Below, piece after piece: positions 1-64,000 of a DNA stretch of 64,000 bases. The position numbers were made by a program, and so were the translations under genes. This stretch comes from Ulvibacterium marinum (GTDB taxonomy: Bacteria > Bacteroidota > Bacteroidia > Flavobacteriales > Flavobacteriaceae): assembly GCF_003626755.1 (NCBI RefSeq), contig NZ_RBCJ01000006.1, positions 310,001-374,000 of the forward strand. Reading direction: 5' to 3'. Each line of letters opens with the position of its first letter. The first letter of the stretch is position 1. The notes under the pieces are model-generated. The model did not search any database. It saw only the letters and a list, made by a program, of their open reading frames with translations, and had not been told where the DNA came from.

Positions 1-980
1 GTATTATATAAGGTCGTTACAATATTATCGGCAAAGCGCCTTTTTTGATAATCATTTATCAAAATGACTTGATTCCAATAATCCGCCACCTCGTTTAGTC
101 CATAGCTCCGGGCTATATAAACAAGGTTAAGGATATCTTTTTGAAAACATGAGCCGCCAAATCCTACTGAAGACTGCAAAAACTTAGGCCCAATCCTGCT
201 ATCAAAACCTATGGCTCTGGCCACCTCTTGAACGTTCGCATCAGTAGTTTCGCATAAGGCGGATACCGAATTAATAGAAGACACACGTTGCGCAAGGAAC
301 GCATTGGCCACGAGCTTGGATAACTCAGAGGACCAGACATTGGTCTGCAGAATTCTATCTTTTGGCAACCAATGCTCGTAAATGGCGCTTAAAGCGTCTT
401 TGGCTATTTGACCGGAAGAGGTTTCATCTCCTCCTATAAGGACCCGGTCTGCATTCAGCAAATCATTGATCGCAGTACCTTCTGCTAGAAATTCTGGATT
501 GGAAAGAATTTCAAAGTTTACTTCATTGCCGGTATTTTGAAGTATATTTTTAATTGCTTGGGCTGTTCGAACGGGTAAGGTTGATTTTTCAACAACGATT
601 TTGTCATCTTTGGCTACCCGAGCAATATTTCTGGCGCAGAGCTCTATATATTTCAAATCGGCAGCTTGTCCTTTCCCTTTGCCATAGGTTTTTGTAGGAG
701 TATTTACTGAAATAAATATCATTTGGGCCTTGTCTATAGCTTTGTCAATCTCTGTAGAAAAGAAGAGATTTTTACCCCTACTTTGAGCAACTATTTCCTT
801 TAGGCCAGGTTCGTATATAGGTAGGTCGTCCAAATTAGCTTGGTTCCATTGATCAATTCGTTCTTGATTAATGTCCACCACGGTTACGTTAATCTCAGGG
901 CATTTATGAGCAATGACGGACATTGTCGGCCCCCCAACGTATCCCGCTCCTATACAGCAAATTTCAGTAATTTTTTTCAT
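1..980 (-). CDS. ugd: UDP-glucose 6-dehydrogenase, C-terminus cut by window edge
   Basis: This gene runs off the left edge, so about 326 N-terminal residues are visible. It should oxidise UDP-glucose to UDP-glucuronate with NAD+ in the cytoplasm, feeding capsule or exopolysaccharide synthesis. The N-terminus has a Rossmann motif ([12 protein letters not shown], residues about 8-19). The catalytic cysteine motif [10 protein letters not shown] is seen about 50 residues before the cut, preceded by a lysine-containing stretch typical of the central helix ([15 protein letters not shown]). The ATG at 980 is the only reasonable start, and the first residues ([17 protein letters not shown]) look native. 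It is divergent from the aminotransferase gene at 1245, so the 264-base gap probably carries both promoters. The long-chain, eukaryote-like form is also possible; the family call is firm. Confidence 0.93.
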
Positions 981-1175
981 GGATGTTTATAACTTTTGAG
1001 TGCAAAGATTAGTAAATAACTCTATATTCAATAATATATTATCGATGAATAGTATTTTTTATGGGTGCGATGAAAAAGTCTACGGATTAAGTTCTAAACT
1101 ACTTGGCCTTTGATCATAAAAAAGTCGTTTAGCCGATGTTTTTCAATTTTTAAACGAATTAAACCCCATTTTTAA

Positions 1176-1204
1176 TTGAATAAATGAAACTATAGTTACT
1201 TTTG
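1176..1204 (+). promoter_or_regulatory. Bacteroidota-type promoter for the capsule operon
   Basis: TACTTTTG at 1197-1204 matches the -7 consensus TAnnTTTG exactly. TTG at 1176-1178 lies 18 bases before it, where a -33 element should be. The expected transcription start is around 1211, leaving a short leader before the GTG at 1245. Confidence 0.6.
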
Positions 1205-1244
1205 ATCTTGCAATTATTAGTGAACTTTAACCTATATCTATTCT

Positions 1245-2372
1245 GTGGAAACATTAACTAAAATTTGGCTTTCTTCTCCGCATATCGGAAGTGGAGAGCA
1301 ATACTATGTCGATGAGGCCTTCAGAACCAATTGGATAGCCCCTCTAGGTCCAAACGTTTCTGGTTTTGAGAAAGACTTGGAATCTTACCTCCAGGAGGGA
1401 GTGCATGCTGCCGCCTTGAGTTCCGGAACCGCAGCAATTCATCTTGGTCTTAAACTATTAGGTGTTGGAAAGGGTGACGAAGTTTTATGTCAGAGCTTTA
1501 CATTTTCGGCATCTGCCAATCCAATTACTTATTTGGGTGCCAAACCGATATTTGTTGACAGCGAGAAGGATACATGGAATATAAGCCCGGAACTTTTGGA
1601 AGAGGCAATTGTGGAAAGAATACAAAAAGGTACAAAACCTAAGGCCATAGTGGCGGTGCATTTATACGGAATGCCGTATAAAGTTGATGAAATAGAATCC
1701 TTGGCTAAAAAGTACCAGATTCCAGTTTTGGAAGATAGTGCAGAGGCTTTGGGAAGTAAGTACGGCAATAGCCGTTGCGGAACATTTGGTGATATATCCA
1801 TTTTGTCTTTTAATGGTAATAAGATAATAACGACTTCAGGAGGAGGTGCCCTTATATCTAAAAATAAGAAGTTTAGGGATAAAGCGATTTTCTTGGCTAC
1901 TCAAGCCAGAGATAATGCAGTACATTATCAACATTCCGAGATAGGGCATAACTATCGTATGAGTAATGTGTTGGCAGGAATCGGTCGAGGACAAATGCAG
2001 GTTTTGGAAGAAAGGGTACACGCACGCAGGCGAAATTTTGATTATTATTTCGAGGCACTAGAGGATTTGGACGAGATATCCTTTCTCAAAGAACCCAGTG
2101 GAATGTTCTCCAACAGATGGTTGAGTTGTGTACTTACCCCCTCATATAATGTCCGTGAAAAAATTCGTTTGGCCTTGGAAAATGAGAATATAGAATCCAG
2201 ACCACTCTGGAAACCGATGCATTTGCAACCGGTTTTCAAAGCAGAACCTAGCTTTACCGATGGTACTTCCGAGAATCTTTTTCAAAAAGGCCTTTGCCTT
2301 CCTAGTGGTTCCAATCTGTCTTTTGAAGATTTGGAGCGAACGGTAGAAATAATAAAACTAGCCCTAAAATGA
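1245..2372 (+). CDS. DegT/DnrJ/EryC1 family PLP-dependent sugar aminotransferase
   Basis: A 375-residue aminotransferase of the family that converts 4-keto-6-deoxy nucleotide sugars to 4-amino sugars (PglE/PseC-like), cytoplasmic. Visible features: the cofactor-phosphate loop SSGTAAIHLGL (59-69), the aspartate that contacts the PLP ring in EDSAEALGS (163-171, Asp164), and the PLP lysine in SFNGNKIITTSGGG (Lys193). Length is normal for the family. The start is a GTG, with no good ATG nearby. Its stop overlaps the start of the next gene by 4 bases (ATGA), which ties it to the UDP-GlcNAc 4,6-dehydratase-like enzyme; together they would make a 4-amino-4,6-dideoxy sugar such as bacillosamine. That product is inference from the pairing. 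Confidence 0.9.
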   Translation: METLTKIWLSSPHIGSGEQYYVDEAFRTNWIAPLGPNVSGFEKDLESYLQEGVHAAALSSGTAAIHLGLKLLGVGKGDEVLCQSFTFSASANPITYLGAKPIFVDSEKDTWNISPELLEEAIVERIQKGTKPKAIVAVHLYGMPYKVDEIESLAKKYQIPVLEDSAEALGSKYGNSRCGTFGDISILSFNGNKIITTSGGGALISKNKKFRDKAIFLATQARDNAVHYQHSEIGHNYRMSNVLAGIGRGQMQVLEERVHARRRNFDYYFEALEDLDEISFLKEPSGMFSNRWLSCVLTPSYNVREKIRLALENENIESRPLWKPMHLQPVFKAEPSFTDGTSENLFQKGLCLPSGSNLSFEDLERTVEIIKLALK

Positions 2373-4312
2373 TACAAAATTACCTTAGTAGTACGGTTGA
2401 AAGATATGCTTCCAAATGGTTGGTGCTGGGGATTGACATAGCCATTGTCGCTATTTCCTTTGTACTATCTTATTTGATTCGATTTAATCTCACCTTTGAT
2501 TTTGATGTTGACCAATTGTTTTTACAGTTACCTTGGGTATCCCTAATTGCGTTATTTTCGTTTTTGACCGTCGGCTCCTATAAAGGAGTAGTTAGGCATA
2601 CCGGAGTACGCGATGTTTACAACATTTTCAATGCAATTTGCTTGGCTAGTATTTTGTCTATTTTTTTGGTCCTGGCAAATAGGCAATTACAATTTGCGGA
2701 AAACTTTACTATTCCGTTATCCATCATTATCATAAATAGCTTGATTAGTTTTATAGCATTGGTTTCTTCTAGATACATCTTTAAAACTATGTATCAGAAC
2801 TTAATTAGTCAAAGCAGCTTCAACTCTACAAAGAACATTTTAATATATGGTGCAGGTGAATCGGGAATTCTCACCCATGGTGCCATTACCAATCACTCTA
2901 AAAGCAATGTAAAGGTCATTGGTTACGTAGATAGGGATAAGAAAAAGATTGGTAAGTTAATTAATGGAGTCCATGTATATAGTCCTCAATCGCTTACGGA
3001 AGATTTTATTCGAAAGAAAGGAGTCTCTGAAGTTATTTTTTGTATTCAAAATATTGACCATAAGAGATTAAAAAAATTAGTAGAAGGATTGGTGGATTTT
3101 TCCGTGCTGGTCAAGATAGTTCCCCCGGTAGAAGATTGGATCAATGGAGAATTGAAAGCTTCTCAAATAAAAAAGGTCCAGATTGAAGATTTATTGAATA
3201 GGGCACCAATTGATATCACAAACTCCAAGATAAGGGAAGAAGTTGAGGGTAAAGTGATATTTGTTACTGGTGGAGCGGGGTCCATAGGTAGCGAAATAGT
3301 GAGACAAATATGTAACTACAATTGTAGGTCTCTGGTAATAATTGATCAGGCGGAATCCGCACTTTATGATTTACAACAGGAATTGATACAAAAAGGGTAT
3401 CATAATTTTATTCCCTTAGTAGGAGATGTAAGGGATAAAAATAGGATGAATAGTATTTTTCAAGAACACCAGCCTGACATGGTTTTTCATGCTGCGGCCT
3501 ATAAACATGTGCCTTTGATGGAATATAATTCCTATGAAGCTATAAAAATAAACATAGCGGGCACAAAAACCATTGCTGACCTTGCCATAAATCACAAAGT
3601 AGAAAAATTTGTTTTAATATCTACTGACAAAGCGGTAAACCCAACCAATGTTATGGGAGCAAGTAAGCGAATTGCTGAGATTTATTCCAGTTGTATGCAA
3701 CAAGAAGGTAAGACCAAATTTATTACCACACGCTTTGGAAATGTTTTGGGTTCTAATGGTTCAGTAATCCCTTTGTTCAGAAAGCAAATTGAAAATGGAG
3801 GTCCGATAACCCTTACTCATAAAGAGATTACGCGATACTTTATGACTATTCCCGAAGCCTCACAGCTCGTTTTGGAAGCGGGGGCTATGGGTAAAGGTGG
3901 TGAAATCTTTATTTTTGATATGGGCGAATCCGTGAAAATTTACGATTTAGCGAAGAATATGATCAAATTATCAGGATTGAGTTATCCTGAGGATATTGAT
4001 ATAAAAGTAACGGGATTGAGGCCTGGTGAAAAGCTATATGAGGAATTATTGGCCAATGGTGAGAATACACTACCTACCTATCACAAGAAAATCAAAATAA
4101 GCAAAGTTCGGGAATTGGATTATGTAGATTTAAGGTCAAAAATCGATGAGCTTTGCATTACCAATATGTTCTTCAGTAAAAATACGGTTAAACTTATGAA
4201 AAGTATTGTTCCTGAATATATCTCTAAGAACTCTAAGCTTTGCGAATTGGATGATAATGAGATTTCGAAAACTGGGGATAAAACGGTTTTAAAGGTTGTA
4301 CAATCGAGGTAA
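2369..4312 (+). CDS. FlaA1/CapD/PglF-type membrane nucleotide-sugar 4,6-dehydratase
   Basis: 647 residues. Four predicted membrane helices lie in residues 18-140. A first Rossmann-like domain (NILIYGAGESG, 156-166) is followed by a second SDR-extended domain beginning VIFVTGGAGSIGSE (297-309). The catalytic segment STDKAVNPTNVMGASK (418-433) carries the Thr-Asp-Lys triad and the Met in place of the usual SDR Tyr (MxxxK), which is the PglF hallmark. Family members dehydrate UDP-GlcNAc to the 4-keto-6-deoxy sugar at the inner membrane. Translationally coupled to the aminotransferase upstream, which would act on its product. The long four-helix form is the usual one in Bacteroidota capsule loci. 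Confidence 0.93.
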   Translation: MIQNYLSSTVERYASKWLVLGIDIAIVAISFVLSYLIRFNLTFDFDVDQLFLQLPWVSLIALFSFLTVGSYKGVVRHTGVRDVYNIFNAICLASILSIFLVLANRQLQFAENFTIPLSIIIINSLISFIALVSSRYIFKTMYQNLISQSSFNSTKNILIYGAGESGILTHGAITNHSKSNVKVIGYVDRDKKKIGKLINGVHVYSPQSLTEDFIRKKGVSEVIFCIQNIDHKRLKKLVEGLVDFSVLVKIVPPVEDWINGELKASQIKKVQIEDLLNRAPIDITNSKIREEVEGKVIFVTGGAGSIGSEIVRQICNYNCRSLVIIDQAESALYDLQQELIQKGYHNFIPLVGDVRDKNRMNSIFQEHQPDMVFHAAAYKHVPLMEYNSYEAIKINIAGTKTIADLAINHKVEKFVLISTDKAVNPTNVMGASKRIAEIYSSCMQQEGKTKFITTRFGNVLGSNGSVIPLFRKQIENGGPITLTHKEITRYFMTIPEASQLVLEAGAMGKGGEIFIFDMGESVKIYDLAKNMIKLSGLSYPEDIDIKVTGLRPGEKLYEELLANGENTLPTYHKKIKISKVRELDYVDLRSKIDELCITNMFFSKNTVKLMKSIVPEYISKNSKLCELDDNEISKTGDKTVLKVVQSR

Positions 4313-4359
4313 TGTTCAGGAAAATCTTAAATTTGAATCTTCAAAACCAATAATTCAAC

Positions 4360-5136
4360 ATGTTAAAGACAGTAATTAGTTTTCCAAAGTCCTTATTTTT
4401 TATTTCACTTGTATTCTTAGTGTGTTCGTGTGCTTCCAGGAAGGATGTTGTGTATTTTCAAGATACAGGCGATTTTGAAACTTTGGTTAATAATACCAGC
4501 TTTGTTACAAAATTCAAGGTAGATGATTTGGTTTCCATACATGTATCTTCCCTAAACCCCGAAGCAAGTGCCCCCTTTAACCTTTTTAGGGGTGAAGCTG
4601 AAGGCGGTTTTCGTGCTGAACAAGTGGATTATTTGGTTGATCAGGCAGGTGAAATAGATTTTCCCGTAATCGGGAAACTTAAAATAGAAGGTCTCTCTCC
4701 AGATGAATTGAGAGTACTTTTACGTGATCGACTATCTGAATACTTAAAGGACCCAATTATAAATATTAGGCTACGTAACTTTACCGTTACTGTTTTAGGG
4801 GCGGTTAATGTGCCCGGAACATATCCCGTGAATGGTGAGCAAGTCACTATTTTGGAAGCTCTTGGTTTTGCAGGTGATCTAACCATTCGAGGGAGAAGAG
4901 ACAATGTTTTGGTCATAAGAGACTTTAACGGCACCAAGGTTTATACACGGGTGGATCTTACTTCCAAGGACATGATAAAGTCCCCGGTATATTATTTAAC
5001 GCAAAACGATGTGGTTTATGTAGAACTAAATAGTTCTGGTATAAAGGAGACCTCTCTAGATGCTCGCGCCAACTTGTATGTTTCCATTATATCTGTTTTG
5101 ATAACCGCAACTGCAATTTTCCTTACTAGAAATTAG
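4360..5136 (+). CDS. Wza-like polysaccharide export lipoprotein (Poly_export/SLBB)
   Basis: 258 residues with a signal peptide and lipobox ending at Cys24 (VCSC). The N-terminal half holds the polysaccharide-export domain (KFKVDDLVSIHVSSLNPEAS, with the conserved DxAGEIDFPVIG-like stretch near 90-105). An SLBB-type segment (FTVTVLGAVNVPGTYPV) follows at about 140-160. A hydrophobic C-terminal helix (about 238-255) is consistent with the outer-membrane helix of Wza-like proteins in this phylum. It should form the outer-membrane exit for polysaccharide together with the Wzc-like protein encoded 26 bases downstream. Same operon as the flanking genes. Confidence 0.9.
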   Translation: MLKTVISFPKSLFFISLVFLVCSCASRKDVVYFQDTGDFETLVNNTSFVTKFKVDDLVSIHVSSLNPEASAPFNLFRGEAEGGFRAEQVDYLVDQAGEIDFPVIGKLKIEGLSPDELRVLLRDRLSEYLKDPIINIRLRNFTVTVLGAVNVPGTYPVNGEQVTILEALGFAGDLTIRGRRDNVLVIRDFNGTKVYTRVDLTSKDMIKSPVYYLTQNDVVYVELNSSGIKETSLDARANLYVSIISVLITATAIFLTRN

Positions 5137-5162
5137 AATAAAACCAAGACATCTCTGAAAAT

Positions 5163-7547
5163 ATGGGTTCAACGGAATTCTCAAAAGGGGGTATAGACTT
5201 TAAATTGCTTTTTAGTCCCTATTTAAGAAATTGGAAATGGTTTGTAATTTGTGCAATTGCGGCAATTTTTTTGGCGTTTCTATACTTAAGGTATGCTACT
5301 CCCAAGTATGCGATAAGAGCCAAAATCCAAATTTTGGATGACGAGTCTACATCTTCCGAAATAGATGTCTTTCAAGACTTGCAAATGTTTACCGGAAAAG
5401 GTGGACAAATACTGGATGAAATCGAAGTTTTGGGCTCACGTTCCAATATGATTCGAATGGTCAAAGAATTGGGGTTGAATAAAAAAATCATTGCCCTTGG
5501 AAATGTACGTGACTCTGATGTTTACGTTGACCCTCCCTTTAAAATTAATTTTCTGGCCGCGGATTCCGTAGTACATGGCTCCAAAGAAGAATTTCAAATT
5601 ACGTTGGCTTCAGATACTACTTTTGAATATGCCCTAGAAGCTGACAGTCCGGTAAAAGTGTTTTCTTTTGGTAAAAGATTTTCATCGCCTGTGGGCGATA
5701 TTATTATTACCCCAAATGTTCTGAATTTGAAATCTTACAAAGGGAAAAAATATAAAGTGGCAATGGCCCCTTTAGCCGAGGTCGCAGAAATTTATCAAAA
5801 GGATATAATGATTTCTGTGGCAGATGAGAATTCAAACATTATTTCTATATCCCTGAATGAGGCCATTAAGGCTAGGGGTAGGGATATTATCAATACCCTA
5901 GTAGAAAATTATAATCAAAATGCAGTTGATGATAAAAAGGCAATTGCAGATAGGACTTCCAGTTTCATTAATGATCGGATTGCTGATATTTATGGAGATT
6001 TATCCACAGTTGACCAAAGCGCCGAGGATTTTAAGTCTGGCAGGGGAATTGCTGATATTACTACTCAAACAAATGTGAACGTAAACATTGGTGCCGCTAA
6101 TCATCAGGAATTGCAAAATGCTTCCGTGCAATTGGATATTGCCTCTTCAATGAAGGATATTGTTGAGAACGAGCAGGGATATGAACTACTTCCGGCCAAT
6201 GTCGGTCTGGCAGATGCCTCTATTGCTGCGACTACTGCAAGATATAATGAATTGGCCCTTGAGCGAAAACGACTTTTGGAAAGCTCTAACGAAAAAAATC
6301 CCATTATTGTAAATTTGGATCAGCAGCTTGATGGCCTCAAGCGTAGTATGCGATCCAGTCTCAATAGTATGACCAATAATCTTGGTCTCCAGGTCAATAG
6401 CTTGAGTGGTCAATTATCAAGAATAAATTCAAGAATATATTCGGCGCCAAAAAATGAACGCGCCTTAAGAGACATTACGCGACAGCAAGAAACAACAGAA
6501 TCCCTTTATCTTTATTTATTACAAAAACGAGAAGAGTCTCAAATTACATTTGCATCAGCGTCTCCTAAATCCAAAATTATTGACAATGCCTATGCAGTAA
6601 GTGAAGAGCCGGTTTCCCCGAAGACGCCGGTAGTGTTAATGGCCTCACTTATTCTTGGGTTTCTGGTTCCATTTTCTGTTATTTATAGCAAGGATTTACT
6701 GGATAACAAGGTTCACAACAAAGTAAGTTTGGAAAAGTTGACAGGTAAGATTCCCGTTTTGGCGGAATTGCCTAAAATTTTAAAAAAGGAAAACACTCTG
6801 GTCAAAACCAACGAACGAACGGTGTTGGCAGAATCTCTACGAATTTTGAGGACCAATTTGGACTATGTATTAAAATCAAAAAAAAGTAGCGGTTTAGATA
6901 CCAAAGGCAATACCATATTTGTAACTTCTAGTGTGCCCGGAGAGGGAAAAACATTGGTAGCGTCCAATTTGGCAATGATTTATGCCAATTCAAATAAGAG
7001 AGTATTGCTTATTGGCGCGGATATTCGTAACCCTAAGATTTATCAGTTTTATTCCGGCAAAAATGTTGACAAACTAGGTCGGTCTGTTCGGAATACTAAA
7101 AATCTTGGATTAACCGATTTTCTGGTTAACGAGAAATTGGAGCCCAAAGATATTATTTCTCCCATGTTGGCTCATGAACAGTCTGTAGATGTTGTCTATT
7201 CAGGTAGGATTCCACCCAATCCTGCGGAATTATTGATGAGTGAAAGAATAAAGGATTTATTTGCGTATGCCAAAGGCAACTACGATTATATAATCGTAGA
7301 TACAGCACCGGTTATGGTTGTTTCGGATACCCTTTTAATTAGTACAAACGCCGATCAAACATTATACGTAACCAGAGCTGGAATGACCGAGCTCAGGGTG
7401 ATTGAATTCCCATTAAAAATGGAGGAAGAGGGAAAGTTAAAAGGACTGTCCTTTATTGTAAACGGGGTTAAAGATTCCAATTTGGGCTATGGGGGGAAAT
7501 ATGGTTACGGCTATGGAAAAAGCGTTAAAAAATGGTGGAAATTCTAA
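5163..7547 (+). CDS. Wzc-like chain-length regulator / BY-kinase
   Basis: 794 residues with the full Wzc plan. There is a membrane helix at about 28-46, a large periplasmic Wzz-type domain with coiled-coil character (about 60-490), a second membrane helix near 500-515, and a C-terminal cytoplasmic tyrosine-kinase domain. Walker A is TSSVPGEGKT, Walker A-prime is VLLIGADIRNP, and Walker B is YIIVDTAP. The tail has a tyrosine cluster (YGGKYGYGYG) for autophosphorylation. It controls polymer length and export with the Wza-like lipoprotein upstream. The convergent gene at 7544 encodes the matching PHP-type phosphatase, and the two stop regions overlap by 4 bases. Confidence 0.94.
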   Translation: MGSTEFSKGGIDFKLLFSPYLRNWKWFVICAIAAIFLAFLYLRYATPKYAIRAKIQILDDESTSSEIDVFQDLQMFTGKGGQILDEIEVLGSRSNMIRMVKELGLNKKIIALGNVRDSDVYVDPPFKINFLAADSVVHGSKEEFQITLASDTTFEYALEADSPVKVFSFGKRFSSPVGDIIITPNVLNLKSYKGKKYKVAMAPLAEVAEIYQKDIMISVADENSNIISISLNEAIKARGRDIINTLVENYNQNAVDDKKAIADRTSSFINDRIADIYGDLSTVDQSAEDFKSGRGIADITTQTNVNVNIGAANHQELQNASVQLDIASSMKDIVENEQGYELLPANVGLADASIAATTARYNELALERKRLLESSNEKNPIIVNLDQQLDGLKRSMRSSLNSMTNNLGLQVNSLSGQLSRINSRIYSAPKNERALRDITRQQETTESLYLYLLQKREESQITFASASPKSKIIDNAYAVSEEPVSPKTPVVLMASLILGFLVPFSVIYSKDLLDNKVHNKVSLEKLTGKIPVLAELPKILKKENTLVKTNERTVLAESLRILRTNLDYVLKSKKSSGLDTKGNTIFVTSSVPGEGKTLVASNLAMIYANSNKRVLLIGADIRNPKIYQFYSGKNVDKLGRSVRNTKNLGLTDFLVNEKLEPKDIISPMLAHEQSVDVVYSGRIPPNPAELLMSERIKDLFAYAKGNYDYIIVDTAPVMVVSDTLLISTNADQTLYVTRAGMTELRVIEFPLKMEEEGKLKGLSFIVNGVKDSNLGYGGKYGYGYGKSVKKWWKF

Positions 7548-8284
7548 AAAAAATATTGAATCGTTCTTTCCATTACGGGTAAAACCATTTCCAAGGTTTT
7601 TTTGGTAATCTTAATTTCTTTCAAAGCCTTGATATGATTCATATGATGCACATCCGAACCTAAGAAATCTACCTGTCCATTACCTAAAATTTTCAGGGCA
7701 GTTTTTTTTACTTCCAGGCCGTAAAAATCACCTAACGAAAGCAAATTTAACTGAAAGAGTACTCCTTCTTTTTTATAATCCGCGTATCGCTTGTTCTGGG
7801 AAAAAAGAAAAACATAACGTTCGGGATGTGCCAGAATTGGAAAAAAACCGCTAGACTTAACGCGATCAATGGCAGTTTCAAAATTAATGGAAGGCTGTAA
7901 ATACGACATTTCTATCAATAAATACTCGCGTTTTAGGGGTATTACCTCTTTTTTCTCAAGCAACGCCTCAAAATTCGAATCGATCATGTGCTCGGCCGCG
8001 GCTTCTATTAAAATGTCATCAATACCTTGTTCTAGTAATTCCTCCTCTAACTTGGTTAGTGATTTAGAAATGGTCTCTGAATTATTAGGATAGTAATCCT
8101 GCATGATATGTGGAGTCGCGATGAAATGTTTCATTCCTAAATTGGAGAATTCCTTTATCAGTTCAATCGATTCTTCAGTAGTTTTCGCACCATCGTCAAT
8201 TCCAGGTAAAATATGGTTGTGAATATCAACAAAACCTTCTAGATGGTCGACAAGAAAATTCTTTTTTGCAAAAAAAGTGAACAT
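7544..8284 (-). CDS. CpsB/YwqE-type PHP-domain tyrosine phosphatase
   Basis: 246 residues. Metal-binding PHP motifs are visible: DIHNHILPGIDDGAK (about 21-35), IATPH (about 55-59) and the C-terminal LGSDVHH with HPERY before it. These proteins are manganese-dependent phosphotyrosine phosphatases that reset the C-terminal tyrosines of Wzc-like kinases. The convergent position with the kinase gene fits. No signal peptide, so cytoplasmic. The start ATG at 8284 follows a long gap; the N-terminus MFTFFAKKNFLVDHLEGF is slightly longer than in Firmicutes homologues but usual for Flavobacteriia. Confidence 0.9.
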   Translation of the reverse strand: MFTFFAKKNFLVDHLEGFVDIHNHILPGIDDGAKTTEESIELIKEFSNLGMKHFIATPHIMQDYYPNNSETISKSLTKLEEELLEQGIDDILIEAAAEHMIDSNFEALLEKKEVIPLKREYLLIEMSYLQPSINFETAIDRVKSSGFFPILAHPERYVFLFSQNKRYADYKKEGVLFQLNLLSLGDFYGLEVKKTALKILGNGQVDFLGSDVHHMNHIKALKEIKITKKTLEMVLPVMERTIQYFF

Positions 8285-8788
8285 GGCATTGGGTTTGGGA
8301 AAATTGTACTTCTACTAGTTGGACACACTTTTAATAATTTCTTAACGAAACTTTATATAATATCAAAAATTAGGGTACGGGAATTCTGGATATTAAAATG
8401 AAATCCTTTGTTTTGGAAAACCCGAGCGAATGATTTTCATTTCGTGACCTAGTTGATACAATAAGTATTCACCAAAGTTACGCTAAAAACTCTATTAACC
8501 TCACTTCTTTTAAAAAGTTAAGATGTAGCTTTTAGACTACTTATTTCGATAAAAGTACCATCACCCAACGAAACTAATTTGGTCAGTGTTAAATGTTATG
8601 ATTACATTTCGAAATAGTAAATGGCATATTCATACTTTATACAATTGGATGTATGCTTAAATTAATTACAAATTAAGTTATCGTAATGAATTCAAAATCA
8701 TAGCTTTCGGAGGATATGAATTCTAAGATTGATTTTATTTCGGTAAACTTGACCCTTATGGTACCAAATAAACTGTATAAAAAGCTTT
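8285..8788. other. 504-base non-coding gap, no gene seen
   Basis: AT-rich interval between divergent genes with no convincing open frame on either strand and no clear terminator-like or tRNA-like structure. It must carry the promoters for the phosphatase gene and for the YjeF_N gene at 8789. No exact TAnnTTTG was recognised. Confidence 0.5.
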
Positions 8789-9442
8789 ATGAAAACTGAA
8801 GCCTTGTCCCTAAAATCATTTAAGGAGATGGATTACTTAGCGGTGAATAAGTACAATCTACCCATTGAACTTATGATGGAAAATGCAGGATTGCAATTGG
8901 CGCGCCTTACTACAAAAAAGGCTTTAAAAAATGATAAGATTATAATTGGAATTGGGAACGGAAACAATGGAGGTGGAGGCCTGGTTGCTGCCAGAAGATT
9001 GGCTGCCTGGGGATATAACGTTTATCTTGATGTAGCCGTATCCATTACCAAGGAACTACCCAAGGCACAATTGAAACGGGCATTGTCATTTGGGGTAAAA
9101 GAAGGTTTGCCTACTCAAAAAGATATTTGGATAGATGCTTATCTTGGTTTTTCCCAGCGATCGCCTTTATCTCAGATATTCGTAGAAAAAATTAATATGG
9201 CAAATGCATCCGGTGCCCATAGGATTTCCTTGGATATTCCTTTAGGAATTTTAAGCGATGGCCCCCATCCAATGTTCATGGCCGACGAAGTATTGACCTT
9301 GGCCGCTCCTAAAAAAATTTTAAAGGTACTTTCACCTGAAACCGATATTTTTGTTGCGGATATTGGAATTCCGGAAGACATCTATAAAAAATTCAAAATA
9401 ACAATGCCAGAGTTTTCTAAACAACCGATTCTAAAAATTTAA
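8789..9442 (+). CDS. Stand-alone YjeF_N (NAD(P)H-hydrate epimerase-like) protein, divergent
   Basis: 217 residues corresponding to the YjeF N-terminal domain alone, without the C-terminal NAD(P)HX dehydratase domain usual in bacteria. The signature GNGNNGGGGLVAARRL (about 56-71) is present, but the normally conserved Asp in NNGGDG is Gly. The loop DAYLGFSQRSPL and the LDIPLG motif (normally DIPSG) also deviate. The family epimerises damaged NAD(P)H hydrates in the cytoplasm. Because several signature positions differ, catalysis is uncertain and a related role is possible. Single gene after a long gap; the next gene starts 84 bases on. Confidence 0.75.
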   Translation: MKTEALSLKSFKEMDYLAVNKYNLPIELMMENAGLQLARLTTKKALKNDKIIIGIGNGNNGGGGLVAARRLAAWGYNVYLDVAVSITKELPKAQLKRALSFGVKEGLPTQKDIWIDAYLGFSQRSPLSQIFVEKINMANASGAHRISLDIPLGILSDGPHPMFMADEVLTLAAPKKILKVLSPETDIFVADIGIPEDIYKKFKITMPEFSKQPILKI

Positions 9443-9526
9443 ATTTAAACACCTTTTGAGTGAAAAAAGATAGTATAGCAAAAACAACCAACCACTATTT
9501 CGTTGACGGGAAGCTAAACCGATTTC

Positions 9527-10405
9527 ATGAAGGATAAATTCCCGTTATTTCTTTTGCTTTTATACGGCGTGTTTTCTTATGGTCAGCTTTCCGATTTGGC
9601 TAGAATAGAGTATACTCTCCTTCCTAAAGGAACCACTAATGTAGACTATAGTAGAATTCGGGCATTATTTAGTTACCCAATAAAAATAAAAGAGGGGAAT
9701 TACCTGTTGTTTGGTTTGGACTATAGCAATATTGATTTGTCTTTTGACCCAAGTATCGATGCTTTTGATACAGAGGTCATACAAAATTTCCAGTTACTAG
9801 ATATTAATTTAGGTTATACTTTTAAGTTGAATCAGGATTGGAGGGTGGGAGCTAGGTTTACACCAGGATTCAGCTCAAATCTGGTAAAGAATATTTCTTT
9901 GGAAGATGTTGTTTATTCTGCTGATTTGGTTTTCATAAAGGACCGGACAAAGAACACGGGAACCAAAAAACCATCTCGACTCATTTTAGGTATTTCATAT
10001 TCGGAAAACCGAGGATTTCCCTATCCTATTCCCTTTGTTAGTTATTATCGAAAATTTCATCCGAAATGGTCCTATAACCTTGGCATACCAAGAACTAACC
10101 TTCAATTTCACATTTCAAGGAAATCAAGGTTGAAACTGACGGCCGAGTTGGATGGCTTTACGGCAAACATACAAGAAGCTCTTTTGGTCAATGGGACTGA
10201 AAGTGCCGAAAAAGTCAACCTATCCCTGGTGGTAGCCGGCATGCGATACGAGTTTAAATTCGGTCGGAATTTAGAGCTCTTTTGTACTCTGGCCAATGTG
10301 TTTTTTAGCAATGCGGAACTGCTGGATGCTAAAAACAGAAGGGTAATCGGCATAGACAAAAATAGTACTGCTTATCTAAGGACAGGACTACGCTTTAAGA
10401 TTTAA
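9527..10405 (+). CDS. Predicted outer-membrane beta-barrel protein (DUF6268-like)
   Basis: 292 residues with a signal peptide ending near residue 19 (FSYGQLSD). The rest alternates polar and hydrophobic residues in strand-like blocks ending in an aromatic or Phe-Lys-Ile terminus (LRTGLRFKI), as expected for a beta-barrel with a C-terminal insertion signal. Segments such as LLFGLDYSNIDL, WRVGARFTPGFSSNL and YEFKFGRNLELFCTLANVF support this. It resembles the secreted DUF6268 proteins of Flavobacteriia, of unknown function. An AAGG stretch just after the ATG is not a ribosome-binding site. It stands between the YjeF_N gene and the convergent sigma-factor gene. Confidence 0.65.
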   Translation: MKDKFPLFLLLLYGVFSYGQLSDLARIEYTLLPKGTTNVDYSRIRALFSYPIKIKEGNYLLFGLDYSNIDLSFDPSIDAFDTEVIQNFQLLDINLGYTFKLNQDWRVGARFTPGFSSNLVKNISLEDVVYSADLVFIKDRTKNTGTKKPSRLILGISYSENRGFPYPIPFVSYYRKFHPKWSYNLGIPRTNLQFHISRKSRLKLTAELDGFTANIQEALLVNGTESAEKVNLSLVVAGMRYEFKFGRNLELFCTLANVFFSNAELLDAKNRRVIGIDKNSTAYLRTGLRFKI

Positions 10406-10431
10406 TGACCAATCGATTTCTTTTTCCAAGG

Positions 10432-11046
10432 CTATTTTTGGAATAGTGTCGTAGTATTATCATAGTGCCCGAATCCCAATAAAAGAAGGAGAACAGTTTT
10501 TATTTTACCACCGACATTTTTACGGATTATTTTGAACGATTTGGTAATCTGTGCTTCTACGGTCTTGATGGAAATATTGAGATATTCGGCTATTTCCAAA
10601 TTGGTGAGTCCCTCCTGTCTACTTAATAGGAACACTTCCCTACATTTTGGAGGGAGATTTTGGATTTCGACCTTTATCAATTGTAACGCTTTTTCCAAAG
10701 AAACTTCATCATATCCCTGAGTTACTTTTTCCAGCCCTTCAAAATATTTACTTTCCAGTACCATTGTAGACCTGTGCTTTTTGTATTGGGTTACAAACTC
10801 ATTGTAGACAGACTTCAATAGATAGTTCTGTAATGAAGATTGGATAAACAAGCTTTTTCTCTTCTTCCAAGTAGCAAAGAATACATTCTGTATAATATCC
10901 TCGGCCATACCATAATCATTGGTTAGGGTCAAAGCATATCCGAACAATCTTTGATTAAAGCGATCCACCAAAAAAATAAAGGCCCTTTCCTCGCCATTTT
11001 TTAAATCCTCCAAAAGTATTTTTTCGTTATCGTACGTCATCTTCAA
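10432..11046 (-). CDS. ECF RNA polymerase sigma factor
   Basis: 204 residues. The sigma-2 region (residues about 20-85) includes DYGMAEDIIQNVFFATWKKR. The sigma-4 region (about 130-185) has LPPKCREVFLLSRQEGLTNLEIAEYLNISIKTVEAQI, a clear helix-turn-helix. It is divergent from a FecR-type anti-sigma gene at 11159 that is followed by SusC/SusD. In Bacteroidota this arrangement means the TonB receptor, anti-sigma and sigma act as a trans-envelope switch for the downstream locus. Met3 (11040) is an alternative start. Confidence 0.93.
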   Translation of the reverse strand: MKMTYDNEKILLEDLKNGEERAFIFLVDRFNQRLFGYALTLTNDYGMAEDIIQNVFFATWKKRKSLFIQSSLQNYLLKSVYNEFVTQYKKHRSTMVLESKYFEGLEKVTQGYDEVSLEKALQLIKVEIQNLPPKCREVFLLSRQEGLTNLEIAEYLNISIKTVEAQITKSFKIIRKNVGGKIKTVLLLLLGFGHYDNTTTLFQK

Positions 11047-11158
11047 ATTGTCTTAATCTTAAAAAAGGGGACTTTTTTGGACAAATATTAAAAAAAAACC
11101 ACTAAAAAGTTAGGGTATTGTAAATTTCCTTTGTCATATAATAAAGTATAGAAGATCA

Positions 11159-12316
11159 ATGTCATTCACCGAAATAGAAAGCTGTATCATAAAATATCTT
11201 TGTAATGAGGCCACCACTAAGGAATTGGATCATTTATCGAAATGGATTTCTATTGAAGGTAACGAAGGCGTTTTTGATGATTACATAAAGACCCATTACG
11301 AAATTACAACGGCGATGAGCAAACCCGACATTGAGAAAATCAAGAAGACGCTACTTCGAGATATTGAAAGGGATAAGAAACGGATGAAAACGCGTAACAT
11401 CCAAAATTTTTTAAAATATGCAGCAATAGTTGTGTTTTTTATGGGTTCGGGCTATTTCTATTGGCAAAACAATTTAGAACCTAATACCGTACCTATTTTG
11501 ATTCCCAAGGACGATCCCATAACCATAACCCTGGACGACGGTACTACAAAGGTTATCAAACCAGAAGAAAATGTACTTTTAAAGGATGCCAAAGGAAATA
11601 TAATTGGACGGCAGGATACTACCCAACTTACCTACTCCCAAACTACCAAATTGGACAAATTAGTATACAACACCCTAAAAGTGCCTTTTGGGAAGCGATT
11701 TGATATAGCCCTCTCCGATGGCACTCATGTATATTTGAATGCAGGTACTACCTTGCGTTATCCCATAAACTTTGTGGAAGGTAAGGATAGAAACGTTTTT
11801 CTCAAGGGAGAGGCCTACTTTGAGGTAACAAAGGACAAGATCCGTCCTTTTGTTGTCTCTGTAGGAAATATGAACGTAGAAGTGTTGGGCACCACGTTCA
11901 ATATATCGAGTTATCCTCAAGATTTAAGTACCAACACTGTTTTGGTCGAGGGGTCTGTTGCGGTATATAAAAAGATGGATGGGGAGGAGAAAGGTAATTC
12001 TACACTTTTGGAGCCAGGGTTTAAGGCGGAATGGAACAATAGCAACGGGAATATATCAATAGAAAATGTGGATACCAGGATTTATACAGCTTGGGTACAA
12101 GGAAAATTGGTTTTCCGTAATACTTCCTTTCTAAAAATAAGGCAATCTTTAGAGCGTAAATACAATGTAAAGATTCAAAATACGAATACCGATTTGGACA
12201 AACAATTGTTCGATGCAACCTTTGATATTGAAACCATTGATGAAGTTTTGGAGTCGTTCAATAGAAGTTATGCTATTGAATACTATATAGAGAACAACGA
12301 AGTAATTATTAAATAA
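11159..12316 (+). CDS. FecR-type anti-sigma factor
   Basis: 385 residues. A cytoplasmic N-terminal anti-sigma segment (about 1-80) is followed by one membrane helix (about 84-102). The periplasmic FecR domain has VPFGKRFDIALSDGTHVYLNAGTTLRYP, FLKGEAYFEVTKDKIRPFVV and VEVLGTTFNIS. The C-terminal domain (KLVFRNTSFLKIRQSLERKYNVKI) matches the usual DUF4974-like tail, which contacts the STN domain of a SusC partner. It is divergent from the cognate sigma gene and 141 bases upstream of a SusC with an STN domain, so the signalling chain is complete here. Confidence 0.93.
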   Translation: MSFTEIESCIIKYLCNEATTKELDHLSKWISIEGNEGVFDDYIKTHYEITTAMSKPDIEKIKKTLLRDIERDKKRMKTRNIQNFLKYAAIVVFFMGSGYFYWQNNLEPNTVPILIPKDDPITITLDDGTTKVIKPEENVLLKDAKGNIIGRQDTTQLTYSQTTKLDKLVYNTLKVPFGKRFDIALSDGTHVYLNAGTTLRYPINFVEGKDRNVFLKGEAYFEVTKDKIRPFVVSVGNMNVEVLGTTFNISSYPQDLSTNTVLVEGSVAVYKKMDGEEKGNSTLLEPGFKAEWNNSNGNISIENVDTRIYTAWVQGKLVFRNTSFLKIRQSLERKYNVKIQNTNTDLDKQLFDATFDIETIDEVLESFNRSYAIEYYIENNEVIIK

Positions 12317-12379
12317 CCTAAAATTGATTGCCAATGATCAAATCTTTATGACCATCATAATAATTCACCGAACATAAAA

Positions 12380-12409
12380 AAATCGGAAAATGCGGACACA
12401 TTTCCCGAT
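12380..12409 (+). promoter_or_regulatory. Imperfect hairpin in the susC leader
   Basis: AATCGGAAAATG (12380-12391) pairs with CATTTCCCGATT (12398-12409) with one mismatch and a six-base loop. It lies 48 bases before the SusC start. No T-run follows, so it is more likely a leader-RNA structure than a terminator. Confidence 0.4.
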
Positions 12410-12457
12410 TAGGTAAAGTGATTTAAACTAGTTAAACCAATTAAGAACACCAAAATT

Positions 12458-15400
12458 ATGAAAAAACCCTTTAAAATGGGGAAGTTAGGACACTTCTTTC
12501 CCATAATTAGCTTGAAAATGAAACTTACATTTCTTCTAACCGTAGTTTCTTTGATTCAAATACAGGCCAATTCCTATGCACAGACTAAAAAAATTTCCTT
12601 AAATCTCGAAAATGTTGCCGTTCAACAGGTAATAAATGAGATAGAATCATTATCGGAATACAAGTTTTTGCTGAATCGAAGGGATGTAGATCTGGACAGA
12701 AGAATTTCCATTAAAGTCAAAAAAAAGCCCATAGCCACAATTTTGTTACAGCTTTTCAAGGGGACGGATGTCGGTTATGAGGTTTTGAACAAACAGATTA
12801 TACTAAAAAAGATTTCAAAAGTAAACGCCCCGCCCGATAAAGCGGAAAGTACGGAACCACCAGCCAGTACTCCACAATTTCAGGTATCTGGAACTGTTAC
12901 GGATACCAATGGGTCACCTTTGCCGGCCGCAAATATTGTTGAGAAAGGAACTACCAATGGGGTTACCGCTGATTTTGATGGAAATTTCTCCATACAGCTT
13001 GAAGATCCAAATGCCGTCTTGGTAGTATCCTATATCGGTTTTGCCACCAGGGAAGTAGTTGTAGGTGGCCAAACGACTTTGAATGTTTCATTACAAGAAA
13101 GTACGGCTGGGCTGGAAGAAGTAGTGGTGGTAGGATATGGAAGCGTAAGAAAAGCCGATTTAACAGGTTCTGTTTCTCAGGTAAAGACGGAAACTTTAGA
13201 AGCAGCCCCGGTATATAATATGGAGCAGGCTTTAAAAGTTGGGGCCGCTGGGGTACGGGTTTCTCAAAATTCTGGGACTCCCGGTGGAAGGATAGAGGTA
13301 CGTATTCGTGGAGGTAATTCCCTGATAGGGGACAATCAACCCCTTTACGTAGTAGATGGATTTCCCGTTACTGGGGGTATCGATTTCTTGAACCCTTCCG
13401 ATATTGAATCCGTGGATATCTTAAAAGATGCGTCGGCAACAGCAATTTACGGTTCACGTGGAGCAAATGGTGTGGTCATCATAACCTCCAAAAGAGGTGC
13501 AAAAGGACAGGACTCCAAAATTGAAGTAAACACATTTTTTGGCATGCAACAGGCCATAAACCGTTATGAATTGCTTAATGCAAAAGAATATGCGGTTATT
13601 GCCAATGAGTGGTTGAGAAATGAAGGCTTAGATCCATTTTTTAACGTTGATGAGGTTCAAAACCCTGGTACGGACTGGTGGGATGCCATATTTAGGGTTG
13701 CTCCGATACACAATCATACCGTTACATTTTCTGGAGGATCGGAAAAAGGTAGGTATTCCATTTCTGGAAACTACTATGATCAGGAAGGGATTATAGAGAA
13801 CTCAGGGGTTACCAGAGGCTCTATTAGGGTAAACTTGGATCAGGAACTGAAAAGCTGGCTCAAAATGGGGGTCAATTTGCAACTCACAAGAAGTGAGCAA
13901 AATGCCGTACCAGTAGACAATGGAAACCGTGGAAATTCCATGCTTTCTGCAGCCGCTTCTGCTCCGCCCACCTTGCCACTTTATGATGAGGATGGCCTAC
14001 CTACTCAAATTGAACAAGCCTATAATTTTGGTTCGGCAGATATGCGGAACCCTTTAATATATACGGCTAGAAAAGACCGTTTACTCGCCAATAGCATTTT
14101 GGCGAACACCACCTTTGATGTTTCCTTCTCCCAGAGTTTGACCTTTCGGACGCTGTTGGGTTTACAATATCGGCATTCGCTGGATGAAGAATTTATACCT
14201 ATCATTTATGACAATGACAGAGGTCAGGCAACGGAGGAAAACATATATAGTAATACCTTTTTGACTGAGAATGTGCTTACCTATTCAAAACTGTTCAACG
14301 AGAAACATAATTTAAATGTTATCGGGGGTGTCACTTATCAAACCAATCTAAGTCGTGATTCAAGAGCACAGGTAGAGGGCTTTTCCAACAATATAACCGA
14401 GAATTTTGACTTAGCCGCGGCCGAAACAATCTTAAACCCTCGTTCTAACTATACGGATTGGACGCTCATTTCTTTCCTTTCAAGAGCAAACTATTCCTTT
14501 AAAGGCAAGTATTTTATAACGGCCAGTATACGGGCAGATGGTTCATCAAGATTCGGTGCGGATAACAAGTGGGGGTACTTTCCTTCCGGGGCATTGGCTT
14601 GGCGTGTTTCTGACGAACCCTTTCTTGAGAACAATAAGGTTATCAGTAATTTAAAACTAAGAGCCAGTTATGGTATTACTGGAAATACCGCTTTGAATCC
14701 TTACCAATCACTAGACCGCCTGGACTCTGAAAAATATATTTATGAAGGCCAGACCGATGTTATCGGTTTTGTACCATCGGGTATCTCCAATAGTGAATTA
14801 AAATGGGAAACCACGGGACAGCTGGATGTGGGTGTTGATCTGAACTTGTTTAAAGATCGGTTACGGTTTGTGTTTGACTATTATAAAAAGAACACCAAAG
14901 ATTTATTGGCTTCTGTACCCTTACCACCGACCGTTGGTTTTGGATCTATTCTTAGAAATCTTGGCGAAATACAAAACGAAGGCGTAGAATTGGGTATCGA
15001 TGCCGATATTCTTAGAGGTGATTTTAAATGGGACATCTCGGCACAAATATCCGCGAACAGAAATAAGGTCATTGAACTTGCAGGAGATAGCGACATTTTT
15101 GGATCAGGTCAAGGTGCCGTATGGCCAAGTGCCAATATCGCTAGGGTTGGCGAGCCAATTGGAGCATTTTATGGTTTGCTGGAAGATGGCCTTGATGATG
15201 AAGGTTTTATTAAATATCAAGATATTAGTGGCCCGGATGGCGTACCTGATGGTACTATAAATGCGCTGGATAGGGTTATTCTAGGTAGTTACCACCCTGA
15301 TTTTATTTACGGTCTTGCTACTAACCTTAGCTATAAAGGCGTAGAGTTGAATGTTCAGATTGAGGGTGTTCAGGGAAATGAATTGTTCAATGCCACATTA

Positions 15401-15823
15401 GGTACGCATTTGAATTCCTTCCAAAGGGGCAACAACCAGTTCAAAGATATTATCGGAAATTATTGGACGGAAGAAAACCCCAATCCTGATGCCAAATATC
15501 CCAAAATAAGCAGTGCAACTCAAGTGACCGTATCCGAACGATTTATCGAGGATGCCAGTTACCTCAGAATTCGATCGTTACGATTGGCCTATAACTTTCC
15601 GGTAAAGCAGATGGGACTTAAGGGTTTTGATATGGCGCAATTGTATATCTCCGGTACAAATCTATTCACATTTACCAGTTACTCGGGTCTTGATCCCGAG
15701 GCCAATACTAGGGGAACGGATGACAGCGATAGCCCCGTTGGTGATCGTTTGAGATTTGGCCACGACCAAAGTAGTTATCCCAATGCCAAGATTTATGCCA
15801 TGGGATTAAAATTTAGATTCTAA
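12458..15823 (+). CDS. SusC/RagA TonB-linked outer-membrane receptor with STN domain
   Basis: 1121 residues. Order of parts: signal peptide (to about residue 45); STN/secretin-like domain (ISLNLENVAVQQVINEIESL..., about 47-115), which signals to the FecR protein; carboxypeptidase-regulatory-like domain (SGTVTDTNGSPLPAANIVEKGTTNGV); the SusC signature EEVVVVGYG; plug domain (RIRGGNSLIGDNQPLYVVDGFPV); and a large 22-strand barrel ending in MGLKFRF. It forms the transport barrel of a Sus-type glycan or oligomer importer with the SusD protein 26 bases downstream. Substrate unknown; neighbouring FAD oxidoreductases and a sulfatase suggest a sulfated or oxidised ligand. Confidence 0.95.
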   Translation: MKKPFKMGKLGHFFPIISLKMKLTFLLTVVSLIQIQANSYAQTKKISLNLENVAVQQVINEIESLSEYKFLLNRRDVDLDRRISIKVKKKPIATILLQLFKGTDVGYEVLNKQIILKKISKVNAPPDKAESTEPPASTPQFQVSGTVTDTNGSPLPAANIVEKGTTNGVTADFDGNFSIQLEDPNAVLVVSYIGFATREVVVGGQTTLNVSLQESTAGLEEVVVVGYGSVRKADLTGSVSQVKTETLEAAPVYNMEQALKVGAAGVRVSQNSGTPGGRIEVRIRGGNSLIGDNQPLYVVDGFPVTGGIDFLNPSDIESVDILKDASATAIYGSRGANGVVIITSKRGAKGQDSKIEVNTFFGMQQAINRYELLNAKEYAVIANEWLRNEGLDPFFNVDEVQNPGTDWWDAIFRVAPIHNHTVTFSGGSEKGRYSISGNYYDQEGIIENSGVTRGSIRVNLDQELKSWLKMGVNLQLTRSEQNAVPVDNGNRGNSMLSAAASAPPTLPLYDEDGLPTQIEQAYNFGSADMRNPLIYTARKDRLLANSILANTTFDVSFSQSLTFRTLLGLQYRHSLDEEFIPIIYDNDRGQATEENIYSNTFLTENVLTYSKLFNEKHNLNVIGGVTYQTNLSRDSRAQVEGFSNNITENFDLAAAETILNPRSNYTDWTLISFLSRANYSFKGKYFITASIRADGSSRFGADNKWGYFPSGALAWRVSDEPFLENNKVISNLKLRASYGITGNTALNPYQSLDRLDSEKYIYEGQTDVIGFVPSGISNSELKWETTGQLDVGVDLNLFKDRLRFVFDYYKKNTKDLLASVPLPPTVGFGSILRNLGEIQNEGVELGIDADILRGDFKWDISAQISANRNKVIELAGDSDIFGSGQGAVWPSANIARVGEPIGAFYGLLEDGLDDEGFIKYQDISGPDGVPDGTINALDRVILGSYHPDFIYGLATNLSYKGVELNVQIEGVQGNELFNATLGTHLNSFQRGNNQFKDIIGNYWTEENPNPDAKYPKISSATQVTVSERFIEDASYLRIRSLRLAYNFPVKQMGLKGFDMAQLYISGTNLFTFTSYSGLDPEANTRGTDDSDSPVGDRLRFGHDQSSYPNAKIYAMGLKFRF

Positions 15824-15849
15824 TGATAAAGTATAAATAACAAAGTATC

Positions 15850-17301
15850 ATGAAAAATATAATTTTAGTAATATTCACGTTTTTTTTATTTTCCGCTTGT
15901 GATGAGGCCTTGGAGGAGGTACCTAAGGACTTTGTTTCCAAGGCAAACTTTTACAACAACCAGTCAGATGCAGAAGCTGCTATAGCTGGTGCTTATTCGG
16001 GCATGCAATCTGATTTTTTTGGAATTACCAATTATCTCATGACCGAGTTGCATGGAGACTATTTGTTTGGTAGAGGTTCACAAGCCCCGATAACCATTTG
16101 GGATCAGATTTTAGACCAAAGAAATATTGGTAGGTGCGCCACTAACTGGCTATCTTTTTATGAAACTATCAATCGGGCCAATGCGGTATTGGATAATGTC
16201 CCCAATATTGAAAATATAGATCCGGAAGTACAGAATAGTATTTTGGCAGAAGCACATTTTCTAAGGGCATTATGTTATTTTGAATTGGTACGGGGTTGGG
16301 GCGCCGTGCCCATAAAAACAAGCGAAAGTGTGGATTTAAGTGCGGTTGAAGCACCAAGGGAACCTGAAAGTAAGGTATATGAGCTGATTATTCAGGATTG
16401 TTTGGCCGCTGAAAGTGGGCTGGGAGAAGTAGGGGAGGCAACAGGGCGCGCTTCTAAATGGGCAGCTAAAATGTTATTGGCGCATGTATATTTAACTACA
16501 GAAAATTGGCAAGGTGCTGCAGCAAAGGCAGAAGACGTTATAAGTAATGGACCCTTTGCCTTGGTTCCCGTGGAACAGCCCGATGATTTTTATAATATTT
16601 TTGCGGTAACTGCCAATTCAGAAGATATATTTTCAATTCACCACTCCGAAACTGCACAATCGTCCCTACCTGTTTACCTGCATAGAGCGAACAATATTCC
16701 ATATAATTATGGTTCCGGTGGGGTATTCGCATGGCTACCGGATACCAATTCGTTTATTGGCGATAGCTGGGATGATAATGACCTACGCAAAAGCTTTAAT
16801 CTCTATACCCAAATTCAGAATGCCAATGGAGAGTGGGTCGATTTACCTTCTACTACCCCAATCTTATTCAAAAAGTTCATAACCAATACTTCTGGAGTAC
16901 GTTTGTACAGTGCACCTGTGTATCGTTTTACGGAGGCCTATTTGTTTTATGCCGAAGCAGCCGCCATGGCGGAGGGAGGTCCTTCAGGATTGGCATTGGA
17001 ACGCTTGAATATAATCAAGAGAAGGGCCTATGGTTTTGATCCGAATTCAGTCTCCCCGGTGGACTATGCTGTAGGTTTAAGCCAAAATGATTTTAGGGAT
17101 GCGGTTATTCAGGAAAGGGCTTATGAGTTTATAACCGAAAGAAGGCGATGGTTTGATCTTAAACGGACAGGTAAGGTAAAGGAAGCTTTCGCGGCCGCAG
17201 GTAAGCCCATTCTTGATGAACGTCTTTTATGGCCTATTCCAGAAGATGAAATAAACAATAACCCGGCAGTTAATCAAGAAGACCAAAACCCTGGTTATTA
17301 A
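15850..17301 (+). CDS. SusD/RagB surface glycan-binding lipoprotein
   Basis: 483 residues, lipobox FSAC with lipidated Cys17. Typical SusD features include the N-terminal TPR-like helices (FYNNQSDAEAAIAGAYSGM; INRANAVLDNVPNI; ILAEAHFLRALCYFELVRGWG) and the C-terminal RagB segment (FRDAVIQERAYEFITERRRWFDLKRTGK, ending LLWPIPEDEINNNPAVNQEDQNPGY). It binds ligand and closes the SusC barrel. It is the last gene of the susCD unit and is followed by a strong terminator at 17334-17372. Confidence 0.95.
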   Translation: MKNIILVIFTFFLFSACDEALEEVPKDFVSKANFYNNQSDAEAAIAGAYSGMQSDFFGITNYLMTELHGDYLFGRGSQAPITIWDQILDQRNIGRCATNWLSFYETINRANAVLDNVPNIENIDPEVQNSILAEAHFLRALCYFELVRGWGAVPIKTSESVDLSAVEAPREPESKVYELIIQDCLAAESGLGEVGEATGRASKWAAKMLLAHVYLTTENWQGAAAKAEDVISNGPFALVPVEQPDDFYNIFAVTANSEDIFSIHHSETAQSSLPVYLHRANNIPYNYGSGGVFAWLPDTNSFIGDSWDDNDLRKSFNLYTQIQNANGEWVDLPSTTPILFKKFITNTSGVRLYSAPVYRFTEAYLFYAEAAAMAEGGPSGLALERLNIIKRRAYGFDPNSVSPVDYAVGLSQNDFRDAVIQERAYEFITERRRWFDLKRTGKVKEAFAAAGKPILDERLLWPIPEDEINNNPAVNQEDQNPGY

Positions 17302-17333
17302 TTAATAATGTTAGTTTTAGTTAGTTGAATCTG

Positions 17334-17372
17334 AAAAGGCAGGTGACGCTTTATCTTTATACCTGCCTTTTT
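17334..17372 (+). terminator. Rho-independent terminator after susD
   Basis: AAAAGGCAGGT (17334-17344) pairs with ACCTGCC followed by TTTTT (17361-17372), with a 16-base loop. Good stem and T-run. Confidence 0.85.
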
Positions 17373-17442
17373 AAACTTTTTTCTTATTATTTATAACAAT
17401 CCGATGGTTTCCAATGGAAGCAGAACTGTACTTTAAAACCTA

Positions 17443-19167
17443 ATGAGAATGAAAATGAAACACAAAATAATACCGACCGTAGTGATCATTGCCACATTTT
17501 TGGTTTTTGGATGTATCCAATCATTGGATGCACAGAAAAATCAGAATAGTGCAGATGTCATAGTTTATGGTGGCACTTCAGCGGGAATAGCTGCTGCCAT
17601 TCAAAGTAGCAGAATGGGAAAATCAGTAGTCTTGATCGAGCCAACAAATCGGATTGGGGGATTGACAACGGGTGGATTGGGTCAAACGGATATTGGTAAT
17701 AAAATTGCGATTGGGGGCATTTCCCGTGAGTTCTACGAGAACATAAAAACGTATTATGATAATCCCAAGAATTGGAAATGGCAGAAAAAATCCGAATATC
17801 TAGATGGTGGGCAGACCCGGACCGAAAGAGGGGAAAACTCTATGTGGACCTTTGAACCTTCGGCGGCCCTCTCCGTGTACAAGAATATGATTGCCAAAGA
17901 GAATATTACATTGATCTATAACGAACGCTTAAACAGGAAGAATGGTGTAAAAAAGGCCGATGGAAAGATTCAATCCATAAAAATGGAAAGCGGGAAGGTT
18001 TTTTCCGGGGATGTATTCATAGATGCCACATACGAAGGAGATTTAATGGCCACCAGTGGTGTATCCTATACCTATGGCAGGGAAAGCAACGACCAGTATG
18101 GAGAAACCCTGAACGGAGTGCAGGCTAATATTAAGAATACATCCTTACGGGGCATAGTCTCTAGAAATGGTTATAACCATAACTTTATTCCCGGGGTGGA
18201 TCCCTATGTAAAAAAAGGGGACCCTAAAAGTGGTCTATTGCCCAACGTAGTTGAAAAACCCGGACTTGAAGGTAGCGGTGACAAAAAAATACAGGCATAT
18301 TGTTTTCGGATGTGTTTAACGGATCATCCGGAAAACCGTATCCCGTTTAAAAAACCAGAGGGTTATGACGAAATTAATTACGAATTGTTATTTCGAAATT
18401 ACGAAGCTCGTACGGGGTCTATTAGGGATATGTATAGCTATGGAAATTCATTGCTCCCTTGGATCAATTCTGCCATGCCCAATAGGAAAACGGATACCAA
18501 TAATAAATTCGGCTTTTCCACAGATTATATCGGTAAAAACTATGAGTATCCCGAAGCATCCTATGTAGAACGGGAAAGGATAGTGGAAGACCATAGAAAG
18601 TACCAAATGGGTCTCATGTGGACCTTGGCCAATCATCCTCGAATTCCTAAGGAAGTTCGTGATGAGGCTTCAAGGTGGGGAACTACAAAGGATGAATTTG
18701 AAAGACCGGATGGTTGGCAGCAGCAGCTTTATATTCGGGAGGCACGGCGTATGGTAAGTGATTATGTGATGACACAATACAACTGTGAAGGATTGCATAT
18801 CCCCAATGACCCCATCGGTTTAGGGGCCTATGGCATGGATAGCCATAATATACAACGATATGTTGATGCCAATGGCTTTGTCCAAAACGAGGGCAATGTA
18901 GAAGCCCATGGCTTTAAACCTTATCCTATAAGCTATAAATCCATAGTGCCCAAAAAGGAAGAATGTGAAAATTTAATCGTTCCTGTTTGTCTGAGCGCAA
19001 CGCACATTGCTTTTGGATCTATCCGAATGGAACCCGTATTTATGGTACTGGGGCAATCTGCCGCTACGGCCGCTTCCTTGGCCATTGATACAGGTTCAGC
19101 GGTTCAGGATGTTCACTATCTCACCTTGCGAAAATCATTATTGAAATATGGACAACGCATAAAATGA
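17443..19167 (+). CDS. Secreted FAD-dependent oxidoreductase (PF12831 type), copy 1
   Basis: 574 residues with a signal peptide or lipobox (FLVFGC, Cys about 24). The dinucleotide-binding motif is [29 protein letters not shown] with the following [12 protein letters not shown] typical of this family. The C-terminal FAD segment is [27 protein letters not shown]. The family is common in Bacteroidota glycan loci and often mislabelled xanthan lyase; the actual reaction is unknown. It lies upstream of a sulfatase (67-base gap) and is paralogous to the gene at 20838. Both are predicted to work outside the cytoplasm. Start chosen at ATG 17443; Met3 or Met5 are also possible. Confidence 0.88.
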
Positions 19168-19234
19168 AAGGTACGCGGGATTTGATGGATAATGGGAATA
19201 AAAAGTTCACCCTACAATTAAACAAGCCTAAACA

Positions 19235-20782
19235 ATGAACGAAAACTCAAAATATCGATTGACTTTATCAAGGTTGTTCTTTTTAATGGGGTTCTTTTTT
19301 ATTTGCTCGTGCCAAGAAAAAGGAAAACAACAGGAAAAAAGGAAACAAACGGTCACACTTCCCAATGTAGTAATCATTTTAGCCGATGATCTTGGGTATG
19401 GGGACTTGGGCTCATATAACAAAAATTCCCTGGTTCCAACACCTAATCTGGACAAGCTGGCATCACAAGGTATACGGTTGACCGATGCCTATTGTCCGGT
19501 AGCAGCGTGTTCGCCATCCCGATATGCTTTGATGACCGGAAGTTATCCCTTCCGAAGCTGGAAAAAAACAGGGGTATTGGCCAACTATGAACCCTCTATG
19601 ATGGCAAAAGGTCAACTTACCCTGCCCCAAATGTTGCAAAATGCAGGGTATACCACGGCCGGTTTCGGCAAATGGCATTTGGGGGCCTCGTTTCCAACCT
19701 TGGATGGGGAAAAACCGGCAAGCTATGGAAAACATAGGGCACCGAACAACGGTGCAAATCTGGATTTAAGCAAACCTATTACAGACGGCCCGGTACACCA
19801 TGGGTTTGAGCACTGGTACGGATTCAGTTGTGCCAGTGAATGTTGGATTATGGACGAAAAGGAGATTGTTGCGGCCTTGCAGCATGACTTTTACAATATA
19901 GCTTCGGCTCAGAACAAAGATCATATTGAAATCGTTCCATCAGACGAATATCTCGATAGGATTACCACAAAAAGCACACAGTTTTTACAAAGACATACTC
20001 AAGCTGATAAAGACCAACCTTTTTTCCTGTACTTTGCGCCTTATGTGCCCCATGTTCCCTTAGCGGCAAGTAAAGAGTTTCAAGGTACTACCAAGGCGGG
20101 ATTATATGGCGATTATGTATATGAGCTGGACACATATATCGGCAAACTATTGGATACCTTGGATAGTTTGCAACTGGCGGAGAATACTGTTGTTTTATTT
20201 GCCAGTGACAACGGGTCACATTTTGAAATTACACGATCAGATATTGACTTGACAACAACTACCAATAGCGCGGAAAGTATTCCAAAAAAAGACCAATATG
20301 ATAGTGGACATTATCCAAACGGAGTGTTGCGAGGAACAAAAAGGACCGCTTGGGAAGGGGGGGTGAGGACTCCGTTCATTGCACGTTGGCCTGGCCATTT
20401 TCCAAAGAACACTAAATCTACCCAACTCTTTGCCCTAAACGATGTCATAGCGACCCTTGCCTCAATTATAGGTTATGACCTTCCTGTTGATATGGCAGTG
20501 GACAGTTATGATCAGCTTTCTGTTTTGGAGGGAAAAGATGAAAGCATACGAAAGTCGGTCGTTGTACAATCTTCAGGAAATCGGTATGGCGTGAGAAGAG
20601 GCGATTGGAAGTATATTGAACCTACGGGTGAAGATGACAATGGTGAACTGTATAACCTCAAAGATGATGTTTCGGAATCTAAAAATCGCTATAAGGAACA
20701 TCCAGTGTTTGCCCAAGAGCTTAAGGAACACTTGAATGCTATCCAAAAAAGCGAGGCGTCAAATATGGACGCAAACCCTTAA
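19235..20782 (+). CDS. Lipoprotein sulfatase, Cys-type (formylglycine)
   Basis: 515 residues, signal peptide with lipobox ICSC (Cys26). Sulfatase signature CSPSRYALMTG at 92-102; Cys92 would be converted to formylglycine by an anaerobic or aerobic maturase encoded elsewhere. Metal ligands Asp51-Asp52 (ILADDLGYGD), the second signature GFGKWHLG, and FASDNGSH for the C-terminal metal pair are all visible. The protein hydrolyses sulfate esters at the cell surface or in the periplasm, releasing sulfate from a glycan or related polymer. It is flanked by two paralogous FAD oxidoreductases, so it belongs to the same catabolic set downstream of susCD. Confidence 0.93.
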   Translation: MNENSKYRLTLSRLFFLMGFFFICSCQEKGKQQEKRKQTVTLPNVVIILADDLGYGDLGSYNKNSLVPTPNLDKLASQGIRLTDAYCPVAACSPSRYALMTGSYPFRSWKKTGVLANYEPSMMAKGQLTLPQMLQNAGYTTAGFGKWHLGASFPTLDGEKPASYGKHRAPNNGANLDLSKPITDGPVHHGFEHWYGFSCASECWIMDEKEIVAALQHDFYNIASAQNKDHIEIVPSDEYLDRITTKSTQFLQRHTQADKDQPFFLYFAPYVPHVPLAASKEFQGTTKAGLYGDYVYELDTYIGKLLDTLDSLQLAENTVVLFASDNGSHFEITRSDIDLTTTTNSAESIPKKDQYDSGHYPNGVLRGTKRTAWEGGVRTPFIARWPGHFPKNTKSTQLFALNDVIATLASIIGYDLPVDMAVDSYDQLSVLEGKDESIRKSVVVQSSGNRYGVRRGDWKYIEPTGEDDNGELYNLKDDVSESKNRYKEHPVFAQELKEHLNAIQKSEASNMDANP

Positions 20783-20837
20783 TTCTTGTGCTATGGCCAT
20801 TACAGGAGTAAAAGTAAATTTGACAAAAATAGATATA

Positions 20838-22508
20838 ATGAAAAAAAACGTAGTTAACCTCATTTCGCTTCCCATAATCTTAGTTTTAGCATTAGCCTTT
20901 CTATGGAACTGTAAACAAGAAACCGAAATAAAAGCTGATTCAAATACGGCCGATATCATTATTTATGGCGGCACTTCCGCAGCCGTAATTGCCGCTGTGG
21001 AAGCCAAAAAATCAGGGAAGTCAGTAATTGTGGTTTCCCCGGACAAGCATTTGGGCGGATTGTCATCGGGAGGGCTGGGCTTTACCGATACTGGGGATAA
21101 AAGTGTTATCGGTGGTCTTGCCAGGGAATTTTATCATCGGGTATGGCAACATTACAATACGGATGTGGCCTGGAAATGGCAGCCCAAGGAGGAATATGGC
21201 AACAAAGGGCAGGGGACACCTGCCATGGATGGAGAGAATCGCACTATGTGGATTTTTGAGCCACATGTGGCGGAGAAAGTATTTGAGAATTTGATTGAGG
21301 AATATGAAATCCGGGTAGATCGGGATGAGTGGTTGAATAGGGAGAATGGTGTAGAAATGGCCGATGGTAAAATCGTATCGATTACTACTTTGAGCGGCAA
21401 AACATATACAGGGAAAATGTTCCTGGACACAACGTATGAAGGAGATTTAATGGCAACGGCCGGGGTAAGTTATCACGTGGGTCGTGAAGGTCGTGATGTC
21501 TACGGGGAAGAATGGAACGGGGTACAGACGGGAGTATTGCATCATGGTCACTGGTTTGAATCCGATATCTCACCCTATATTACTCCTAACGACCCCTCTA
21601 GCGGACTTTTACCAAGGGTATCAGATGAACATCCGGGAGAAAAGTATAGTGGTGACGATAAAATACAGGCGTATTGCTTTCGAACATGTATGACCAATCA
21701 CGACCCCAATAGAGTACCCTTCCCTAAACCTGAGGGTTATGACCCCATGCAATATGAACTTTTGGGCAGGGTTTTCGATACAGGTTGGGACGGTTGGTTC
21801 AACAAATTCGATATCATACCAAACCATAAAACCGATACCAACAATCACGGTCCCTTTAGTAGTGATAACATTGGGATGAACTATGAGTATCCGGAAGGTT
21901 CCTATAAACGTAGAAAGGAAATTATTAAAGAACACGAGCAGTACCAAAAAGGCCTTTTATGGTTTGTGGCCAACGACCCAAGGGTACCTGAAAATATACG
22001 GTTGGAAATGTCCAAATGGGGACTTTCAAAAGACGAGTTTATAGATAACGACAACTGGCCACACCAGATTTATGTTCGTGAGGCTAGGCGTATGATCGGG
22101 GAGTTTGTAATGACGGAAAATGAACTGTTAAAAAAACGGCCCACACCAAATTCTGTCGGCATGGGTTCCTATACAATGGATTCTCATAACATACAACGTT
22201 ATATCAAAGAAGATGGTTTTGTACAAAACGAGGGGGACATTGGAGTAAGCACTAATGGACCCTACGCCATATCCTATGGTTCCTTGGTTCCGAAAAAGGA
22301 CGAATGTACCAATTTGCTTGTTCCTGTATGCGTATCCTCCAGTCATATCGCCTTTGGGTCCATTCGCATGGAGCCGGTTTTTATGATTCTGGGGCAATCC
22401 GCAGCGGCTGCTGCAACAATGGCCATTGATGAGGGTATAGCCGTACAGGACGTGAAGTATGAAATGCTAAGCAAATCATTGTTGGAAAAAGGTCAAATCT
22501 TGAAATGA
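20838..22508 (+). CDS. Secreted FAD-dependent oxidoreductase (PF12831 type), copy 2
   Basis: 556 residues from the ATG at 20838. A longer frame reaches back to 20736, but that part overlaps the sulfatase gene and lacks a signal peptide, whereas the chosen start opens directly with one (MKKNVVNLISLPIILVLALA). FAD motif: IIIYGGTSAAVIAAVEAKKSGKSVIVVSP with GGLSSGGLGFTD. The C-terminal block [27 protein letters not shown] is nearly the same as in copy 1. The two copies differ mainly in the middle third and could act on different positions of the same substrate. Reaction unknown. Confidence 0.87.
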   Translation: MKKNVVNLISLPIILVLALAFLWNCKQETEIKADSNTADIIIYGGTSAAVIAAVEAKKSGKSVIVVSPDKHLGGLSSGGLGFTDTGDKSVIGGLAREFYHRVWQHYNTDVAWKWQPKEEYGNKGQGTPAMDGENRTMWIFEPHVAEKVFENLIEEYEIRVDRDEWLNRENGVEMADGKIVSITTLSGKTYTGKMFLDTTYEGDLMATAGVSYHVGREGRDVYGEEWNGVQTGVLHHGHWFESDISPYITPNDPSSGLLPRVSDEHPGEKYSGDDKIQAYCFRTCMTNHDPNRVPFPKPEGYDPMQYELLGRVFDTGWDGWFNKFDIIPNHKTDTNNHGPFSSDNIGMNYEYPEGSYKRRKEIIKEHEQYQKGLLWFVANDPRVPENIRLEMSKWGLSKDEFIDNDNWPHQIYVREARRMIGEFVMTENELLKKRPTPNSVGMGSYTMDSHNIQRYIKEDGFVQNEGDIGVSTNGPYAISYGSLVPKKDECTNLLVPVCVSSSHIAFGSIRMEPVFMILGQSAAAAATMAIDEGIAVQDVKYEMLSKSLLEKGQILK

Positions 22509-22597
22509 GGTACTTTGGATTTGATGGTAGCCCAATATTTTTTGGGAATTTTTCATTTCAACAAAAGTAAGGTAGTAGTAAAAAAATCATTTTATCA

Positions 22598-24052
22598 ATG
22601 GTTTCATTTATCGTATCCATCATTGTATTAATTGCCGGTTACTTCATTTATGGGAAGATTATTGAAAGGATTTTCGGTATCGATACCGAGCGTAAAACTC
22701 CAGCGGTACTATTGCGGGATGATATTGATTTTGTTCCGCTGCCCCAGTGGAGGGTTTTTCTTATTCAATTTTTGAACATAGCAGGTTTGGGCCCTATTTT
22801 TGGAGCGATAGCAGGTGCAATGTTTGGGCCAGCTGCATTCCTATGGATTGTTCTAGGAAGTATTTTTGCCGGCGCCGTACACGATTACTTTTCTGGAATG
22901 CTTTCCCTCCGGCACAATGGATTAAGTATTAGTGAGGTTGTAGGCATCTATCTTGGCCCAAATGTAAAACAGATTATGCGGCTATTTACGGTAGCCTTGT
23001 TGATTTTTGTCGGGACGGTTTTTTTAGTAGGTCCTGCAAAGATAATTAACGGAATGACAGGTGATATGTGGAACCTTTGGATCTGGGTAGGCGTTATTTT
23101 AGCTTATTACATCTTATCCACTCTACTTCCCATAGACAAGCTGATTAGCAAATTGTATCCTATTTTTGGTATGGCCATGCTTTTAATGGCAATAGGTCTG
23201 CTTGTGGCCCTACTTTTTGGCGACTATAAAATTCCCGAACTGAATCCTGGAAACCTTAGGAACATGACCACCAATCCAGATGAGACTCCCTTGTTTCCTA
23301 TTCTTTTTGTAACCATAGCTTGTGGGGCGATTTCCGGTTTTCATTCTACACAATCGCCCTTAATGGCACGTTGCATAAAAAATGAAAGGTGTGGAAGAGG
23401 AATCTTTTTTGGAACTATGATAACCGAAGGGATCGTAGCGCTTATTTGGGCCGCAGCGGCCATGACCTTTTTCGGAAATGTAAGTGAACTTAACAACGCC
23501 ATGTTGGCCAATGATAATAATGCAGCTTGGGCCGCCAATGAAATATCATTGCACATGTTGGGAGGGATTGGAGGAATCTTAGCTTTATTGGGTATAGTCG
23601 CCGCTCCCATTACCTCTGGTGATACAGCCTTTCGTTCTGCACGATTGATATTGTCGGATGTTTTTAAATCCAATCAGAAAAAGATAAAGAACAGATTATA
23701 CATAAGTATTCCTCTTTTTGTCCTTGCCTTTTCTCTGACCCAAATTGATTTTGGTATCATATGGCGCTATTTTGCATGGAGCAATCAGACCTTGGCCACG
23801 GTAGTGCTTTGGACAATTACCGCTTATTTGATATTTGAGAGCAAAGCCTATTGGGTTACGTTATTTCCGGCAATCTTCATGACGATGGTATGCAGCACAT
23901 ATATTTTGATCGCACCTGAAGGATTTGAATTGGCCAATGATATTGCTTACTGGGGCGGAGCCTTAATAACCCTTTGTACCATTATTTTGTTTTGGACTTA
24001 TGTGATGAGAAAAAAAGCGGTTTCCCGAAGTATGAAAGAGACCTTTTCATGA
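22598..24052 (+). CDS. cstA: CstA-family inner-membrane transporter
   Basis: 484 residues, mostly hydrophobic with about 12-14 predicted membrane helices. The N-terminal CstA block (FVPLPQWRVFLIQFLNIAGLGPIFGAIAGAMFGPAAFLWIVLGSIFAGAVHDYFSGMLSLRH) is well conserved, as are ISGFHSTQSPLMARC and APITSGDTAFRSAR. It is shorter than the roughly 700-residue enterobacterial CstA, lacking the C-terminal extension; this short form is common in Bacteroidota. CstA proteins take up pyruvate or peptides. Its place after the oxidoreductase and sulfatase genes suggests import of a small breakdown product. Confidence 0.88.
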   Translation: MVSFIVSIIVLIAGYFIYGKIIERIFGIDTERKTPAVLLRDDIDFVPLPQWRVFLIQFLNIAGLGPIFGAIAGAMFGPAAFLWIVLGSIFAGAVHDYFSGMLSLRHNGLSISEVVGIYLGPNVKQIMRLFTVALLIFVGTVFLVGPAKIINGMTGDMWNLWIWVGVILAYYILSTLLPIDKLISKLYPIFGMAMLLMAIGLLVALLFGDYKIPELNPGNLRNMTTNPDETPLFPILFVTIACGAISGFHSTQSPLMARCIKNERCGRGIFFGTMITEGIVALIWAAAAMTFFGNVSELNNAMLANDNNAAWAANEISLHMLGGIGGILALLGIVAAPITSGDTAFRSARLILSDVFKSNQKKIKNRLYISIPLFVLAFSLTQIDFGIIWRYFAWSNQTLATVVLWTITAYLIFESKAYWVTLFPAIFMTMVCSTYILIAPEGFELANDIAYWGGALITLCTIILFWTYVMRKKAVSRSMKETFS

Positions 24053-24103
24053 TAAGGAAAATCAATCTGAAGTTTATAATCCGAGTTGGTTTAGTTATTC
24101 GAG

Positions 24104-24137
24104 AAAAAGGGGTATGGAATTTCTCGTATCCCTTTTT
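24104..24137 (+). terminator. Terminator after the CstA-type gene
   Basis: AAAAAGGGG and the following TATG (24104-24116) pair with CGTATCCCTTTTT (24125-24137). The T-run closes the stem, and the A-run on the other side could make it work in both directions for the convergent gene at 24322. Confidence 0.75.
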
Positions 24138-24321
24138 AACAAAAATCCATTTGAAAGTTCACGATTTAAACAGAACTATCCTATAATTTTCGAACGGCCC
24201 TTTTAATCATATTACGTATTGATTCTCCATGTTTACCTCCGGCCGCTCTTTGTAGTTATAAAAATTGATAAGCCCTTTCGCAATGGTCTTAAGAAACCAA
24301 CACGTTTATATTTATCCGCTT

Positions 24322-25413
24322 CTATACTACTTTTTTTGCATGGGTACTCATAGTGCATTGATATTGTTCTACAAAGAAATCATCCAATTCATCTGCTTTT
24401 ATTGCTAGCTCTTTTATCTTTATTTTGACATTATTTTTAGTCGTTTCATCCTTAAACAAATCGGATATATGTAATCTATATGAAATAAATATTTGATTTT
24501 TGTAGACCCCCAAGGAGAACGCCCCTTGATCACTTGCTACAAGATATTCATATAATTCACCAAGGTTCTGTTTGGGTAAATTGTTAAGTGGTGAGGTCAA
24601 ATACACATAATTTTTGTTCATCACAAAAATCCGTATTAACGAACTGCCTTGATGAAACTCCCAAAATTCAAATCCCGCACGAGTAATTACAGGATTAATG
24701 TCCAATTGCGTAAGGGCATCTTCAATAAACAAAGAAAATTCCCCTAGTTTTGTTTCCTCAAAAGCATTCTTATCCAAAGTTGCCCCACAATTGGAACAAT
24801 ACTCTTGTGCTTCATAAGATAACCCGGAACAAGAGGAGCACTGCAGCGAAAAATCAAAAGTCGTGTTTTCCTTAACACGCTCCACAACATCTTTAATTAC
24901 GGAAATAGGAATGGCAAACCCTACATTATCCGCATCATTAAATTTTGAAGAATTGATACCGGCCAATTTTCCATCATGTGTCACCAAGGGACCTCCACTA
25001 TTTCCAGGGTTGATAGCCGCATCGGTCTGTACAAAATACTTCCCGTTCATATGTTGTTCCGGATTGGACACAATACCGGAAGTGATAGTGAATGGCATTC
25101 CGAATGGATATCCTAGGGCATATACTTGCTGTTGTCTAGATAATACCAGATTGGGATCCAAAGTGATTGTATCCTTGATGTTTAATTTTGTTTCCGTTTT
25201 TAAAACCGCGATGTCCATGTCCGGGTTGGTTAAGATTACCTTGGCATGCATTCGGTTTTTTTTATCATCTTCTATAGCTACCTCTTTAAATCCTTCTATT
25301 ACGTGATGATTCGTGACTATAACATCCTGATCATGAATGTAAAAACAACTTCCTGTCCCGCGGGAGGTCAGTACTTTAAAAGTCACATTTTTTAAATGTT
25401 CTAAGTTTTGCAT
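24322..25413 (-). CDS. Cytoplasmic trypsin-like serine protease with zinc ribbon and YbjN-like C-terminus
   Basis: 363 residues without a signal peptide. Residues 1-185 form an S1C/DegP-like protease fold with the full triad: His37 (VTNHHV), Asp67 (PDMDIAVLK) and Ser139 (NPGNSGGPLV). Residues 192-210 are a four-cysteine zinc ribbon (CSSC...CSNC). Residues about 220-350 (FIEDALTQLDINPVITRAGFEFWEF..., LYEYLVASDQGAFSLGVYKNQIFISYRLHISDL) look like a YbjN/type-III-chaperone-like fold, which is inference from pattern only. No PDZ domain. It is 9 bases downstream of the gene at 25423 on the same strand, so they are probably co-transcribed and may share a target. Confidence 0.8.
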   Translation of the reverse strand: MQNLEHLKNVTFKVLTSRGTGSCFYIHDQDVIVTNHHVIEGFKEVAIEDDKKNRMHAKVILTNPDMDIAVLKTETKLNIKDTITLDPNLVLSRQQQVYALGYPFGMPFTITSGIVSNPEQHMNGKYFVQTDAAINPGNSGGPLVTHDGKLAGINSSKFNDADNVGFAIPISVIKDVVERVKENTTFDFSLQCSSCSGLSYEAQEYCSNCGATLDKNAFEETKLGEFSLFIEDALTQLDINPVITRAGFEFWEFHQGSSLIRIFVMNKNYVYLTSPLNNLPKQNLGELYEYLVASDQGAFSLGVYKNQIFISYRLHISDLFKDETTKNNVKIKIKELAIKADELDDFFVEQYQCTMSTHAKKVV

Positions 25414-25422
25414 TTTAAGTCT

Positions 25423-26586
25423 TTATTTAAACAATTTAGATAAAAAACCTTTTGTGGTTGAAGTAAGGTCTTGGGCTATGGTTTTATTTTTCATTATACC
25501 GTCCATACCCTTATATAAGACAGTTGCAGCCTCTTCCCATACTTTTTTATCCGCATTTCTCAGAACCTTAACTACTTGGTTATTGATGTCATCCTCTATA
25601 GTATTGTAATAGAATAGATCATAAAACGCTACCAATAAGGTTAAGGTAGCCGCAGTATATTGTTTATTCTGCATTTCCTTGGTAGCGGTTTCAAAAGGTT
25701 TCCCCCAGTTTCTTTTAAGACTTTCTATTTCGCTTCTGGATTTTATTGGGATAAATGTTTCCGCAACATACATATCCGCTACAAAATCTTCTTTACTTAT
25801 TGATTTAAGTGTGTTAAGAAAATTTTTCCCTCTCTGAATCCTAATTTGCATATCTTCCTTATTGTAAAGGCAATTAACCTGATGTTCAATATCGGTACGT
25901 AGCTTACCACTTGGAGCGATAAGATATTCAATACGCTTCAGCGTAATATTAATGATATCCCAATTGAAGTACTCAATTCTTTTTTCATCAAAATAATTTA
26001 TAAATTCTTCTGCTTCCGATAAGAGTGAGGTGAATTTTTGCCATGCACTATCAAGTAGATCTCGGTTATAAAAGTTTATTTTAGGCTCGTGCAATAGTTT
26101 AGCATCGAACAAGTTTATAAGTTCATCATCCAAGTTGTCTGCATTGTGACAAATTTCCTCCAGCACATAATAGATCTTATAGGGTTCACATAAATGCAAA
26201 GGAGTTGAATAATGGAAATTAAGGTGGTTATCCTTTAATTTTATCTGCGAAAGATTCAAGGGGTAGAAATTGACTTCTGCAATTTTTCTAAGTAAAGGAA
26301 TTTTATTTTTTTCCCCTATTTCCAAGAATGGAACTTTGATATGCAATTCTGTATCCGTAATCTCAATTTCTACAACAATGGATCCGTGTGGAATTTTAAA
26401 ATAGCTGTTGGTATCATTGCCGTATTTTTTTCTGAGGTCACTCCCTACATAATCGATAATAGAAAGAATGGTGTCCTTATAATAGTTTTCTTCATAGGCT
26501 TCTTTTGCATCGTCCCATTTTTCTATGGAAATCCGAGTGCGTAATGATGTCATTAGTGTTTCTTCAAAACTTAGCGCGTGTTTCAT
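25423..26586 (-). CDS. Unknown protein, YbjN-like N-terminal half, partner of the trypsin-like protease
   Basis: 387 residues, no signal peptide or membrane helix. The N-terminal half includes a block (FKIPHGSIVVEIEITDTELHIKVPFLEI..., KIPLLRKIAEVNFYPLNLSQIKLKDNHLNFHYSTPL, YKIYYVLEEICHNADNLDDELINLF) whose order of strands and helices resembles YbjN/chaperone-like domains. The C-terminal half is helical (FETATKEMQNKQYTAATLTLLVAFYDLFYYN) and not recognised. It is upstream of, and probably in an operon with, the protease gene whose C-terminus looks similar in type. A chaperone or adaptor role is speculative. The start ATG at 26586 gives an N-terminus rich in charged residues. Confidence 0.7.
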   Translation of the reverse strand: MKHALSFEETLMTSLRTRISIEKWDDAKEAYEENYYKDTILSIIDYVGSDLRKKYGNDTNSYFKIPHGSIVVEIEITDTELHIKVPFLEIGEKNKIPLLRKIAEVNFYPLNLSQIKLKDNHLNFHYSTPLHLCEPYKIYYVLEEICHNADNLDDELINLFDAKLLHEPKINFYNRDLLDSAWQKFTSLLSEAEEFINYFDEKRIEYFNWDIINITLKRIEYLIAPSGKLRTDIEHQVNCLYNKEDMQIRIQRGKNFLNTLKSISKEDFVADMYVAETFIPIKSRSEIESLKRNWGKPFETATKEMQNKQYTAATLTLLVAFYDLFYYNTIEDDINNQVVKVLRNADKKVWEEAATVLYKGMDGIMKNKTIAQDLTSTTKGFLSKLFK

Positions 26587-26805
26587 ATTTTTTGGTTAAG
26601 CAACTTGGATTAATTCGTATTCTTGGTCATAGTATTGCCCCATAGGGTATTAGACCTCTTTTTTTCTTTAGGTAACTAAAAAATTCAAATATGATCTCTT
26701 TTGAGGTTATCGTGTGCTTAATTCAGTTCATAAGGAGTTTCACGAACATTCATATACGCTTTGAAAAGACTTTCAAAGATGGCGATGAAGTATACAAACA
26801 GAAAG

Positions 26806-26883
26806 TTGGAACATGAAACCGAAGAATAATAAGGTCTTTGCGAATTCATAGGTTTGTGCCTAAGGGTTCGATTCATGTTCCAA
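26806..26883. repeat. 12-bp perfect inverted repeat with 54-base spacer
   Basis: TTGGAACATGAA at 26806-26817 and its exact complement TTCATGTTCCAA at 26872-26883. The spacer contains a smaller hairpin (TAGG...CCTA). It could be a structured leader RNA or a pair of regulator sites upstream of the serine hydrolase gene. Confidence 0.6.
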
Positions 26884-26955
26884 TTTATATCGGTTCACTT
26901 TGTTTTGAATGGTTTTATGTAAATCCAGTCTTTTACAGGAACTACTTTTAGCGAG

Positions 26956-26973
26956 AATTAATCAAAAAACAAA
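26956..26973 (+). repeat. 18-base leader block, copy 1
   Basis: AATTAATCAAAAAACAAA occurs here, 8 bases before the ATG at 26982, and again at 29813-29830 just before the relic reading frame at 29834. A shorter version (TTAAAAAACAAATG) precedes the gene at 30008. This suggests the three 5-prime regions share ancestry. Confidence 0.6.
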
Positions 26974-26981
26974 TTGGAATC

Positions 26982-28739
26982 ATGAAACTACATCACAACA
27001 TCTTTCTTATACTAGGATTACTGCTAACATGTGAAATTAATGCACAAAAACAATTTTCGCCTGCTGAATTGGAGCACTTCAAGCAAGACTTCAAGGAACT
27101 TGTAATCAAGAAAATGAAAAAACATAATGTTACAGGATTGAGCATTGCCATGGAAATTGAGGACCAACTGGTTCTCGAAGAAGGGTTTGGTCATGCAGAT
27201 AAATCAAATGGTATTAAAACGACAAAAAACACTGAGTATCCCATTGGGTCCGTATCAAAGATCATTACATCTACCGCCATTTTAAAACTATGTACGGATG
27301 GACTTATTGATATAGATAAACCATATACCCACTATGTTCAGGATTTTTCCATGAAATCACACTTTAAGGACGAAAATGAGTTTACAATACGGCATATGCT
27401 TTCACATTATGCCGGCCTCCCCAGGTTGCGTGCAAAAGGGTTTATGAAGAAAGCGCCAGAACCCTTGGAAAATCTTTTATTGAACTCCAAAGATGAATAC
27501 CTTATTTCACCTCCTGGAAGGGTGTATCAATATTCGGATTGGGGGGTTGATTTATTGTCCCTATTGGTAGAGCGCGTATCTGGAGTTTCTTATGAGGAAT
27601 ATGTTGAAAACAATATATTCAAACCACTAAAAATGGACCATTCGTATTTTGGTCCGGCCGAACGAACAAAAGGATATGACAATGGAACTGAAATCGACAC
27701 GTATAGCTATAGCTTTTCCGGTTCGGATGGTGTCACATCCAGCGTTACGGACATGCTCAAAATAGTCCGATTGTATACCAAGAATGGTAGAAGGGCAAAC
27801 AAGAAATTTCTGAGCGATGCGGTTGTTGAGGATGCCATCAAAAATCAGTTTGTTGACGCGCCATTGGCCTTTGATACGGGGATTGGACTCATGTGGGAGG
27901 TACTTAAATTGAAGAGCGGACATACCAGGGTTAAAAAGGCAGGTGTGCATGAACCTTTTTATTCTTACATCTTTTTTATTCCCGAGCTTGACACGTCAAT
28001 TATTATTTGTAGTAACTCCAATTCCAGTAGCGCAATTCATTGGGACAGTTGGGGTAAGTTATATTCTTTTGTGGGTAAAAAGTATAAAGCTTCCAAAAAT
28101 CATAACGCTAAAAAGGAGAAGGTCAATTATAAAAAAATCATATTGACCGATGATCAATTCAAAAAAATCGAGGGCACATATAGTACGTCTATCGGAATAT
28201 TAAACCTTAAGAGAAATGGCAATAAATTTGATGTGGATCTTAAGGCAGAGGATAAAAAAGGGATAGGTGTTCCATATTCCAATGGTCTAATAAAATTATA
28301 TGTCAAGGCTTTAGGAGTAAAAGTACATGCTATGGACGTTTTTTGGAAAGAATCAAACGATGAGGTTATAATTGGAGAACAATTTGAAAGTGGTACCAGA
28401 CACGTTATCGGCTCTAAAATCAACGCTAAAAAGATACCAAATTCATGGAAGAATGCAGTTGGCACCTATAAAGTTGACAACTATAGTGAAAATGATTACC
28501 AAACTATTGATAATTTGCAGCTGTTGATCAATTCGGATAATGTTCTGGAAATAAGGGGAAGTGCGAAGTTTCCTAGAGAAATGGAGATACAGTTAGGTTT
28601 ATCACCAATATCTGATGAATTGGCTATTATTCCGGGATATAATTTTGATTTTTTCGGGGGAGAAACTGTTAAACTGGAGAAAACGAACGGCATGGACTAT
28701 TTGACCTTATCAGGATACAAGTTTAAAAGGTTAAAATAA
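26982..28739 (+). CDS. Secreted serine hydrolase, beta-lactamase/DD-peptidase fold
   Basis: 585 residues with a signal peptide (to about residue 22, EINAQ). The class-C/PBP4*-like fold has SxxK at Ser90-Lys93 (IGSVSKII). The second motif is YSD (184-186) in place of YxN, in VYQYSDWGVDLL. The third motif region is less clear. The extra C-terminal 200 residues (about 385-585) are beta-rich, as in proteins with a lipocalin-like DUF3471 tail. Likely a periplasmic or surface esterase, peptidase or amidase rather than a true beta-lactamase. It is 5 bases upstream of a LytTR-regulator gene, so co-transcription is likely. Confidence 0.85.
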   Translation: MKLHHNIFLILGLLLTCEINAQKQFSPAELEHFKQDFKELVIKKMKKHNVTGLSIAMEIEDQLVLEEGFGHADKSNGIKTTKNTEYPIGSVSKIITSTAILKLCTDGLIDIDKPYTHYVQDFSMKSHFKDENEFTIRHMLSHYAGLPRLRAKGFMKKAPEPLENLLLNSKDEYLISPPGRVYQYSDWGVDLLSLLVERVSGVSYEEYVENNIFKPLKMDHSYFGPAERTKGYDNGTEIDTYSYSFSGSDGVTSSVTDMLKIVRLYTKNGRRANKKFLSDAVVEDAIKNQFVDAPLAFDTGIGLMWEVLKLKSGHTRVKKAGVHEPFYSYIFFIPELDTSIIICSNSNSSSAIHWDSWGKLYSFVGKKYKASKNHNAKKEKVNYKKIILTDDQFKKIEGTYSTSIGILNLKRNGNKFDVDLKAEDKKGIGVPYSNGLIKLYVKALGVKVHAMDVFWKESNDEVIIGEQFESGTRHVIGSKINAKKIPNSWKNAVGTYKVDNYSENDYQTIDNLQLLINSDNVLEIRGSAKFPREMEIQLGLSPISDELAIIPGYNFDFFGGETVKLEKTNGMDYLTLSGYKFKRLK

Positions 28740-28744
28740 GGCAC

Positions 28745-29584
28745 ATGGGGAGTAAAGAATCTATGGAAGGTTTAAAAAAAAGCCAAGACTTGTTATTCAA
28801 AAGGCCTTACTTATGGATTATAACGATTTCCATTACTTCCCTTAATTTTTTAATTACGTATGATTTTCAAAAAATTGATTCCCAATACTTTTATTACTAC
28901 TTGGTAGATATCCTTACTACTTATTTGATCATCGAATTTTATGCCCTGGGAATTCGAGTTTTAAACAAGAAAATTCCATTGAATCAGGATTTTATAAAAA
29001 GGGTAGCCTACCAACTCACGCTGCATACTTTAAGTGTAATCCTTTTTAGTGTTATTTTAAACGAACTGTTCGATTACATCTTTTTTGAAGGGGAAAGACT
29101 TTCACTGTCCTTTGTTTTCTATACAAAGGACACCATTGTAGCATTAGTATTTGTTTTGTTTTTTCATGTCATATATTTTGCATTGTTCTTTATGTCCAAT
29201 CAAGAGAATCTAGAATCTTTGAAGATTGTCCCCGAGGTTAAACTAAAGGTAACGGATGCATATGCCACTAAATTCTTGCACCCTAAAGAGGTAGTTGTTG
29301 TTTATTCGTTATTTGGAATCACTTACGTTGTTGGCAGCGATCAAAACAAATACACTTCTGAATTAACATTAAAGGAATTTGAAGAAAGGTTGGACGATAG
29401 TTTTTTTAGGGCAAACCGAAAATACATTATCTCCCAGGCTAGTATTGATTCATACAAAAGCTCAACAAACGGTAAGATAGAGGTAAAGTTAAAAATAATG
29501 GGTACTGTAGATTTATCGGAAATTATAATCGTTAGCAGGGATAAGGCTTCTTTTTTTAGGTCCTGGGTGAACAGTTCTTCCTGA
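28745..29584 (+). CDS. Membrane-anchored LytTR-domain transcription regulator
   Basis: 279 residues. Four predicted membrane helices lie in the first 160 residues (starting WIITISITSLNFLITYDF). The C-terminal LytTR DNA-binding domain (about 175-275) contains the hallmark FFRANRKYIISQASI and YTSELTLKEFEERL. There is no receiver domain; the membrane part may sense a signal directly. In Bacteroidota such proteins often regulate their own operon. It follows a serine hydrolase gene by 5 bases, suggesting joint regulation of a cell-envelope or peptide-related response. Confidence 0.88.
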   Translation: MGSKESMEGLKKSQDLLFKRPYLWIITISITSLNFLITYDFQKIDSQYFYYYLVDILTTYLIIEFYALGIRVLNKKIPLNQDFIKRVAYQLTLHTLSVILFSVILNELFDYIFFEGERLSLSFVFYTKDTIVALVFVLFFHVIYFALFFMSNQENLESLKIVPEVKLKVTDAYATKFLHPKEVVVVYSLFGITYVVGSDQNKYTSELTLKEFEERLDDSFFRANRKYIISQASIDSYKSSTNGKIEVKLKIMGTVDLSEIIIVSRDKASFFRSWVNSSS

Positions 29585-29812
29585 TTTAACTATAACCAGA
29601 CGTACCAAATAGAGATTAAAACTCGTTTTCAAATCTCACAAAACTTGTGTTGGAACCCCGTTTTAAGTCGTGAATATCTTAGCTGGAATTACGTATTCGG
29701 TCACTTAACGTCTATACTACGATTCATCATTGAATATCTATCGCTTCAGCAAATGATGAACTGTATCTCATCATTCAAAACGGTTGTCTTATTTAGTTTT
29801 ACACCCAGTATC

Positions 29813-29830
29813 AATTAATCAAAAAACAAA
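29813..29830 (+). repeat. 18-base leader block, copy 2
   Basis: Same 18 bases as at 26956-26973, here 3 bases before the ATG of the 42-residue relic frame at 29834. Confidence 0.6.
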
Positions 29831-29833
29831 ATA

Positions 29834-29962
29834 ATGAAGAAAACATTGTTAATTATTCTTAGGTGCTTTACATCCATTTGTAGGGCACAATCGGATGGAT
29901 GGTTTTCAAACCATCCAATATCAATAATGATTGGAAAACACTATACCGTGGCCGCACCCTAA
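29834..29962 (+). pseudogene. 42-residue relic with signal-peptide-like start
   Basis: The frame reads MKKTLLIILRCFTSICRAQ followed by only about 23 residues (SDGWFSNHPISIMIGKHY...) and a stop. The beginning resembles a Bacteroidota signal peptide with a cleavage site at RAQ, but an Arg interrupts the hydrophobic core and nothing domain-like follows. The 18-base leader block in front is shared with the hydrolase gene at 26982. Most simply this is the remnant of a deleted secreted-protein gene between two beta-lactamase-fold genes; a tiny secreted peptide is an alternative. Confidence 0.4.
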
Positions 29963-30007
29963 TGTAAAAAATCAATTCAATCTTATGCATCTTAAATTAA
30001 AAAACAA

Positions 30008-31165
30008 ATGAAATCAATAAAATACATTCTGTTAATCGGTTTGGCACTTAACTTAAGTTGTGACAACGACAATGACAATGACAATGAATATTCTGAACCA
30101 ATACATCCTAAGGCATCAAATTTTCAAGACGTATTGGATGAATTCACTTCCAGTGGAATACCAGGGCTTTCAGCTGTAGTGGTGACTCCTGATGGCATAT
30201 GGAAAGGTGCTTCAGGTTATGCCAGAATAGAGGACAACACCCCTATGTCCATTGATAATGAAGTTTATTCCGCTAGCATCGGAAAGACCTTTTGTGCAGT
30301 AGCCACACTTTTACTAGTTCAAGATGGATTGATAGCATTGGACGATCCCATTTCCAATCATATTCCTAGTACTACACTTCTCGGATTTGAACATACAGAT
30401 TCAATAACCGTAAGACAATTATTAAATCATACCGGAGGGTTAACTAATTTTGATTGGAACGAAGCGTTTGTATCCGATGTTTTAAATGACCCATTAAGCA
30501 CAAAATCATCGGACTTATTGGATTACGAAAGAGGAAATGCTTTTTACGCTCCCCCAGGGACTGATTTTCACTACTCCTCAACGGGATATGAACTGTTGGC
30601 TGCATTAATAGAGGAGGTAACCGGCAATCATGCAAGGTTTTACAGCGAAAGAATTTTTAAACCCTTAAACCTTCAACACACTTTTTACAAAAACGAATTG
30701 GAATATCCCCTAACCGATAATTTGGTTAATTCCTATTTTGATCAATTTGATACGAAACAGGTTGAAAATGTGTCTGAAACCCAAAACCACCTTACCCATA
30801 TTTTTACGGGATCTGATGGAATAATTTCAACACCTTTGGATTATTATCAATTTTTAAAAGAAATAATGACAGGTTCCATTTTATCCGACGAAATAAGGTC
30901 CGAAATGCTAGATTTTATATCGTTGGGGGGTGATGACTATATTGGATATGGTTTGGGAGTGTGGCAAAGAGATATCGGTTACGGCATTGCAATTGGACAT
31001 GATGGGGATGCCATAGGAGCAGGTGCGGATATGTGGTATTTTCCAGATCATGATATCTATATTATTACCGCTACCAATGTTGGCACTGTTTTACAGGACA
31101 CTGAACTAGGAAGGATGTACAATGAATCTTTTTTAATTGCATTGGTCACGGCAGTTTTTGAATGA
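30008..31165 (+). CDS. Lipoprotein serine hydrolase, beta-lactamase fold
   Basis: 385 residues, lipobox LSC (Cys18) followed by a DNDNDNDN run encoded by a short GACAAT tandem repeat. Catalytic SxxK is Ser90-Lys93 (YSASIGKTF). The second motif is YSS in FHYSSTGYELLAALIEEV. A HxG-type third motif is seen in IGHDGDAIGAGADMWY. It resembles D-alanyl-D-alanine carboxypeptidase class B/esterase-type surface proteins. Different subfamily from the one at 26982: shorter and lacking the C-terminal beta domain. Followed by a 15-bp perfect hairpin at 31203-31242. Confidence 0.86.
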   Translation: MKSIKYILLIGLALNLSCDNDNDNDNEYSEPIHPKASNFQDVLDEFTSSGIPGLSAVVVTPDGIWKGASGYARIEDNTPMSIDNEVYSASIGKTFCAVATLLLVQDGLIALDDPISNHIPSTTLLGFEHTDSITVRQLLNHTGGLTNFDWNEAFVSDVLNDPLSTKSSDLLDYERGNAFYAPPGTDFHYSSTGYELLAALIEEVTGNHARFYSERIFKPLNLQHTFYKNELEYPLTDNLVNSYFDQFDTKQVENVSETQNHLTHIFTGSDGIISTPLDYYQFLKEIMTGSILSDEIRSEMLDFISLGGDDYIGYGLGVWQRDIGYGIAIGHDGDAIGAGADMWYFPDHDIYIITATNVGTVLQDTELGRMYNESFLIALVTAVFE

Positions 31166-31202
31166 GGTGTGCTTTTATACTTTGGATAAATCACCATGAA
31201 TT

Positions 31203-31242
31203 AACAGAAAAGCAAAAAACTAAACTCTTTTGCTTTTCTGTT
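31203..31242 (+). terminator. 15-bp perfect stem, probable bidirectional terminator
   Basis: AACAGAAAAGCAAAA (31203-31217) pairs perfectly with TTTTGCTTTTCTGTT (31228-31242) with a 10-base loop. The right arm is itself T-rich. It lies 38 bases after the hydrolase stop and overlaps the last codons of the small frame at 31220 on the other strand. Confidence 0.65.
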
Positions 31243-31471
31243 GTCGCTCCTTTGAAATCAGTGAGTCAGCTAAATTTTCTTTCAAGAGAATATTGATTTG
31301 GCAATTTGTTTCGGTAATACAAATGACAAAAACTAGAACGGTCAAAAATTGTTTTAAAAGAAAGCCAGGACCACTTGGATCGAGAGCATAGTTAACTACT
31401 AGGTCAACAATTAGGACCGGTACTATGGGTTCGATTATCCCCCATTTATCAATATTTTTTAAAAATTCCAT
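31220..31471 (-). CDS. Small hydrophobic protein, hypothetical
   Basis: 83 residues (MEFLKNIDKWGIIEPIVPVL...). Two hydrophobic stretches (about 12-28 and 38-58) could cross the membrane, and the tail is basic. The stop is inside a terminator-like stem, so the C-terminal residues (ERQQKSKRV) come from stem sequence. Not recognised. It follows a frameshifted secreted-protein relic by 22 bases on the same strand. It may be a real small membrane protein or decayed coding DNA. Confidence 0.35.
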   Translation of the reverse strand: MEFLKNIDKWGIIEPIVPVLIVDLVVNYALDPSGPGFLLKQFLTVLVFVICITETNCQINILLKENLADSLISKERQQKSKRV

Positions 31472-31493
31472 ACAAATTTTGGTAACCTAATCA

Positions 31494-31674
31494 TTAAATA
31501 TCCATCTCGGCAGTATAAATAACCAAGTCATAATTAAATGAAATGTCAAGAGCAATCAACCGATTACAAGTCTTTATTTTATTTAGGACTTCTTCCTTTG
31601 TGATTGGAGCAATCTCTTGGGCCGCCCCAAAATAAAAGACGAATATCAACAGCCATCCTCAATATGTACTTCAT
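31494..31674 (-). pseudogene. Frameshifted small secreted-protein gene
   Basis: The ATG at 31674 opens MKYILRM and then drifts. Moving one base into the next frame within the signal sequence gives LLIFVFYFGAAQEIAPITKEEV and continues to a stop at 31494. The joined reading (about 60 residues) is a textbook signal peptide plus a short acidic/hydrophobic mature part (VLNKIKTCNRLIALDISF...). Neither frame alone has both a start and the body. Either a one-base frameshift has killed it, or the true start is a CTG/TTG inside the hydrophobic core, which would weaken the signal. Product unknown. Confidence 0.5.
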
Positions 31675-31858
31675 CCTAATAACTATTTTGAACGAAATTA
31701 GAGCAACAAAATGGCCTATACCATAACCAATGTTACTATAAGGGAATCGGTGATTCAAGAAGATGGCCTATAAACGGTTCTAATGATCCGGTTTTCAAAC
31801 TTTAAACATTTGAATATCCATAACCATTAATTAATATATTTTTATAATCTAATACTTA

Positions 31859-31866
31859 TAGTTTTG
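31859..31866 (+). promoter_or_regulatory. Exact -7 element upstream of the glycosyltransferase gene
   Basis: TAGTTTTG matches TAnnTTTG exactly and lies 48 bases before the ATG at 31914. No clear TTG is found at -33, so the promoter call is only moderate. Confidence 0.4.
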
Positions 31867-31913
31867 TAATATAATTCTTATATTTCCTTTTATTAATTTA
31901 AAGGACTTTTGTG

Positions 31914-32951
31914 ATGCTTTTGAGTATTGTCATTCCTGTTCACAATGCATCTTCCTATTTAAAAAGGTGTTTAGATTCTATAATTCATCAAAGCTATCGG
32001 CAAATAGAGATAATCCTAGTGGATGATTTTTCTACAGATGATTCTTTAGCTATGATTCGCGAATATGAGGAAAAGGATAATCGTGTCAAGGTGTTTTGTA
32101 ACCCAAGAAATTGTCGTGCTGGATATACCCGTAACAAGGGTTTGAGAGAAGCTACAGGGGCATATGTTTGGTTCGTTGATGCCGATGACTGGATACCCCA
32201 AGGAGCCATATCCGGATTGGTCCGGCATTTGAACAATTCCCCGAAGGATGTGGATCTATTGGTCATGGGGTATACGGACAACTTTGGAGATGCTTATGTG
32301 AAATTTGAGAAAAAAACACGACTCCCTCGAAATTTAGGGAGAAACGAGCAGGCCATGCTCAATTTTCTAAACCTTACCAAAGGTTTTTTTAGTTACCCCT
32401 TCCTGTACCTATATTCACAGCAGTTGCTCCTACGGCACCAAATACTATTTCCGGAGAATGTGTATTATGAGGACATTTCTTTTGTCGCAATGGCCGTTCA
32501 TCATGCAAAAAACATCGAGATTTACTCACAGTCTTCCTATAATTATAATTGTGAGCCGCACAACTCCATAACAAGGACCTATTCCAAGGAAAAAATTAGG
32601 GATATTATTTCAGCCTACGATAGGTTGTATGAATTTTTGGCTTCCGAGGGACTTATTGAAAAATATAATGATCAATACCTAATGCGTTTTCTTTTACATG
32701 GTCTGGGGGCTTGTTTTCAAATGTATTATCAGCTCGATAAAGAGGATCAAAAGGACAATGCACTTAAGGAATTGTTACAATCTTATTTGGTTTCGGATAT
32801 ACTTTCTGACGAAAGCATAATTTATGTTTCTCGGTTAATTGAGGCAATCGATGTTAATGAGGCACTTACAAAGGCCTATCATAGATTAAAACTTGACTTT
32901 CTGTGTGATACAAAGAAAAATTGGGTCTATAGTCAGGTAAGTCTCAAGTAA
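31914..32951 (+). CDS. Family-2 glycosyltransferase
   Basis: 345 residues from the ATG at 31914 (a GTG three bases earlier would add one Met). GT-A fold: SIVIPVHNASSYL (4-16), LVDDFSTDD (35-43), the metal-binding DADDW (89-93) and the acceptor-side YYEDISF (184-190). No membrane helix. It is not near the capsule genes; instead it is convergent with a Cys-rich GG-leader peptide gene 156 bases away. It could glycosylate a surface polymer or, by analogy with GT2 enzymes of glycocin clusters (for example SunS), a peptide. The second is inference from context only. Exact -7 promoter element at 31859. Confidence 0.88.
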   Translation: MLLSIVIPVHNASSYLKRCLDSIIHQSYRQIEIILVDDFSTDDSLAMIREYEEKDNRVKVFCNPRNCRAGYTRNKGLREATGAYVWFVDADDWIPQGAISGLVRHLNNSPKDVDLLVMGYTDNFGDAYVKFEKKTRLPRNLGRNEQAMLNFLNLTKGFFSYPFLYLYSQQLLLRHQILFPENVYYEDISFVAMAVHHAKNIEIYSQSSYNYNCEPHNSITRTYSKEKIRDIISAYDRLYEFLASEGLIEKYNDQYLMRFLLHGLGACFQMYYQLDKEDQKDNALKELLQSYLVSDILSDESIIYVSRLIEAIDVNEALTKAYHRLKLDFLCDTKKNWVYSQVSLK

Positions 32952-33053
32952 ATTCTTCAATTTGATTTTGGATTTGCTGCGGCGTGAAGAAAGGTCATAA
33001 AAGATTAGGCCTTTTACTGCGGTTGTGCGTATGAAAACTTATCGAAAATAAAA

Positions 33054-33093
33054 GCTGCATGAAAAATGTCATACTAACAGTATTTCATGCAGC
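33054..33093 (-). terminator. Terminator downstream of the GG-leader peptide gene
   Basis: GCTGCATGAAA (33054-33064) pairs perfectly with TTTCATGCAGC (33083-33093), 18-base loop. On the minus strand the stem is followed by a T-rich run (CTTTTATTTTC), so it should end the transcript of the peptide gene. It also sits in the convergent gap after the glycosyltransferase gene. Confidence 0.75.
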
Positions 33094-33106
33094 CGTCGAT
33101 TAAATA

Positions 33107-33304
33107 TTAATAAGGACCTTGGCAACAAGTACTACAAAAAGTATTTGGAGAACCAAGAAAAACCTGTTGTCTACATCCTGTGGAACAAGTAGGGTCAACA
33201 GAGCAGCTACCTACCGGTGTACCGCCTACAACAGTTTTCAATTCTTCGGATTGAAGTAGATTGTCAACTTTTAGATCCAACCCCCTAAAACTTAAATTTT
33301 TCAT
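33107..33304 (-). CDS. Cys-rich secreted peptide precursor with GG leader
   Basis: 65 residues. The leader (1-28) ends LLQSEELKTVVGG, the classic double-glycine leader pattern of bacteriocin-like and natural-product precursors cut by C39 peptidases. The core (29-65) is short, uncharged except for one Asp and one Arg, rich in Ser, Thr, Gly and Pro, and has six cysteines (34, 40, 44, 57, 60, 61). This composition fits a peptide held by up to three disulfides. Upstream on the same strand, 120 bases away, is a VKOR-thioredoxin fusion able to make such bonds. Function (antimicrobial, signalling, metal-binding) is not known. Ends in a strong terminator. Confident as a real gene because start, leader, core and terminator all agree. 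Confidence 0.82.
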   Translation of the reverse strand: MKNLSFRGLDLKVDNLLQSEELKTVVGGTPVGSCSVDPTCSTGCRQQVFLGSPNTFCSTCCQGPY

Positions 33305-33392
33305 TCGGTAAAACTTTAAAATTTATATTTGTCTTGAACAGTTAAGGACACTCAAGGTTTATGTCCATTCTTCGCGAAAGAATATTGTTCTT

Positions 33393-33420
33393 GGCCCAAA
33401 GTTCTTCTTTGGGCCTTTTT
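33393..33420 (+). terminator. Hairpin with T-run between the VKOR fusion gene and the peptide gene
   Basis: GGCCCAAAG (33393-33401) and CTTTGGGCC (33407-33415) with a TTCTT loop; a T-run follows on the plus strand. It begins 10 bases after the stop of the minus-strand fusion gene. On that strand an A-run precedes the stem but no T-run follows, so it may only partly terminate or may protect the mRNA end. Confidence 0.65.
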
Positions 33421-33424
33421 CTTT

Positions 33425-35017
33425 TTATCCCAGGATTTCCTTTAAATCTTTTGCATTATAGTATTCCATAGGCAATTCATAACCATTTATGAAAAGGGTA
33501 GGTGTATGGGCGATTTTCTCTTTTTTGCACCAACCGTACATAGCCTCTATTTTCGCGTCCTGTTGGGCAAGCTCTCCGTTCAATGGATATTTAAGGGCGA
33601 AGGCATTATAGTCCTTTTTTGGAGCACTGTACCAATTATCCAAGGCCTGTTGAGTTCTAAGTTCGTTGCCTTGATCATTTATGGCCAATAAATGCCTTAC
33701 GGGTTTTGCCCTATTGTCCACATGGTTTGTGGATGCCGTAAACAATATCTGTAAATTAATTTTACCCCTGTTTACCAATTCCTCCAGATGGGGATGGGCG
33801 GTGGCACAAGGTCCACAATAGGGATTACATACTTTAATGATGTCATATTCGGCCGTATTTCTTTTTAATGAAATTCCCAATCCATTGGGAGCTGTTTCTA
33901 TTTTCCGAGAAGCAGCAAGTAAACTTGATAGAACCTTGGGATTATTCTTGATTTTTTTGAACCCCCTTTTGTACAAATTCGTTTCCCTTTCCTTATCCAA
34001 TAGGGGCTTAACAAATTTCCAGAGCAATATAGGTACAATGAGTAGGATGCCAAGTACAGGCAAAGTTTGTAGGACTATAGGATTTTCATAGAAACCGGCA
34101 GCATGTCCCAAAATGATCTCTGTGATAAGAATAACCTGTATACCTATACAAAATTTACACCACTGCCCTATAATCATTCCTTGGTAATATGCCGATATCA
34201 ATAGTATGGGAAACGTTGAAAAACTAAAAAAAGTCAAAATGGCCAAGGACGACATCGAAAATTCCTGTATTGGAAGATACAGGAAAGTGGCGAAAAAATA
34301 GGAGAGGCCCAATACACCTAGGCTCAGGGATCCATTAAAAAGTCGGGCATGTTTTGAGTTCAATACCGCATGGCAATCCACCTTTTTACCTCCCGAACAA
34401 AGAGCTTGCAGTTTTGGGTTGTACTGGTCAACCTCAAACCATAATAACGCCGCCCCAACAAGCAATCCACCAACTTTAAGCAAGGTATAGACCAATGTGT
34501 AAACAATGTTTTCCGGTTTCGCTGTTATATCGGAATTGAAAAGGGTATTCGAGACCCAAATTATGAGAAGTAGAAGGAGCAATGCGCTAAGGGATTGTGC
34601 TAGTCTAATCGATGATAGTTTTTTATCTATTCCAGGCTCGCTTATAGTTTCGGTCTTATCTACCAACAAGCATATCCCGGTCCATTTTTTCAAAAAGCTT
34701 TCCTTTGATTCGTGCTTTAGCGTATTTGAATCATCATAAAAAGAAACGGAATCCTCCATACAGCGGTTCAATACCCAGAAAACCGGGCTCTCCTCCTTTT
34801 TAACCTGTACAATACAGGGTAGGGGAAGTTCCGGTAACCGGGTCTTATCTATCTTAGCGGACAAATTCTTCAGACTATACGTGTTTAATGCATCGGATAC
34901 GGCCAATAGACTGGTATGATCAGGATGGGAAAGTATGGTATCCTCTATATGGGACTTGGTATTTCTAACCTGTAGTAAGTCCAGAATTTTGCGGGTAACG
35001 AATACTGTGTTGTTCAT
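33425..35017 (-). CDS. C39-like (inactive) + VKOR + DsbA-like thioredoxin fusion, peptide disulfide maturase candidate
   Basis: 530 residues. Residues 1-120 resemble a C39 peptidase domain (LDLLQVRNTKSHIEDTILSHPDHTSLLAVSDAL; LPCIVQVKKEESPVFWVLN) but lack the N-terminal catalytic Cys, and the His position (FWVL) is altered, so it should bind rather than cut a GG leader. Residues 140-340 form a VKOR domain with five or more helices, the loop pair Cys207/Cys215 and the redox motif CKFC (287-290). Residues 380-530 are a DsbA-like thioredoxin domain with CNPYCGPC (397-404) and cis-Pro at TPT (505-507). It would form disulfides in periplasmic peptides, passing electrons to quinone. It neighbours a six-Cys GG-leader peptide. 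Such fusions are known in Bacteroidota peptide clusters, but I know of no defined product. Confidence 0.85.
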   Translation of the reverse strand: MNNTVFVTRKILDLLQVRNTKSHIEDTILSHPDHTSLLAVSDALNTYSLKNLSAKIDKTRLPELPLPCIVQVKKEESPVFWVLNRCMEDSVSFYDDSNTLKHESKESFLKKWTGICLLVDKTETISEPGIDKKLSSIRLAQSLSALLLLLLIIWVSNTLFNSDITAKPENIVYTLVYTLLKVGGLLVGAALLWFEVDQYNPKLQALCSGGKKVDCHAVLNSKHARLFNGSLSLGVLGLSYFFATFLYLPIQEFSMSSLAILTFFSFSTFPILLISAYYQGMIIGQWCKFCIGIQVILITEIILGHAAGFYENPIVLQTLPVLGILLIVPILLWKFVKPLLDKERETNLYKRGFKKIKNNPKVLSSLLAASRKIETAPNGLGISLKRNTAEYDIIKVCNPYCGPCATAHPHLEELVNRGKINLQILFTASTNHVDNRAKPVRHLLAINDQGNELRTQQALDNWYSAPKKDYNAFALKYPLNGELAQQDAKIEAMYGWCKKEKIAHTPTLFINGYELPMEYYNAKDLKEILG

Positions 35018-35064
35018 AAAAAATTATAGTCTAAATAGTATGATAAAAGAAAGTAATTTCTTGT

Positions 35065-35089
35065 TAAATATAGTGAATTGCAAAAACAA
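35065..35089 (-). promoter_or_regulatory. Possible promoter of the VKOR fusion gene
   Basis: On the minus strand TATATTTA (35072-35065) resembles TAnnTTTG, with TTG (35089-35087) about 17 bases upstream. It lies about 50 bases before the start at 35017. Confidence 0.3.
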
Positions 35090-35290
35090 CTTTTGTTAAA
35101 TCCGAAAAAGATTTATCACATCAGAATATGCGTGAACTATTGGATACAATTGGGCCCTAGGTGATAGTGGATTTGGAATTGATGTAACGATTTTTAAGGG
35201 CGTTATTTGAAGGACAATTAACATGTCCACGCATACATTATGATTTTTTTAACACCGTAACTTAAATCGATTGTTTTAGATTTGTAAATT

Positions 35291-35593
35291 GTGAAAGGTT
35301 CGTTAAAGCATATAAGTGTATTCTTCCTTGTTGGCATGTTGTTTGCCAAGATAACCGCTTTTCACGTCTATGAGCATCATGATGTTGAAAATGATACGGT
35401 GGACCAATGCGAACTTTGTATTTTGGCCATCGACAATCAGCAGTCAGAAACCACCTCGTTTTCTTTTGTTGCACTTGATCAACCTTCTTTCTTATGGGAT
35501 TATGAACCGAGGGTATTCTTCTCTAGTATTCAGATTCCCAAGACACAACTGGAATCCCATCATTGCTCCAGGCCCCCGCCTTCAGTCATTTAG
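35291..35593 (+). CDS. Small His/Cys membrane protein A (metal-related, unknown)
   Basis: 100 residues. One hydrophobic N-terminal segment (about 8-24) is followed by a metal-binding-like cluster: His25, His29, His30 and CELC (40-43). The tail ends RPPPS. The pattern (His-rich stretch, then CxxC, then RxPPS) is shared with the protein at 36450 (CELC, RGPPS), although the rest differs. The start is a GTG; an exact -7 element (TAGATTTG, 35277-35284) lies so close that the message would be nearly leaderless or the true start is Met16. It opens a block that includes a lipoprotein, a COG0523 GTPase and a TonB/ABC operon, so a metal-sensing or delivery role is likely but inferred. Confidence 0.65.
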   Translation: MKGSLKHISVFFLVGMLFAKITAFHVYEHHDVENDTVDQCELCILAIDNQQSETTSFSFVALDQPSFLWDYEPRVFFSSIQIPKTQLESHHCSRPPPSVI

Positions 35594-35791
35594 TCAACTC
35601 TTTCCTTGTCTTTTTATCTTGATAAGATAAGACGTTGATTTCTTGGTGTTTCACTAAGATTTTATAGCAATACTACTTTCCAAATTCAAATCAAATTTTG
35701 ATAGTTGGCATCCAAAGGTTAAAGTAGTTGTATTCTTAAATCCAAGATTTTACTAAAAACGATTAACTCTAATATCCTTATAATTATTACT

Positions 35792-36385
35792 ATGAAAACA
35801 ATTAAATTCTTATCGGCTTTGGCCTTAACGGGCTTTGTTTTAACCTCTTGTTCGGATGACGACGATGCTCCGGATCCTGTAAATGAAGAAGAGACCATTA
35901 CAACTATGACGGTTACTATGGTTCCGCAAGGCGGCGGTACTACCGTAACTTTGATTTCTCGGGATTTGGATGGTGACGGCCCTGATGCACCGGATATTGA
36001 CATTTCGGGAAGTCTTGCGGAAAACACCATTTATGACGGTGGGATAGTTTTATTGAACGAGACAGAAACACCGGCGGAAAACGTCAATGAAGAAATTGAG
36101 GGAGAGGCTGCCGAACATCAGTTCTTTTTCGTGGTGGGGGGAGCATTGAATGCCACAACCGCTTACGGCGATGACGAATCGGATTACGTATCCGAGGAGA
36201 CGGGAGAAAATTTCACGACCACAAATCCAGTAGGAATTGTGTTTACCCTTACTACCACCGATGCAAGCTCGGGAACCTTGGCGGTAACATTGCGCCACGA
36301 GCCCAAAAAACCCAATGATGGTTCTTTGGCCGATGCCGGGGGAGAGACCGACATCACCCAGACGTTCAGTTTGACCATCGAATAA
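35792..36385 (+). CDS. Asp/Glu-rich surface lipoprotein of unknown function
   Basis: 197 residues, lipobox LTSC (Cys about 20) followed by SDDDDAPDP. The mature part is strongly acidic with repeated beta strands (TMTVTMVPQGGGTTVTLISRDLDGDGPDAPDIDISG; GTLAVTLRHEPKKP; GGETDITQTFSLTIE). I recall similar Flavobacteriia proteins carrying the vague name type 1 periplasmic binding fold protein. The sequence EHQFFFV with acidic surroundings could bind metal. It sits between two His/Cys small membrane proteins and ends in a strong terminator (36420-36447). Confidence 0.78.
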   Translation: MKTIKFLSALALTGFVLTSCSDDDDAPDPVNEEETITTMTVTMVPQGGGTTVTLISRDLDGDGPDAPDIDISGSLAENTIYDGGIVLLNETETPAENVNEEIEGEAAEHQFFFVVGGALNATTAYGDDESDYVSEETGENFTTTNPVGIVFTLTTTDASSGTLAVTLRHEPKKPNDGSLADAGGETDITQTFSLTIE

Positions 36386-36419
36386 GGACGGGTTTTCCGT
36401 CTATATCTAATTAAAACTA

Positions 36420-36447
36420 GGGAGTGGATAAGCTCCACTCCCTTTTT
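36420..36447 (+). terminator. Strong terminator directly before the next start codon
   Basis: GGGAGTGGA (36420-36428) pairs with TCCACTCCC (36434-36442), loop TAAGC, then TTTTT (36443-36447). The ATG of the next gene is at 36450, so that gene starts 3 bases after the T-run. Confidence 0.85.
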
Positions 36448-36449
36448 CA

Positions 36450-36782
36450 ATGGGAAGTACCAAGACAAAAAAATGGTTTGGGATACTATTGACAACCGTA
36501 CTTTTACTTCAGTTGTCATACCATACCCTGCATGTCTTAACTTCTCATGTTTTTAGTTCATGTGATCATCACAGTGTACATGACACCCAAATTGAAGAAC
36601 AATCCTTTTCCTGCGAACTGTGCGCAAAATTATTGGGTCAAACCGTTTACCTATGGTTTTGCACACTAATCCTTTTAGGGTTCGTAGCGGCCTTTGCAAT
36701 TATAAGCGTACAAGACCCCTATTTTAGGCCCAGAACCCTGGCCATTCGCTCTTTGAGAGGCCCTCCCTCGCCCACATTCTAA
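36450..36782 (+). CDS. Small His/Cys membrane protein B (metal-related, unknown)
   Basis: 110 residues. Hydrophobic segment at about 9-28, then a cluster of possible metal ligands (His25, His28, His33, Cys38, His40, His41, His44, Cys55, Cys58). A second membrane helix at about 66-86 follows, and the tail ends RGPPSPTF. Same general plan as protein A at 35291 (HH then CELC then RxPPS), so the two are paralogous or convergent. The start codon is immediately after an intrinsic terminator, so expression must depend on readthrough or on an internal promoter. Upstream of the GTPase operon by 119 bases. Confidence 0.65.
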   Translation: MGSTKTKKWFGILLTTVLLLQLSYHTLHVLTSHVFSSCDHHSVHDTQIEEQSFSCELCAKLLGQTVYLWFCTLILLGFVAAFAIISVQDPYFRPRTLAIRSLRGPPSPTF

Positions 36783-36864
36783 AGATACTCCTGCTGTTCA
36801 AGACATCTCTCTTGAATACTGAAATTCAACGCTTTGCAATCTAAATATTTGTTGTAGAGTGGTT

Positions 36865-36879
36865 ATGATATGATATCAT
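36865..36879. promoter_or_regulatory. 15-bp palindrome, candidate operator of the GTPase/ABC/TonB operon
   Basis: ATGATAT (36865-36871), central G, ATATCAT (36873-36879): a perfect inverted repeat 22 bases before the GTPase start. Its layout is reminiscent of Fur/Zur-family sites, and a Fur-family regulator is encoded at 53863. Sequence differs from the palindrome at 57046. Confidence 0.5.
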
Positions 36880-36901
36880 TTTATTTTAAAAACCATTAAT
36901 A

Positions 36902-38119
36902 ATGGCAAAATTGCCCGTAACCGTATTGAGTGGTTTTTTGGGCGCGGGTAAGACCACGCTGCTCAACCACATCCTGCATAACAAAGAGGGCCTTAAAGTG
37001 GCCGTCATCGTCAATGATATGAGCGAGGTAAATATCGATGCCCAACTCGTACAGAACGAAAATACCCTTTCCCGTACCGAGGAAAGGCTTGTCGAAATGT
37101 CGAATGGCTGTATCTGCTGCACACTTCGGGAAGACCTGATGGTGGAGGTAGAAAAATTGGCAAAGGAGAACAGGTTTGACTATTTATTGATAGAAAGTAC
37201 CGGTATCTCCGAACCCATTCCCGTGGCGCAGACCTTTAGTTTTGCCAGCGAGGACGGCAGTATTGACCTGAGCCGATTCAGTTATATCGACACCATGGTC
37301 ACGGTAGTGGACACTTTTAATTTCCTAAAGGATTTTTCAAGCCCGGATTACCTCGCTTCCCGTAACTTGACTGATATGGAGGGCGACGATCGCACCATTG
37401 TGAACCTTTTGACGGATCAAGTAGAGTTCGCCAATGTAATCTTATTGAACAAGGTTGATTTAGTTACGGAGGAAGAACTACGGAACCTCTACGATATGTT
37501 ACACAAGTTAAACCCTAGTGCACGAATTCTTCCTACTAAAAATTCAGAAGTACCCCTACGGGAAGTATTGAAGACGGGCCTGTTCGATTTCGAAGAGGCC
37601 GAAACCTCGGCCGGTTGGATACAAGAGCTTCAGAACGATCATGTTCCGGAGACCGAGGAATATGGAATCGGCTCGTTCGTGTTTCGCAATAAGCGGCCTT
37701 TCCACCCTAAACGTTTCCTGGACTATGTAAACAACCATTTCCCCCCGAACGTCATCCGCAGCAAGGGCTTGTTTTGGTTATCCTCACGGCCGGACCAAGC
37801 GTTGGTATGGAGTACGGCGGGTGGTTCTACAAAAGTAGATCCTGCCGGGGTCTGGTGGGCTTCCATGCCCTTTTCGGAACGCATTAACTATGCTTCTTTT
37901 GTTAACAACCAAAAACTGATCGAGTCGGAATGGGCCACTCCCTTCGGAGACCGGAAGATAGAACTTGTCTTGATTGGGCAACATCTTGATGTTCCCTCAA
38001 TAACCAAACAACTTGAAGAATGTTTGCTTAGTGATAGGGAAGTCATCGATTGGAAAAGGGGAAATTTCCCTACTACGGATGATTGGCCCATAGAAAACTA
38101 TCAACATACAAACGCATAA
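36902..38119 (+). CDS. COG0523 (CobW/ZNG1-type) metal-chaperone GTPase
   Basis: 405 residues. Walker [16 protein letters not shown] (about 11-25), the metal-binding CxCC motif in [11 protein letters not shown] (Cys about 71, 73, 74) and ESTGISEP (Walker B region) are all present. The C-terminal CobW_C domain ([23 protein letters not shown]...) continues to about residue 395. Family members deliver Zn, Co or other metals to target proteins using GTP hydrolysis, and are often expressed during zinc starvation. First gene of a tight operon (next start 10 bases on), with a palindrome just upstream. This is the main reason to see the operon as metal-related. Confidence 0.93.
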
Positions 38120-38129
38120 ATTAAAAGAT

Positions 38130-38846
38130 ATGATTATCACGAACAATCTCACAAAGGAATATGGCGACCAAACTGCCCTTGACCATCTAAACCTTAACGT
38201 AAAGGAAGGCGAAATCTATTGCCTTCTCGGGGCCAATGGCGCTGGAAAAACTACCACTATCAACTTGTTGTTAGGCTTTATCGAGCCTACGTCGGGCAGT
38301 GCTTTCATCAACCAATTGAACGTTCAGGAAAACCTAAGGACCACTAAACGATTTTTGGCGTACATACCGGAAAATCTGATGCTTTATCCTAGTCTCACTG
38401 CGGTGGAAAACTTGGATTACTTTTCGGGAATCGCAGGAAAAAAATTGTCCGATTCTGATTTAAGGGGATTCTTAAAGGAAGCCGGGTTGCAGCTGGAAGC
38501 CTTTGATAAGCGTATTTCAACCTTTTCAAAAGGGATGCGCCAAAAAGTGGGTATTTCAATTGCCCTGGCCAAAGAGGCCAAAGTACTCCTATTGGATGAA
38601 CCCACCTCGGGCTTGGACCCCAAGGCCAGTAACGAATTTGGTTTGTTACTCCAAAAGTTACGAGCTAGGGGCGTGGCCACCTTGATGGCCACACACGACC
38701 TATTTAGGGCCAAAGAGGTGGCCACACATATCGGTATCATGAAGGATGGCCAGTTAAAGGAGCAGTTTATGGCCGATGATATATCCCTATCGGAATTGGA
38801 GGATTCCTATCTACACGCCATGGCGTATAAAGAACTTGCCATATGA
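38130..38846 (+). CDS. ABC transporter ATPase
   Basis: 238 residues. Walker A GANGAGKTTT (about 34-43), signature STFSKGMRQ, Walker B KVLLLDEPTSGLDP and the His switch (ATHD). Belongs to the ABC-2/NatA-NosF class of ATPases that serve simple permease partners. Its stop overlaps the start of the first DUF3526-type permease by 4 bases. It is the only ATPase for the four permeases in this operon, so it probably energises all of them. Confidence 0.93.
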   Translation: MIITNNLTKEYGDQTALDHLNLNVKEGEIYCLLGANGAGKTTTINLLLGFIEPTSGSAFINQLNVQENLRTTKRFLAYIPENLMLYPSLTAVENLDYFSGIAGKKLSDSDLRGFLKEAGLQLEAFDKRISTFSKGMRQKVGISIALAKEAKVLLLDEPTSGLDPKASNEFGLLLQKLRARGVATLMATHDLFRAKEVATHIGIMKDGQLKEQFMADDISLSELEDSYLHAMAYKELAI

Positions 38847-40249
38847 TTTTAATGACATTTTTAAAGGAAACCAGGGAATTGCTTCGTGATGGACGTGTTC
38901 GTCTTGCCTTTTTCATTGTAATCTTACTGTTAGGCGTAGCTGTATGGATAAGTGCCCGGCAGTATGAAAATGTGAACGAACAATACGAGGCGGCCAAGAC
39001 GGCCGAGCGCACCATATGGGACAGCCAAGGTGAAAAGAACCCACATTCTGCAGCTCACTATGGTACCTACGCCTTTAAACCCAAATATCCCTTGTCCTTA
39101 GTGGACCAGGGAGTGGATAAGTATGCGGGAACTTCTATTTTTTTGGAAGCCCATAAACGCAACGAGGCCCAATTCAGTGCTGCGGCAGACCAAACAGGTC
39201 TAGCCCGTTTTGGAGACTTGACCCCTGATTTTATTTTACTGTTCATCATTCCTTTGCTTATAATTCTTTTAGGGTACAATAGTTTTACCAAAGAGCGGGA
39301 AATGGGCACCTTGACCTTGTTAAAGAGTCAGGGAATTTCCACTTGGAAATGGATACTGGGAAAGTGGATGGCTCTATTCATTCCCATTCTTGTCATCACG
39401 GCCATCTTGTTTCTTGTGGCTGGCCTACTATTGAGCGGACTAAAGGATTTTGGCATATTCAATTGGAATGCTTTGTTTGTAATGTTTGCGGTATATGTAG
39501 GGTACTACGTTGTTTTCATCAATATAGTTCTATTAATATCCGCAAATACAAAAAAATCCGGTGTTTCCCTGGTAGTTTCACTTTGTGTATGGATTATTGC
39601 CTGTCTGGCGGCACCTAAGGCTGCAAGTAATGTAGCCGAGGCCAAGCATCCGTATCCCACCCGTCAGGAATTTGCGGCCAACGTTTTGAAGGATAAAAAA
39701 GAGGGGCTGGATGGTCATAATCCTTGGAGCAAGGAAGCCAAACGATTACAAGAGACAGTACTGGCAGAGTACGGCGTGGACAGCCTCCATCAACTTCCCT
39801 TTAACTTTGATGGGTATCGAATGCAGAAAGGTGAGGAGCATGAGGCAGAGGTATATTTTAAGCACTACAATTACCTTAAGGAGCAGTTTGTACAACAATC
39901 TGCCGTTTATAGAGGGTTGGCGGCCATTTCACCCTATCTGCCCGCGCGTTTTTTGAGTATGGCCATCGCCCAAACGGATTATGCGACGCACTGGGAATTT
40001 GCCGATGCCGCCGAAGAATACAGAATTGCTACCCAAAAATTTCTGAACGATAATTTTGCCGAGAATTCCGAGTATGGCAATTGGGGCTATCGGGCCGATG
40101 CCGATTTCTGGAAGAACCTGCCAGCCTTTGACTATGACCCGCCAGAACTTGGTTCCATTCTCTCCCGCAATACTTCCAATTTAGGAATTTTAGGTCTATG
40201 GCTACTGGGTTCCTTTAGTCTGCTATTGTTCACTACCAAAACCATTTGA
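38843..40249 (+). CDS. ABC permease, DUF3526 type A (pair 1)
   Basis: 468 residues. One N-terminal membrane helix (about 18-36) is followed by a periplasmic domain with the family block DSQGEKNPHSAAHYG, then five or so helices clustered in 130-260. A second soluble region and a C-terminal helix (LGILGLWLLGSFSLLLF) follow. The sequence aligns by eye with the permease at 45390 (NPHSAAHYGTYAFKP / HPHIAAHYGTFAFKP; KEREMGTL / RERESGTL), so they are paralogues. Transported substrate is unknown. Translationally coupled to the ATPase. The start could also be Met4 at 38852. Confidence 0.85.
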   Translation: MILMTFLKETRELLRDGRVRLAFFIVILLLGVAVWISARQYENVNEQYEAAKTAERTIWDSQGEKNPHSAAHYGTYAFKPKYPLSLVDQGVDKYAGTSIFLEAHKRNEAQFSAAADQTGLARFGDLTPDFILLFIIPLLIILLGYNSFTKEREMGTLTLLKSQGISTWKWILGKWMALFIPILVITAILFLVAGLLLSGLKDFGIFNWNALFVMFAVYVGYYVVFINIVLLISANTKKSGVSLVVSLCVWIIACLAAPKAASNVAEAKHPYPTRQEFAANVLKDKKEGLDGHNPWSKEAKRLQETVLAEYGVDSLHQLPFNFDGYRMQKGEEHEAEVYFKHYNYLKEQFVQQSAVYRGLAAISPYLPARFLSMAIAQTDYATHWEFADAAEEYRIATQKFLNDNFAENSEYGNWGYRADADFWKNLPAFDYDPPELGSILSRNTSNLGILGLWLLGSFSLLLFTTKTI

Positions 40250-40250
40250 T

Positions 40251-41681
40251 ATGTTAACGTATAATTTTAAGTATGAATTAAAGCTACTCTTACGCAGCCG
40301 TTGGATACAACTACTAAGTGTAATACTGTTAGTACTCTTCGGATTTTCGGCCTTTAATGGAAGGCAAAAGGTAGAGAAACGCCAAAGCGATATTACCGCT
40401 GCCCATTCCGAAATGCGGGAGAATGATGCCATGATGCTCATACTTCTAGACTCGGTTGAGCACGGTCTTGAAGTAAGCGTGCCCTATTGGACCGTTCCCT
40501 CTAGCCCCATGGCCTTAGGTAACTATTACCCCAGGGTAGCGGCCATGGAGCCTCAGCCCCTGGCATTTGTGTCTACCGGGCAGGCCGACCTTTTTACCCA
40601 TTATATAAAACCAACGGCCACCGGGGATGACAATGCCCTTAACTTTACTGAAATGACCAGTCCCGTTCAATTGTTGTTCGGTAGTTTTGACCTGGCCTTT
40701 GTCATCATATACTTGCTGCCATTGCTCATTATTGCCTTTTCCTATAATGTGCTTTCGGCCGAAAAGGAGAGCGGCTCTATTCGGCTTTTGGCCGCTCAGC
40801 CCATAACCATTCAAAAATGGGTGATGCAAAAACTGGGGCTGCGTTTTTTTTGGATGGCGATATTGGTCATGGTTACATTGACTTTGGCATTCCTGCTCAT
40901 TGGTATTAATATCATAGCACAGGCAACTTCTTTTCTAGGATTTTTGGCCCTGGTATTGGTTTATATGCTCTTCTGGTTTACCCTCGCATTTTTGGTTAAT
41001 CTACAAGCCGGTAGCTCGGCAAAGAATGCAGTCGCCTTACTTGGGCTATGGGTGGTATTTGTACTTTTTGTTCCCTCGGTCCTAAACCAATTGGGAAACA
41101 CAATTTATCCTATGCCATCGCGTACCTTAATGATCAATGAAATGCGCAACTTAAAAGCGGAAGTCGCCAAAAAACAAGATGAGATACTGGACAACTTTTT
41201 GCGGGATCATCCGGAATATGCCTTAAACGATACAAGCCAATCACGTGGATTTTACCATCGTTATATGGCTTCTCAAAAGCTGATAAAGGAAGAATTGTCC
41301 CCAGTCGTCCAAAAGTATGAAGAACAACTGCAGAAACAACAGGACTGGGTAGGGCGTTTTAAATGGATTTCCCCGGCTATCATTGCCCAGGAATCCTTGA
41401 ACCAAATAGCGGGCACTTCTACTAAGGACTATGCGGACTTTAGAAAACAGGTCATTGCCTTTGCGGAGACCTGGCGAGAACATTTGACACCTTTTTTATA
41501 CAACAATAGAGACTTTTCCCAAAAGGATTATCCCAATCTTCCAAAGTTTGAATACGCACCTATGGATTCCAATAAATGGGCGGCATTACCGTGGCTTGTA
41601 TTCATTTCCATGGGTCTCCTAGGACTTGGATTTTTTGGTTCGACCATTTGGCAAAAAAGTTCAGTTTTATCCGATTACTAA
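40251..41681 (+). CDS. ABC permease, DUF3526 type B (pair 1)
   Basis: 476 residues with the same topology as the upstream gene but a different subfamily, paralogous to the permease at 46820. Shared features are a helix at about 14-32, a periplasmic block with WTVPSSPMALGN and VSTGQADLFTHY, and GSFDLAFVIIYLLPLLIIAF with LSAEKESGSIRLL. With the preceding gene it should form the heterodimeric membrane part of the transporter. Separated from the previous stop by a single base, and followed after one base by the TonB receptor. Confidence 0.85.
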   Translation: MLTYNFKYELKLLLRSRWIQLLSVILLVLFGFSAFNGRQKVEKRQSDITAAHSEMRENDAMMLILLDSVEHGLEVSVPYWTVPSSPMALGNYYPRVAAMEPQPLAFVSTGQADLFTHYIKPTATGDDNALNFTEMTSPVQLLFGSFDLAFVIIYLLPLLIIAFSYNVLSAEKESGSIRLLAAQPITIQKWVMQKLGLRFFWMAILVMVTLTLAFLLIGINIIAQATSFLGFLALVLVYMLFWFTLAFLVNLQAGSSAKNAVALLGLWVVFVLFVPSVLNQLGNTIYPMPSRTLMINEMRNLKAEVAKKQDEILDNFLRDHPEYALNDTSQSRGFYHRYMASQKLIKEELSPVVQKYEEQLQKQQDWVGRFKWISPAIIAQESLNQIAGTSTKDYADFRKQVIAFAETWREHLTPFLYNNRDFSQKDYPNLPKFEYAPMDSNKWAALPWLVFISMGLLGLGFFGSTIWQKSSVLSDY

Positions 41682-41682
41682 A

Positions 41683-44013
41683 ATGGTGCGAATGGTCATT
41701 GTTGTCTTTATGATTACGTCCAAAGGCTTATTGTCTCAAGAACTACTTGTTTCAGGACGGGTGGTAGACCAAAACGGTATTCCACTCCTTGGCGTTACGG
41801 TACAGTTACTCCCGGATGAAGACTATACCAGCACCGATACCTCTGGGTATTTCAGTGTTTCCGTGGATGCCGAAGGAGAGCATACGTTGCGATTTTCGTC
41901 TATCGGTTTTCAGACCATAAATAAGAGCATCGATATAAAAAGGAATCGCCCTGTTCATATAGAGGTGGTTCTTTCGGAAGAGACCGAAACACTGGATGGT
42001 GTTACGGTAACGGGCAAAACAAAAACTCAGGAACTTCGTGAAAGTACGGTCAATGTCTCGGTGATGCAGACAGAACAGTTTTTTACCCGAAATACAAACA
42101 CCAGCGACATCATAAAACAGATTCCCGGCGTAGTGGTTCGACAGACTGGAGGTTTTGGAAGCAATGCCGAAGTATATCTCAATGGGATGACTGGCAAATC
42201 CGTGCCCTTTTTTCTTGATGGCATTCCTTTGTCCTACTATGGTTCCGGTCTCGGACTGAACGTACTTCCGGCCAGTCTCATGGATCAAATTGAAGTATAT
42301 AAAGGAGTGGTGCCCGTGCATCTTGGAGCGGATGCATTGGGCGGAGGTATTAATGTCATTACCCGAAAATCCTATAAGAACTATTTGGACGCTTCTTACT
42401 CCGGAGGATCCTTCAACAGTCATAAAATCAATGTAAACGGGCAATGGGTACATCCGGAAAAGCAGTGGGTCATCGGAATCAATTCATTCTATAACCATTC
42501 CGATAATGATTACAAGGTGGATATTGAGATTCCAGATGAGTTCGGTAACCCCAACCCCGCTACCGTTAGACGTTTTCATGATGGGTTTTCCAATTATTTA
42601 GTGGGTCTGTATGGGGGTGTTTTTGATAAAACATATGCCGACCGTCTGATTTTAAGCGTCCGTTACTCGGGATTGGAAGATGATATTCAGCACAATGCCA
42701 TTATGGCCCAACCCTATGGAGAGGTAACCTATGATGAAGCTACCATAGGAACTTCGCTTGAATATGAGAAAAAGGAAATCCTCAAGAAAACCGATGTAAA
42801 ATGGTACGGGGCCTATAATAAGACCCGCGGACATTTTGTGGATACTACCCTGAACGTATACACCTGGGACGGAAGAGTCTTTGATCGCCGTACCGATGGC
42901 GGCGAAATCTCTACCTCTAGAAATCTATTGGAACTTAATAGCAAGAATGTACTCGGGAGGCTCAATATAATCCATTCCCCATGGAAGAAGGGAAGATTCA
43001 CGTTTAACGTCTTTTCGGCTTGGTTCAGAAGAGTAGGCGAAGACCCGGTGGCCGCCGAATTTTATGGAGAGGATTTTTTTGCAAACCCCACCGTTCTCTT
43101 TAAAAATGCTACAGGTTTTGCTTACGAACACGACTTTTCCGAAAAGTTGACAAGTTATTCTGCGGTAAAACATTTTTGGCTGGATGCCGAGGGATATGCC
43201 ATTCAAAACCTTGAATTTGTACCTAATGCACAGGAAGTTTCCAATTTTGGTTTTCTTCAGTCCCTTCGTTACTACATTACGAAGGATTTTTTGGTCAAGG
43301 CTTCTTATGAATATGCTACAAGACTTCCGGATGAATTTGAACTTTTTGGGGATTTTACAATCATCCGCCCCAATCCCTTCCTTGAACCGGAGCAAAGCCA
43401 TAATCTAAATCTTGGACTACAATGGAACCATTCAAAAATAAACTGGGATGCTAACTTTTTTTATCGTGATACCGATAATATCATTTGGCTAAGGACTTCA
43501 CAGTTTTTTGCCCAGTATCAGAATCTATTGAAGGCACGAACCTTCGGAGCAGATATGGAAGTTCGTCTGCGTCCTTTCGAATTTCTCCAGATTACGGCCA
43601 ATGCTACCTATCAGGATTTGAGAAACCGTTCCCCGAGAAGTGTAACCGGGGCAGTGGATGATCGCTATTTCAATGCACGTTTGCCCAACATTCCATATCT
43701 GTTCGGAAATGGCGAAGTGCGCTTTAACAAGAAAGACCTGCTGGGCCCGGGTAATGTATTCTCTACCTGGTGGTCTGGTAGCTACGTGAACGAGTTTTTC
43801 CTTTTTTGGGAGGTCGATGGCAACAGGGATTTCAAAAATACCATCCCTTCACAGTTCGTACAGAATGTAGGGGTATCCTATACCGCATGGGCCAATAAAG
43901 CTACAGTATCCTTGGAATGTACCAACCTACTGGATGAAAAAGTATTTGACAACTTTAGCGTACAACGGCCTGGCAGGGCTTTTTACGTAACACTAAGAAC
44001 ATTTTTAAATTAA
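41683..44013 (+). CDS. TonB-dependent outer-membrane receptor
   Basis: 776 residues from the ATG at 41683; a longer frame to 41626 exists but overlaps the permease and lacks a signal peptide. Signal peptide (to about 19, LLSQELLV), carboxypeptidase-regulatory-like beta domain (SGRVVDQNGIPLLGVTVQLLPDEDYTS), TonB-box-like stretch, plug (SDIIKQIPGVVVRQTGGFGSNAEVYLNGM) and a 22-strand barrel ending RAFYVTLRTFLN. It is of the siderophore/metal type rather than SusC type: no STN domain and no SusD next to it. With the GTPase and the beta-propeller lipoprotein it points to uptake of a metal complex. Confidence 0.92.
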   Translation: MVRMVIVVFMITSKGLLSQELLVSGRVVDQNGIPLLGVTVQLLPDEDYTSTDTSGYFSVSVDAEGEHTLRFSSIGFQTINKSIDIKRNRPVHIEVVLSEETETLDGVTVTGKTKTQELRESTVNVSVMQTEQFFTRNTNTSDIIKQIPGVVVRQTGGFGSNAEVYLNGMTGKSVPFFLDGIPLSYYGSGLGLNVLPASLMDQIEVYKGVVPVHLGADALGGGINVITRKSYKNYLDASYSGGSFNSHKINVNGQWVHPEKQWVIGINSFYNHSDNDYKVDIEIPDEFGNPNPATVRRFHDGFSNYLVGLYGGVFDKTYADRLILSVRYSGLEDDIQHNAIMAQPYGEVTYDEATIGTSLEYEKKEILKKTDVKWYGAYNKTRGHFVDTTLNVYTWDGRVFDRRTDGGEISTSRNLLELNSKNVLGRLNIIHSPWKKGRFTFNVFSAWFRRVGEDPVAAEFYGEDFFANPTVLFKNATGFAYEHDFSEKLTSYSAVKHFWLDAEGYAIQNLEFVPNAQEVSNFGFLQSLRYYITKDFLVKASYEYATRLPDEFELFGDFTIIRPNPFLEPEQSHNLNLGLQWNHSKINWDANFFYRDTDNIIWLRTSQFFAQYQNLLKARTFGADMEVRLRPFEFLQITANATYQDLRNRSPRSVTGAVDDRYFNARLPNIPYLFGNGEVRFNKKDLLGPGNVFSTWWSGSYVNEFFLFWEVDGNRDFKNTIPSQFVQNVGVSYTAWANKATVSLECTNLLDEKVFDNFSVQRPGRAFYVTLRTFLN

Positions 44014-44038
44014 ACCTATACACTTAAATCCAAGCAAA

Positions 44039-45295
44039 ATGAAAAAAGTATTTTTTAAGAATTGGCAACTTCTTTTAATTCTGGCACTAATGGGAATCGT
44101 CTCGTCTAGTTGCAGTAGTGACGATAATGATCCCCCTGTAGTTGACAGTACGCCAACGCCAGATCCTACACCTGATCCAACCCCGGATCCTGTAGTGGTC
44201 AATTTTGGACTATCCACCGTCGGGGGGGCTTTCCCCAACCAAACTACTTATATCCAAGGACTTACCGATTTGGATTTCACTACTATAGGCAACGACATGG
44301 CCACAGAATTGGCGGCCAATGGCGGAGCGGGGACGGTATCGTATAACAAGGCACTTTATACCTCACCTTTTGGTGCACCCGCTACGCTGGTCAAGTATGT
44401 GTTTGATGATGAAGGGAACGCTGTGGAGGAAGAGCGCATAGTGGTTCCCGGTGCAAACGTTTTCTCTACCCTGTATTTTGAAAGTGAGACCGTTGCCTAT
44501 GGCTCAGTGGCCGGAGGTATTTCAAAATTGATCGTATTTGATCCAAGTACTATGCGTATAACCGATGAGGTGTCCCTAAGTTCGGTGACCAGCAGATTTC
44601 CCGAAGCTACTCGCACGTATTATCTGGACATGATGGAGAGGGACGGTAAATTGTTTATGGGAGTGCACTATGAGAACAACTTTGTTCCTGTGAATGATTC
44701 CGCCTATGTGGCGGTTATTGATCTGGACTCAAGAGCGGTAGAAAAGGTAATTTCAGATGAAAGAACAGGAATGGTTTTTGGCGGACCATCTTCCAATTCG
44801 GGAATGGTTAAGGCAGACAACGGGGATATTTATGTACACGGCCTAGGAACTACAATGAGTGGAGGAAGTAGCCCCAGCGGTCTGTTAAGAATTGCAAACG
44901 CACAGACTTCTTTCGATCCTGATTACTTTCTTGACTTGAATACGGCCACAGGCAATGTATGTTATGGAATTAACTTGATGCCCAATGGCCGTGCCTTTAC
45001 ATCCAGGGTAGAGGATGAAAGCGACTTTTTTGAATTTCTTACCGGTGAACCCCAATTCAAATACGTGGAGCTTGATCTAGAGAACCGTACAAGTATTGGC
45101 GAGGTAGCGGACCTTCCTATCACATATGCATCAAGGAGTATGATCATACGTCCAAATTCAGGAGATGAACTGCTTTTCTCTACGGCCACCAATGATGAAA
45201 ATGCGGTGTATAGTTTCGATGCGGCAACGGGCTCGGTAAGCAAAAAATTTGTATCGACCGGAGGATTCATCAACGGTCTGGAGCTATTGAATTAA
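44039..45295 (+). CDS. Beta-propeller surface lipoprotein (DUF4374-like)
   Basis: 418 residues, lipobox SSSC (Cys about 25) followed by SSDDND and a PTPDPTPDPTPDP linker that spaces the domain from the membrane. The rest is repeated four-stranded blades (SETVAYGSVAGGISKLIVFDPSTMRITDEVSL; DSAYVAVIDLDSRAVEKVIS; GELLFSTATNDENAVYSFDAATGSVSKKF), the pattern of DUF4374-type propellers. Such lipoproteins partner TonB receptors for siderophore uptake in gut Bacteroidota (XusB of XusABC is the example I recall). Here it directly follows the receptor gene. Confidence 0.8.
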   Translation: MKKVFFKNWQLLLILALMGIVSSSCSSDDNDPPVVDSTPTPDPTPDPTPDPVVVNFGLSTVGGAFPNQTTYIQGLTDLDFTTIGNDMATELAANGGAGTVSYNKALYTSPFGAPATLVKYVFDDEGNAVEEERIVVPGANVFSTLYFESETVAYGSVAGGISKLIVFDPSTMRITDEVSLSSVTSRFPEATRTYYLDMMERDGKLFMGVHYENNFVPVNDSAYVAVIDLDSRAVEKVISDERTGMVFGGPSSNSGMVKADNGDIYVHGLGTTMSGGSSPSGLLRIANAQTSFDPDYFLDLNTATGNVCYGINLMPNGRAFTSRVEDESDFFEFLTGEPQFKYVELDLENRTSIGEVADLPITYASRSMIIRPNSGDELLFSTATNDENAVYSFDAATGSVSKKFVSTGGFINGLELLN

Positions 45296-45389
45296 GCAAG
45301 TGTTGCTAGAAAGCGATAAACTATCGAATAAGAAAACGCTTTGAATACCTAAGACTGGTTGATTGCTCTGTTAAAAAACCATTTGGAAA

Positions 45390-46823
45390 ATGCGTAAACT
45401 GATACTTATTGCGCGGAAAGAAATCAAGATAGCCCTACGGGAAAAGCTTATCGTTTCCCTTGGGCTGCTGATTTCATTACTGTTGATGGTAGCATTATAT
45501 GCGGGGTACCTTGCCTATAAGCAGCAAAAGGAAGCCATTATTCAAACACGTGCCGAGAAAAGACAGCAATGGCTTGAACAGGGCGATAAGCACCCACACA
45601 TCGCCGCGCATTACGGAACCTTTGCCTTTAAGCCAAAGACCATTTTCAGTCTTTTCGATTTTGGATTGGACACATTCACGGGTACATCCGTATATCTAGA
45701 GGCACACCACCAACATGAGTTTATGTTCCGGCCCGCCCAAGACCATAGTAGCATGATTCGGTTTGGGGAATTGAGCGCGGCCATGGTATTGCAAGTACTG
45801 CTTCCTTTGCTTATTATCTTTCTTGCTTTCGCTTCTTTTACCCGGGAGCGCGAAAGTGGCACATTACGATTGTTGATTAGCCAAGGCGTTTCCTACCGAA
45901 CGCTTATTTGGGGAAAGGTATTGGCTTATACCATCATGATTACGGCCCTTTTGTTGCCCTTTTTACTTGGAACAAGCCTACTCGCCACTTCCGGAGTCCG
46001 GTCAGAAACCATTTCGGACGTAACTGTTAGAGCGCTGTTGTTGTTTTTGCTTTATGGCATTTACCTATTCCTGTTTATTTCCTTTTCCGTATGGGTCTCT
46101 TTCCGTTCATCCACCGGAAAGAACGCTCTTTTAACATTACTTACGGTTTGGATTTTTTTCACCATGCTGATGCCCAAAACAGTGGCCAATATGAGTGAAA
46201 ATTTTTACAAGTCGCCTTCCATGAGGGTTTTCAAGGCCCAAATACAGGATGACATTGCCAACGGAATGGATGGAAACACCCCGCGCTCGGCGCGAATGGC
46301 CAAATTGGAAAAGGAATACTTAGATAAATACGATATCGATTCCGTACAGCAATTACCGTTCAATTTTGAAGGGGTAAGTATGCAAGCCGGAGAAGAATTT
46401 AGTAACAGCGTCTATGACCATCATCTGGGGAATCTAAGGAATATTTTTTCCAAGCAGGACCGTCTAGCCAGTCTATCCAGTCTCTTGAATCCCTATTTGA
46501 TCGTTCAGCACCTTTCCATGGGACTTGCCGGAACCGATATTCACACGAGTCTACATTTTGAGGATGAAGTAGAGCAGTATCGTAGAGGTTTGGTCAAGGA
46601 AATGAATAATGATATGGCCCAAAATTCCCGATATGGGGAGTTTTACGAGTATAAGGCAGGGTCCGATTTATGGCGGCGTATCAAAGATTTTTCCTATCGA
46701 TCTCCCAAGGCCCTTGACATACTGAAGAATTATAAAACGGAGCTGACCTCTTTGTTGATTTGGCTGACCTTGGTATTGATACTATTAAGTTTCCCGGATA
46801 GAAAAACTACAAGGCTGTTATGA
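45390..46823 (+). CDS. ABC permease, DUF3526 type A (pair 2)
   Basis: 477 residues, paralogue of the permease at 38843: same N-terminal helix, HPHIAAHYGTFAFKP block, FGLDTFTGTSVYLEAHH, PLLIIFLAFASFTRERESGTLRLLISQGV and a C-terminal helix. It lies 94 bases after the propeller gene, the largest gap in the operon, so a second promoter is possible there. Its stop overlaps the next permease start by 4 bases. No second ATPase is present, suggesting that both permease pairs share the one at 38130. Confidence 0.85.
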   Translation: MRKLILIARKEIKIALREKLIVSLGLLISLLLMVALYAGYLAYKQQKEAIIQTRAEKRQQWLEQGDKHPHIAAHYGTFAFKPKTIFSLFDFGLDTFTGTSVYLEAHHQHEFMFRPAQDHSSMIRFGELSAAMVLQVLLPLLIIFLAFASFTRERESGTLRLLISQGVSYRTLIWGKVLAYTIMITALLLPFLLGTSLLATSGVRSETISDVTVRALLLFLLYGIYLFLFISFSVWVSFRSSTGKNALLTLLTVWIFFTMLMPKTVANMSENFYKSPSMRVFKAQIQDDIANGMDGNTPRSARMAKLEKEYLDKYDIDSVQQLPFNFEGVSMQAGEEFSNSVYDHHLGNLRNIFSKQDRLASLSSLLNPYLIVQHLSMGLAGTDIHTSLHFEDEVEQYRRGLVKEMNNDMAQNSRYGEFYEYKAGSDLWRRIKDFSYRSPKALDILKNYKTELTSLLIWLTLVLILLSFPDRKTTRLL

Positions 46824-48259
46824 GTGTAACGTTCAAGACCATAGTCCAATATGAGTGGAGAACTTTTCTCCGCAATCGCCATCTGGTTCTTATGTTGATG
46901 GTTTTATTCCTATTTGGGGTTTATGCGATCTATTACGGCCAATCGGAAATTAATACCCAGCGGGAAACCATTGAAGCTATTGTTGACCTAGAGCAGGAAG
47001 AATTTGCCAACTACAAGGCCAGCTTTGCCAAAGAAAGGGAAACCCTTGAGCAGGAACGGACGCATGACATTGCCTCTAGGCCCTCTTTTGCATGGTACCG
47101 GCATGGTTATCACGCCATTTTGTCCCCACATGACTATGCTGCACTGTCCATTGGTCAACGCGACCTTTTTCGCTATTACTATCGCCTTACGGGAATGAGT
47201 CTTCATTACCAGCTCTTTGAAAATGAAATTGCCAACCCGGCCAATCTGATGGCGGGAAACTTTGACCTGTCTTTTGTACTCATTTATCTGTTTCCACTTT
47301 TAATTATCGTTTTCTGTTACGGATTGTTTTCGGCGGAACGAGAGAATGGCACGCTACCATTATTGCTGGTACAATCGGTTAGCATTCGAAATATTATTTT
47401 GATTCGATTGGCATTCTATTTTGTACTGATCGTTAGTCTTGCCCTTTGTATTTCGTGTATCGGTTTGGTGACATCGGGCAATCCGTTGGACAAGAAAAAC
47501 CTAGGGCCCGCAATTATCTGGTTGTCCGGAGTATTCCTGTATTGCGCATTTTGGTTTGCCTTGATGTTCCTTATCATCAGTTGGCGTAGAAGTTCAGCTT
47601 TTAATGCCATGGTGGCCGCTGGCCTTTGGTTATTGTTCCTGATTGTTGCTCCAGGAATATTGAACATAGTCGTTACCTCAAAATATCCACTTAGCAGCGC
47701 AACTCTGGCCGGTCTGACTCGAAGGACAGGTCTTGAAAATGAAAATGATGAAAATGAGTCACGGGAAGTAATTATGGAATTCCTTGCACATCAGCCCAAA
47801 CTTAAGGGCAGCGATAGCTTAATCCGTAATAATACCCTTGCCAAGGCGTACGCCGCTTTTACATCCTTAAAGGATATCAATAGTAAGGCTGAGGTCGATC
47901 GATACTCTCAACAGGTAATGAACAGAAATAAATGGTCGGGCGGTTATTATTGGCTCAGCCCGGCCGTGAATCTACAAAATATAATGGCACAGGTGGCCGA
48001 AACCGATTTGAGGACATTCCTGCGATTTCAGGAAGCCCTAACGCACTTTCATGAGAGTATCACGGATTTTTACTTTCAAAGACTCTTTTGGGACAAACCC
48101 ATACACCTCAAAGACTATTCACACCTCCCTTCCTTCAAAATGCAGAGTGACCCTTTAAATAAGAATAATGATTGGACGGGACTGGTTACAATGGCTTTGT
48201 CCGCTGCAGTAGTATTTTTTATGGGATGGGTAATCATGAACAAAAAGATGCCTTTATGA
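46820..48259 (+). CDS. ABC permease, DUF3526 type B (pair 2)
   Basis: 479 residues, paralogue of the permease at 40251 (GNFDLSFVLIYLFPLLIIVF with FSAERENGTLPLLL). Helices at about 19-37, around 150-270 and at the C-terminus. The stop overlaps the next start by ATGA, so it is coupled both to the permease before it and to the Tat-exported enzyme after it. Substrate unknown. Confidence 0.85.
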   Translation: MSVTFKTIVQYEWRTFLRNRHLVLMLMVLFLFGVYAIYYGQSEINTQRETIEAIVDLEQEEFANYKASFAKERETLEQERTHDIASRPSFAWYRHGYHAILSPHDYAALSIGQRDLFRYYYRLTGMSLHYQLFENEIANPANLMAGNFDLSFVLIYLFPLLIIVFCYGLFSAERENGTLPLLLVQSVSIRNIILIRLAFYFVLIVSLALCISCIGLVTSGNPLDKKNLGPAIIWLSGVFLYCAFWFALMFLIISWRRSSAFNAMVAAGLWLLFLIVAPGILNIVVTSKYPLSSATLAGLTRRTGLENENDENESREVIMEFLAHQPKLKGSDSLIRNNTLAKAYAAFTSLKDINSKAEVDRYSQQVMNRNKWSGGYYWLSPAVNLQNIMAQVAETDLRTFLRFQEALTHFHESITDFYFQRLFWDKPIHLKDYSHLPSFKMQSDPLNKNNDWTGLVTMALSAAVVFFMGWVIMNKKMPL

Positions 48260-49470
48260 AAAAGAATAGGAGACAGTTCATTTACGAATCCTTTACGGGA
48301 TTGGTTACCATGACCATGGGTCCGTATGTATTAGGTCAAAATCACGTTTTCGCCAGTAGATCGTATGATAGTAAACCTTGGATAGAACTATCCAAGGCCG
48401 CTTATCTGCACAATGCTTTGCAAATAGGTAAAATGGTAGGGGGGAAGCCCATCATAGCAGTACTGAAAAATAACGCCTACGGTCTAGGTGATGTTGAAGT
48501 AGCGAAAATTTTGGAAGGCTCATCGTCCATCATAGCGGTTGCTTTGGTAAAGGATGAGCGGGCCATCGCTTTAAGAGCAGCTGGATTTTCAAAACCCATC
48601 TTGCTCATGGGAGATTTTGATAGCGTAAGCGCCAACACTCTTCTAGAACGGGAAATCACTTTAAGTATTTTTTCAAAAACTTCCTTCAAAAAAATAAATG
48701 AGCTTGCCCTAGGTACAAATAAGGCCATAAAGGTTGCACTCTATATAGATACCGGTTTGGGTAGAATGGGCATTCCCTTTAAGGAAGCGGTACATATAGG
48801 AGAAGAAGTTGCCAAAAATAATAGGTTATCGATTACCCATACCTTCTCCACATTGACTACGCCAAAAGACTTTGCGGAACAGCAAATTAAGCGTTTTGAG
48901 GAAATTATAAGGAAATTGAACGGAAAAGGAATAACAACCGGGATAAAGCATTTGGCTCCGTCGCTTTCGCTTTTAGACCTGCCAAAATCGCATCAAGAAG
49001 CAGTGCGACCCGGTATTTTGCTACATGGTTCCTTTCCCTTGGTCAATAGGCCCGAAGCCAAAAACTATCCACTTCAAGTACCGTATCGGCTCAAAGCCCC
49101 GATAATCCGTCTCGAAAAATTGAAGACAGGTGACACCATTGGTTTTTCCCGATTCTACAAAGTAGAACAAGACGAATGGATTGCCACACTCCCTTTGGGT
49201 TGGGCAGATGGTTATGATAGTGGAGCGGAAAATGGGGCCATGGTTTTATTGGCAGGTGAGCTCTATCCCGTCGTAAATGTAAATGCCAGCCATACCAATG
49301 TTTCGCTCGGATCTAAAACGAAAATTAGGGTAGGGGACGTAGCTACCTTGATTGGTCCAGAGCGACCGGAAATTACCCCGGAAGGCTTTGGCAAGCTGAT
49401 AAAGGGGCACAACTATTTACAAATCAATTACAAGGAATCCATCCCTAAAAAGACATATGAAAGTTTTTAG
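48256..49470 (+). CDS. Tat-exported alanine-racemase-fold PLP protein lacking the usual catalytic Tyr
   Basis: 404 residues from the ATG at 48256; the longer frame from 48172 is inside the permease gene. N-terminus MKKNRRQFIYESFTGLVTM is a twin-arginine signal, so the folded protein with cofactor goes to the periplasm. The alanine-racemase fold is clear: PLP-lysine Lys71 in AVLKNNAYGLG, DTGLGRMGI, RPGILLHG and LPLGWADGY. However, the second catalytic base, the Tyr of GYxxxY or SYGxTY, is Phe297 (IGFSRFY). The CMD motif near the cofactor is replaced (VNVNASHTNV, 341-349). Racemisation is therefore doubtful; another PLP reaction or binding role is possible. Its place in a metal-uptake operon is unusual. 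Confidence 0.82.
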   Translation: MKKNRRQFIYESFTGLVTMTMGPYVLGQNHVFASRSYDSKPWIELSKAAYLHNALQIGKMVGGKPIIAVLKNNAYGLGDVEVAKILEGSSSIIAVALVKDERAIALRAAGFSKPILLMGDFDSVSANTLLEREITLSIFSKTSFKKINELALGTNKAIKVALYIDTGLGRMGIPFKEAVHIGEEVAKNNRLSITHTFSTLTTPKDFAEQQIKRFEEIIRKLNGKGITTGIKHLAPSLSLLDLPKSHQEAVRPGILLHGSFPLVNRPEAKNYPLQVPYRLKAPIIRLEKLKTGDTIGFSRFYKVEQDEWIATLPLGWADGYDSGAENGAMVLLAGELYPVVNVNASHTNVSLGSKTKIRVGDVATLIGPERPEITPEGFGKLIKGHNYLQINYKESIPKKTYESF

Positions 49471-50299
49471 CCTCCTAATTCTACTCTGTTTCACGCACCC
49501 AGCTCTTGGTCAAGGAAATTATTTTGGGCTTAAAGATGGCACCAACCTCTATGTTGAGGAAACAGGTAAAGGGGAAACACTTCTGTTCATTCCCGGTTGG
49601 ACCATGACCCATCGATTTTTTGAAAAGCAAAAGGAGCACTTCTCTGAGCGATATCACGTGGTCCTATATGACCCCAGAGGGCAGGGGAGGTCGGATAAAA
49701 CCACCTATAAGAATACGTATGCCCATCACGCGATGGACCTTAGGGAATTGATTTTACAGAAGGACTTGAATGAAATTGTCTTGATTGGCTGGTCCAGTGG
49801 CTGCCTTACCCTATACGAATATCTGCGGACATTTGGAGTAGATCGTGTCCGTAAGATGGTGTTTATCGATGAACCTCCCAAATGGATAGGAAATAGAGAG
49901 AAAGAATGGGTATATGGAACTTTTGATGATTACCGAAGTAGCCTAAAAGGAATAATTTCAGGGCCTTCGGAACCCAATGACATTATTGATTGGATGCTCA
50001 ATGATTCCATTGATGACCCCACTAGAAATTGGATGCGAAAGGAAATACGGATGACACCCCCTCATATTGCCCTAAGCCTTTACATAGACGGACTGGTATC
50101 GGACTATACAAAAGAAGTGGACCAACTAGAAATACCTTCGGTTTTTATGGTAAGGGATTCCTGGTATGACCAAGCTAACACTTGGCTTAAAATCCATGTC
50201 CCCGAGGCAAAAATTAAGGCAATTACCAGTCATGCCATGTTTTGGGAAAGAGCTGAAGAATTCAACACATTATTAGAAGATTTTATCGATTCAAAATAG
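49457..50299 (+). CDS. Secreted alpha/beta hydrolase
   Basis: 280 residues, signal peptide to about 18 (PALGQGNY). Oxyanion region LLFIPGWTMTHRFF, nucleophile elbow GWSSG (Ser about 113), YDPRGQGRSD, and a C-terminal His in ITSHAMFWERAEEF. Overlaps the previous gene by 14 bases, so translation is coupled. A natural idea is that it opens an ester or lactone in a metal-carrying compound inside the periplasm, as trilactone esterases do with siderophores; this is inference. Confidence 0.87.
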   Translation: MKVFSLLILLCFTHPALGQGNYFGLKDGTNLYVEETGKGETLLFIPGWTMTHRFFEKQKEHFSERYHVVLYDPRGQGRSDKTTYKNTYAHHAMDLRELILQKDLNEIVLIGWSSGCLTLYEYLRTFGVDRVRKMVFIDEPPKWIGNREKEWVYGTFDDYRSSLKGIISGPSEPNDIIDWMLNDSIDDPTRNWMRKEIRMTPPHIALSLYIDGLVSDYTKEVDQLEIPSVFMVRDSWYDQANTWLKIHVPEAKIKAITSHAMFWERAEEFNTLLEDFIDSK

Positions 50300-50305
50300 A
50301 AAAAT

Positions 50306-52510
50306 ATGAGATTTTTTTACCTCGTTCCATTAGTTTTTTGTTCTGTGGTGGCTTTATCACAAGAGAACCAGAACTTCCCACCGCCAGAAACACCTTTGAC
50401 CATAAAGGCGGTTAAAGCAACGGGAGATATTAAATTGGATGGCAGACTCTCCGAGACCGATTGGGAAAAAGTAGAAGTTACTTCCGATTTCTTTAGAACG
50501 GAACCCAGACAGGGCGGAAAAGTCAAGTACAAAACGGAAGTTCGCTTTCTCTACGACGATAAAAACCTGTACATCGGCGCTTTTTGCAAGGATTCCGTGG
50601 GAGTACAAGGAGTGAGGATTCAGGACTTGCGTAGGGATTTCAGCTGGGGGGAAAATGATATTTTTGGCATAGCCCTTGATCCCCAAAATTTGAAACAGTA
50701 CGCTCAAGGCTTTCAAACTACACCCTATGGAAACCAAAGGGATTTTCAGAATTTTAATGGTAATAATTTTGATACGGGATGGAATACCCTCTGGCGAGTA
50801 AGAACACAACGAACCGATACCGGGTATACCGTAGAAATGGCCATCCCCTTCAAAAGTCTACGATACAACCTTCCGGAATCGGGCAATACCGTTGAATTGG
50901 GGTTTACTTTGGTACGCTACGCCCGAAGGGATATTGAGGTTTCTACTTTTCCGGCCATTCCCCAGTCGTTTACGCCCTATCGGATGACCTATGCGGCCAA
51001 ACTTACGGGTATTGAAGCCCCACCACCTTCTACCAATATAAGAGTGGAACCATATGCTTTGTATCAATATGATGAAAACAAAGAAGGGACTGAGCTGCTC
51101 GATAAATTGAACGAGCCAAAAATAGGTGCGGATGTTAAGTGGGCCATTGATCCAAAAACGGTACTGGACCTTACGGTAAATACCGATTTTGCCCAAGCTG
51201 ATGTTGATTTGGCCGTGAATAACTTGGAGCGTTTCAATATATTTTTTCCTGAACGTAGACAGTTCTTTTTGGAAAATTCCGGTATTTGGGCCGGTGGTCT
51301 ACAACAATCCATTCGCCCCTTTTTTAGTCGGCGAATTGGTCTTCAAGGGGAATTCAATGCCATACCGGCACCCATAGATGTAGGTGCCCGTTTTACCCAG
51401 CGAACCGAAAAAAGTGCGTTTGCGGGACTTTTTGTACGTCAACGGGAAACCGAGAACTCGGCCGGGGGCAACTTTGGGGTATTTAGATATCTAAAAAACT
51501 ATGGCAGAGAAAACAATGTGGGTCTTATGGTTACGCACAGACTTGATGATAGCTATGCCGAACTGGACCTGGAGAGCAATAACAATACTACCATTACACT
51601 GGACGGACAAATACGCCCCAAGAGCCAATGGGATGTTCAGTACTTGTTATCCACCTCTATAGATGAGTTTACGGGTAATACCGGCTTTGCCGGACGTATC
51701 TTTGTCGGCAACGACTCCAACAAATATTACTATGGGTGGGTCACGGAATATACGGACGCCAACTATAACCCCAGAATGGGTTTTGTACGGCAAAATGATG
51801 TTATACGTCACAATCCCGGAGGGTATTATATTTGGAGGCCCAAAAAAATTGATTGGATCAGAAGATGGGATCCGGGGCTGTTTGCCAATTATAATCATGA
51901 TGCCACCGATCCTAGTAGCTTTCAACAGGCCAATCTTTATATTTTCCCTGTATTCACTTGGTTTAAGGACAATAGTTTTTTGGAAATTTCCACCACCCCG
52001 ACATGGCAGAATATCAATTTTGATTTTGCGCCCTTAGGTTTGGAGATTGCACAAGACAGATACTTCTATACCCGGTATTTAATCCAGTACAATACAGACC
52101 AGTCCAAAAAATGGTCCGGTGATGTTGGCGTAGACTTTGGGGATTTTTACAACGGTACCCGGACCACCATTAACGCTGCAGCCCGATTTGCGCCCATTCC
52201 CCATGCCACACTTACGCTCAATTATGAACACAATGATATTAATGGTGTTGGTATAGAACAAGCAGATTTGGATACGGACCTGTATACGGCAAGCCTTAGG
52301 CTGGCCTTAAATCCCAGGGTACAACTATCCACTTTTTATCAGTACAATAGTTTTAACGAACAAGGAAGATGGAACGTACGTTTTAGCTGGGAGTATATGC
52401 CCTTATCCTTTATTTACTTAGTATTTAACGATACCCAGACCGATATTTTCGATCCCGTTCAGCAGAGCACACAATTCATTAGCAAGATTACTTTTTTAAA
52501 ACAGTTTTAG
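50306..52510 (+). CDS. DUF5916-type protein: CBM9-like domain plus outer-membrane barrel
   Basis: 734 residues, signal peptide to about 19. Residues 30-230 resemble a CBM9-like beta sandwich (IKLDGRLSETDWEKVEVTSDFF; VRFLYDDKNLYIGAFCKDS; YTVEMAIPFKSLRY). The rest is a beta-barrel-like DUF5916 region (FFPERRQFFLENSGIWAGG, ... STQFISKITFLKQF). Function of the family is unknown; it often accompanies TonB-dependent or proteolytic genes in marine Bacteroidota. Last gene of the operon, 6 bases after the hydrolase. No terminator recognised; the next gene is convergent. Confidence 0.83.
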   Translation: MRFFYLVPLVFCSVVALSQENQNFPPPETPLTIKAVKATGDIKLDGRLSETDWEKVEVTSDFFRTEPRQGGKVKYKTEVRFLYDDKNLYIGAFCKDSVGVQGVRIQDLRRDFSWGENDIFGIALDPQNLKQYAQGFQTTPYGNQRDFQNFNGNNFDTGWNTLWRVRTQRTDTGYTVEMAIPFKSLRYNLPESGNTVELGFTLVRYARRDIEVSTFPAIPQSFTPYRMTYAAKLTGIEAPPPSTNIRVEPYALYQYDENKEGTELLDKLNEPKIGADVKWAIDPKTVLDLTVNTDFAQADVDLAVNNLERFNIFFPERRQFFLENSGIWAGGLQQSIRPFFSRRIGLQGEFNAIPAPIDVGARFTQRTEKSAFAGLFVRQRETENSAGGNFGVFRYLKNYGRENNVGLMVTHRLDDSYAELDLESNNNTTITLDGQIRPKSQWDVQYLLSTSIDEFTGNTGFAGRIFVGNDSNKYYYGWVTEYTDANYNPRMGFVRQNDVIRHNPGGYYIWRPKKIDWIRRWDPGLFANYNHDATDPSSFQQANLYIFPVFTWFKDNSFLEISTTPTWQNINFDFAPLGLEIAQDRYFYTRYLIQYNTDQSKKWSGDVGVDFGDFYNGTRTTINAAARFAPIPHATLTLNYEHNDINGVGIEQADLDTDLYTASLRLALNPRVQLSTFYQYNSFNEQGRWNVRFSWEYMPLSFIYLVFNDTQTDIFDPVQQSTQFISKITFLKQF

Positions 52511-52612
52511 GGTTGGCCAGTGAATTTACAGATGTAAATTGTTAATAAACACCAATATTCAACCATTACCTAACCTTAAGGGATTGATGGTTTATAAGGG
52601 GAGTGATGAATG

Positions 52613-53671
52613 TTATTTCTTGTTCATCGCACTGGGGAAGGCTCCAATATTCATAATGGTTTCACCGGTGTTGATAGGTGGGGTGCCAATCATATATAAT
52701 ATCATTCCGTCCTGGGAGGCTGTGATGTCCTCTAATTTTTTGCCAAAAAAGTCCGTGATATAACCAATATGCTCACCAGTTGTGATAGTATCACCTGCTT
52801 TTTTATCCGTATAAAAAAATCCAGTAGACTTACTTTTGGTAGTAGAACGTTTGGCTATGATAACAGGCTTTTTTGCAGTTGTCCGTGTTATGGGCAGCAT
52901 ATCTAAGTGCCCCAAAAGAGAAAAAATCCCCTGGACGATTATATCTGCTTCCTCTTCACCTGGTATACCCAATCGGCCACACTCAATATCCACCGCCGGA
53001 ATATTACGATGAAAAGCTTCTTGCGAACAATACAAACTTGGTTTTTCAAGTCTTTCTTTTGAAATATTGAAAACAATAGAATAGTCAAATCCCATGGCCA
53101 AGGCCATTTCCTGGCCTTTTATGGAAGCTTCTGGAAGTGCATCGGATTGGTACCAAGCGTTGTATGGCCTTAAATCCTCAGGAGCATCTCCTGCATGCAT
53201 ATCAACAAAAAAGTTGGATTTGGCAATAATCTCCCTGGTAAGAATGTGGGCCATTTTCTCCGTAATGGAACCCTCCTTTTTTCCTGGAAACGAGCGATTT
53301 AAATTCTTATTATCAATTGGATTAACAAAGGGACTTCTGTCCAAAAATGCCGGTACATTTGCTATTTGCACCAAAATAATTGTACCGCTTAAACTTTGCG
53401 GATCAACTTTTTGATTTAGGTGTTGCGCAGCAAGGATAGGTGGGTATTCATAACCATGTATCCCCGCAGTAATACCCAAAACCGGTCCTGGTTTTGAACC
53501 GTGGAACACCGTAATTGGAATAAATGTACTGTCTTTGCCATCAGTAACGGGAATCTTGAAATGTTTTTTAGTACTTGGTTCTACCTCGGTTTTATGGAAG
53601 GAAAAAGACTGCTGTCCAGTGGACTGCCAACAAATGGATAAAAAAATTAAAAGTATCGCAAGAAAACGCAT
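52613..53671 (-). CDS. Secreted succinylglutamate desuccinylase/aspartoacylase-family zinc hydrolase
   Basis: 352 residues, signal peptide to about 20 (QSTGQ). M14-like zinc site: His and Glu in GITAGIHGYEYPP (about 71-83), a second His in NFFVDMHAGDAPE, and the substrate-binding region NPIDNKNLNRSFPG. C-terminal beta domain about 265-350. The family removes acyl groups from amino acids; the secreted Bacteroidota members probably act on modified amino acids or peptides outside the cytoplasm. Convergent with the DUF5916 gene, and a single gene. Confidence 0.87.
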   Translation of the reverse strand: MRFLAILLIFLSICWQSTGQQSFSFHKTEVEPSTKKHFKIPVTDGKDSTFIPITVFHGSKPGPVLGITAGIHGYEYPPILAAQHLNQKVDPQSLSGTIILVQIANVPAFLDRSPFVNPIDNKNLNRSFPGKKEGSITEKMAHILTREIIAKSNFFVDMHAGDAPEDLRPYNAWYQSDALPEASIKGQEMALAMGFDYSIVFNISKERLEKPSLYCSQEAFHRNIPAVDIECGRLGIPGEEEADIIVQGIFSLLGHLDMLPITRTTAKKPVIIAKRSTTKSKSTGFFYTDKKAGDTITTGEHIGYITDFFGKKLEDITASQDGMILYMIGTPPINTGETIMNIGAFPSAMNKK

Positions 53672-53862
53672 GTTTTTATTTTTTGCGAAGATACCTCATT
53701 AAGTTTTTGAAATGCACTTGCCTAGGCCAAGCTTGTTATTTAAAAGTTTTGGTAAATCCTTTCTTTTCAATCCCATTTCAAATATGAGTGGCACTATCGC
53801 TTCTTGTAAAGAAGTAATTCCCATAAAGGAACAAATCTTCTTGTAACCGTTCATGTATACAT

Positions 53863-54267
53863 TTAGCAATTGGCACAGATCCCCTTGACAATGGTCTGCA
53901 CTTGGTTTGTCTGGAACCCCTTGGGAACAATAGGTTGTATGGGGATCGATTCCTCCATACAGTATACTGTTTCACAACATTCACATACGAAATGGGCGTG
54001 TCCATTGCCTTTCATAGGGGATTCTCCAAACGCATATTTGGCCATTCCGGAATGGTCGTCAATACGGTGGATAATACCCGCTTGCTCAAAGCTTGCCAAG
54101 TTTCGGTACAAGGTAGACTTATCTAGTTCTTCCACAAATGCCGCTTGTAAATCGTTATAGGATTGTGCGTGTTCCATATTTATGAAATGTTGGATCAATG
54201 CAATACGCACCTTGGTCTTTTTTAATCCTTTCTGTTTCAAGAGTCGTTCGTAGCCTTCTTTTTTCAT
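53863..54267 (-). CDS. Fur-family regulator, probably Zur
   Basis: 134 residues. N-terminal winged helix (about 5-80) with DKSTLYRNLASFEQAGIIHRI. Metal region: HAHF (90-93), CECC (95-98) and CANC (131-134) for the structural zinc, with His90/His92 likely sensing ligands. It is the last gene of the ABC operon starting at 57013 (12-base gap to the previous gene). That operon has a strong operator-like palindrome at its promoter, so autoregulation is likely. Zur is favoured over Fur/PerR because of the Zrg-like neighbours and the COG0523 GTPase nearby. Confidence 0.88.
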   Translation of the reverse strand: MKKEGYERLLKQKGLKKTKVRIALIQHFINMEHAQSYNDLQAAFVEELDKSTLYRNLASFEQAGIIHRIDDHSGMAKYAFGESPMKGNGHAHFVCECCETVYCMEESIPIQPIVPKGFQTNQVQTIVKGICANC

Positions 54268-54279
54268 CCCTAGGTAGCT

Positions 54280-54717
54280 TTATTTGAAACTTATGGCATC
54301 GGCATCTTCGATCCGATAGTAACAGGCGTTCGGATTATTCTCGTTCAAATACAATATCCCTTCTACCGAGAGCAATTCGTCCATCACAAAGGATGGTTTT
54401 TCGACAAACTTTAAATCCAATACCGTTTCTGGGCCTCCATTACCACAGAAAAAACAGGAAGCCATTGGATTTTTAGAGAGGAGATATATGGATTGTTGAC
54501 TATCCAAGACCAACAGATACCCCGTGATTACAACTTTTTTTCCTTCCAAAGCCTTCATTTTAGGTGAGAAGTTTGCCTCTTGGAAAGCTGGAAAGATATT
54601 TTCCGGTGAGGGCACTTCCCAAGAAATTCCCTCAGAGAGGTCGGACCAACCTAAAACAGTCTGTGCATTGGTATCCAACCCTATCCAGCACCCTACTATG
54701 AAAAGAAATATTCGCAT
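54280..54717 (-). CDS. Small secreted CxxC protein 1 (DUF3299-like)
   Basis: 145 residues, signal peptide to about 19 (TNAQ). A compact beta-rich domain with NPMASCFFCG (84-92, CxxC Cys88/Cys91) and KVVITGYLL. It closely parallels the next gene upstream (same NPMASCFFCG motif; PETV/PETI; KPSF). Resembles DUF3299/OB-fold periplasmic proteins found with Zur-regulated ABC transporters. Cys residues may bind zinc or be disulfide-bonded. Function not defined. Confidence 0.75.
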   Translation of the reverse strand: MRIFLFIVGCWIGLDTNAQTVLGWSDLSEGISWEVPSPENIFPAFQEANFSPKMKALEGKKVVITGYLLVLDSQQSIYLLSKNPMASCFFCGNGGPETVLDLKFVEKPSFVMDELLSVEGILYLNENNPNACYYRIEDADAISFK

Positions 54718-54721
54718 TTTT

Positions 54722-55162
54722 TTAGTTCACCAATTGGCCCTTGGCCTCTTTTAAGATGTAATTACAATGGTTCACATTATTGACATTCAATTCAAGTATC
54801 CCCATAACTTTAACTATTTGGTCAGTCTTAAATGACGGTTTTTCTTTAAAAGCGACTTCAACAATGGTCTCCGGTCCGGCTGCTCCACAGAAAAAACAAG
54901 AAGCCATAGGGTTTTGGGATACCAAAAACACTTCGCCGCTTCCGGAAATATCCAAAAAATAGCCTTTTATACCAACTTGTTTGCCCTGATAGGATTGTAT
55001 CTTCTCGCCAAACTTGGGCATCAAAAAATTTACATCGTACTTCTTGTTATACACGGGTTCAAAACTGACATCGGCAAAATCCTCCCAAGTCAATTGCTCC
55101 TGTGCCTTGACTAAAAAGCATGAAAAAGTTACTAGTAAAATTACGAAAATCGAATTACGCAT
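54722..55162 (-). CDS. Small secreted CxxC protein 2 (DUF3299-like)
   Basis: 146 residues from the ATG at 55162; the longer frame from 55180 would put extra polar residues before a good signal peptide (MRNSIFVILLVTFSCFLVKA). Same domain as the downstream gene with NPMASCFFCG (84-93, Cys89/Cys92). The start overlaps the permease stop by 8 bases, so translation is coupled. The pair could form the periplasmic part of the ABC system. Confidence 0.76.
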   Translation of the reverse strand: MRNSIFVILLVTFSCFLVKAQEQLTWEDFADVSFEPVYNKKYDVNFLMPKFGEKIQSYQGKQVGIKGYFLDISGSGEVFLVSQNPMASCFFCGAAGPETIVEVAFKEKPSFKTDQIVKVMGILELNVNNVNHCNYILKEAKGQLVN

Positions 55163-56390
55163 CTGACAGTGTTTTGGCAACGTTTAACTTGAATATAGAA
55201 CAAGATGCAAATAAAGTGGCCATAAGAGCTATAGCAAGAGTAAGAGCCAACAACAATAATTCCACCATGTCCGGCCCAGGGACTTGTAAAGCATAACCAT
55301 AAGAGTTTTGTGTATAGTGCGAAAGGCCCCAAATACCCAAACGCCCTACCAACCATCCCGATAAAAAGCCGATGATGGCCAAAAAACCTCCTTCCAAAAG
55401 GGCTAACCATAGTAGTTGCCCTGTTCGTAACCCATAAATCCTGAGTAATGCAAGCTCTTGCCTTCTTTCACGAATGGTCTTTAAAAGGCTTATAAATATG
55501 CTTAGTCCTGAAACCAATAAGATAACCAAAGCTATGCCATTTATGGTCTGCACTCCGGAACCTAAAAGACCTATTAGGCGTTGCACCTCAAAACCGGGTA
55601 AGGCAGCCTGCATAGAAGTATTTTCATTAATAAATCTGGGTAGTTGTACCATGCCCAAAGGACTTTTGAACTTGATCAGTAATGACGTTATCTCTTTTTC
55701 GACATCATGTTCCTTAAGAACTTCAGCTTCTTCTGTACGATCGTCATCCTCTTCATGATGTTCATCTTCTCCGTGATCATGGGCTTCCCAGATGCTTTCA
55801 AGAGGCGTAATCAGTAATTGATCCACCACCGTTCCCGTAGATTTCAATATCCCTTTTATGAGAAACGGGTGTTCTTCATGCGCTTCGTTACTTGAGGAGG
55901 CCAATCCATGGGAACTTATGAAATTGTCTCCCACTTTAAGACCCAGCTTCTGGGCAACAGTACTCCCTGCAACCACTTCAAAGGGTTTTTTATAGAGCTT
56001 TCCATCTACTAATTGAGCATTATATTGGTCAAGATACCCAACCTCCGTACCCAAAATCCGATAGCCTTTGTAATTATCTCCATATGAAACAGGAATTGCA
56101 GTTTGGATGAAAGGATGTTTTTGGAGTGTAGCGACTTCCTTCAACTTAATATTTCCCGTAGGCGCATCTACATGAAGTACGGATGATAAAACAAGTTGCA
56201 GGGGACTTCCCTTTGCGCCTACGACCATATCAAAAGGAGCTATGTTCTTGTTCAATTGTCCGCCCAGCTGTTTGCTTAATTGTAGGACAAAAGTGACCAA
56301 TGATACGCTCAACAACAGCAACAGTAGGCTCAAAAGGAGGTTGAGTGGTTTAGAAACCATATTCCTATAGGCAAGATAGCTGAGTTTCAT
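55155..56390 (-). CDS. FtsX/MacB-type ABC permease with His-rich loop
   Basis: 411 residues. Membrane helix at about 17-37, then a large periplasmic MacB-type domain (about 45-280) and three C-terminal helices (starting INGIALVILLVSGLSIFISLL). The periplasmic part contains an insertion rich in His, Asp and Glu at about 200-230 (His204, 206, 211, 212, 228) plus His171/His174, a likely metal-binding loop. This favours a metal-related substrate. Start overlaps the ATPase stop by 4 bases. Confidence 0.88.
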   Translation of the reverse strand: MKLSYLAYRNMVSKPLNLLLSLLLLLLSVSLVTFVLQLSKQLGGQLNKNIAPFDMVVGAKGSPLQLVLSSVLHVDAPTGNIKLKEVATLQKHPFIQTAIPVSYGDNYKGYRILGTEVGYLDQYNAQLVDGKLYKKPFEVVAGSTVAQKLGLKVGDNFISSHGLASSSNEAHEEHPFLIKGILKSTGTVVDQLLITPLESIWEAHDHGEDEHHEEDDDRTEEAEVLKEHDVEKEITSLLIKFKSPLGMVQLPRFINENTSMQAALPGFEVQRLIGLLGSGVQTINGIALVILLVSGLSIFISLLKTIRERRQELALLRIYGLRTGQLLWLALLEGGFLAIIGFLSGWLVGRLGIWGLSHYTQNSYGYALQVPGPDMVELLLLALTLAIALMATLFASCSIFKLNVAKTLSDA

Positions 56391-57013
56391 AACATCACTT
56401 GGTTTTGAAAATGTGACATGACCCGGAGGTCATGTGTAATGATCAAAAGGCTGCTTTTGCAAATTTCGGCCTCTTCCTTAAGCAAGTCAATGACCTTTAC
56501 ACAATTCACGTCGTCCAAATTGGAAGTAGGCTCATCGGCCAGGATAATCTTAGGTCTGTGAATCAAACCCAGTGCAATGGAAAGTCGCTGCTGTTGTCCC
56601 TGGCTCAATGTCGCGACCTTTTCATCAAGATAGTCCTTGAGCCCCAATCTTTCTGTAAGTTCATGTCTTCTTTGCGTATCATTTGTGTTTTTGGGGAAGC
56701 TCTGCCTTAGGCGAAGATTGTCAGAAACATTTAATGATTTAATAAAGTAATACTGTTGAAAAACTAAACCGATGTAATTACCTCTAAATTTGTCCATCTC
56801 CTTGCGGGTCAAGGAATTCAACTCCGTTCCGGCAACGGATATTATACCGCGCAATGGCGGCAAAAGCCCCGCTAAAAGATATAAAAGGGTCGTCTTTCCC
56901 ACACCAGATGGTCCAATCACCAGCAAGTGTTTCCCTGGGGAGACCTCAATATTTGGAAATTTGAGTTCCTCCCCATTTTCGTAGGCGTACGCCAAATTGA
57001 GGGTTTTGACCAT
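56387..57013 (-). CDS. ABC ATPase of the Zrg-like system
   Basis: 208 residues from the ATG at 57013. A longer frame to 57064 would start inside the operator palindrome and add a stretch (MQLSCIYFYL...) unlike the family. Walker A GPSGVGKTTLL, signature LSQGQQQRL, Walker B ILADEPTSNLD and switch His in ITHDLR. LolD/MacB-class ATPase. With the FtsX-type permease and CxxC proteins the set recalls the Zur-regulated zrg zinc system of Vibrio (my recollection, not searched). Confidence 0.9.
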   Translation of the reverse strand: MVKTLNLAYAYENGEELKFPNIEVSPGKHLLVIGPSGVGKTTLLYLLAGLLPPLRGIISVAGTELNSLTRKEMDKFRGNYIGLVFQQYYFIKSLNVSDNLRLRQSFPKNTNDTQRRHELTERLGLKDYLDEKVATLSQGQQQRLSIALGLIHRPKIILADEPTSNLDDVNCVKVIDLLKEEAEICKSSLLIITHDLRVMSHFQNQVML

Positions 57014-57026
57014 TTGAATGTTTTCA

Positions 57027-57053
57027 CAAAAATACAAATAAAAATAAATGCAA
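57027..57053 (-). promoter_or_regulatory. Promoter for the minus-strand ABC operon
   Basis: On the minus strand TTG (57053-57051) lies in the left arm of the palindrome, and TATTTTTG (57034-57027) matches TAnnTTTG exactly, spacing about 19. It gives a leader of only a few bases before the start at 57013. Confidence 0.7.
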
Positions 57054-57066
57054 CTTAGTTGCATTT
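57046..57066. promoter_or_regulatory. Perfect 21-bp palindrome, likely Fur/Zur-family operator
   Basis: Arms AAATGCAAC (57046-57054) and GTTGCATTT (57058-57066) flank a TTA centre. Both divergent promoters place their -33 TTG inside its arms, so a bound repressor would block both. The cognate regulator is probably the Fur-family protein at 53863, encoded in the leftward operon. Confidence 0.8.
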
Positions 57067-57086
57067 AAAAATTTAACCTACTTTTG
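57059..57086 (+). promoter_or_regulatory. Promoter for the MerC-like gene
   Basis: TTG (57059-57061) lies in the right palindrome arm and TACTTTTG (57079-57086) matches TAnnTTTG exactly, spacing 17 bases between them. The start codon is at 57117. Confidence 0.75.
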
Positions 57087-57116
57087 CATTCCATTAAAGA
57101 AAAAATTAAAAAAGAC

Positions 57117-57524
57117 ATGGATACCCTGTGGTTACGTTCAAAATCTGATTTAATCGGCGCTTTTGCAAGTGGACTATGCCTAGTACACTGTTTGGCCACT
57201 CCAGTTTTTTTTATAGCACATGCTAACATGGGGCTTCATGCGAAGGTCCATCCGTCTTGGTGGGGTTTTATGGACATTGCCTTTCTACTACTCTCATTTC
57301 TTGCGGTTTACTGGTCGGCGAAGAAGACCTCAAAAAAGTGGATTGCCTATACCTTTTGGATTCTCTGGGGCTTGTTGACTATATTCATTGCAAATGAAAA
57401 ACTGGTTCTTTGGCATCTGGCCGAGGAGATCGTTTATCTTCCTACTGTGGGCTTGATTTTACTTCACTTTTATAACCGACGCTATTGTCACTGTGAAGAT
57501 TCAAATTGTTGTACAGAGCACTGA
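57117..57524 (+). CDS. MerC-domain membrane protein
   Basis: 135 residues from the ATG at 57117; a TTG start at 57084 overlaps the -7 promoter element and is unlikely. Four predicted helices, with the family motif GLCLVHCLATP (first helix) and a C-terminal Cys/His tail (CHCEDSNCCTEH). MerC-like proteins move mercury or, in Bacteroidota, probably other thiophilic or divalent metals across the inner membrane. It is divergent from the ABC operon and shares its operator, so it belongs to the same metal response. Confidence 0.86.
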   Translation: MDTLWLRSKSDLIGAFASGLCLVHCLATPVFFIAHANMGLHAKVHPSWWGFMDIAFLLLSFLAVYWSAKKTSKKWIAYTFWILWGLLTIFIANEKLVLWHLAEEIVYLPTVGLILLHFYNRRYCHCEDSNCCTEH

Positions 57525-57634
57525 CAATAATGGCAATTGCTTGATGGCGAGATTTCTTCAGGATGTACTTTTGACCATGATGAGTAGTTCTGCAACAGAT
57601 GTTGATCCACATCTGAGAATGAAAAGCGGATACA

Positions 57635-58162
57635 CTACTCGTATGACGAAAGACCAATGATCTCACCATTTGGCCCTACAAAAAAAGTGTATTTGTCACG
57701 AGCATAGTTCTCGTTTTCCAACTCATATCCTTCTGCTTTCAACTTGTCGCCGATTGTAACGATATCATTGACCTTAAGCATAAAGTGGTTGTGGTTGGTA
57801 TTTCCAACAGGACCTATAGTATGTATAAATTCCGGTGCTGTGACGGACAGACCAATTGTTAGGTCGTTGGCCTTTAGTTTCATGACCAACATTCCTTCAA
57901 GACCTGGACCGTGTAGGACCTCGGCGTTGTCCAATTTAAAACCGAGAATCTCGCGGTATAACTTCAGGGTTTTCTCCAGTTCCAGTACATGCACGCTGAT
58001 GTATCTTAAGCCTGTGACCCTTGCTTGAGTATTACTTTCTTCATCTGAGCTGGGCAAATCCGTATCTTGGGTATAACTGTAGTTTGTACATGAAAGGATA
58101 AATACTGCCAGGATGCAGTATCTCCAAATTGGGCTAGACTTCGTGTGGTTTTCAATATCCAT
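57635..58162 (-). CDS. VOC (glyoxalase-like) lipoprotein
   Basis: 175 residues; signal with lipobox LSC (Cys about 25). A single vicinal-oxygen-chelate domain from about 48 to 172: LRYISVHVLELEKTLKLYREILGF, GLEGMLVMKLKANDLTIGL, NHNHFMLKVNDI and FVGPNGEIIGL. Metal ligands His (VHV) and Glu (NGEIIGL) are retained. Substrate unknown; an extracytoplasmic VOC protein is somewhat unusual. 40 bases after the DUF1080-type gene on the same strand. Confidence 0.82.
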   Translation of the reverse strand: MDIENHTKSSPIWRYCILAVFILSCTNYSYTQDTDLPSSDEESNTQARVTGLRYISVHVLELEKTLKLYREILGFKLDNAEVLHGPGLEGMLVMKLKANDLTIGLSVTAPEFIHTIGPVGNTNHNHFMLKVNDIVTIGDKLKAEGYELENENYARDKYTFFVGPNGEIIGLSSYE

Positions 58163-58202
58163 GGTGTGATAGATTTAATTCATAATTTAAATTTTGGAAA
58201 AA

Positions 58203-59102
58203 CTAGAATAAAGCCTTTTGTGCTGGATTAAGGGAATCTATTTTCCGTATTCGGATGTCCTTAAAAAATAGCTCTGCAGCCTCACTTTGCAATTGAATCT
58301 TACCCTTTGTCATAGGAACGTTTTTACCATTTTCTCCAACGTACCTGGAGTTCTTTAGTATCATTACGACTTTACCATTTACCATATGGAGGCTGTTCCC
58401 TTCGAAGCAAAACAGATCAAGTGTAGTCCATTCATCGTTAGGACTTTCATAATTACCGCTCCGCAAACAATAGTTTCTATAGGGACTACCCATGCCTATG
58501 GGAATATAATCTTGAGATTCATGGGCCATCGGATCTAAAACAGATTCAGGTTTATAGGCCCTAACATCCATTACCGAATTGGCTTGACTCCAAAAGTCCC
58601 CGGTATGTCCTTCCATTATCTGAAATTCTTGCGAAAGCATCCATGATCGCCAATATTCAACGGCCATAGGTCCAATGGAGTGATAAAGAATACCAGAATC
58701 CCTGAGTAAATTTTTTCTGTACGCCCACTTCTTATTTCCCCATTTATATTTTAGTTGGAAATGGTAATTTTCGTATTCCTCTTTGGTAATCAAACATCCG
58801 TAATATTCACCACTATTTCTAATTACCGTATCCTCACCATCTTGAAAGGTTGTGAAAACGTCATATGAAGGATTGTTCAATCCAATCGGCTGAATTAATT
58901 CACCGTCCATAGTTTTAGGTGGAGTTCCATCGTAACCTTCAGGGTGTTGGAAACTTAAATAAGTATCCCATTTTGATAAGTTATCGTCAATTAAATCTTC
59001 CCATTTATAGTTTTCATGCTTACCTAAACGTTGTCCATTTTTAACTTGGGAACAGGAAACAGTAAACAAAAGAATAGTGAAAACTATTTTATTGAAGTAC
59101 AT
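58203..59102 (-). CDS. DUF1080-type (3-keto-glycoside hydrolase-like) lipoprotein
   Basis: 299 residues from the ATG at 59102, which begins MYFNKIVFTILLFTVSC with a clear lipobox; the longer frame to 59207 lacks a signal peptide. The concanavalin-like domain of DUF1080 is present: WEDLIDDNLSKWDTYLS, YYGCLITKEEYENYHFQLKYKWGNKKW, LRDSGILYHSIG, QEFQIMEGHTGDFW, WTTLDLFCFEGNSLHMVNGKVVM and GKIQLQSEAAELFFKDIRI. Members include hydrolases of 3-keto-glycosides. Probably part of a carbohydrate-use set with the lyase at 61567. Confidence 0.88.
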   Translation of the reverse strand: MYFNKIVFTILLFTVSCSQVKNGQRLGKHENYKWEDLIDDNLSKWDTYLSFQHPEGYDGTPPKTMDGELIQPIGLNNPSYDVFTTFQDGEDTVIRNSGEYYGCLITKEEYENYHFQLKYKWGNKKWAYRKNLLRDSGILYHSIGPMAVEYWRSWMLSQEFQIMEGHTGDFWSQANSVMDVRAYKPESVLDPMAHESQDYIPIGMGSPYRNYCLRSGNYESPNDEWTTLDLFCFEGNSLHMVNGKVVMILKNSRYVGENGKNVPMTKGKIQLQSEAAELFFKDIRIRKIDSLNPAQKALF

Positions 59103-59527
59103 ATGATTAGCATTCTTTTGGTCAAATTCTAATTTTCCTTTACTGTTTGGCGACATCAAATAATGGTATGGCGGCAATGCTGAATTGAAAAGGAGATAAA
59201 ATTTCAATAACGCCTTTGAAAAACAGACGTTTATGAATCATAAAGCAATTGTACAAAATCTATCTACATTTAAAGATGTAGATGTAAAATTTAAGCGTAT
59301 TGTTCAGTTTTTGTACAGTTCAATGGCACAATTTGGCCGGTAAGTAATTGGATTGGGATGCAAAATTTAAGGAAATTGTCAGGGCGGGAGTTAGAATGGT
59401 TTTTAACAACTTATTTATTTCCCGATACAGTATCTTCTTTTCCCCGTAAACATTGGGGTAGGGGCGTTGGAGGTGGAAAATAGGTGAACACTTTTGTTTT
59501 CTTTTGGTAGGATAATGGTTTCCATCA
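59103..59527. other. 425-base gap with nested inverted repeats
   Basis: TGTACAAAA (59250-59258) pairs with TTTTGTACA (59309-59317). Inside lies TCTACAT (59263-59269) with ATGTAGA (59276-59282). A 36-codon frame on the plus strand (59233-59343) overlaps these but is not recognised. The rest shows no gene. Confidence 0.45.
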
Positions 59528-59677
59528 TTATTTGATATTGTTTTGTGAACGATGTTTCGATGCTATTATATCTTTTACAGAACGTTTGCTAGTCCCACTA
59601 GTTAAGCCTTTTTGAATTTCTTCTCTTAGCTTTCGAAGTACCTCTTTTTCAGTATTTGTAGCATTTCTATCTTCCAT
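59528..59677 (-). CDS. Small ParD-like protein, third gene of the HigBA operon
   Basis: 49 residues (MEDRNATNTEKEVLRKLREEIQ...). The stretch LRKLREEIQKGLTSGTSKRSVKDIIASKH resembles the C-terminal part of ParD-type antitoxins (LxxLxxEIxxGLxSG). The ribbon-helix-helix DNA-binding half is missing. Starts 11 bases after the HigA stop, on the same strand. It could be an extra antitoxin fragment or a remnant. Confidence 0.55.
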   Translation of the reverse strand: MEDRNATNTEKEVLRKLREEIQKGLTSGTSKRSVKDIIASKHRSQNNIK

Positions 59678-59688
59678 TGCTTGATAAT

Positions 59689-60051
59689 TTACTGTAATAT
59701 AATATCACTATCAATATTCAATTTTTGATGTAAGGCCTTGGCAACATTTAAAGTAATCTCTCTTTTTCCGTTTAGATAATCGCTGATTCTTGAAGCACTT
59801 GTATCCAATAGTGCAGCTAAATCTTTTCGTTTTAGACCCATCTCGAACATCCGTAGCTCAATCATTTCCTGCAAGGTTGGTAAACCGATAGGGAAATGTA
59901 TTTCTTCATACTGCTCAATAATATCGGTAATCTCAAGAAATTCTTTTGCTAAAGGGTCATCAGTTGGGGTATTATCATCCACGACATCTATCAACTCTTC
60001 TAAGCGAAGATTCGCTTTTACATATGCTGTATGTGTTATTAATTTTCCCAT
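59689..60051 (-). CDS. higA: HigA-type antitoxin (XRE family)
   Basis: 120 residues. N-terminal dimer/toxin-binding part (1-55), then a helix-turn-helix domain (about 55-115): LPTLQEMIELRMFEMGLKRKDLAALLDTSASRISDYLNGKREITLNVAKALHQKL. Binds the toxin and represses the operon. Follows the toxin gene after 4 bases, the order typical of higBA. Confidence 0.92.
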   Translation of the reverse strand: MGKLITHTAYVKANLRLEELIDVVDDNTPTDDPLAKEFLEITDIIEQYEEIHFPIGLPTLQEMIELRMFEMGLKRKDLAALLDTSASRISDYLNGKREITLNVAKALHQKLNIDSDIILQ

Positions 60052-60055
60052 AATC

Positions 60056-60352
60056 TTATAACGTATCTATATTCTTTATTTTGTCGTAATCTCGATGATT
60101 GCCGACCCATCGTATTAATACCATTTTGAACTTAAATCGTACTATAGCAACAACCCTGTAATGGTTTCCCTTGACATTAAAAACGAACCTGCCATTTCCA
60201 ACGCTGTCAGCTGAATTGAAAGTATTCTTTAAATCGGCAAAACTATCCCATTCAGCTTTATTTGCTTTTTTATACCAATCCTGTAAGGCCACTTTAGCAT
60301 TGGTTTCTTTCGAAAAATACTCCTTTAGCTTTTTAAATGAAATGACATGCAC
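60056..60352 (-). CDS. higB: HigB-type mRNA interferase toxin
   Basis: 98 residues of the HigB_toxin family (HVISFKKLKEYFSKETNAKVALQDWYKKANKAEWDSFADLK; GRFVFNVKGNHYRVVAIVRFKFKMVLIRWVGNHRDYDKI). Cuts mRNA on ribosomes; RelE-like fold. Promoter with palindrome just upstream (60379-60418). Confidence 0.92.
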   Translation of the reverse strand: MHVISFKKLKEYFSKETNAKVALQDWYKKANKAEWDSFADLKNTFNSADSVGNGRFVFNVKGNHYRVVAIVRFKFKMVLIRWVGNHRDYDKIKNIDTL

Positions 60353-60378
60353 TGAACTAACTATATTAAATTAGAATG

Positions 60379-60418
60379 TAAAGATACGAAAAAATTACAT
60401 ATTTGGTAATTTAATTAC
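60379..60418 (-). promoter_or_regulatory. HigBA promoter and operator
   Basis: On the minus strand TATCTTTA (60386-60379) is close to TAnnTTTG. A 13-bp palindrome GTAATTTAATTAC (60406-60418) lies just upstream of it and is the likely HigA site. Confidence 0.5.
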
Positions 60419-60601
60419 ATTTTAGAAAACAGTTGTCGTAATTAGAAAGCAAAAAGTATCCCATAAAAGGTGAATATACAGGACAATTAAAAGAGACCAC
60501 GATTAAGACACTCGGGGAATAAGTCTTTTGAATTAATAAAGTAGTCCTATAAATGGGCCTTTTTATGGGGCTCGAAAAGCTTATCATCAGTTTGTTTTAT
60601 C

Positions 60602-60920
60602 TTATTCCATATTCGAATAATCCCAATCCACTATCTTGTTTTCATACATGGCATCCAGTCCCAATTGAACGCAAACAGCGGTCTGGGACCTACTTTCAAT
60701 TCCTGAAATTGAATATTGTCTTTAAGGCATTGGTCTGTCCTTGAATGGTGTAGGTATTATAGATTAAATCTACCTGTCCATTCTGGGATACCAACTGGGC
60801 CTTCAATGAGGTACAAAATGTTAATGAGACCAATAGGATGAGAAGACCGTATAAGTAAAAGACCTTTCTGTCCTTATGGTTGCATTGATATTCAGAGTGT
60901 GTTGGGTAAACTGTCTGCAT
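60602..60920 (-). pseudogene. Decayed secreted-protein gene fragment
   Basis: The frame from 60920 begins with a long N-terminus, then a signal-like stretch (LYGLLILLVSLTFCTSLKAQ) and a short body (LVSQNGQVDLIYNTYTIQGQTNALK) before a stop at 60696. Beyond, the other two frames also read protein-like: one as DNIQFQELKVGPRPLFAFNWDW, another as SGIESRSQTAVCVQLGLDAMYENK ending at 60602. At least one frameshift is likely. Original product not identified. It lies just after the mannonate dehydratase remnant on the same strand. Confidence 0.45.
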
Positions 60921-60931
60921 GACTTGGTTTT

Positions 60932-61336
60932 TTATTTTTGATAAATACTAAGGGAATCAAAGATTCCTTTGATATAGCCAATTCCAAATAGGTTACCATA
61001 TATCCCATATCCAGGTCTACTATTGGATTCCCAGGCCATGGTGGGTACATGGTCGCTTCTTAACGGACCATCATAATGAATGCTTTGGTAGATTTTGAAC
61101 ACTTTTGGCATATCCGTAGGTCCATTGTCATGAAAGGTCTCTACAAACCTGTTTCGATTGCCTTTAACATCCCGAATATGGATGAAATGGATTTTATTTT
61201 GCCCTCCCCACTCCTTTATAAGTTCCTCAATATCTTCGCCCATGGTTGTTTAGGTGCCCTTGCAGAAGATGAGGCTCTTGGATTGGGATTTATCACGATA
61301 ACGCGGAAGATAAATTGCGATTGCTGTATTCCTTTT
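60932..61336 (-). pseudogene. uxuA: C-terminal remnant of mannonate dehydratase
   Basis: The last 103 codons (from 61243) read as the UxuA C-terminus: MGEDIEELIKEW, IHFIHIRDVKGNRNRFVETFHDNGPTDM, PLRSDHVPTMAWESN, PGYGIYGNLFGIGYIKGIFDS. Upstream the same frame continues YLPRYRDKSQSKSLIFCKGT and then a stop (TAA at 61252-61250) before TTMGEDI, so a nonsense mutation splits the fragment. The N-terminal two thirds are absent. UxuA dehydrates D-mannonate in uronate breakdown. The remnant suggests loss of a uronate pathway next to a PL8 lyase. Confidence 0.8.
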
Positions 61337-61566
61337 CTAGTTTGCAAGCCAGCATGTTTCCTCCTTCAGTGACTTGGATCGGGTTTAATCGAGGAATGAT
61401 ATTTTCAAGCCATCGATTAATCCAGAAAGCTGTAAACCGCAATGTCGGCTATTCTTGGAAAGGTATCTTCTATCTAAATCCAGGCTGGATACTTTTTATC
61501 ACTAAACTCATCGCAGATACGACTGAACGGCTTCAATATGCTAGACATATTTAAATTTATACTCGT

Positions 61567-63795
61567 TTATTTTCTATATTCCAAAACTTTGATCACCGTT
61601 TTTCCAGAATAAGGTTTTTCCGGCGTTTGTAGGCTGAAATACGTGCGCTTATTGGCCGGTGACCATTTACAATTGTCACAAGATACTTTTGCACTCAATG
61701 CAACATTGATCTTTTGAGCTTCATTTTCAGGGTTTGCCGTGGCTACTTTGAGAATGCCCTGATCATATTCCCGATAATCAAGCAACATCATCGACTTCCG
61801 GTCTACTTCAATACTTAGTGAATCATTCAGTGCCATTTTTCCAGGTTGGTAAAATATCAAATGGTATTGCTTTTGCGGTTTATGATGAACAGCCTGAATA
61901 GACTTCTTATTGGACAGCACGGCTATGTTATCAATTGATTTAGCATAGTGCTGCATTTTCGAAGATGAAATAGCTGGAACAATTATATAGCTTAGTGAAC
62001 CGTTGTTTTTTTGATTATTGCCTAATTCAACTCCAATGGTAAACACGTTTTTTACTACCGATTTATCTGTCGATTTATTAATTGTATTCCAGTTGCCCAT
62101 TTTATTTTCCCCGGACACTGTTATTTTGTGGCTACCACTAAAAAAATACCCGATGGAATCATGATGTACCCAATTCAATTTTCCACTAATGGGCCTTTTA
62201 AGAACGTTTATCTGGCTATTCGCAGACGTTAATATTTCGCCTTTTGACAAACACTGGTTAACGGTTTGTAATAATGGAAAAGTACCGGAATAATCAATCC
62301 CTGAAACCAAATGTACGATTTCGCGATCAAAGAAAAACCAGGCCCTTTTAGCCTTTAAATCGCCTTTGGTGTAGTCATAGGCTGCAAAACCCTGCGCTCC
62401 ATTTGATACCCCTCCAACAAAGGAGGTAGTATTGATCGCTTCATACCACCAATTTAGTACAGGAAGGCCAGTTGTATCTTGCACACTTAAGAGCCCGGGA
62501 AGCTTTTTCCAATTCCAAATCGGGAAAATGCTATCATACTCGTCACCCCTCCTAAAAATGAAGTTCACCCCGTTTCCTAAGTAATAACCTTTAAGGTTTT
62601 CGCCGTTTCCTGCTTCGCTCCAGTTTATTCTTTCAGAGGCCATTTTCACTGAAGCATAATACCCTGGTTTTTTGTGCGTCATAAAATCGGAATGCCAGAA
62701 GTGCCTGTTTCCTGTACTTTTTACCAGCCGGGACCCGGAATTATAATCTTGAATAAACGTCAAAAACTCTTGCTTTCGCTCGGAAAGGTGTGCCATTAGC
62801 TCAGCTGCCAGCACAATTGCTTTACTACTATAGTAAGGTCTTGCTAATTCACGACCCATGGCGCTGTAATCCGGACGGTTCTTGTACATCATCCATTGCT
62901 GGCCATCCAAAATAAAGTTTGAAATAATTTGAATCTTCTCCTTTTCAAACTCGAATTGAGTGTCCTTTGCCAAAAACGCAAGTTGGGCAATAAATAGGGT
63001 AAAAACCCTACCGTATCCGTAACTGTAAAGCTGTTCACCATGCTGATGGAAACTATTGTCGTATTGAATTCCTTCTTTCTTGTTATAGGTTATTTCACTT
63101 TTTATTTCCTCAAAAGCACGTTCCAGGCCTTGCATATCATTAAGAAGGACAGAGAGGTGTATGTGTACATTGGCGAGCCAAAGTAAATTTTGCCCTGTCG
63201 CCGGTCCATGATAATCATAAAACTGGTCTTTTATGCCAACTCGCATCATATCCACAACAGCTCTCACCATATTTTCGGGTAATTCGCCCTGTCTAAACAG
63301 TACCAATACCCTTCCCATATAGGTAGGTATACCTATCGCATTCCACCAATAATTAGTGCTTTTTGGCTTGTTATCAATCCAGTATTCAATACCCGCCTTT
63401 ATATAATGCAGGTATGTTTCTGCCGTTGATTTGTTCTCTATATTATTCGCATAGCATACCGAAAGCTTGTACAATCTTCGCCAATGCTCTGCTGGCGCCC
63501 ACCACGATGCGGAGTTATTCTGATAATCAATGTCTTTCCATGTTCCGTTTTGTGGTGCAAAACGACCCATTATACTATCCAACGAAAGCGTTGTTTTCAG
63601 TTCCTGGCGGATAATCTCTTCTGCCGAAAACTTGTAAAGCCTTTCGCGTATTGTGTCTAAATCTACCGTATGTATCTTTTGAATTTGTTTAAGCTGGTCA
63701 CCATGTCCTTGACCAATACAATTACAAAATACCAATGACAAGAGTAAAGACAAATGCCCAAGTATTCTCAGCTTATTATAACCATTCGTTTTCAT
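61567..63795 (-). CDS. Polysaccharide lyase family 8 lipoprotein
   Basis: 742 residues from the ATG at 63795 (a start at 63813 would add six). Signal peptide with possible lipobox VFCNC. Alpha/alpha-toroid domain to about residue 370, then beta-sandwich domains. PL8 active site by comparison with chondroitinase AC: Asn203 (TGQNLLW), His252 (SFHQHGEQL), Tyr261 (YSYGYG) and an Arg in NRPDYSAMGRE. Cleaves uronic-acid-containing polymers (hyaluronan, chondroitin, xanthan type) by beta-elimination at the cell surface. The exact substrate cannot be read from sequence. The uxuA remnant and DUF1080 gene nearby fit uronate-polymer use. Confidence 0.92.
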   Translation of the reverse strand: MKTNGYNKLRILGHLSLLLSLVFCNCIGQGHGDQLKQIQKIHTVDLDTIRERLYKFSAEEIIRQELKTTLSLDSIMGRFAPQNGTWKDIDYQNNSASWWAPAEHWRRLYKLSVCYANNIENKSTAETYLHYIKAGIEYWIDNKPKSTNYWWNAIGIPTYMGRVLVLFRQGELPENMVRAVVDMMRVGIKDQFYDYHGPATGQNLLWLANVHIHLSVLLNDMQGLERAFEEIKSEITYNKKEGIQYDNSFHQHGEQLYSYGYGRVFTLFIAQLAFLAKDTQFEFEKEKIQIISNFILDGQQWMMYKNRPDYSAMGRELARPYYSSKAIVLAAELMAHLSERKQEFLTFIQDYNSGSRLVKSTGNRHFWHSDFMTHKKPGYYASVKMASERINWSEAGNGENLKGYYLGNGVNFIFRRGDEYDSIFPIWNWKKLPGLLSVQDTTGLPVLNWWYEAINTTSFVGGVSNGAQGFAAYDYTKGDLKAKRAWFFFDREIVHLVSGIDYSGTFPLLQTVNQCLSKGEILTSANSQINVLKRPISGKLNWVHHDSIGYFFSGSHKITVSGENKMGNWNTINKSTDKSVVKNVFTIGVELGNNQKNNGSLSYIIVPAISSSKMQHYAKSIDNIAVLSNKKSIQAVHHKPQKQYHLIFYQPGKMALNDSLSIEVDRKSMMLLDYREYDQGILKVATANPENEAQKINVALSAKVSCDNCKWSPANKRTYFSLQTPEKPYSGKTVIKVLEYRK

Positions 63796-64000
63796 ATTTA
63801 AGGTTATCATCATCGTTTATGAAATATAAAACAGTAACTGAATGTGGATTAGTCGCTATTTTTATATTGTCTTTACCCCAATAAATTTGTGAAATATTCA
63901 CGTTATGCTCTGCGTGAGTCGGATCGTTCTTTGCAAACACCTTCGCCATTGAGCTCCACTTTCGTAACAATATTTTCTAAATCGACCTTTCCAAAATCAG
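63776..64000 (-). pseudogene. C-terminal end of a gene cut by the window edge, apparently frameshifted
   Basis: Entering from the right edge, one frame reads DFGKVDLENIVTKVELNGEG and then stops, while the next frame continues AKNDPTHAEHNVNISQIYWG to a stop at 63776, overlapping the lyase start by 20 bases. The two pieces join naturally at about 63940, suggesting a frameshift. Not recognised. Without the sequence beyond the edge, an intact short gene using only the second frame cannot be excluded. Confidence 0.35.

What the first reader, a model, noticed from the sequence alone, without database searches (positions are those of the whole stretch)
33107..35017. Six-Cys GG-leader peptide next to a C39-like/VKOR/thioredoxin fusion: candidate disulfide-peptide system
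Seen: a 65-residue precursor with a VVGG leader end and a 37-residue core with six Cys, and upstream on the same strand a single 530-residue protein with all parts needed to recognise a leader and form disulfides (degenerate C39-like domain, VKOR with Cys pairs 207/215 and 287/290, DsbA-like CGPC). Known: VKOR-Trx fusions drive disulfide formation via quinone; C39 domains recognise GG leaders. Inferred: the fusion binds the leader and oxidises the core to up to three disulfides. No product of this architecture is known to me.
Basis: partly seen in the sequence, partly recalled or inferred. Interest (0 to 1): 0.85.

Follow-up and report, generated by a model that had tools for sequence, protein, structure and literature searches.

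The report
Leader-guided peptide disulfide-forming enzyme, probably cytoplasmic
A Flavobacteriaceae-type bacterium carries a small six-cysteine peptide next to a membrane enzyme that probably grips the peptide's removable tag and ties its cysteines into disulfide bonds, apparently on the inner side of the membrane; similar pairs recur in many related bacteria and point to a little-explored source of disulfide-rich peptides.

Summary
In detail: a 65-residue GG-leader precursor with six core Cys (33107-33304, -) lies 120 bp downstream of a 530-residue C39-like/VKOR/thioredoxin fusion (33425-35017, -). The pairing is not chance. Of 110 distinct fusions from Bacteroidota genomes, 92 have a Cys-containing GG-leader ORF within 3 kb, 69 of them within 1 kb downstream on the same strand. 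Of 144 deduplicated Cys-bearing cores, 130 have an even Cys count. Six redox Cys are invariant in 110 of 110 fusions. Strong C39 peptidase matches occur in 54 of 55 fusion-bearing and 16 of 39 fusion-less genomes. The C39-like domain lacks the protease nucleophile but matches C39 folds. New here: loop charges are reversed against canonical VKORs in all six loops and an extra helix precedes VKOR in 106 of 110, which predicts that leader dock, VKOR active site and thioredoxin all face the cytoplasm. Best reading: a quinone-driven, leader-guided disulfide synthase acting before export. Against an obligate pair: 2 of 5 members of this peptide family lack an adjacent fusion, while 5 of 5 keep an adjacent glycosyltransferase. 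No chemistry is shown.

The parts
33107..33304 (-). GG-leader precursor peptide, 65 aa
33221..33304 (-). leader, 28 aa, ending VVGG; V at -4, L at -7, E at -8, L at -12
   Evidence: sequence; positions compared with PMC6363468 passages
33110..33220 (-). core, 37 aa, six Cys; all six kept in the 5 family members
33425..35017 (-). C39-like / extra helix / VKOR / thioredoxin fusion, 530 aa
34652..35017 (-). C39-like domain, residues 1-122, nucleophile segment not found
   Evidence: Pfam match from profile position 25; hhalign; AF2 model and Foldseek
34538..34594 (-). extra transmembrane segment before VKOR, about residues 142-160
   Evidence: averaged hydropathy; present in 106 of 110 fusions
34112..34492 (-). 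VKOR domain, residues 176-302, Cys 207/215 and 287/290
33473..33853 (-). thioredoxin/DsbA-like domain, residues 389-515; CGPC 401-404 at 33806-33817, T505-P506
31911..32951 (+). GT2 glycosyltransferase, convergent neighbour of the peptide, beside it in 5 of 5 loci; possible second modifier

Best explanation
The fusion is a dedicated disulfide synthase for GG-leader peptides. Its C39-like domain, which has lost protease chemistry, holds the leader of the precursor in the cytoplasm. The thioredoxin domain oxidises the core Cys and is itself re-oxidised by the VKOR Cys pairs, which pass electrons to membrane quinone. The extra helix and reversed loop charges put leader dock, VKOR active site and thioredoxin on the same, cytoplasmic face, so the peptide is oxidised before a separate C39-ABC/HlyD exporter cleaves the leader and secretes it. 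In this genome the only strong C39 peptidase match is about 105 kb away on the same contig, so export would be in trans. Shown: architecture, conservation, linkage, charge pattern. Inferred: leader binding, direction of electron flow, disulfides, cytoplasmic facing.
For: Linkage: 92 of 110 distinct fusions have a GG-leader ORF with at least 2 core Cys within 3 kb, 69 of 110 within 1 kb downstream on the same strand; 96 of 204 fusion-hit pairs fall in that 0-1 kb bin. Leader HMM on 12,995 short ORFs: 198 hits at the 7 bits used against 2 reversed decoys, 180 against 0 at 8 bits. Parity: among 158 deduplicated peptides within 3 kb, 130 cores have an even non-zero and 14 an odd Cys count, 14 have none. 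Control: 20 regions around C39-ABC genes of fusion-less genomes gave 4 leader hits, all without Cys. Exporter: C39-ABC cluster within 6 kb in 67 of 107 loci, 64 of 67 on the fusion strand, HlyD cluster in 62 of 107 (Pfam of one representative each); genome level 54 of 55 against 16 of 39, Fisher p 1.4e-10. Enzyme: C207, C215, C287, C290, C401, C404 and P506 invariant in 110 of 110. Leader dock: the Gln, Asp-Cys-Gly, His and Asp columns are each 100% in 67 neighbouring ABC C39 domains, while the fusion profile aligns only after the nucleophile segment and shows no conserved Cys; domain-sized Foldseek matches are ComA peptidase 5xe8, the LahT-leader complex 6mpz and the C39-like domain 3zua, TMt 0.72-0.76. 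Topology: K+R per residue in 108 fusions against 25 canonical VKORs (16 for the last loop) is 0.027/0.241, 0.108/0.038, 0.024/0.182, 0.163/0.038, 0.030/0.130, 0.235/0.048 for six loops; in 76 representatives under 60% identity K+R density is higher on the active-site side in 76, and in 75 when only the Cys loop and the TM3-TM4 loop are taken for that side; extra helix in 106 of 110, hydrophobic stretch in the first 40 residues in only 4 of 110. In Parabacteroides the C39-like part is a separate ORF with no stretch over the membrane threshold. Engineered inverted VKOR or DsbB is stated to serve cytoplasmic disulfide formation in E. coli (PMC4727284 and PMC5471842 passages).
Against: No biochemistry. 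2 of 5 members of this peptide family have no adjacent fusion, and the G377 neighbour is frame-interrupted. 15 of 110 fusions have no GG-leader ORF within 3 kb by the HMM. The HMM seeds came from the same neighbourhoods. Leader/C39-like co-variation beyond the other domains is weak (73 pairs, partial r 0.11, 22 of 500 permutations reach it). Position -7 is Gln in 60 of 115 leaders, where LahT needs a non-charged, normally hydrophobic residue. The cytoplasm is normally reducing, so oxidised peptide would need protection or fast export. Topology rests on charge bias and hydropathy only; in the density comparison 5 of 108 fusions and 3 of 25 canonical VKORs go the other way, and 2 fusions and 1 canonical could not be segmented. 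The residues just before the extra helix are only mildly basic (K+R over D+E in 71 of 110). The AF2 model is weak for VKOR and thioredoxin (mean pLDDT 64, much of the thioredoxin below 50). The fusion-less control is small.
Confidence: 0.62

Rival explanations
1. Same enzyme-substrate pair, but with ordinary VKOR topology: active site, thioredoxin and C39-like domain lie in the periplasm and oxidise the core during or after export.
For: Characterised bacterial VKORs work with periplasmic DsbA-type partners (recalled; background in PMC11208910 passages), and oxidation is easier outside the cytoplasm.
Against: Loop charges are reversed in six of six loops against canonical VKORs and K+R density favours the active side in 76 of 76 representatives. 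A periplasmic C39-like domain would need export of a folded N-terminal domain, yet only 4 of 110 fusions have a hydrophobic N-terminal stretch. ABC-HlyD export should bypass the periplasm, and the leader is normally removed on the cytoplasmic side (recalled).
Confidence: 0.2
2. The window peptide is mainly a glycocin-like product: the convergent GT2 glycosylates Ser/Thr or Cys of the core, and the fusion supplies disulfides as an accessory, as BdbA/BdbB do for sublancin (recalled). This can hold together with the best explanation.
For: GT2 flanks the peptide in 5 of 5 loci, including the 2 without the fusion. Other loci of the system carry UDPGT-, GT2- or galactosyltransferase-type genes: Spirosoma L287, Parabacteroides L285, and L281, L284, L280, L115. 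SunS is among the 27 PDB matches of the GT2, E 7e-7.
Against: The GT2 is convergent, not in the operon. It is closer to polysaccharide and adhesin-type glycosyltransferases than to SunS. Only 10 of 107 fusion loci carry a hit to the GT2, UDPGT or galactosyltransferase queries anywhere in the fetched stretch, against 1 of 20 control loci, so there is no clear overall enrichment; 8 more carry DUF6734.
Confidence: 0.3
3. The fusion is a general oxidative-folding or thiol-repair enzyme, and its neighbourhood to GG peptides reflects shared placement in variable genome regions.
For: 15 of 110 fusions lack a detected peptide. Peptide family members exist without an adjacent fusion.
Against: Same-strand placement close downstream, even-Cys parity, exporter co-occurrence, and a C39-type domain inside the enzyme. 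342 of 397 family genomes have no fusion match, which does not suit a housekeeping role.
Confidence: 0.08

Closest known systems
Bacteroidetocins (class IIf bacteriocins), PMC6671954 (passages seen)
   Same: Bacteroidetes GG-leader peptides with Cys, a peptidase-ABC transporter, and a thiol oxidoreductase gene whose deletion attenuates activity; redox-dependent gel mobility.
   Different: Leader 15-16 aa there, 28 aa here. The oxidoreductase there is described as a protein of its own beside an unknown five-TM protein; here one protein joins C39-like, VKOR and thioredoxin. Whether their enzyme is related was not tested. No exporter adjoins the window locus.
Bacterial VKOR-thioredoxin fusions (canonical)
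   Same: Same VKOR and thioredoxin domains and Cys pairs.
   Different: Added N-terminal C39-like domain and helix; loop charges reversed.
C39 peptidase and C39-like domains (LahT, ComA, PCAT1, HlyB CLD)
   Same: Fold of the N-terminal domain and, in the window peptide, the matching leader pattern.
   Different: Joined to a redox enzyme instead of an ABC transporter; no nucleophile found.
Engineered inverted VKOR/DsbB in CyDisCo strains (PMC4727284, PMC5471842 passages; Hatahet and Ruddock 2013 seen only as a reference)
   Same: Membrane catalyst turned to the cytoplasm to make disulfides there.
   Different: Engineered and general there; here apparently natural and leader-guided.
Glycocins such as sublancin (recalled; PMC12457901 seen as search listing and start of abstract only)
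   Same: Disulfide-rich leader peptides with a glycosyltransferase and redox enzymes.
   Different: GT2 is convergent and of uncertain function; redox enzyme is of another type.

Membership tests
Quinone-linked VKOR thiol oxidase | VKOR domain with loop Cys pair and CxxC | tested here: met
   Pfam VKOR E 4e-12; four Cys invariant in 110 of 110
Quinone-linked VKOR thiol oxidase | thioredoxin partner with CxxC and cis-Pro | tested here: met
   C401, C404, P506 invariant in 110 of 110; Pfam match just below the curated cut-off
Quinone-linked VKOR thiol oxidase | outward-facing active site | tested here: not met
   charge pattern reversed; a prediction, not an experiment
Quinone-linked VKOR thiol oxidase | quinone reduction and thiol oxidation | not testable with these tools
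   needs enzyme assay
C39 peptidase | catalytic Gln/Cys/His/Asp | tested here: not met
   hhalign starts after the nucleophile segment; no conserved Cys; a Cys within the first 12 residues in only 12 of 110
C39-like leader-binding domain | C39 fold | tested here: met
   Foldseek TMt 0.76 to 5xe8 and 6mpz; hhalign probability 98.8 to ABC C39 domains
C39-like leader-binding domain | binds a GG leader | not testable with these tools
   indirect co-variation test weak, 22 of 500 permutations
GG-leader bacteriocin-like peptide | hydrophobic -4, -7, -12 and GG | tested here: met
   V, L, L and GG in the window peptide. Across 115 leaders chosen for a GG or GA end, -4 and -12 are hydrophobic in all, -7 in 48%
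Bacteroidetocin (class IIf) | 15-16 aa leader | tested here: not met
   28 aa in the window peptide (definition from passages)
Bacteroidetocin (class IIf) | peptidase-ABC transporter in the same region | tested here: not met
   only strong C39 match of the genome lies about 105 kb away
Bacteroidetocin (class IIf) | five-TM protein in the same region | not tested
   no sequence of it was compared
TIGR04149 rSAM-modified RiPP | score over the curated cut-off | tested here: not met
   window peptide 16.1 bits against 25; 7 of 13 peptides of the system match the model at E 0.01 or better, best 1e-6, their bits not shown
Glycocin | glycosylated core | not testable with these tools
   GT2 adjacent in 5 of 5 loci

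The most novel reading that the evidence does not exclude
A natural, cytoplasm-facing VKOR has been joined to a protease-dead C39 domain to make a leader-guided disulfide synthase: peptides are oxidised inside the cytoplasm by quinone chemistry while held by the leader, then exported. One conserved enzyme type would serve well over a hundred divergent Cys-rich cores across Bacteroidota, in some loci combined with glycosylation.
Probability: 0.55. Interest if true: 0.88.

Novelty: new variant of a known kind. Interest (0 to 1): 0.77.

Why it matters
Disulfide formation is normally kept out of the bacterial cytoplasm. A natural membrane enzyme that makes disulfides on the cytoplasmic side, aimed by a leader peptide, would be a new type of RiPP maturase. 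It would give a marker gene for finding disulfide-rich peptides across Bacteroidota, and a possible tool for making disulfide peptides inside E. coli.

Tried and rejected
Leader/C39-like co-evolution (73 pairs): raw correlations with the three domains are alike (0.272, 0.262, 0.255); the partial correlation is small; treated as inconclusive. AF2 on seven sequences: usable for the C39-like domain only; the VKOR-like match 6wvb has rmsd 20 and was not used. The top Foldseek rows, full-length PCAT1 chains with rmsd near 28, were not used either. rSAM-modified RiPP (TIGR04149): the window peptide is below cut-off. A protease role for the C39-like domain: rejected on missing catalytic residues. The frame-interrupted fusion of L018/L279 was described only. 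Literature, all 10 searches used: no held paper has both whole words VKOR and C39, and none has VKOR, bacteriocin and disulfide together. A VKOR phylogeny paper, PMC4555120, has no occurrence of C39, peptidase, fusion or Bacteroid in its main text (passages). Only open-licence PMC papers are held, so this is not proof of absence.

Dropped before counts: from the match rows I fetched 100 regions. Left out were fragments, a partial row of G631:C1, and these near-full-length rows: G153:C1, G277:C6, G490:C77, G685:C89 and C213, G606:C19, G560:C7, G704:C30, G656:C45, G647:C57. Only three candidates per genome were scored in those searches, so fusions per genome are lower bounds. Fusions matching 420 or fewer profile positions were not counted, and 113 became 110 after removing identical sequences. 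The 39 fusion-less genomes are ones named in the listings, not a random draw; some are incomplete. The control used 20 regions, some cut by contig ends, not every match row. Four of the 30 loci were left out of the canonical VKOR set (L186, L190, L201, L209: one non-canonical, three fusions or fusion parts); of the other 26 one could not be segmented, two are nearly identical, and a few have doubtful starts. The count 76 of 76 compared loops of unequal total length; one search repeats it per residue. Of the four named plasmid-collection records read, the leader HMM finds the peptides in two (Emticicia, Spirosoma); those of Aureibacter and Parabacteroides were recognised by eye.

Full report
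Observation. Both ORFs exist as described. The precursor ends its leader in VVGG and has a 37-residue core with six Cys. The upstream fusion holds a C39-like domain (Pfam match from profile position 25 onward), VKOR and a thioredoxin-like domain. The genome (G000; its nearest named matches are uncultured Flavobacteriaceae records) has three VKOR matches, and all three match the fusion profile. Its only strong C39 peptidase match is at C11:238187, about 105 kb from the fusion, in a locus with four Cys-bearing GG-leader ORFs and an HlyD gene.

Family and linkage. A profile of nine fusions matched 55 of 397 genomes sampled in the family and 42 of 395 in the phylum (the samples overlap). From 100 fetched neighbourhoods, nine earlier loci and the window I extracted 113 fusions, 110 distinct, in 107 loci. 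A leader HMM from 31 seeds was run on 12,995 short ORFs: 180 hits at 8 bits against 0 reversed decoys, 198 against 2 at the 7 bits used below. 95 of 110 fusions have a leader ORF within 3 kb, 92 of 110 one with at least two core Cys, 90 of 110 one with at least four; 69 of 110 have one with at least two Cys within 1 kb downstream on the same strand. The seeds came from the same neighbourhoods, so the HMM favours this kind of leader; decoys and the fusion-less control guard against chance, not against that bias.

Cysteines. Among 158 deduplicated peptides within 3 kb, core Cys counts are 0:14, 1:1, 2:3, 3:1, 4:34, 5:7, 6:76, 7:5, 8:15, 10:2, that is 130 even against 14 odd among Cys-bearing cores. 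Even counts are what paired disulfides predict. In 20 regions around C39-ABC genes of fusion-less genomes 4 leader hits were found, none with Cys; the number is small.

Exporter. A C39-ABC gene cluster is represented within 6 kb of the fusion in 67 of 107 loci and an HlyD cluster in 62 of 107 (one representative of each identified by Pfam). 64 of the 67 are on the fusion strand. At genome level a strong C39 match is present in 54 of 55 fusion-bearing genomes, the exception being G200, and in 16 of 39 fusion-less ones (Fisher p 1.4e-10). Named relatives show the same kind of locus: Spirosoma oryzicola (fusion, GG peptide, two glycosyltransferases, C39-ABC, HlyD), Aureibacter tunicatorum (fusion, two small GG-type Cys-bearing proteins recognised by eye, C39-ABC, HlyD) and Emticicia oligotrophica (two fusions, Cys-bearing GG peptides, TlpA-like genes, DUF6734, no exporter in the stretch read).

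The C39-like domain. In 67 neighbouring ABC transporters the Gln, Asp-Cys-Gly, His and Asp columns of the C39 site are 100% conserved. Profile alignment of the fusion domains to them begins after the nucleophile segment (probability 98.8), and the fusions have no conserved Cys. The model of the window domain has block pLDDT 72-89 over residues 1-120, and its domain-sized Foldseek matches are ComA peptidase, the LahT-leader complex 6mpz and the C39-like domain 3zua. In LahT the leader residues -4, -7 and -12 sit in a hydrophobic groove (PMC6363468 passages). The window leader has V, L, L there and Glu at -8, as in the ComA consensus quoted in that paper. Across 115 leaders, -4 and -12 are hydrophobic in all, but -7 is Gln in 60, which is unexplained.

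Topology. Averaged hydropathy gives six membrane segments, one more before VKOR than in the canonical VKOR-thioredoxin proteins; the extra one passes the threshold in 106 of 110. It puts the C39-like domain on the same side as the VKOR active site and the thioredoxin. Compared with 25 canonical VKORs of the same phylum sample, fusions have the opposite K+R bias in each of six loops. Active-side minus opposite-side density is positive in 103 of 108 fusions and in 3 of 25 canonical VKORs. In 76 representatives below 60% identity K+R density is higher on the active side in 76, and in 75 with the two VKOR loops alone. By the positive-inside rule the active face is cytoplasmic. The Parabacteroides distasonis relative agrees: its C39-like part is a separate 170 aa ORF with no stretch above the membrane threshold, beside a VKOR-thioredoxin ORF. 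Whether that split gene is functional is not known.

The window peptide itself. Five members, the window included, matched the peptide profile over positions 1-65 in 397 family genomes; weaker and partial rows, many of them beside other fusions, were not counted. All six Cys are kept in all five; the leader of the G018 member ends in GS, and that of G120 in GAGG. dN/dS is 0.06-0.18 in the seven unsaturated pairs of ten. Three loci keep an adjacent fusion: the window, G120, and G377, where the fusion frame is interrupted. Two (G217, G018) have none adjacent; both genomes hold fusions elsewhere. All five keep the convergent GT2 gene. So the GT2 is at least as tightly tied to this peptide as the fusion is, and a glycosylated disulfide peptide is a live possibility. 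For the family at large glycosyltransferase genes are not clearly enriched: 10 of 107 loci against 1 of 20 controls. This part of the evidence weakens the idea of a strict pair and points to action in trans.

Mechanism and novelty. The best explanation is a leader-guided, quinone-driven disulfide synthase facing the cytoplasm. Engineered inverted VKOR or DsbB is named as a catalyst for disulfides in the E. coli cytoplasm in CyDisCo papers (PMC4727284, PMC5471842; passages), so the chemistry is feasible. The nearest described system is the bacteroidetocins, where deletion of a thiol oxidoreductase gene attenuates activity and the enzyme is thought to form the disulfides (PMC6671954 passages). 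Dedicated disulfide enzymes for bacteriocins are thus known. The joining with a leader-binding C39 domain and the predicted inward facing are not described in the held papers that my searches reached (and the eight others). NCBIfam already labels some such peptides as bacteriocin-like (5 of 13 match NF047798 and 1 of 13 the CCPGW family at E 0.01 or better), but no NCBIfam model matched the fusion over its whole length.

Noticed in passing
window 31911-32951 (+); L277 8222-9259; L278 8410-9456; L279 8704-9738; L015 8164-9186: A GT2 glycosyltransferase sits convergently beside this peptide in 5 of 5 loci, also where the fusion is absent; possible peptide glycosyltransferase.
   Followed up: partly
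L281 6615-7859, L284 6131-7438, L280 9199-10653, L115 9814-11124, L287 7599-8936, L285 6808-7497: UDPGT-type or galactosyltransferase-type genes adjoin other peptide, exporter or fusion loci of this system, including a TPYC-type peptide family with a UDPGT neighbour.
   Followed up: partly
L279 6620-8211, L285 4241-5786; match rows of G575:C13, G590:C1, G631:C1: The fusion is found several times as two ORFs, broken near the extra helix between the C39-like and VKOR parts; either genuine gene fission or damaged genes.
   Followed up: partly
L153, L154, L132, L157 (divergent from the fusion): GG-leader ORFs without Cys, in tandem in three of the four loci, with Gly/Asn-rich tails, lie divergent to the fusion; unknown role.
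   Followed up: no
L011 10463-11350 and seven other fusion loci; also Emticicia L286 4306-5937: DUF6734 genes lie within about 125 bp of the fusion in 8 of 107 loci; function unknown.
   Followed up: no
leaders of 115 peptides: Leader position -7 is split between Gln (60) and Leu/Met (54), suggesting two recognition types.
   Followed up: no
fusion residues Q279, 284 and W286 (window numbering): Q279 is invariant and position 284, just before the VKOR WCxxC, is Lys in 84% of fusions although Gly in the window protein; possible functional residues of this VKOR type.
   Followed up: no
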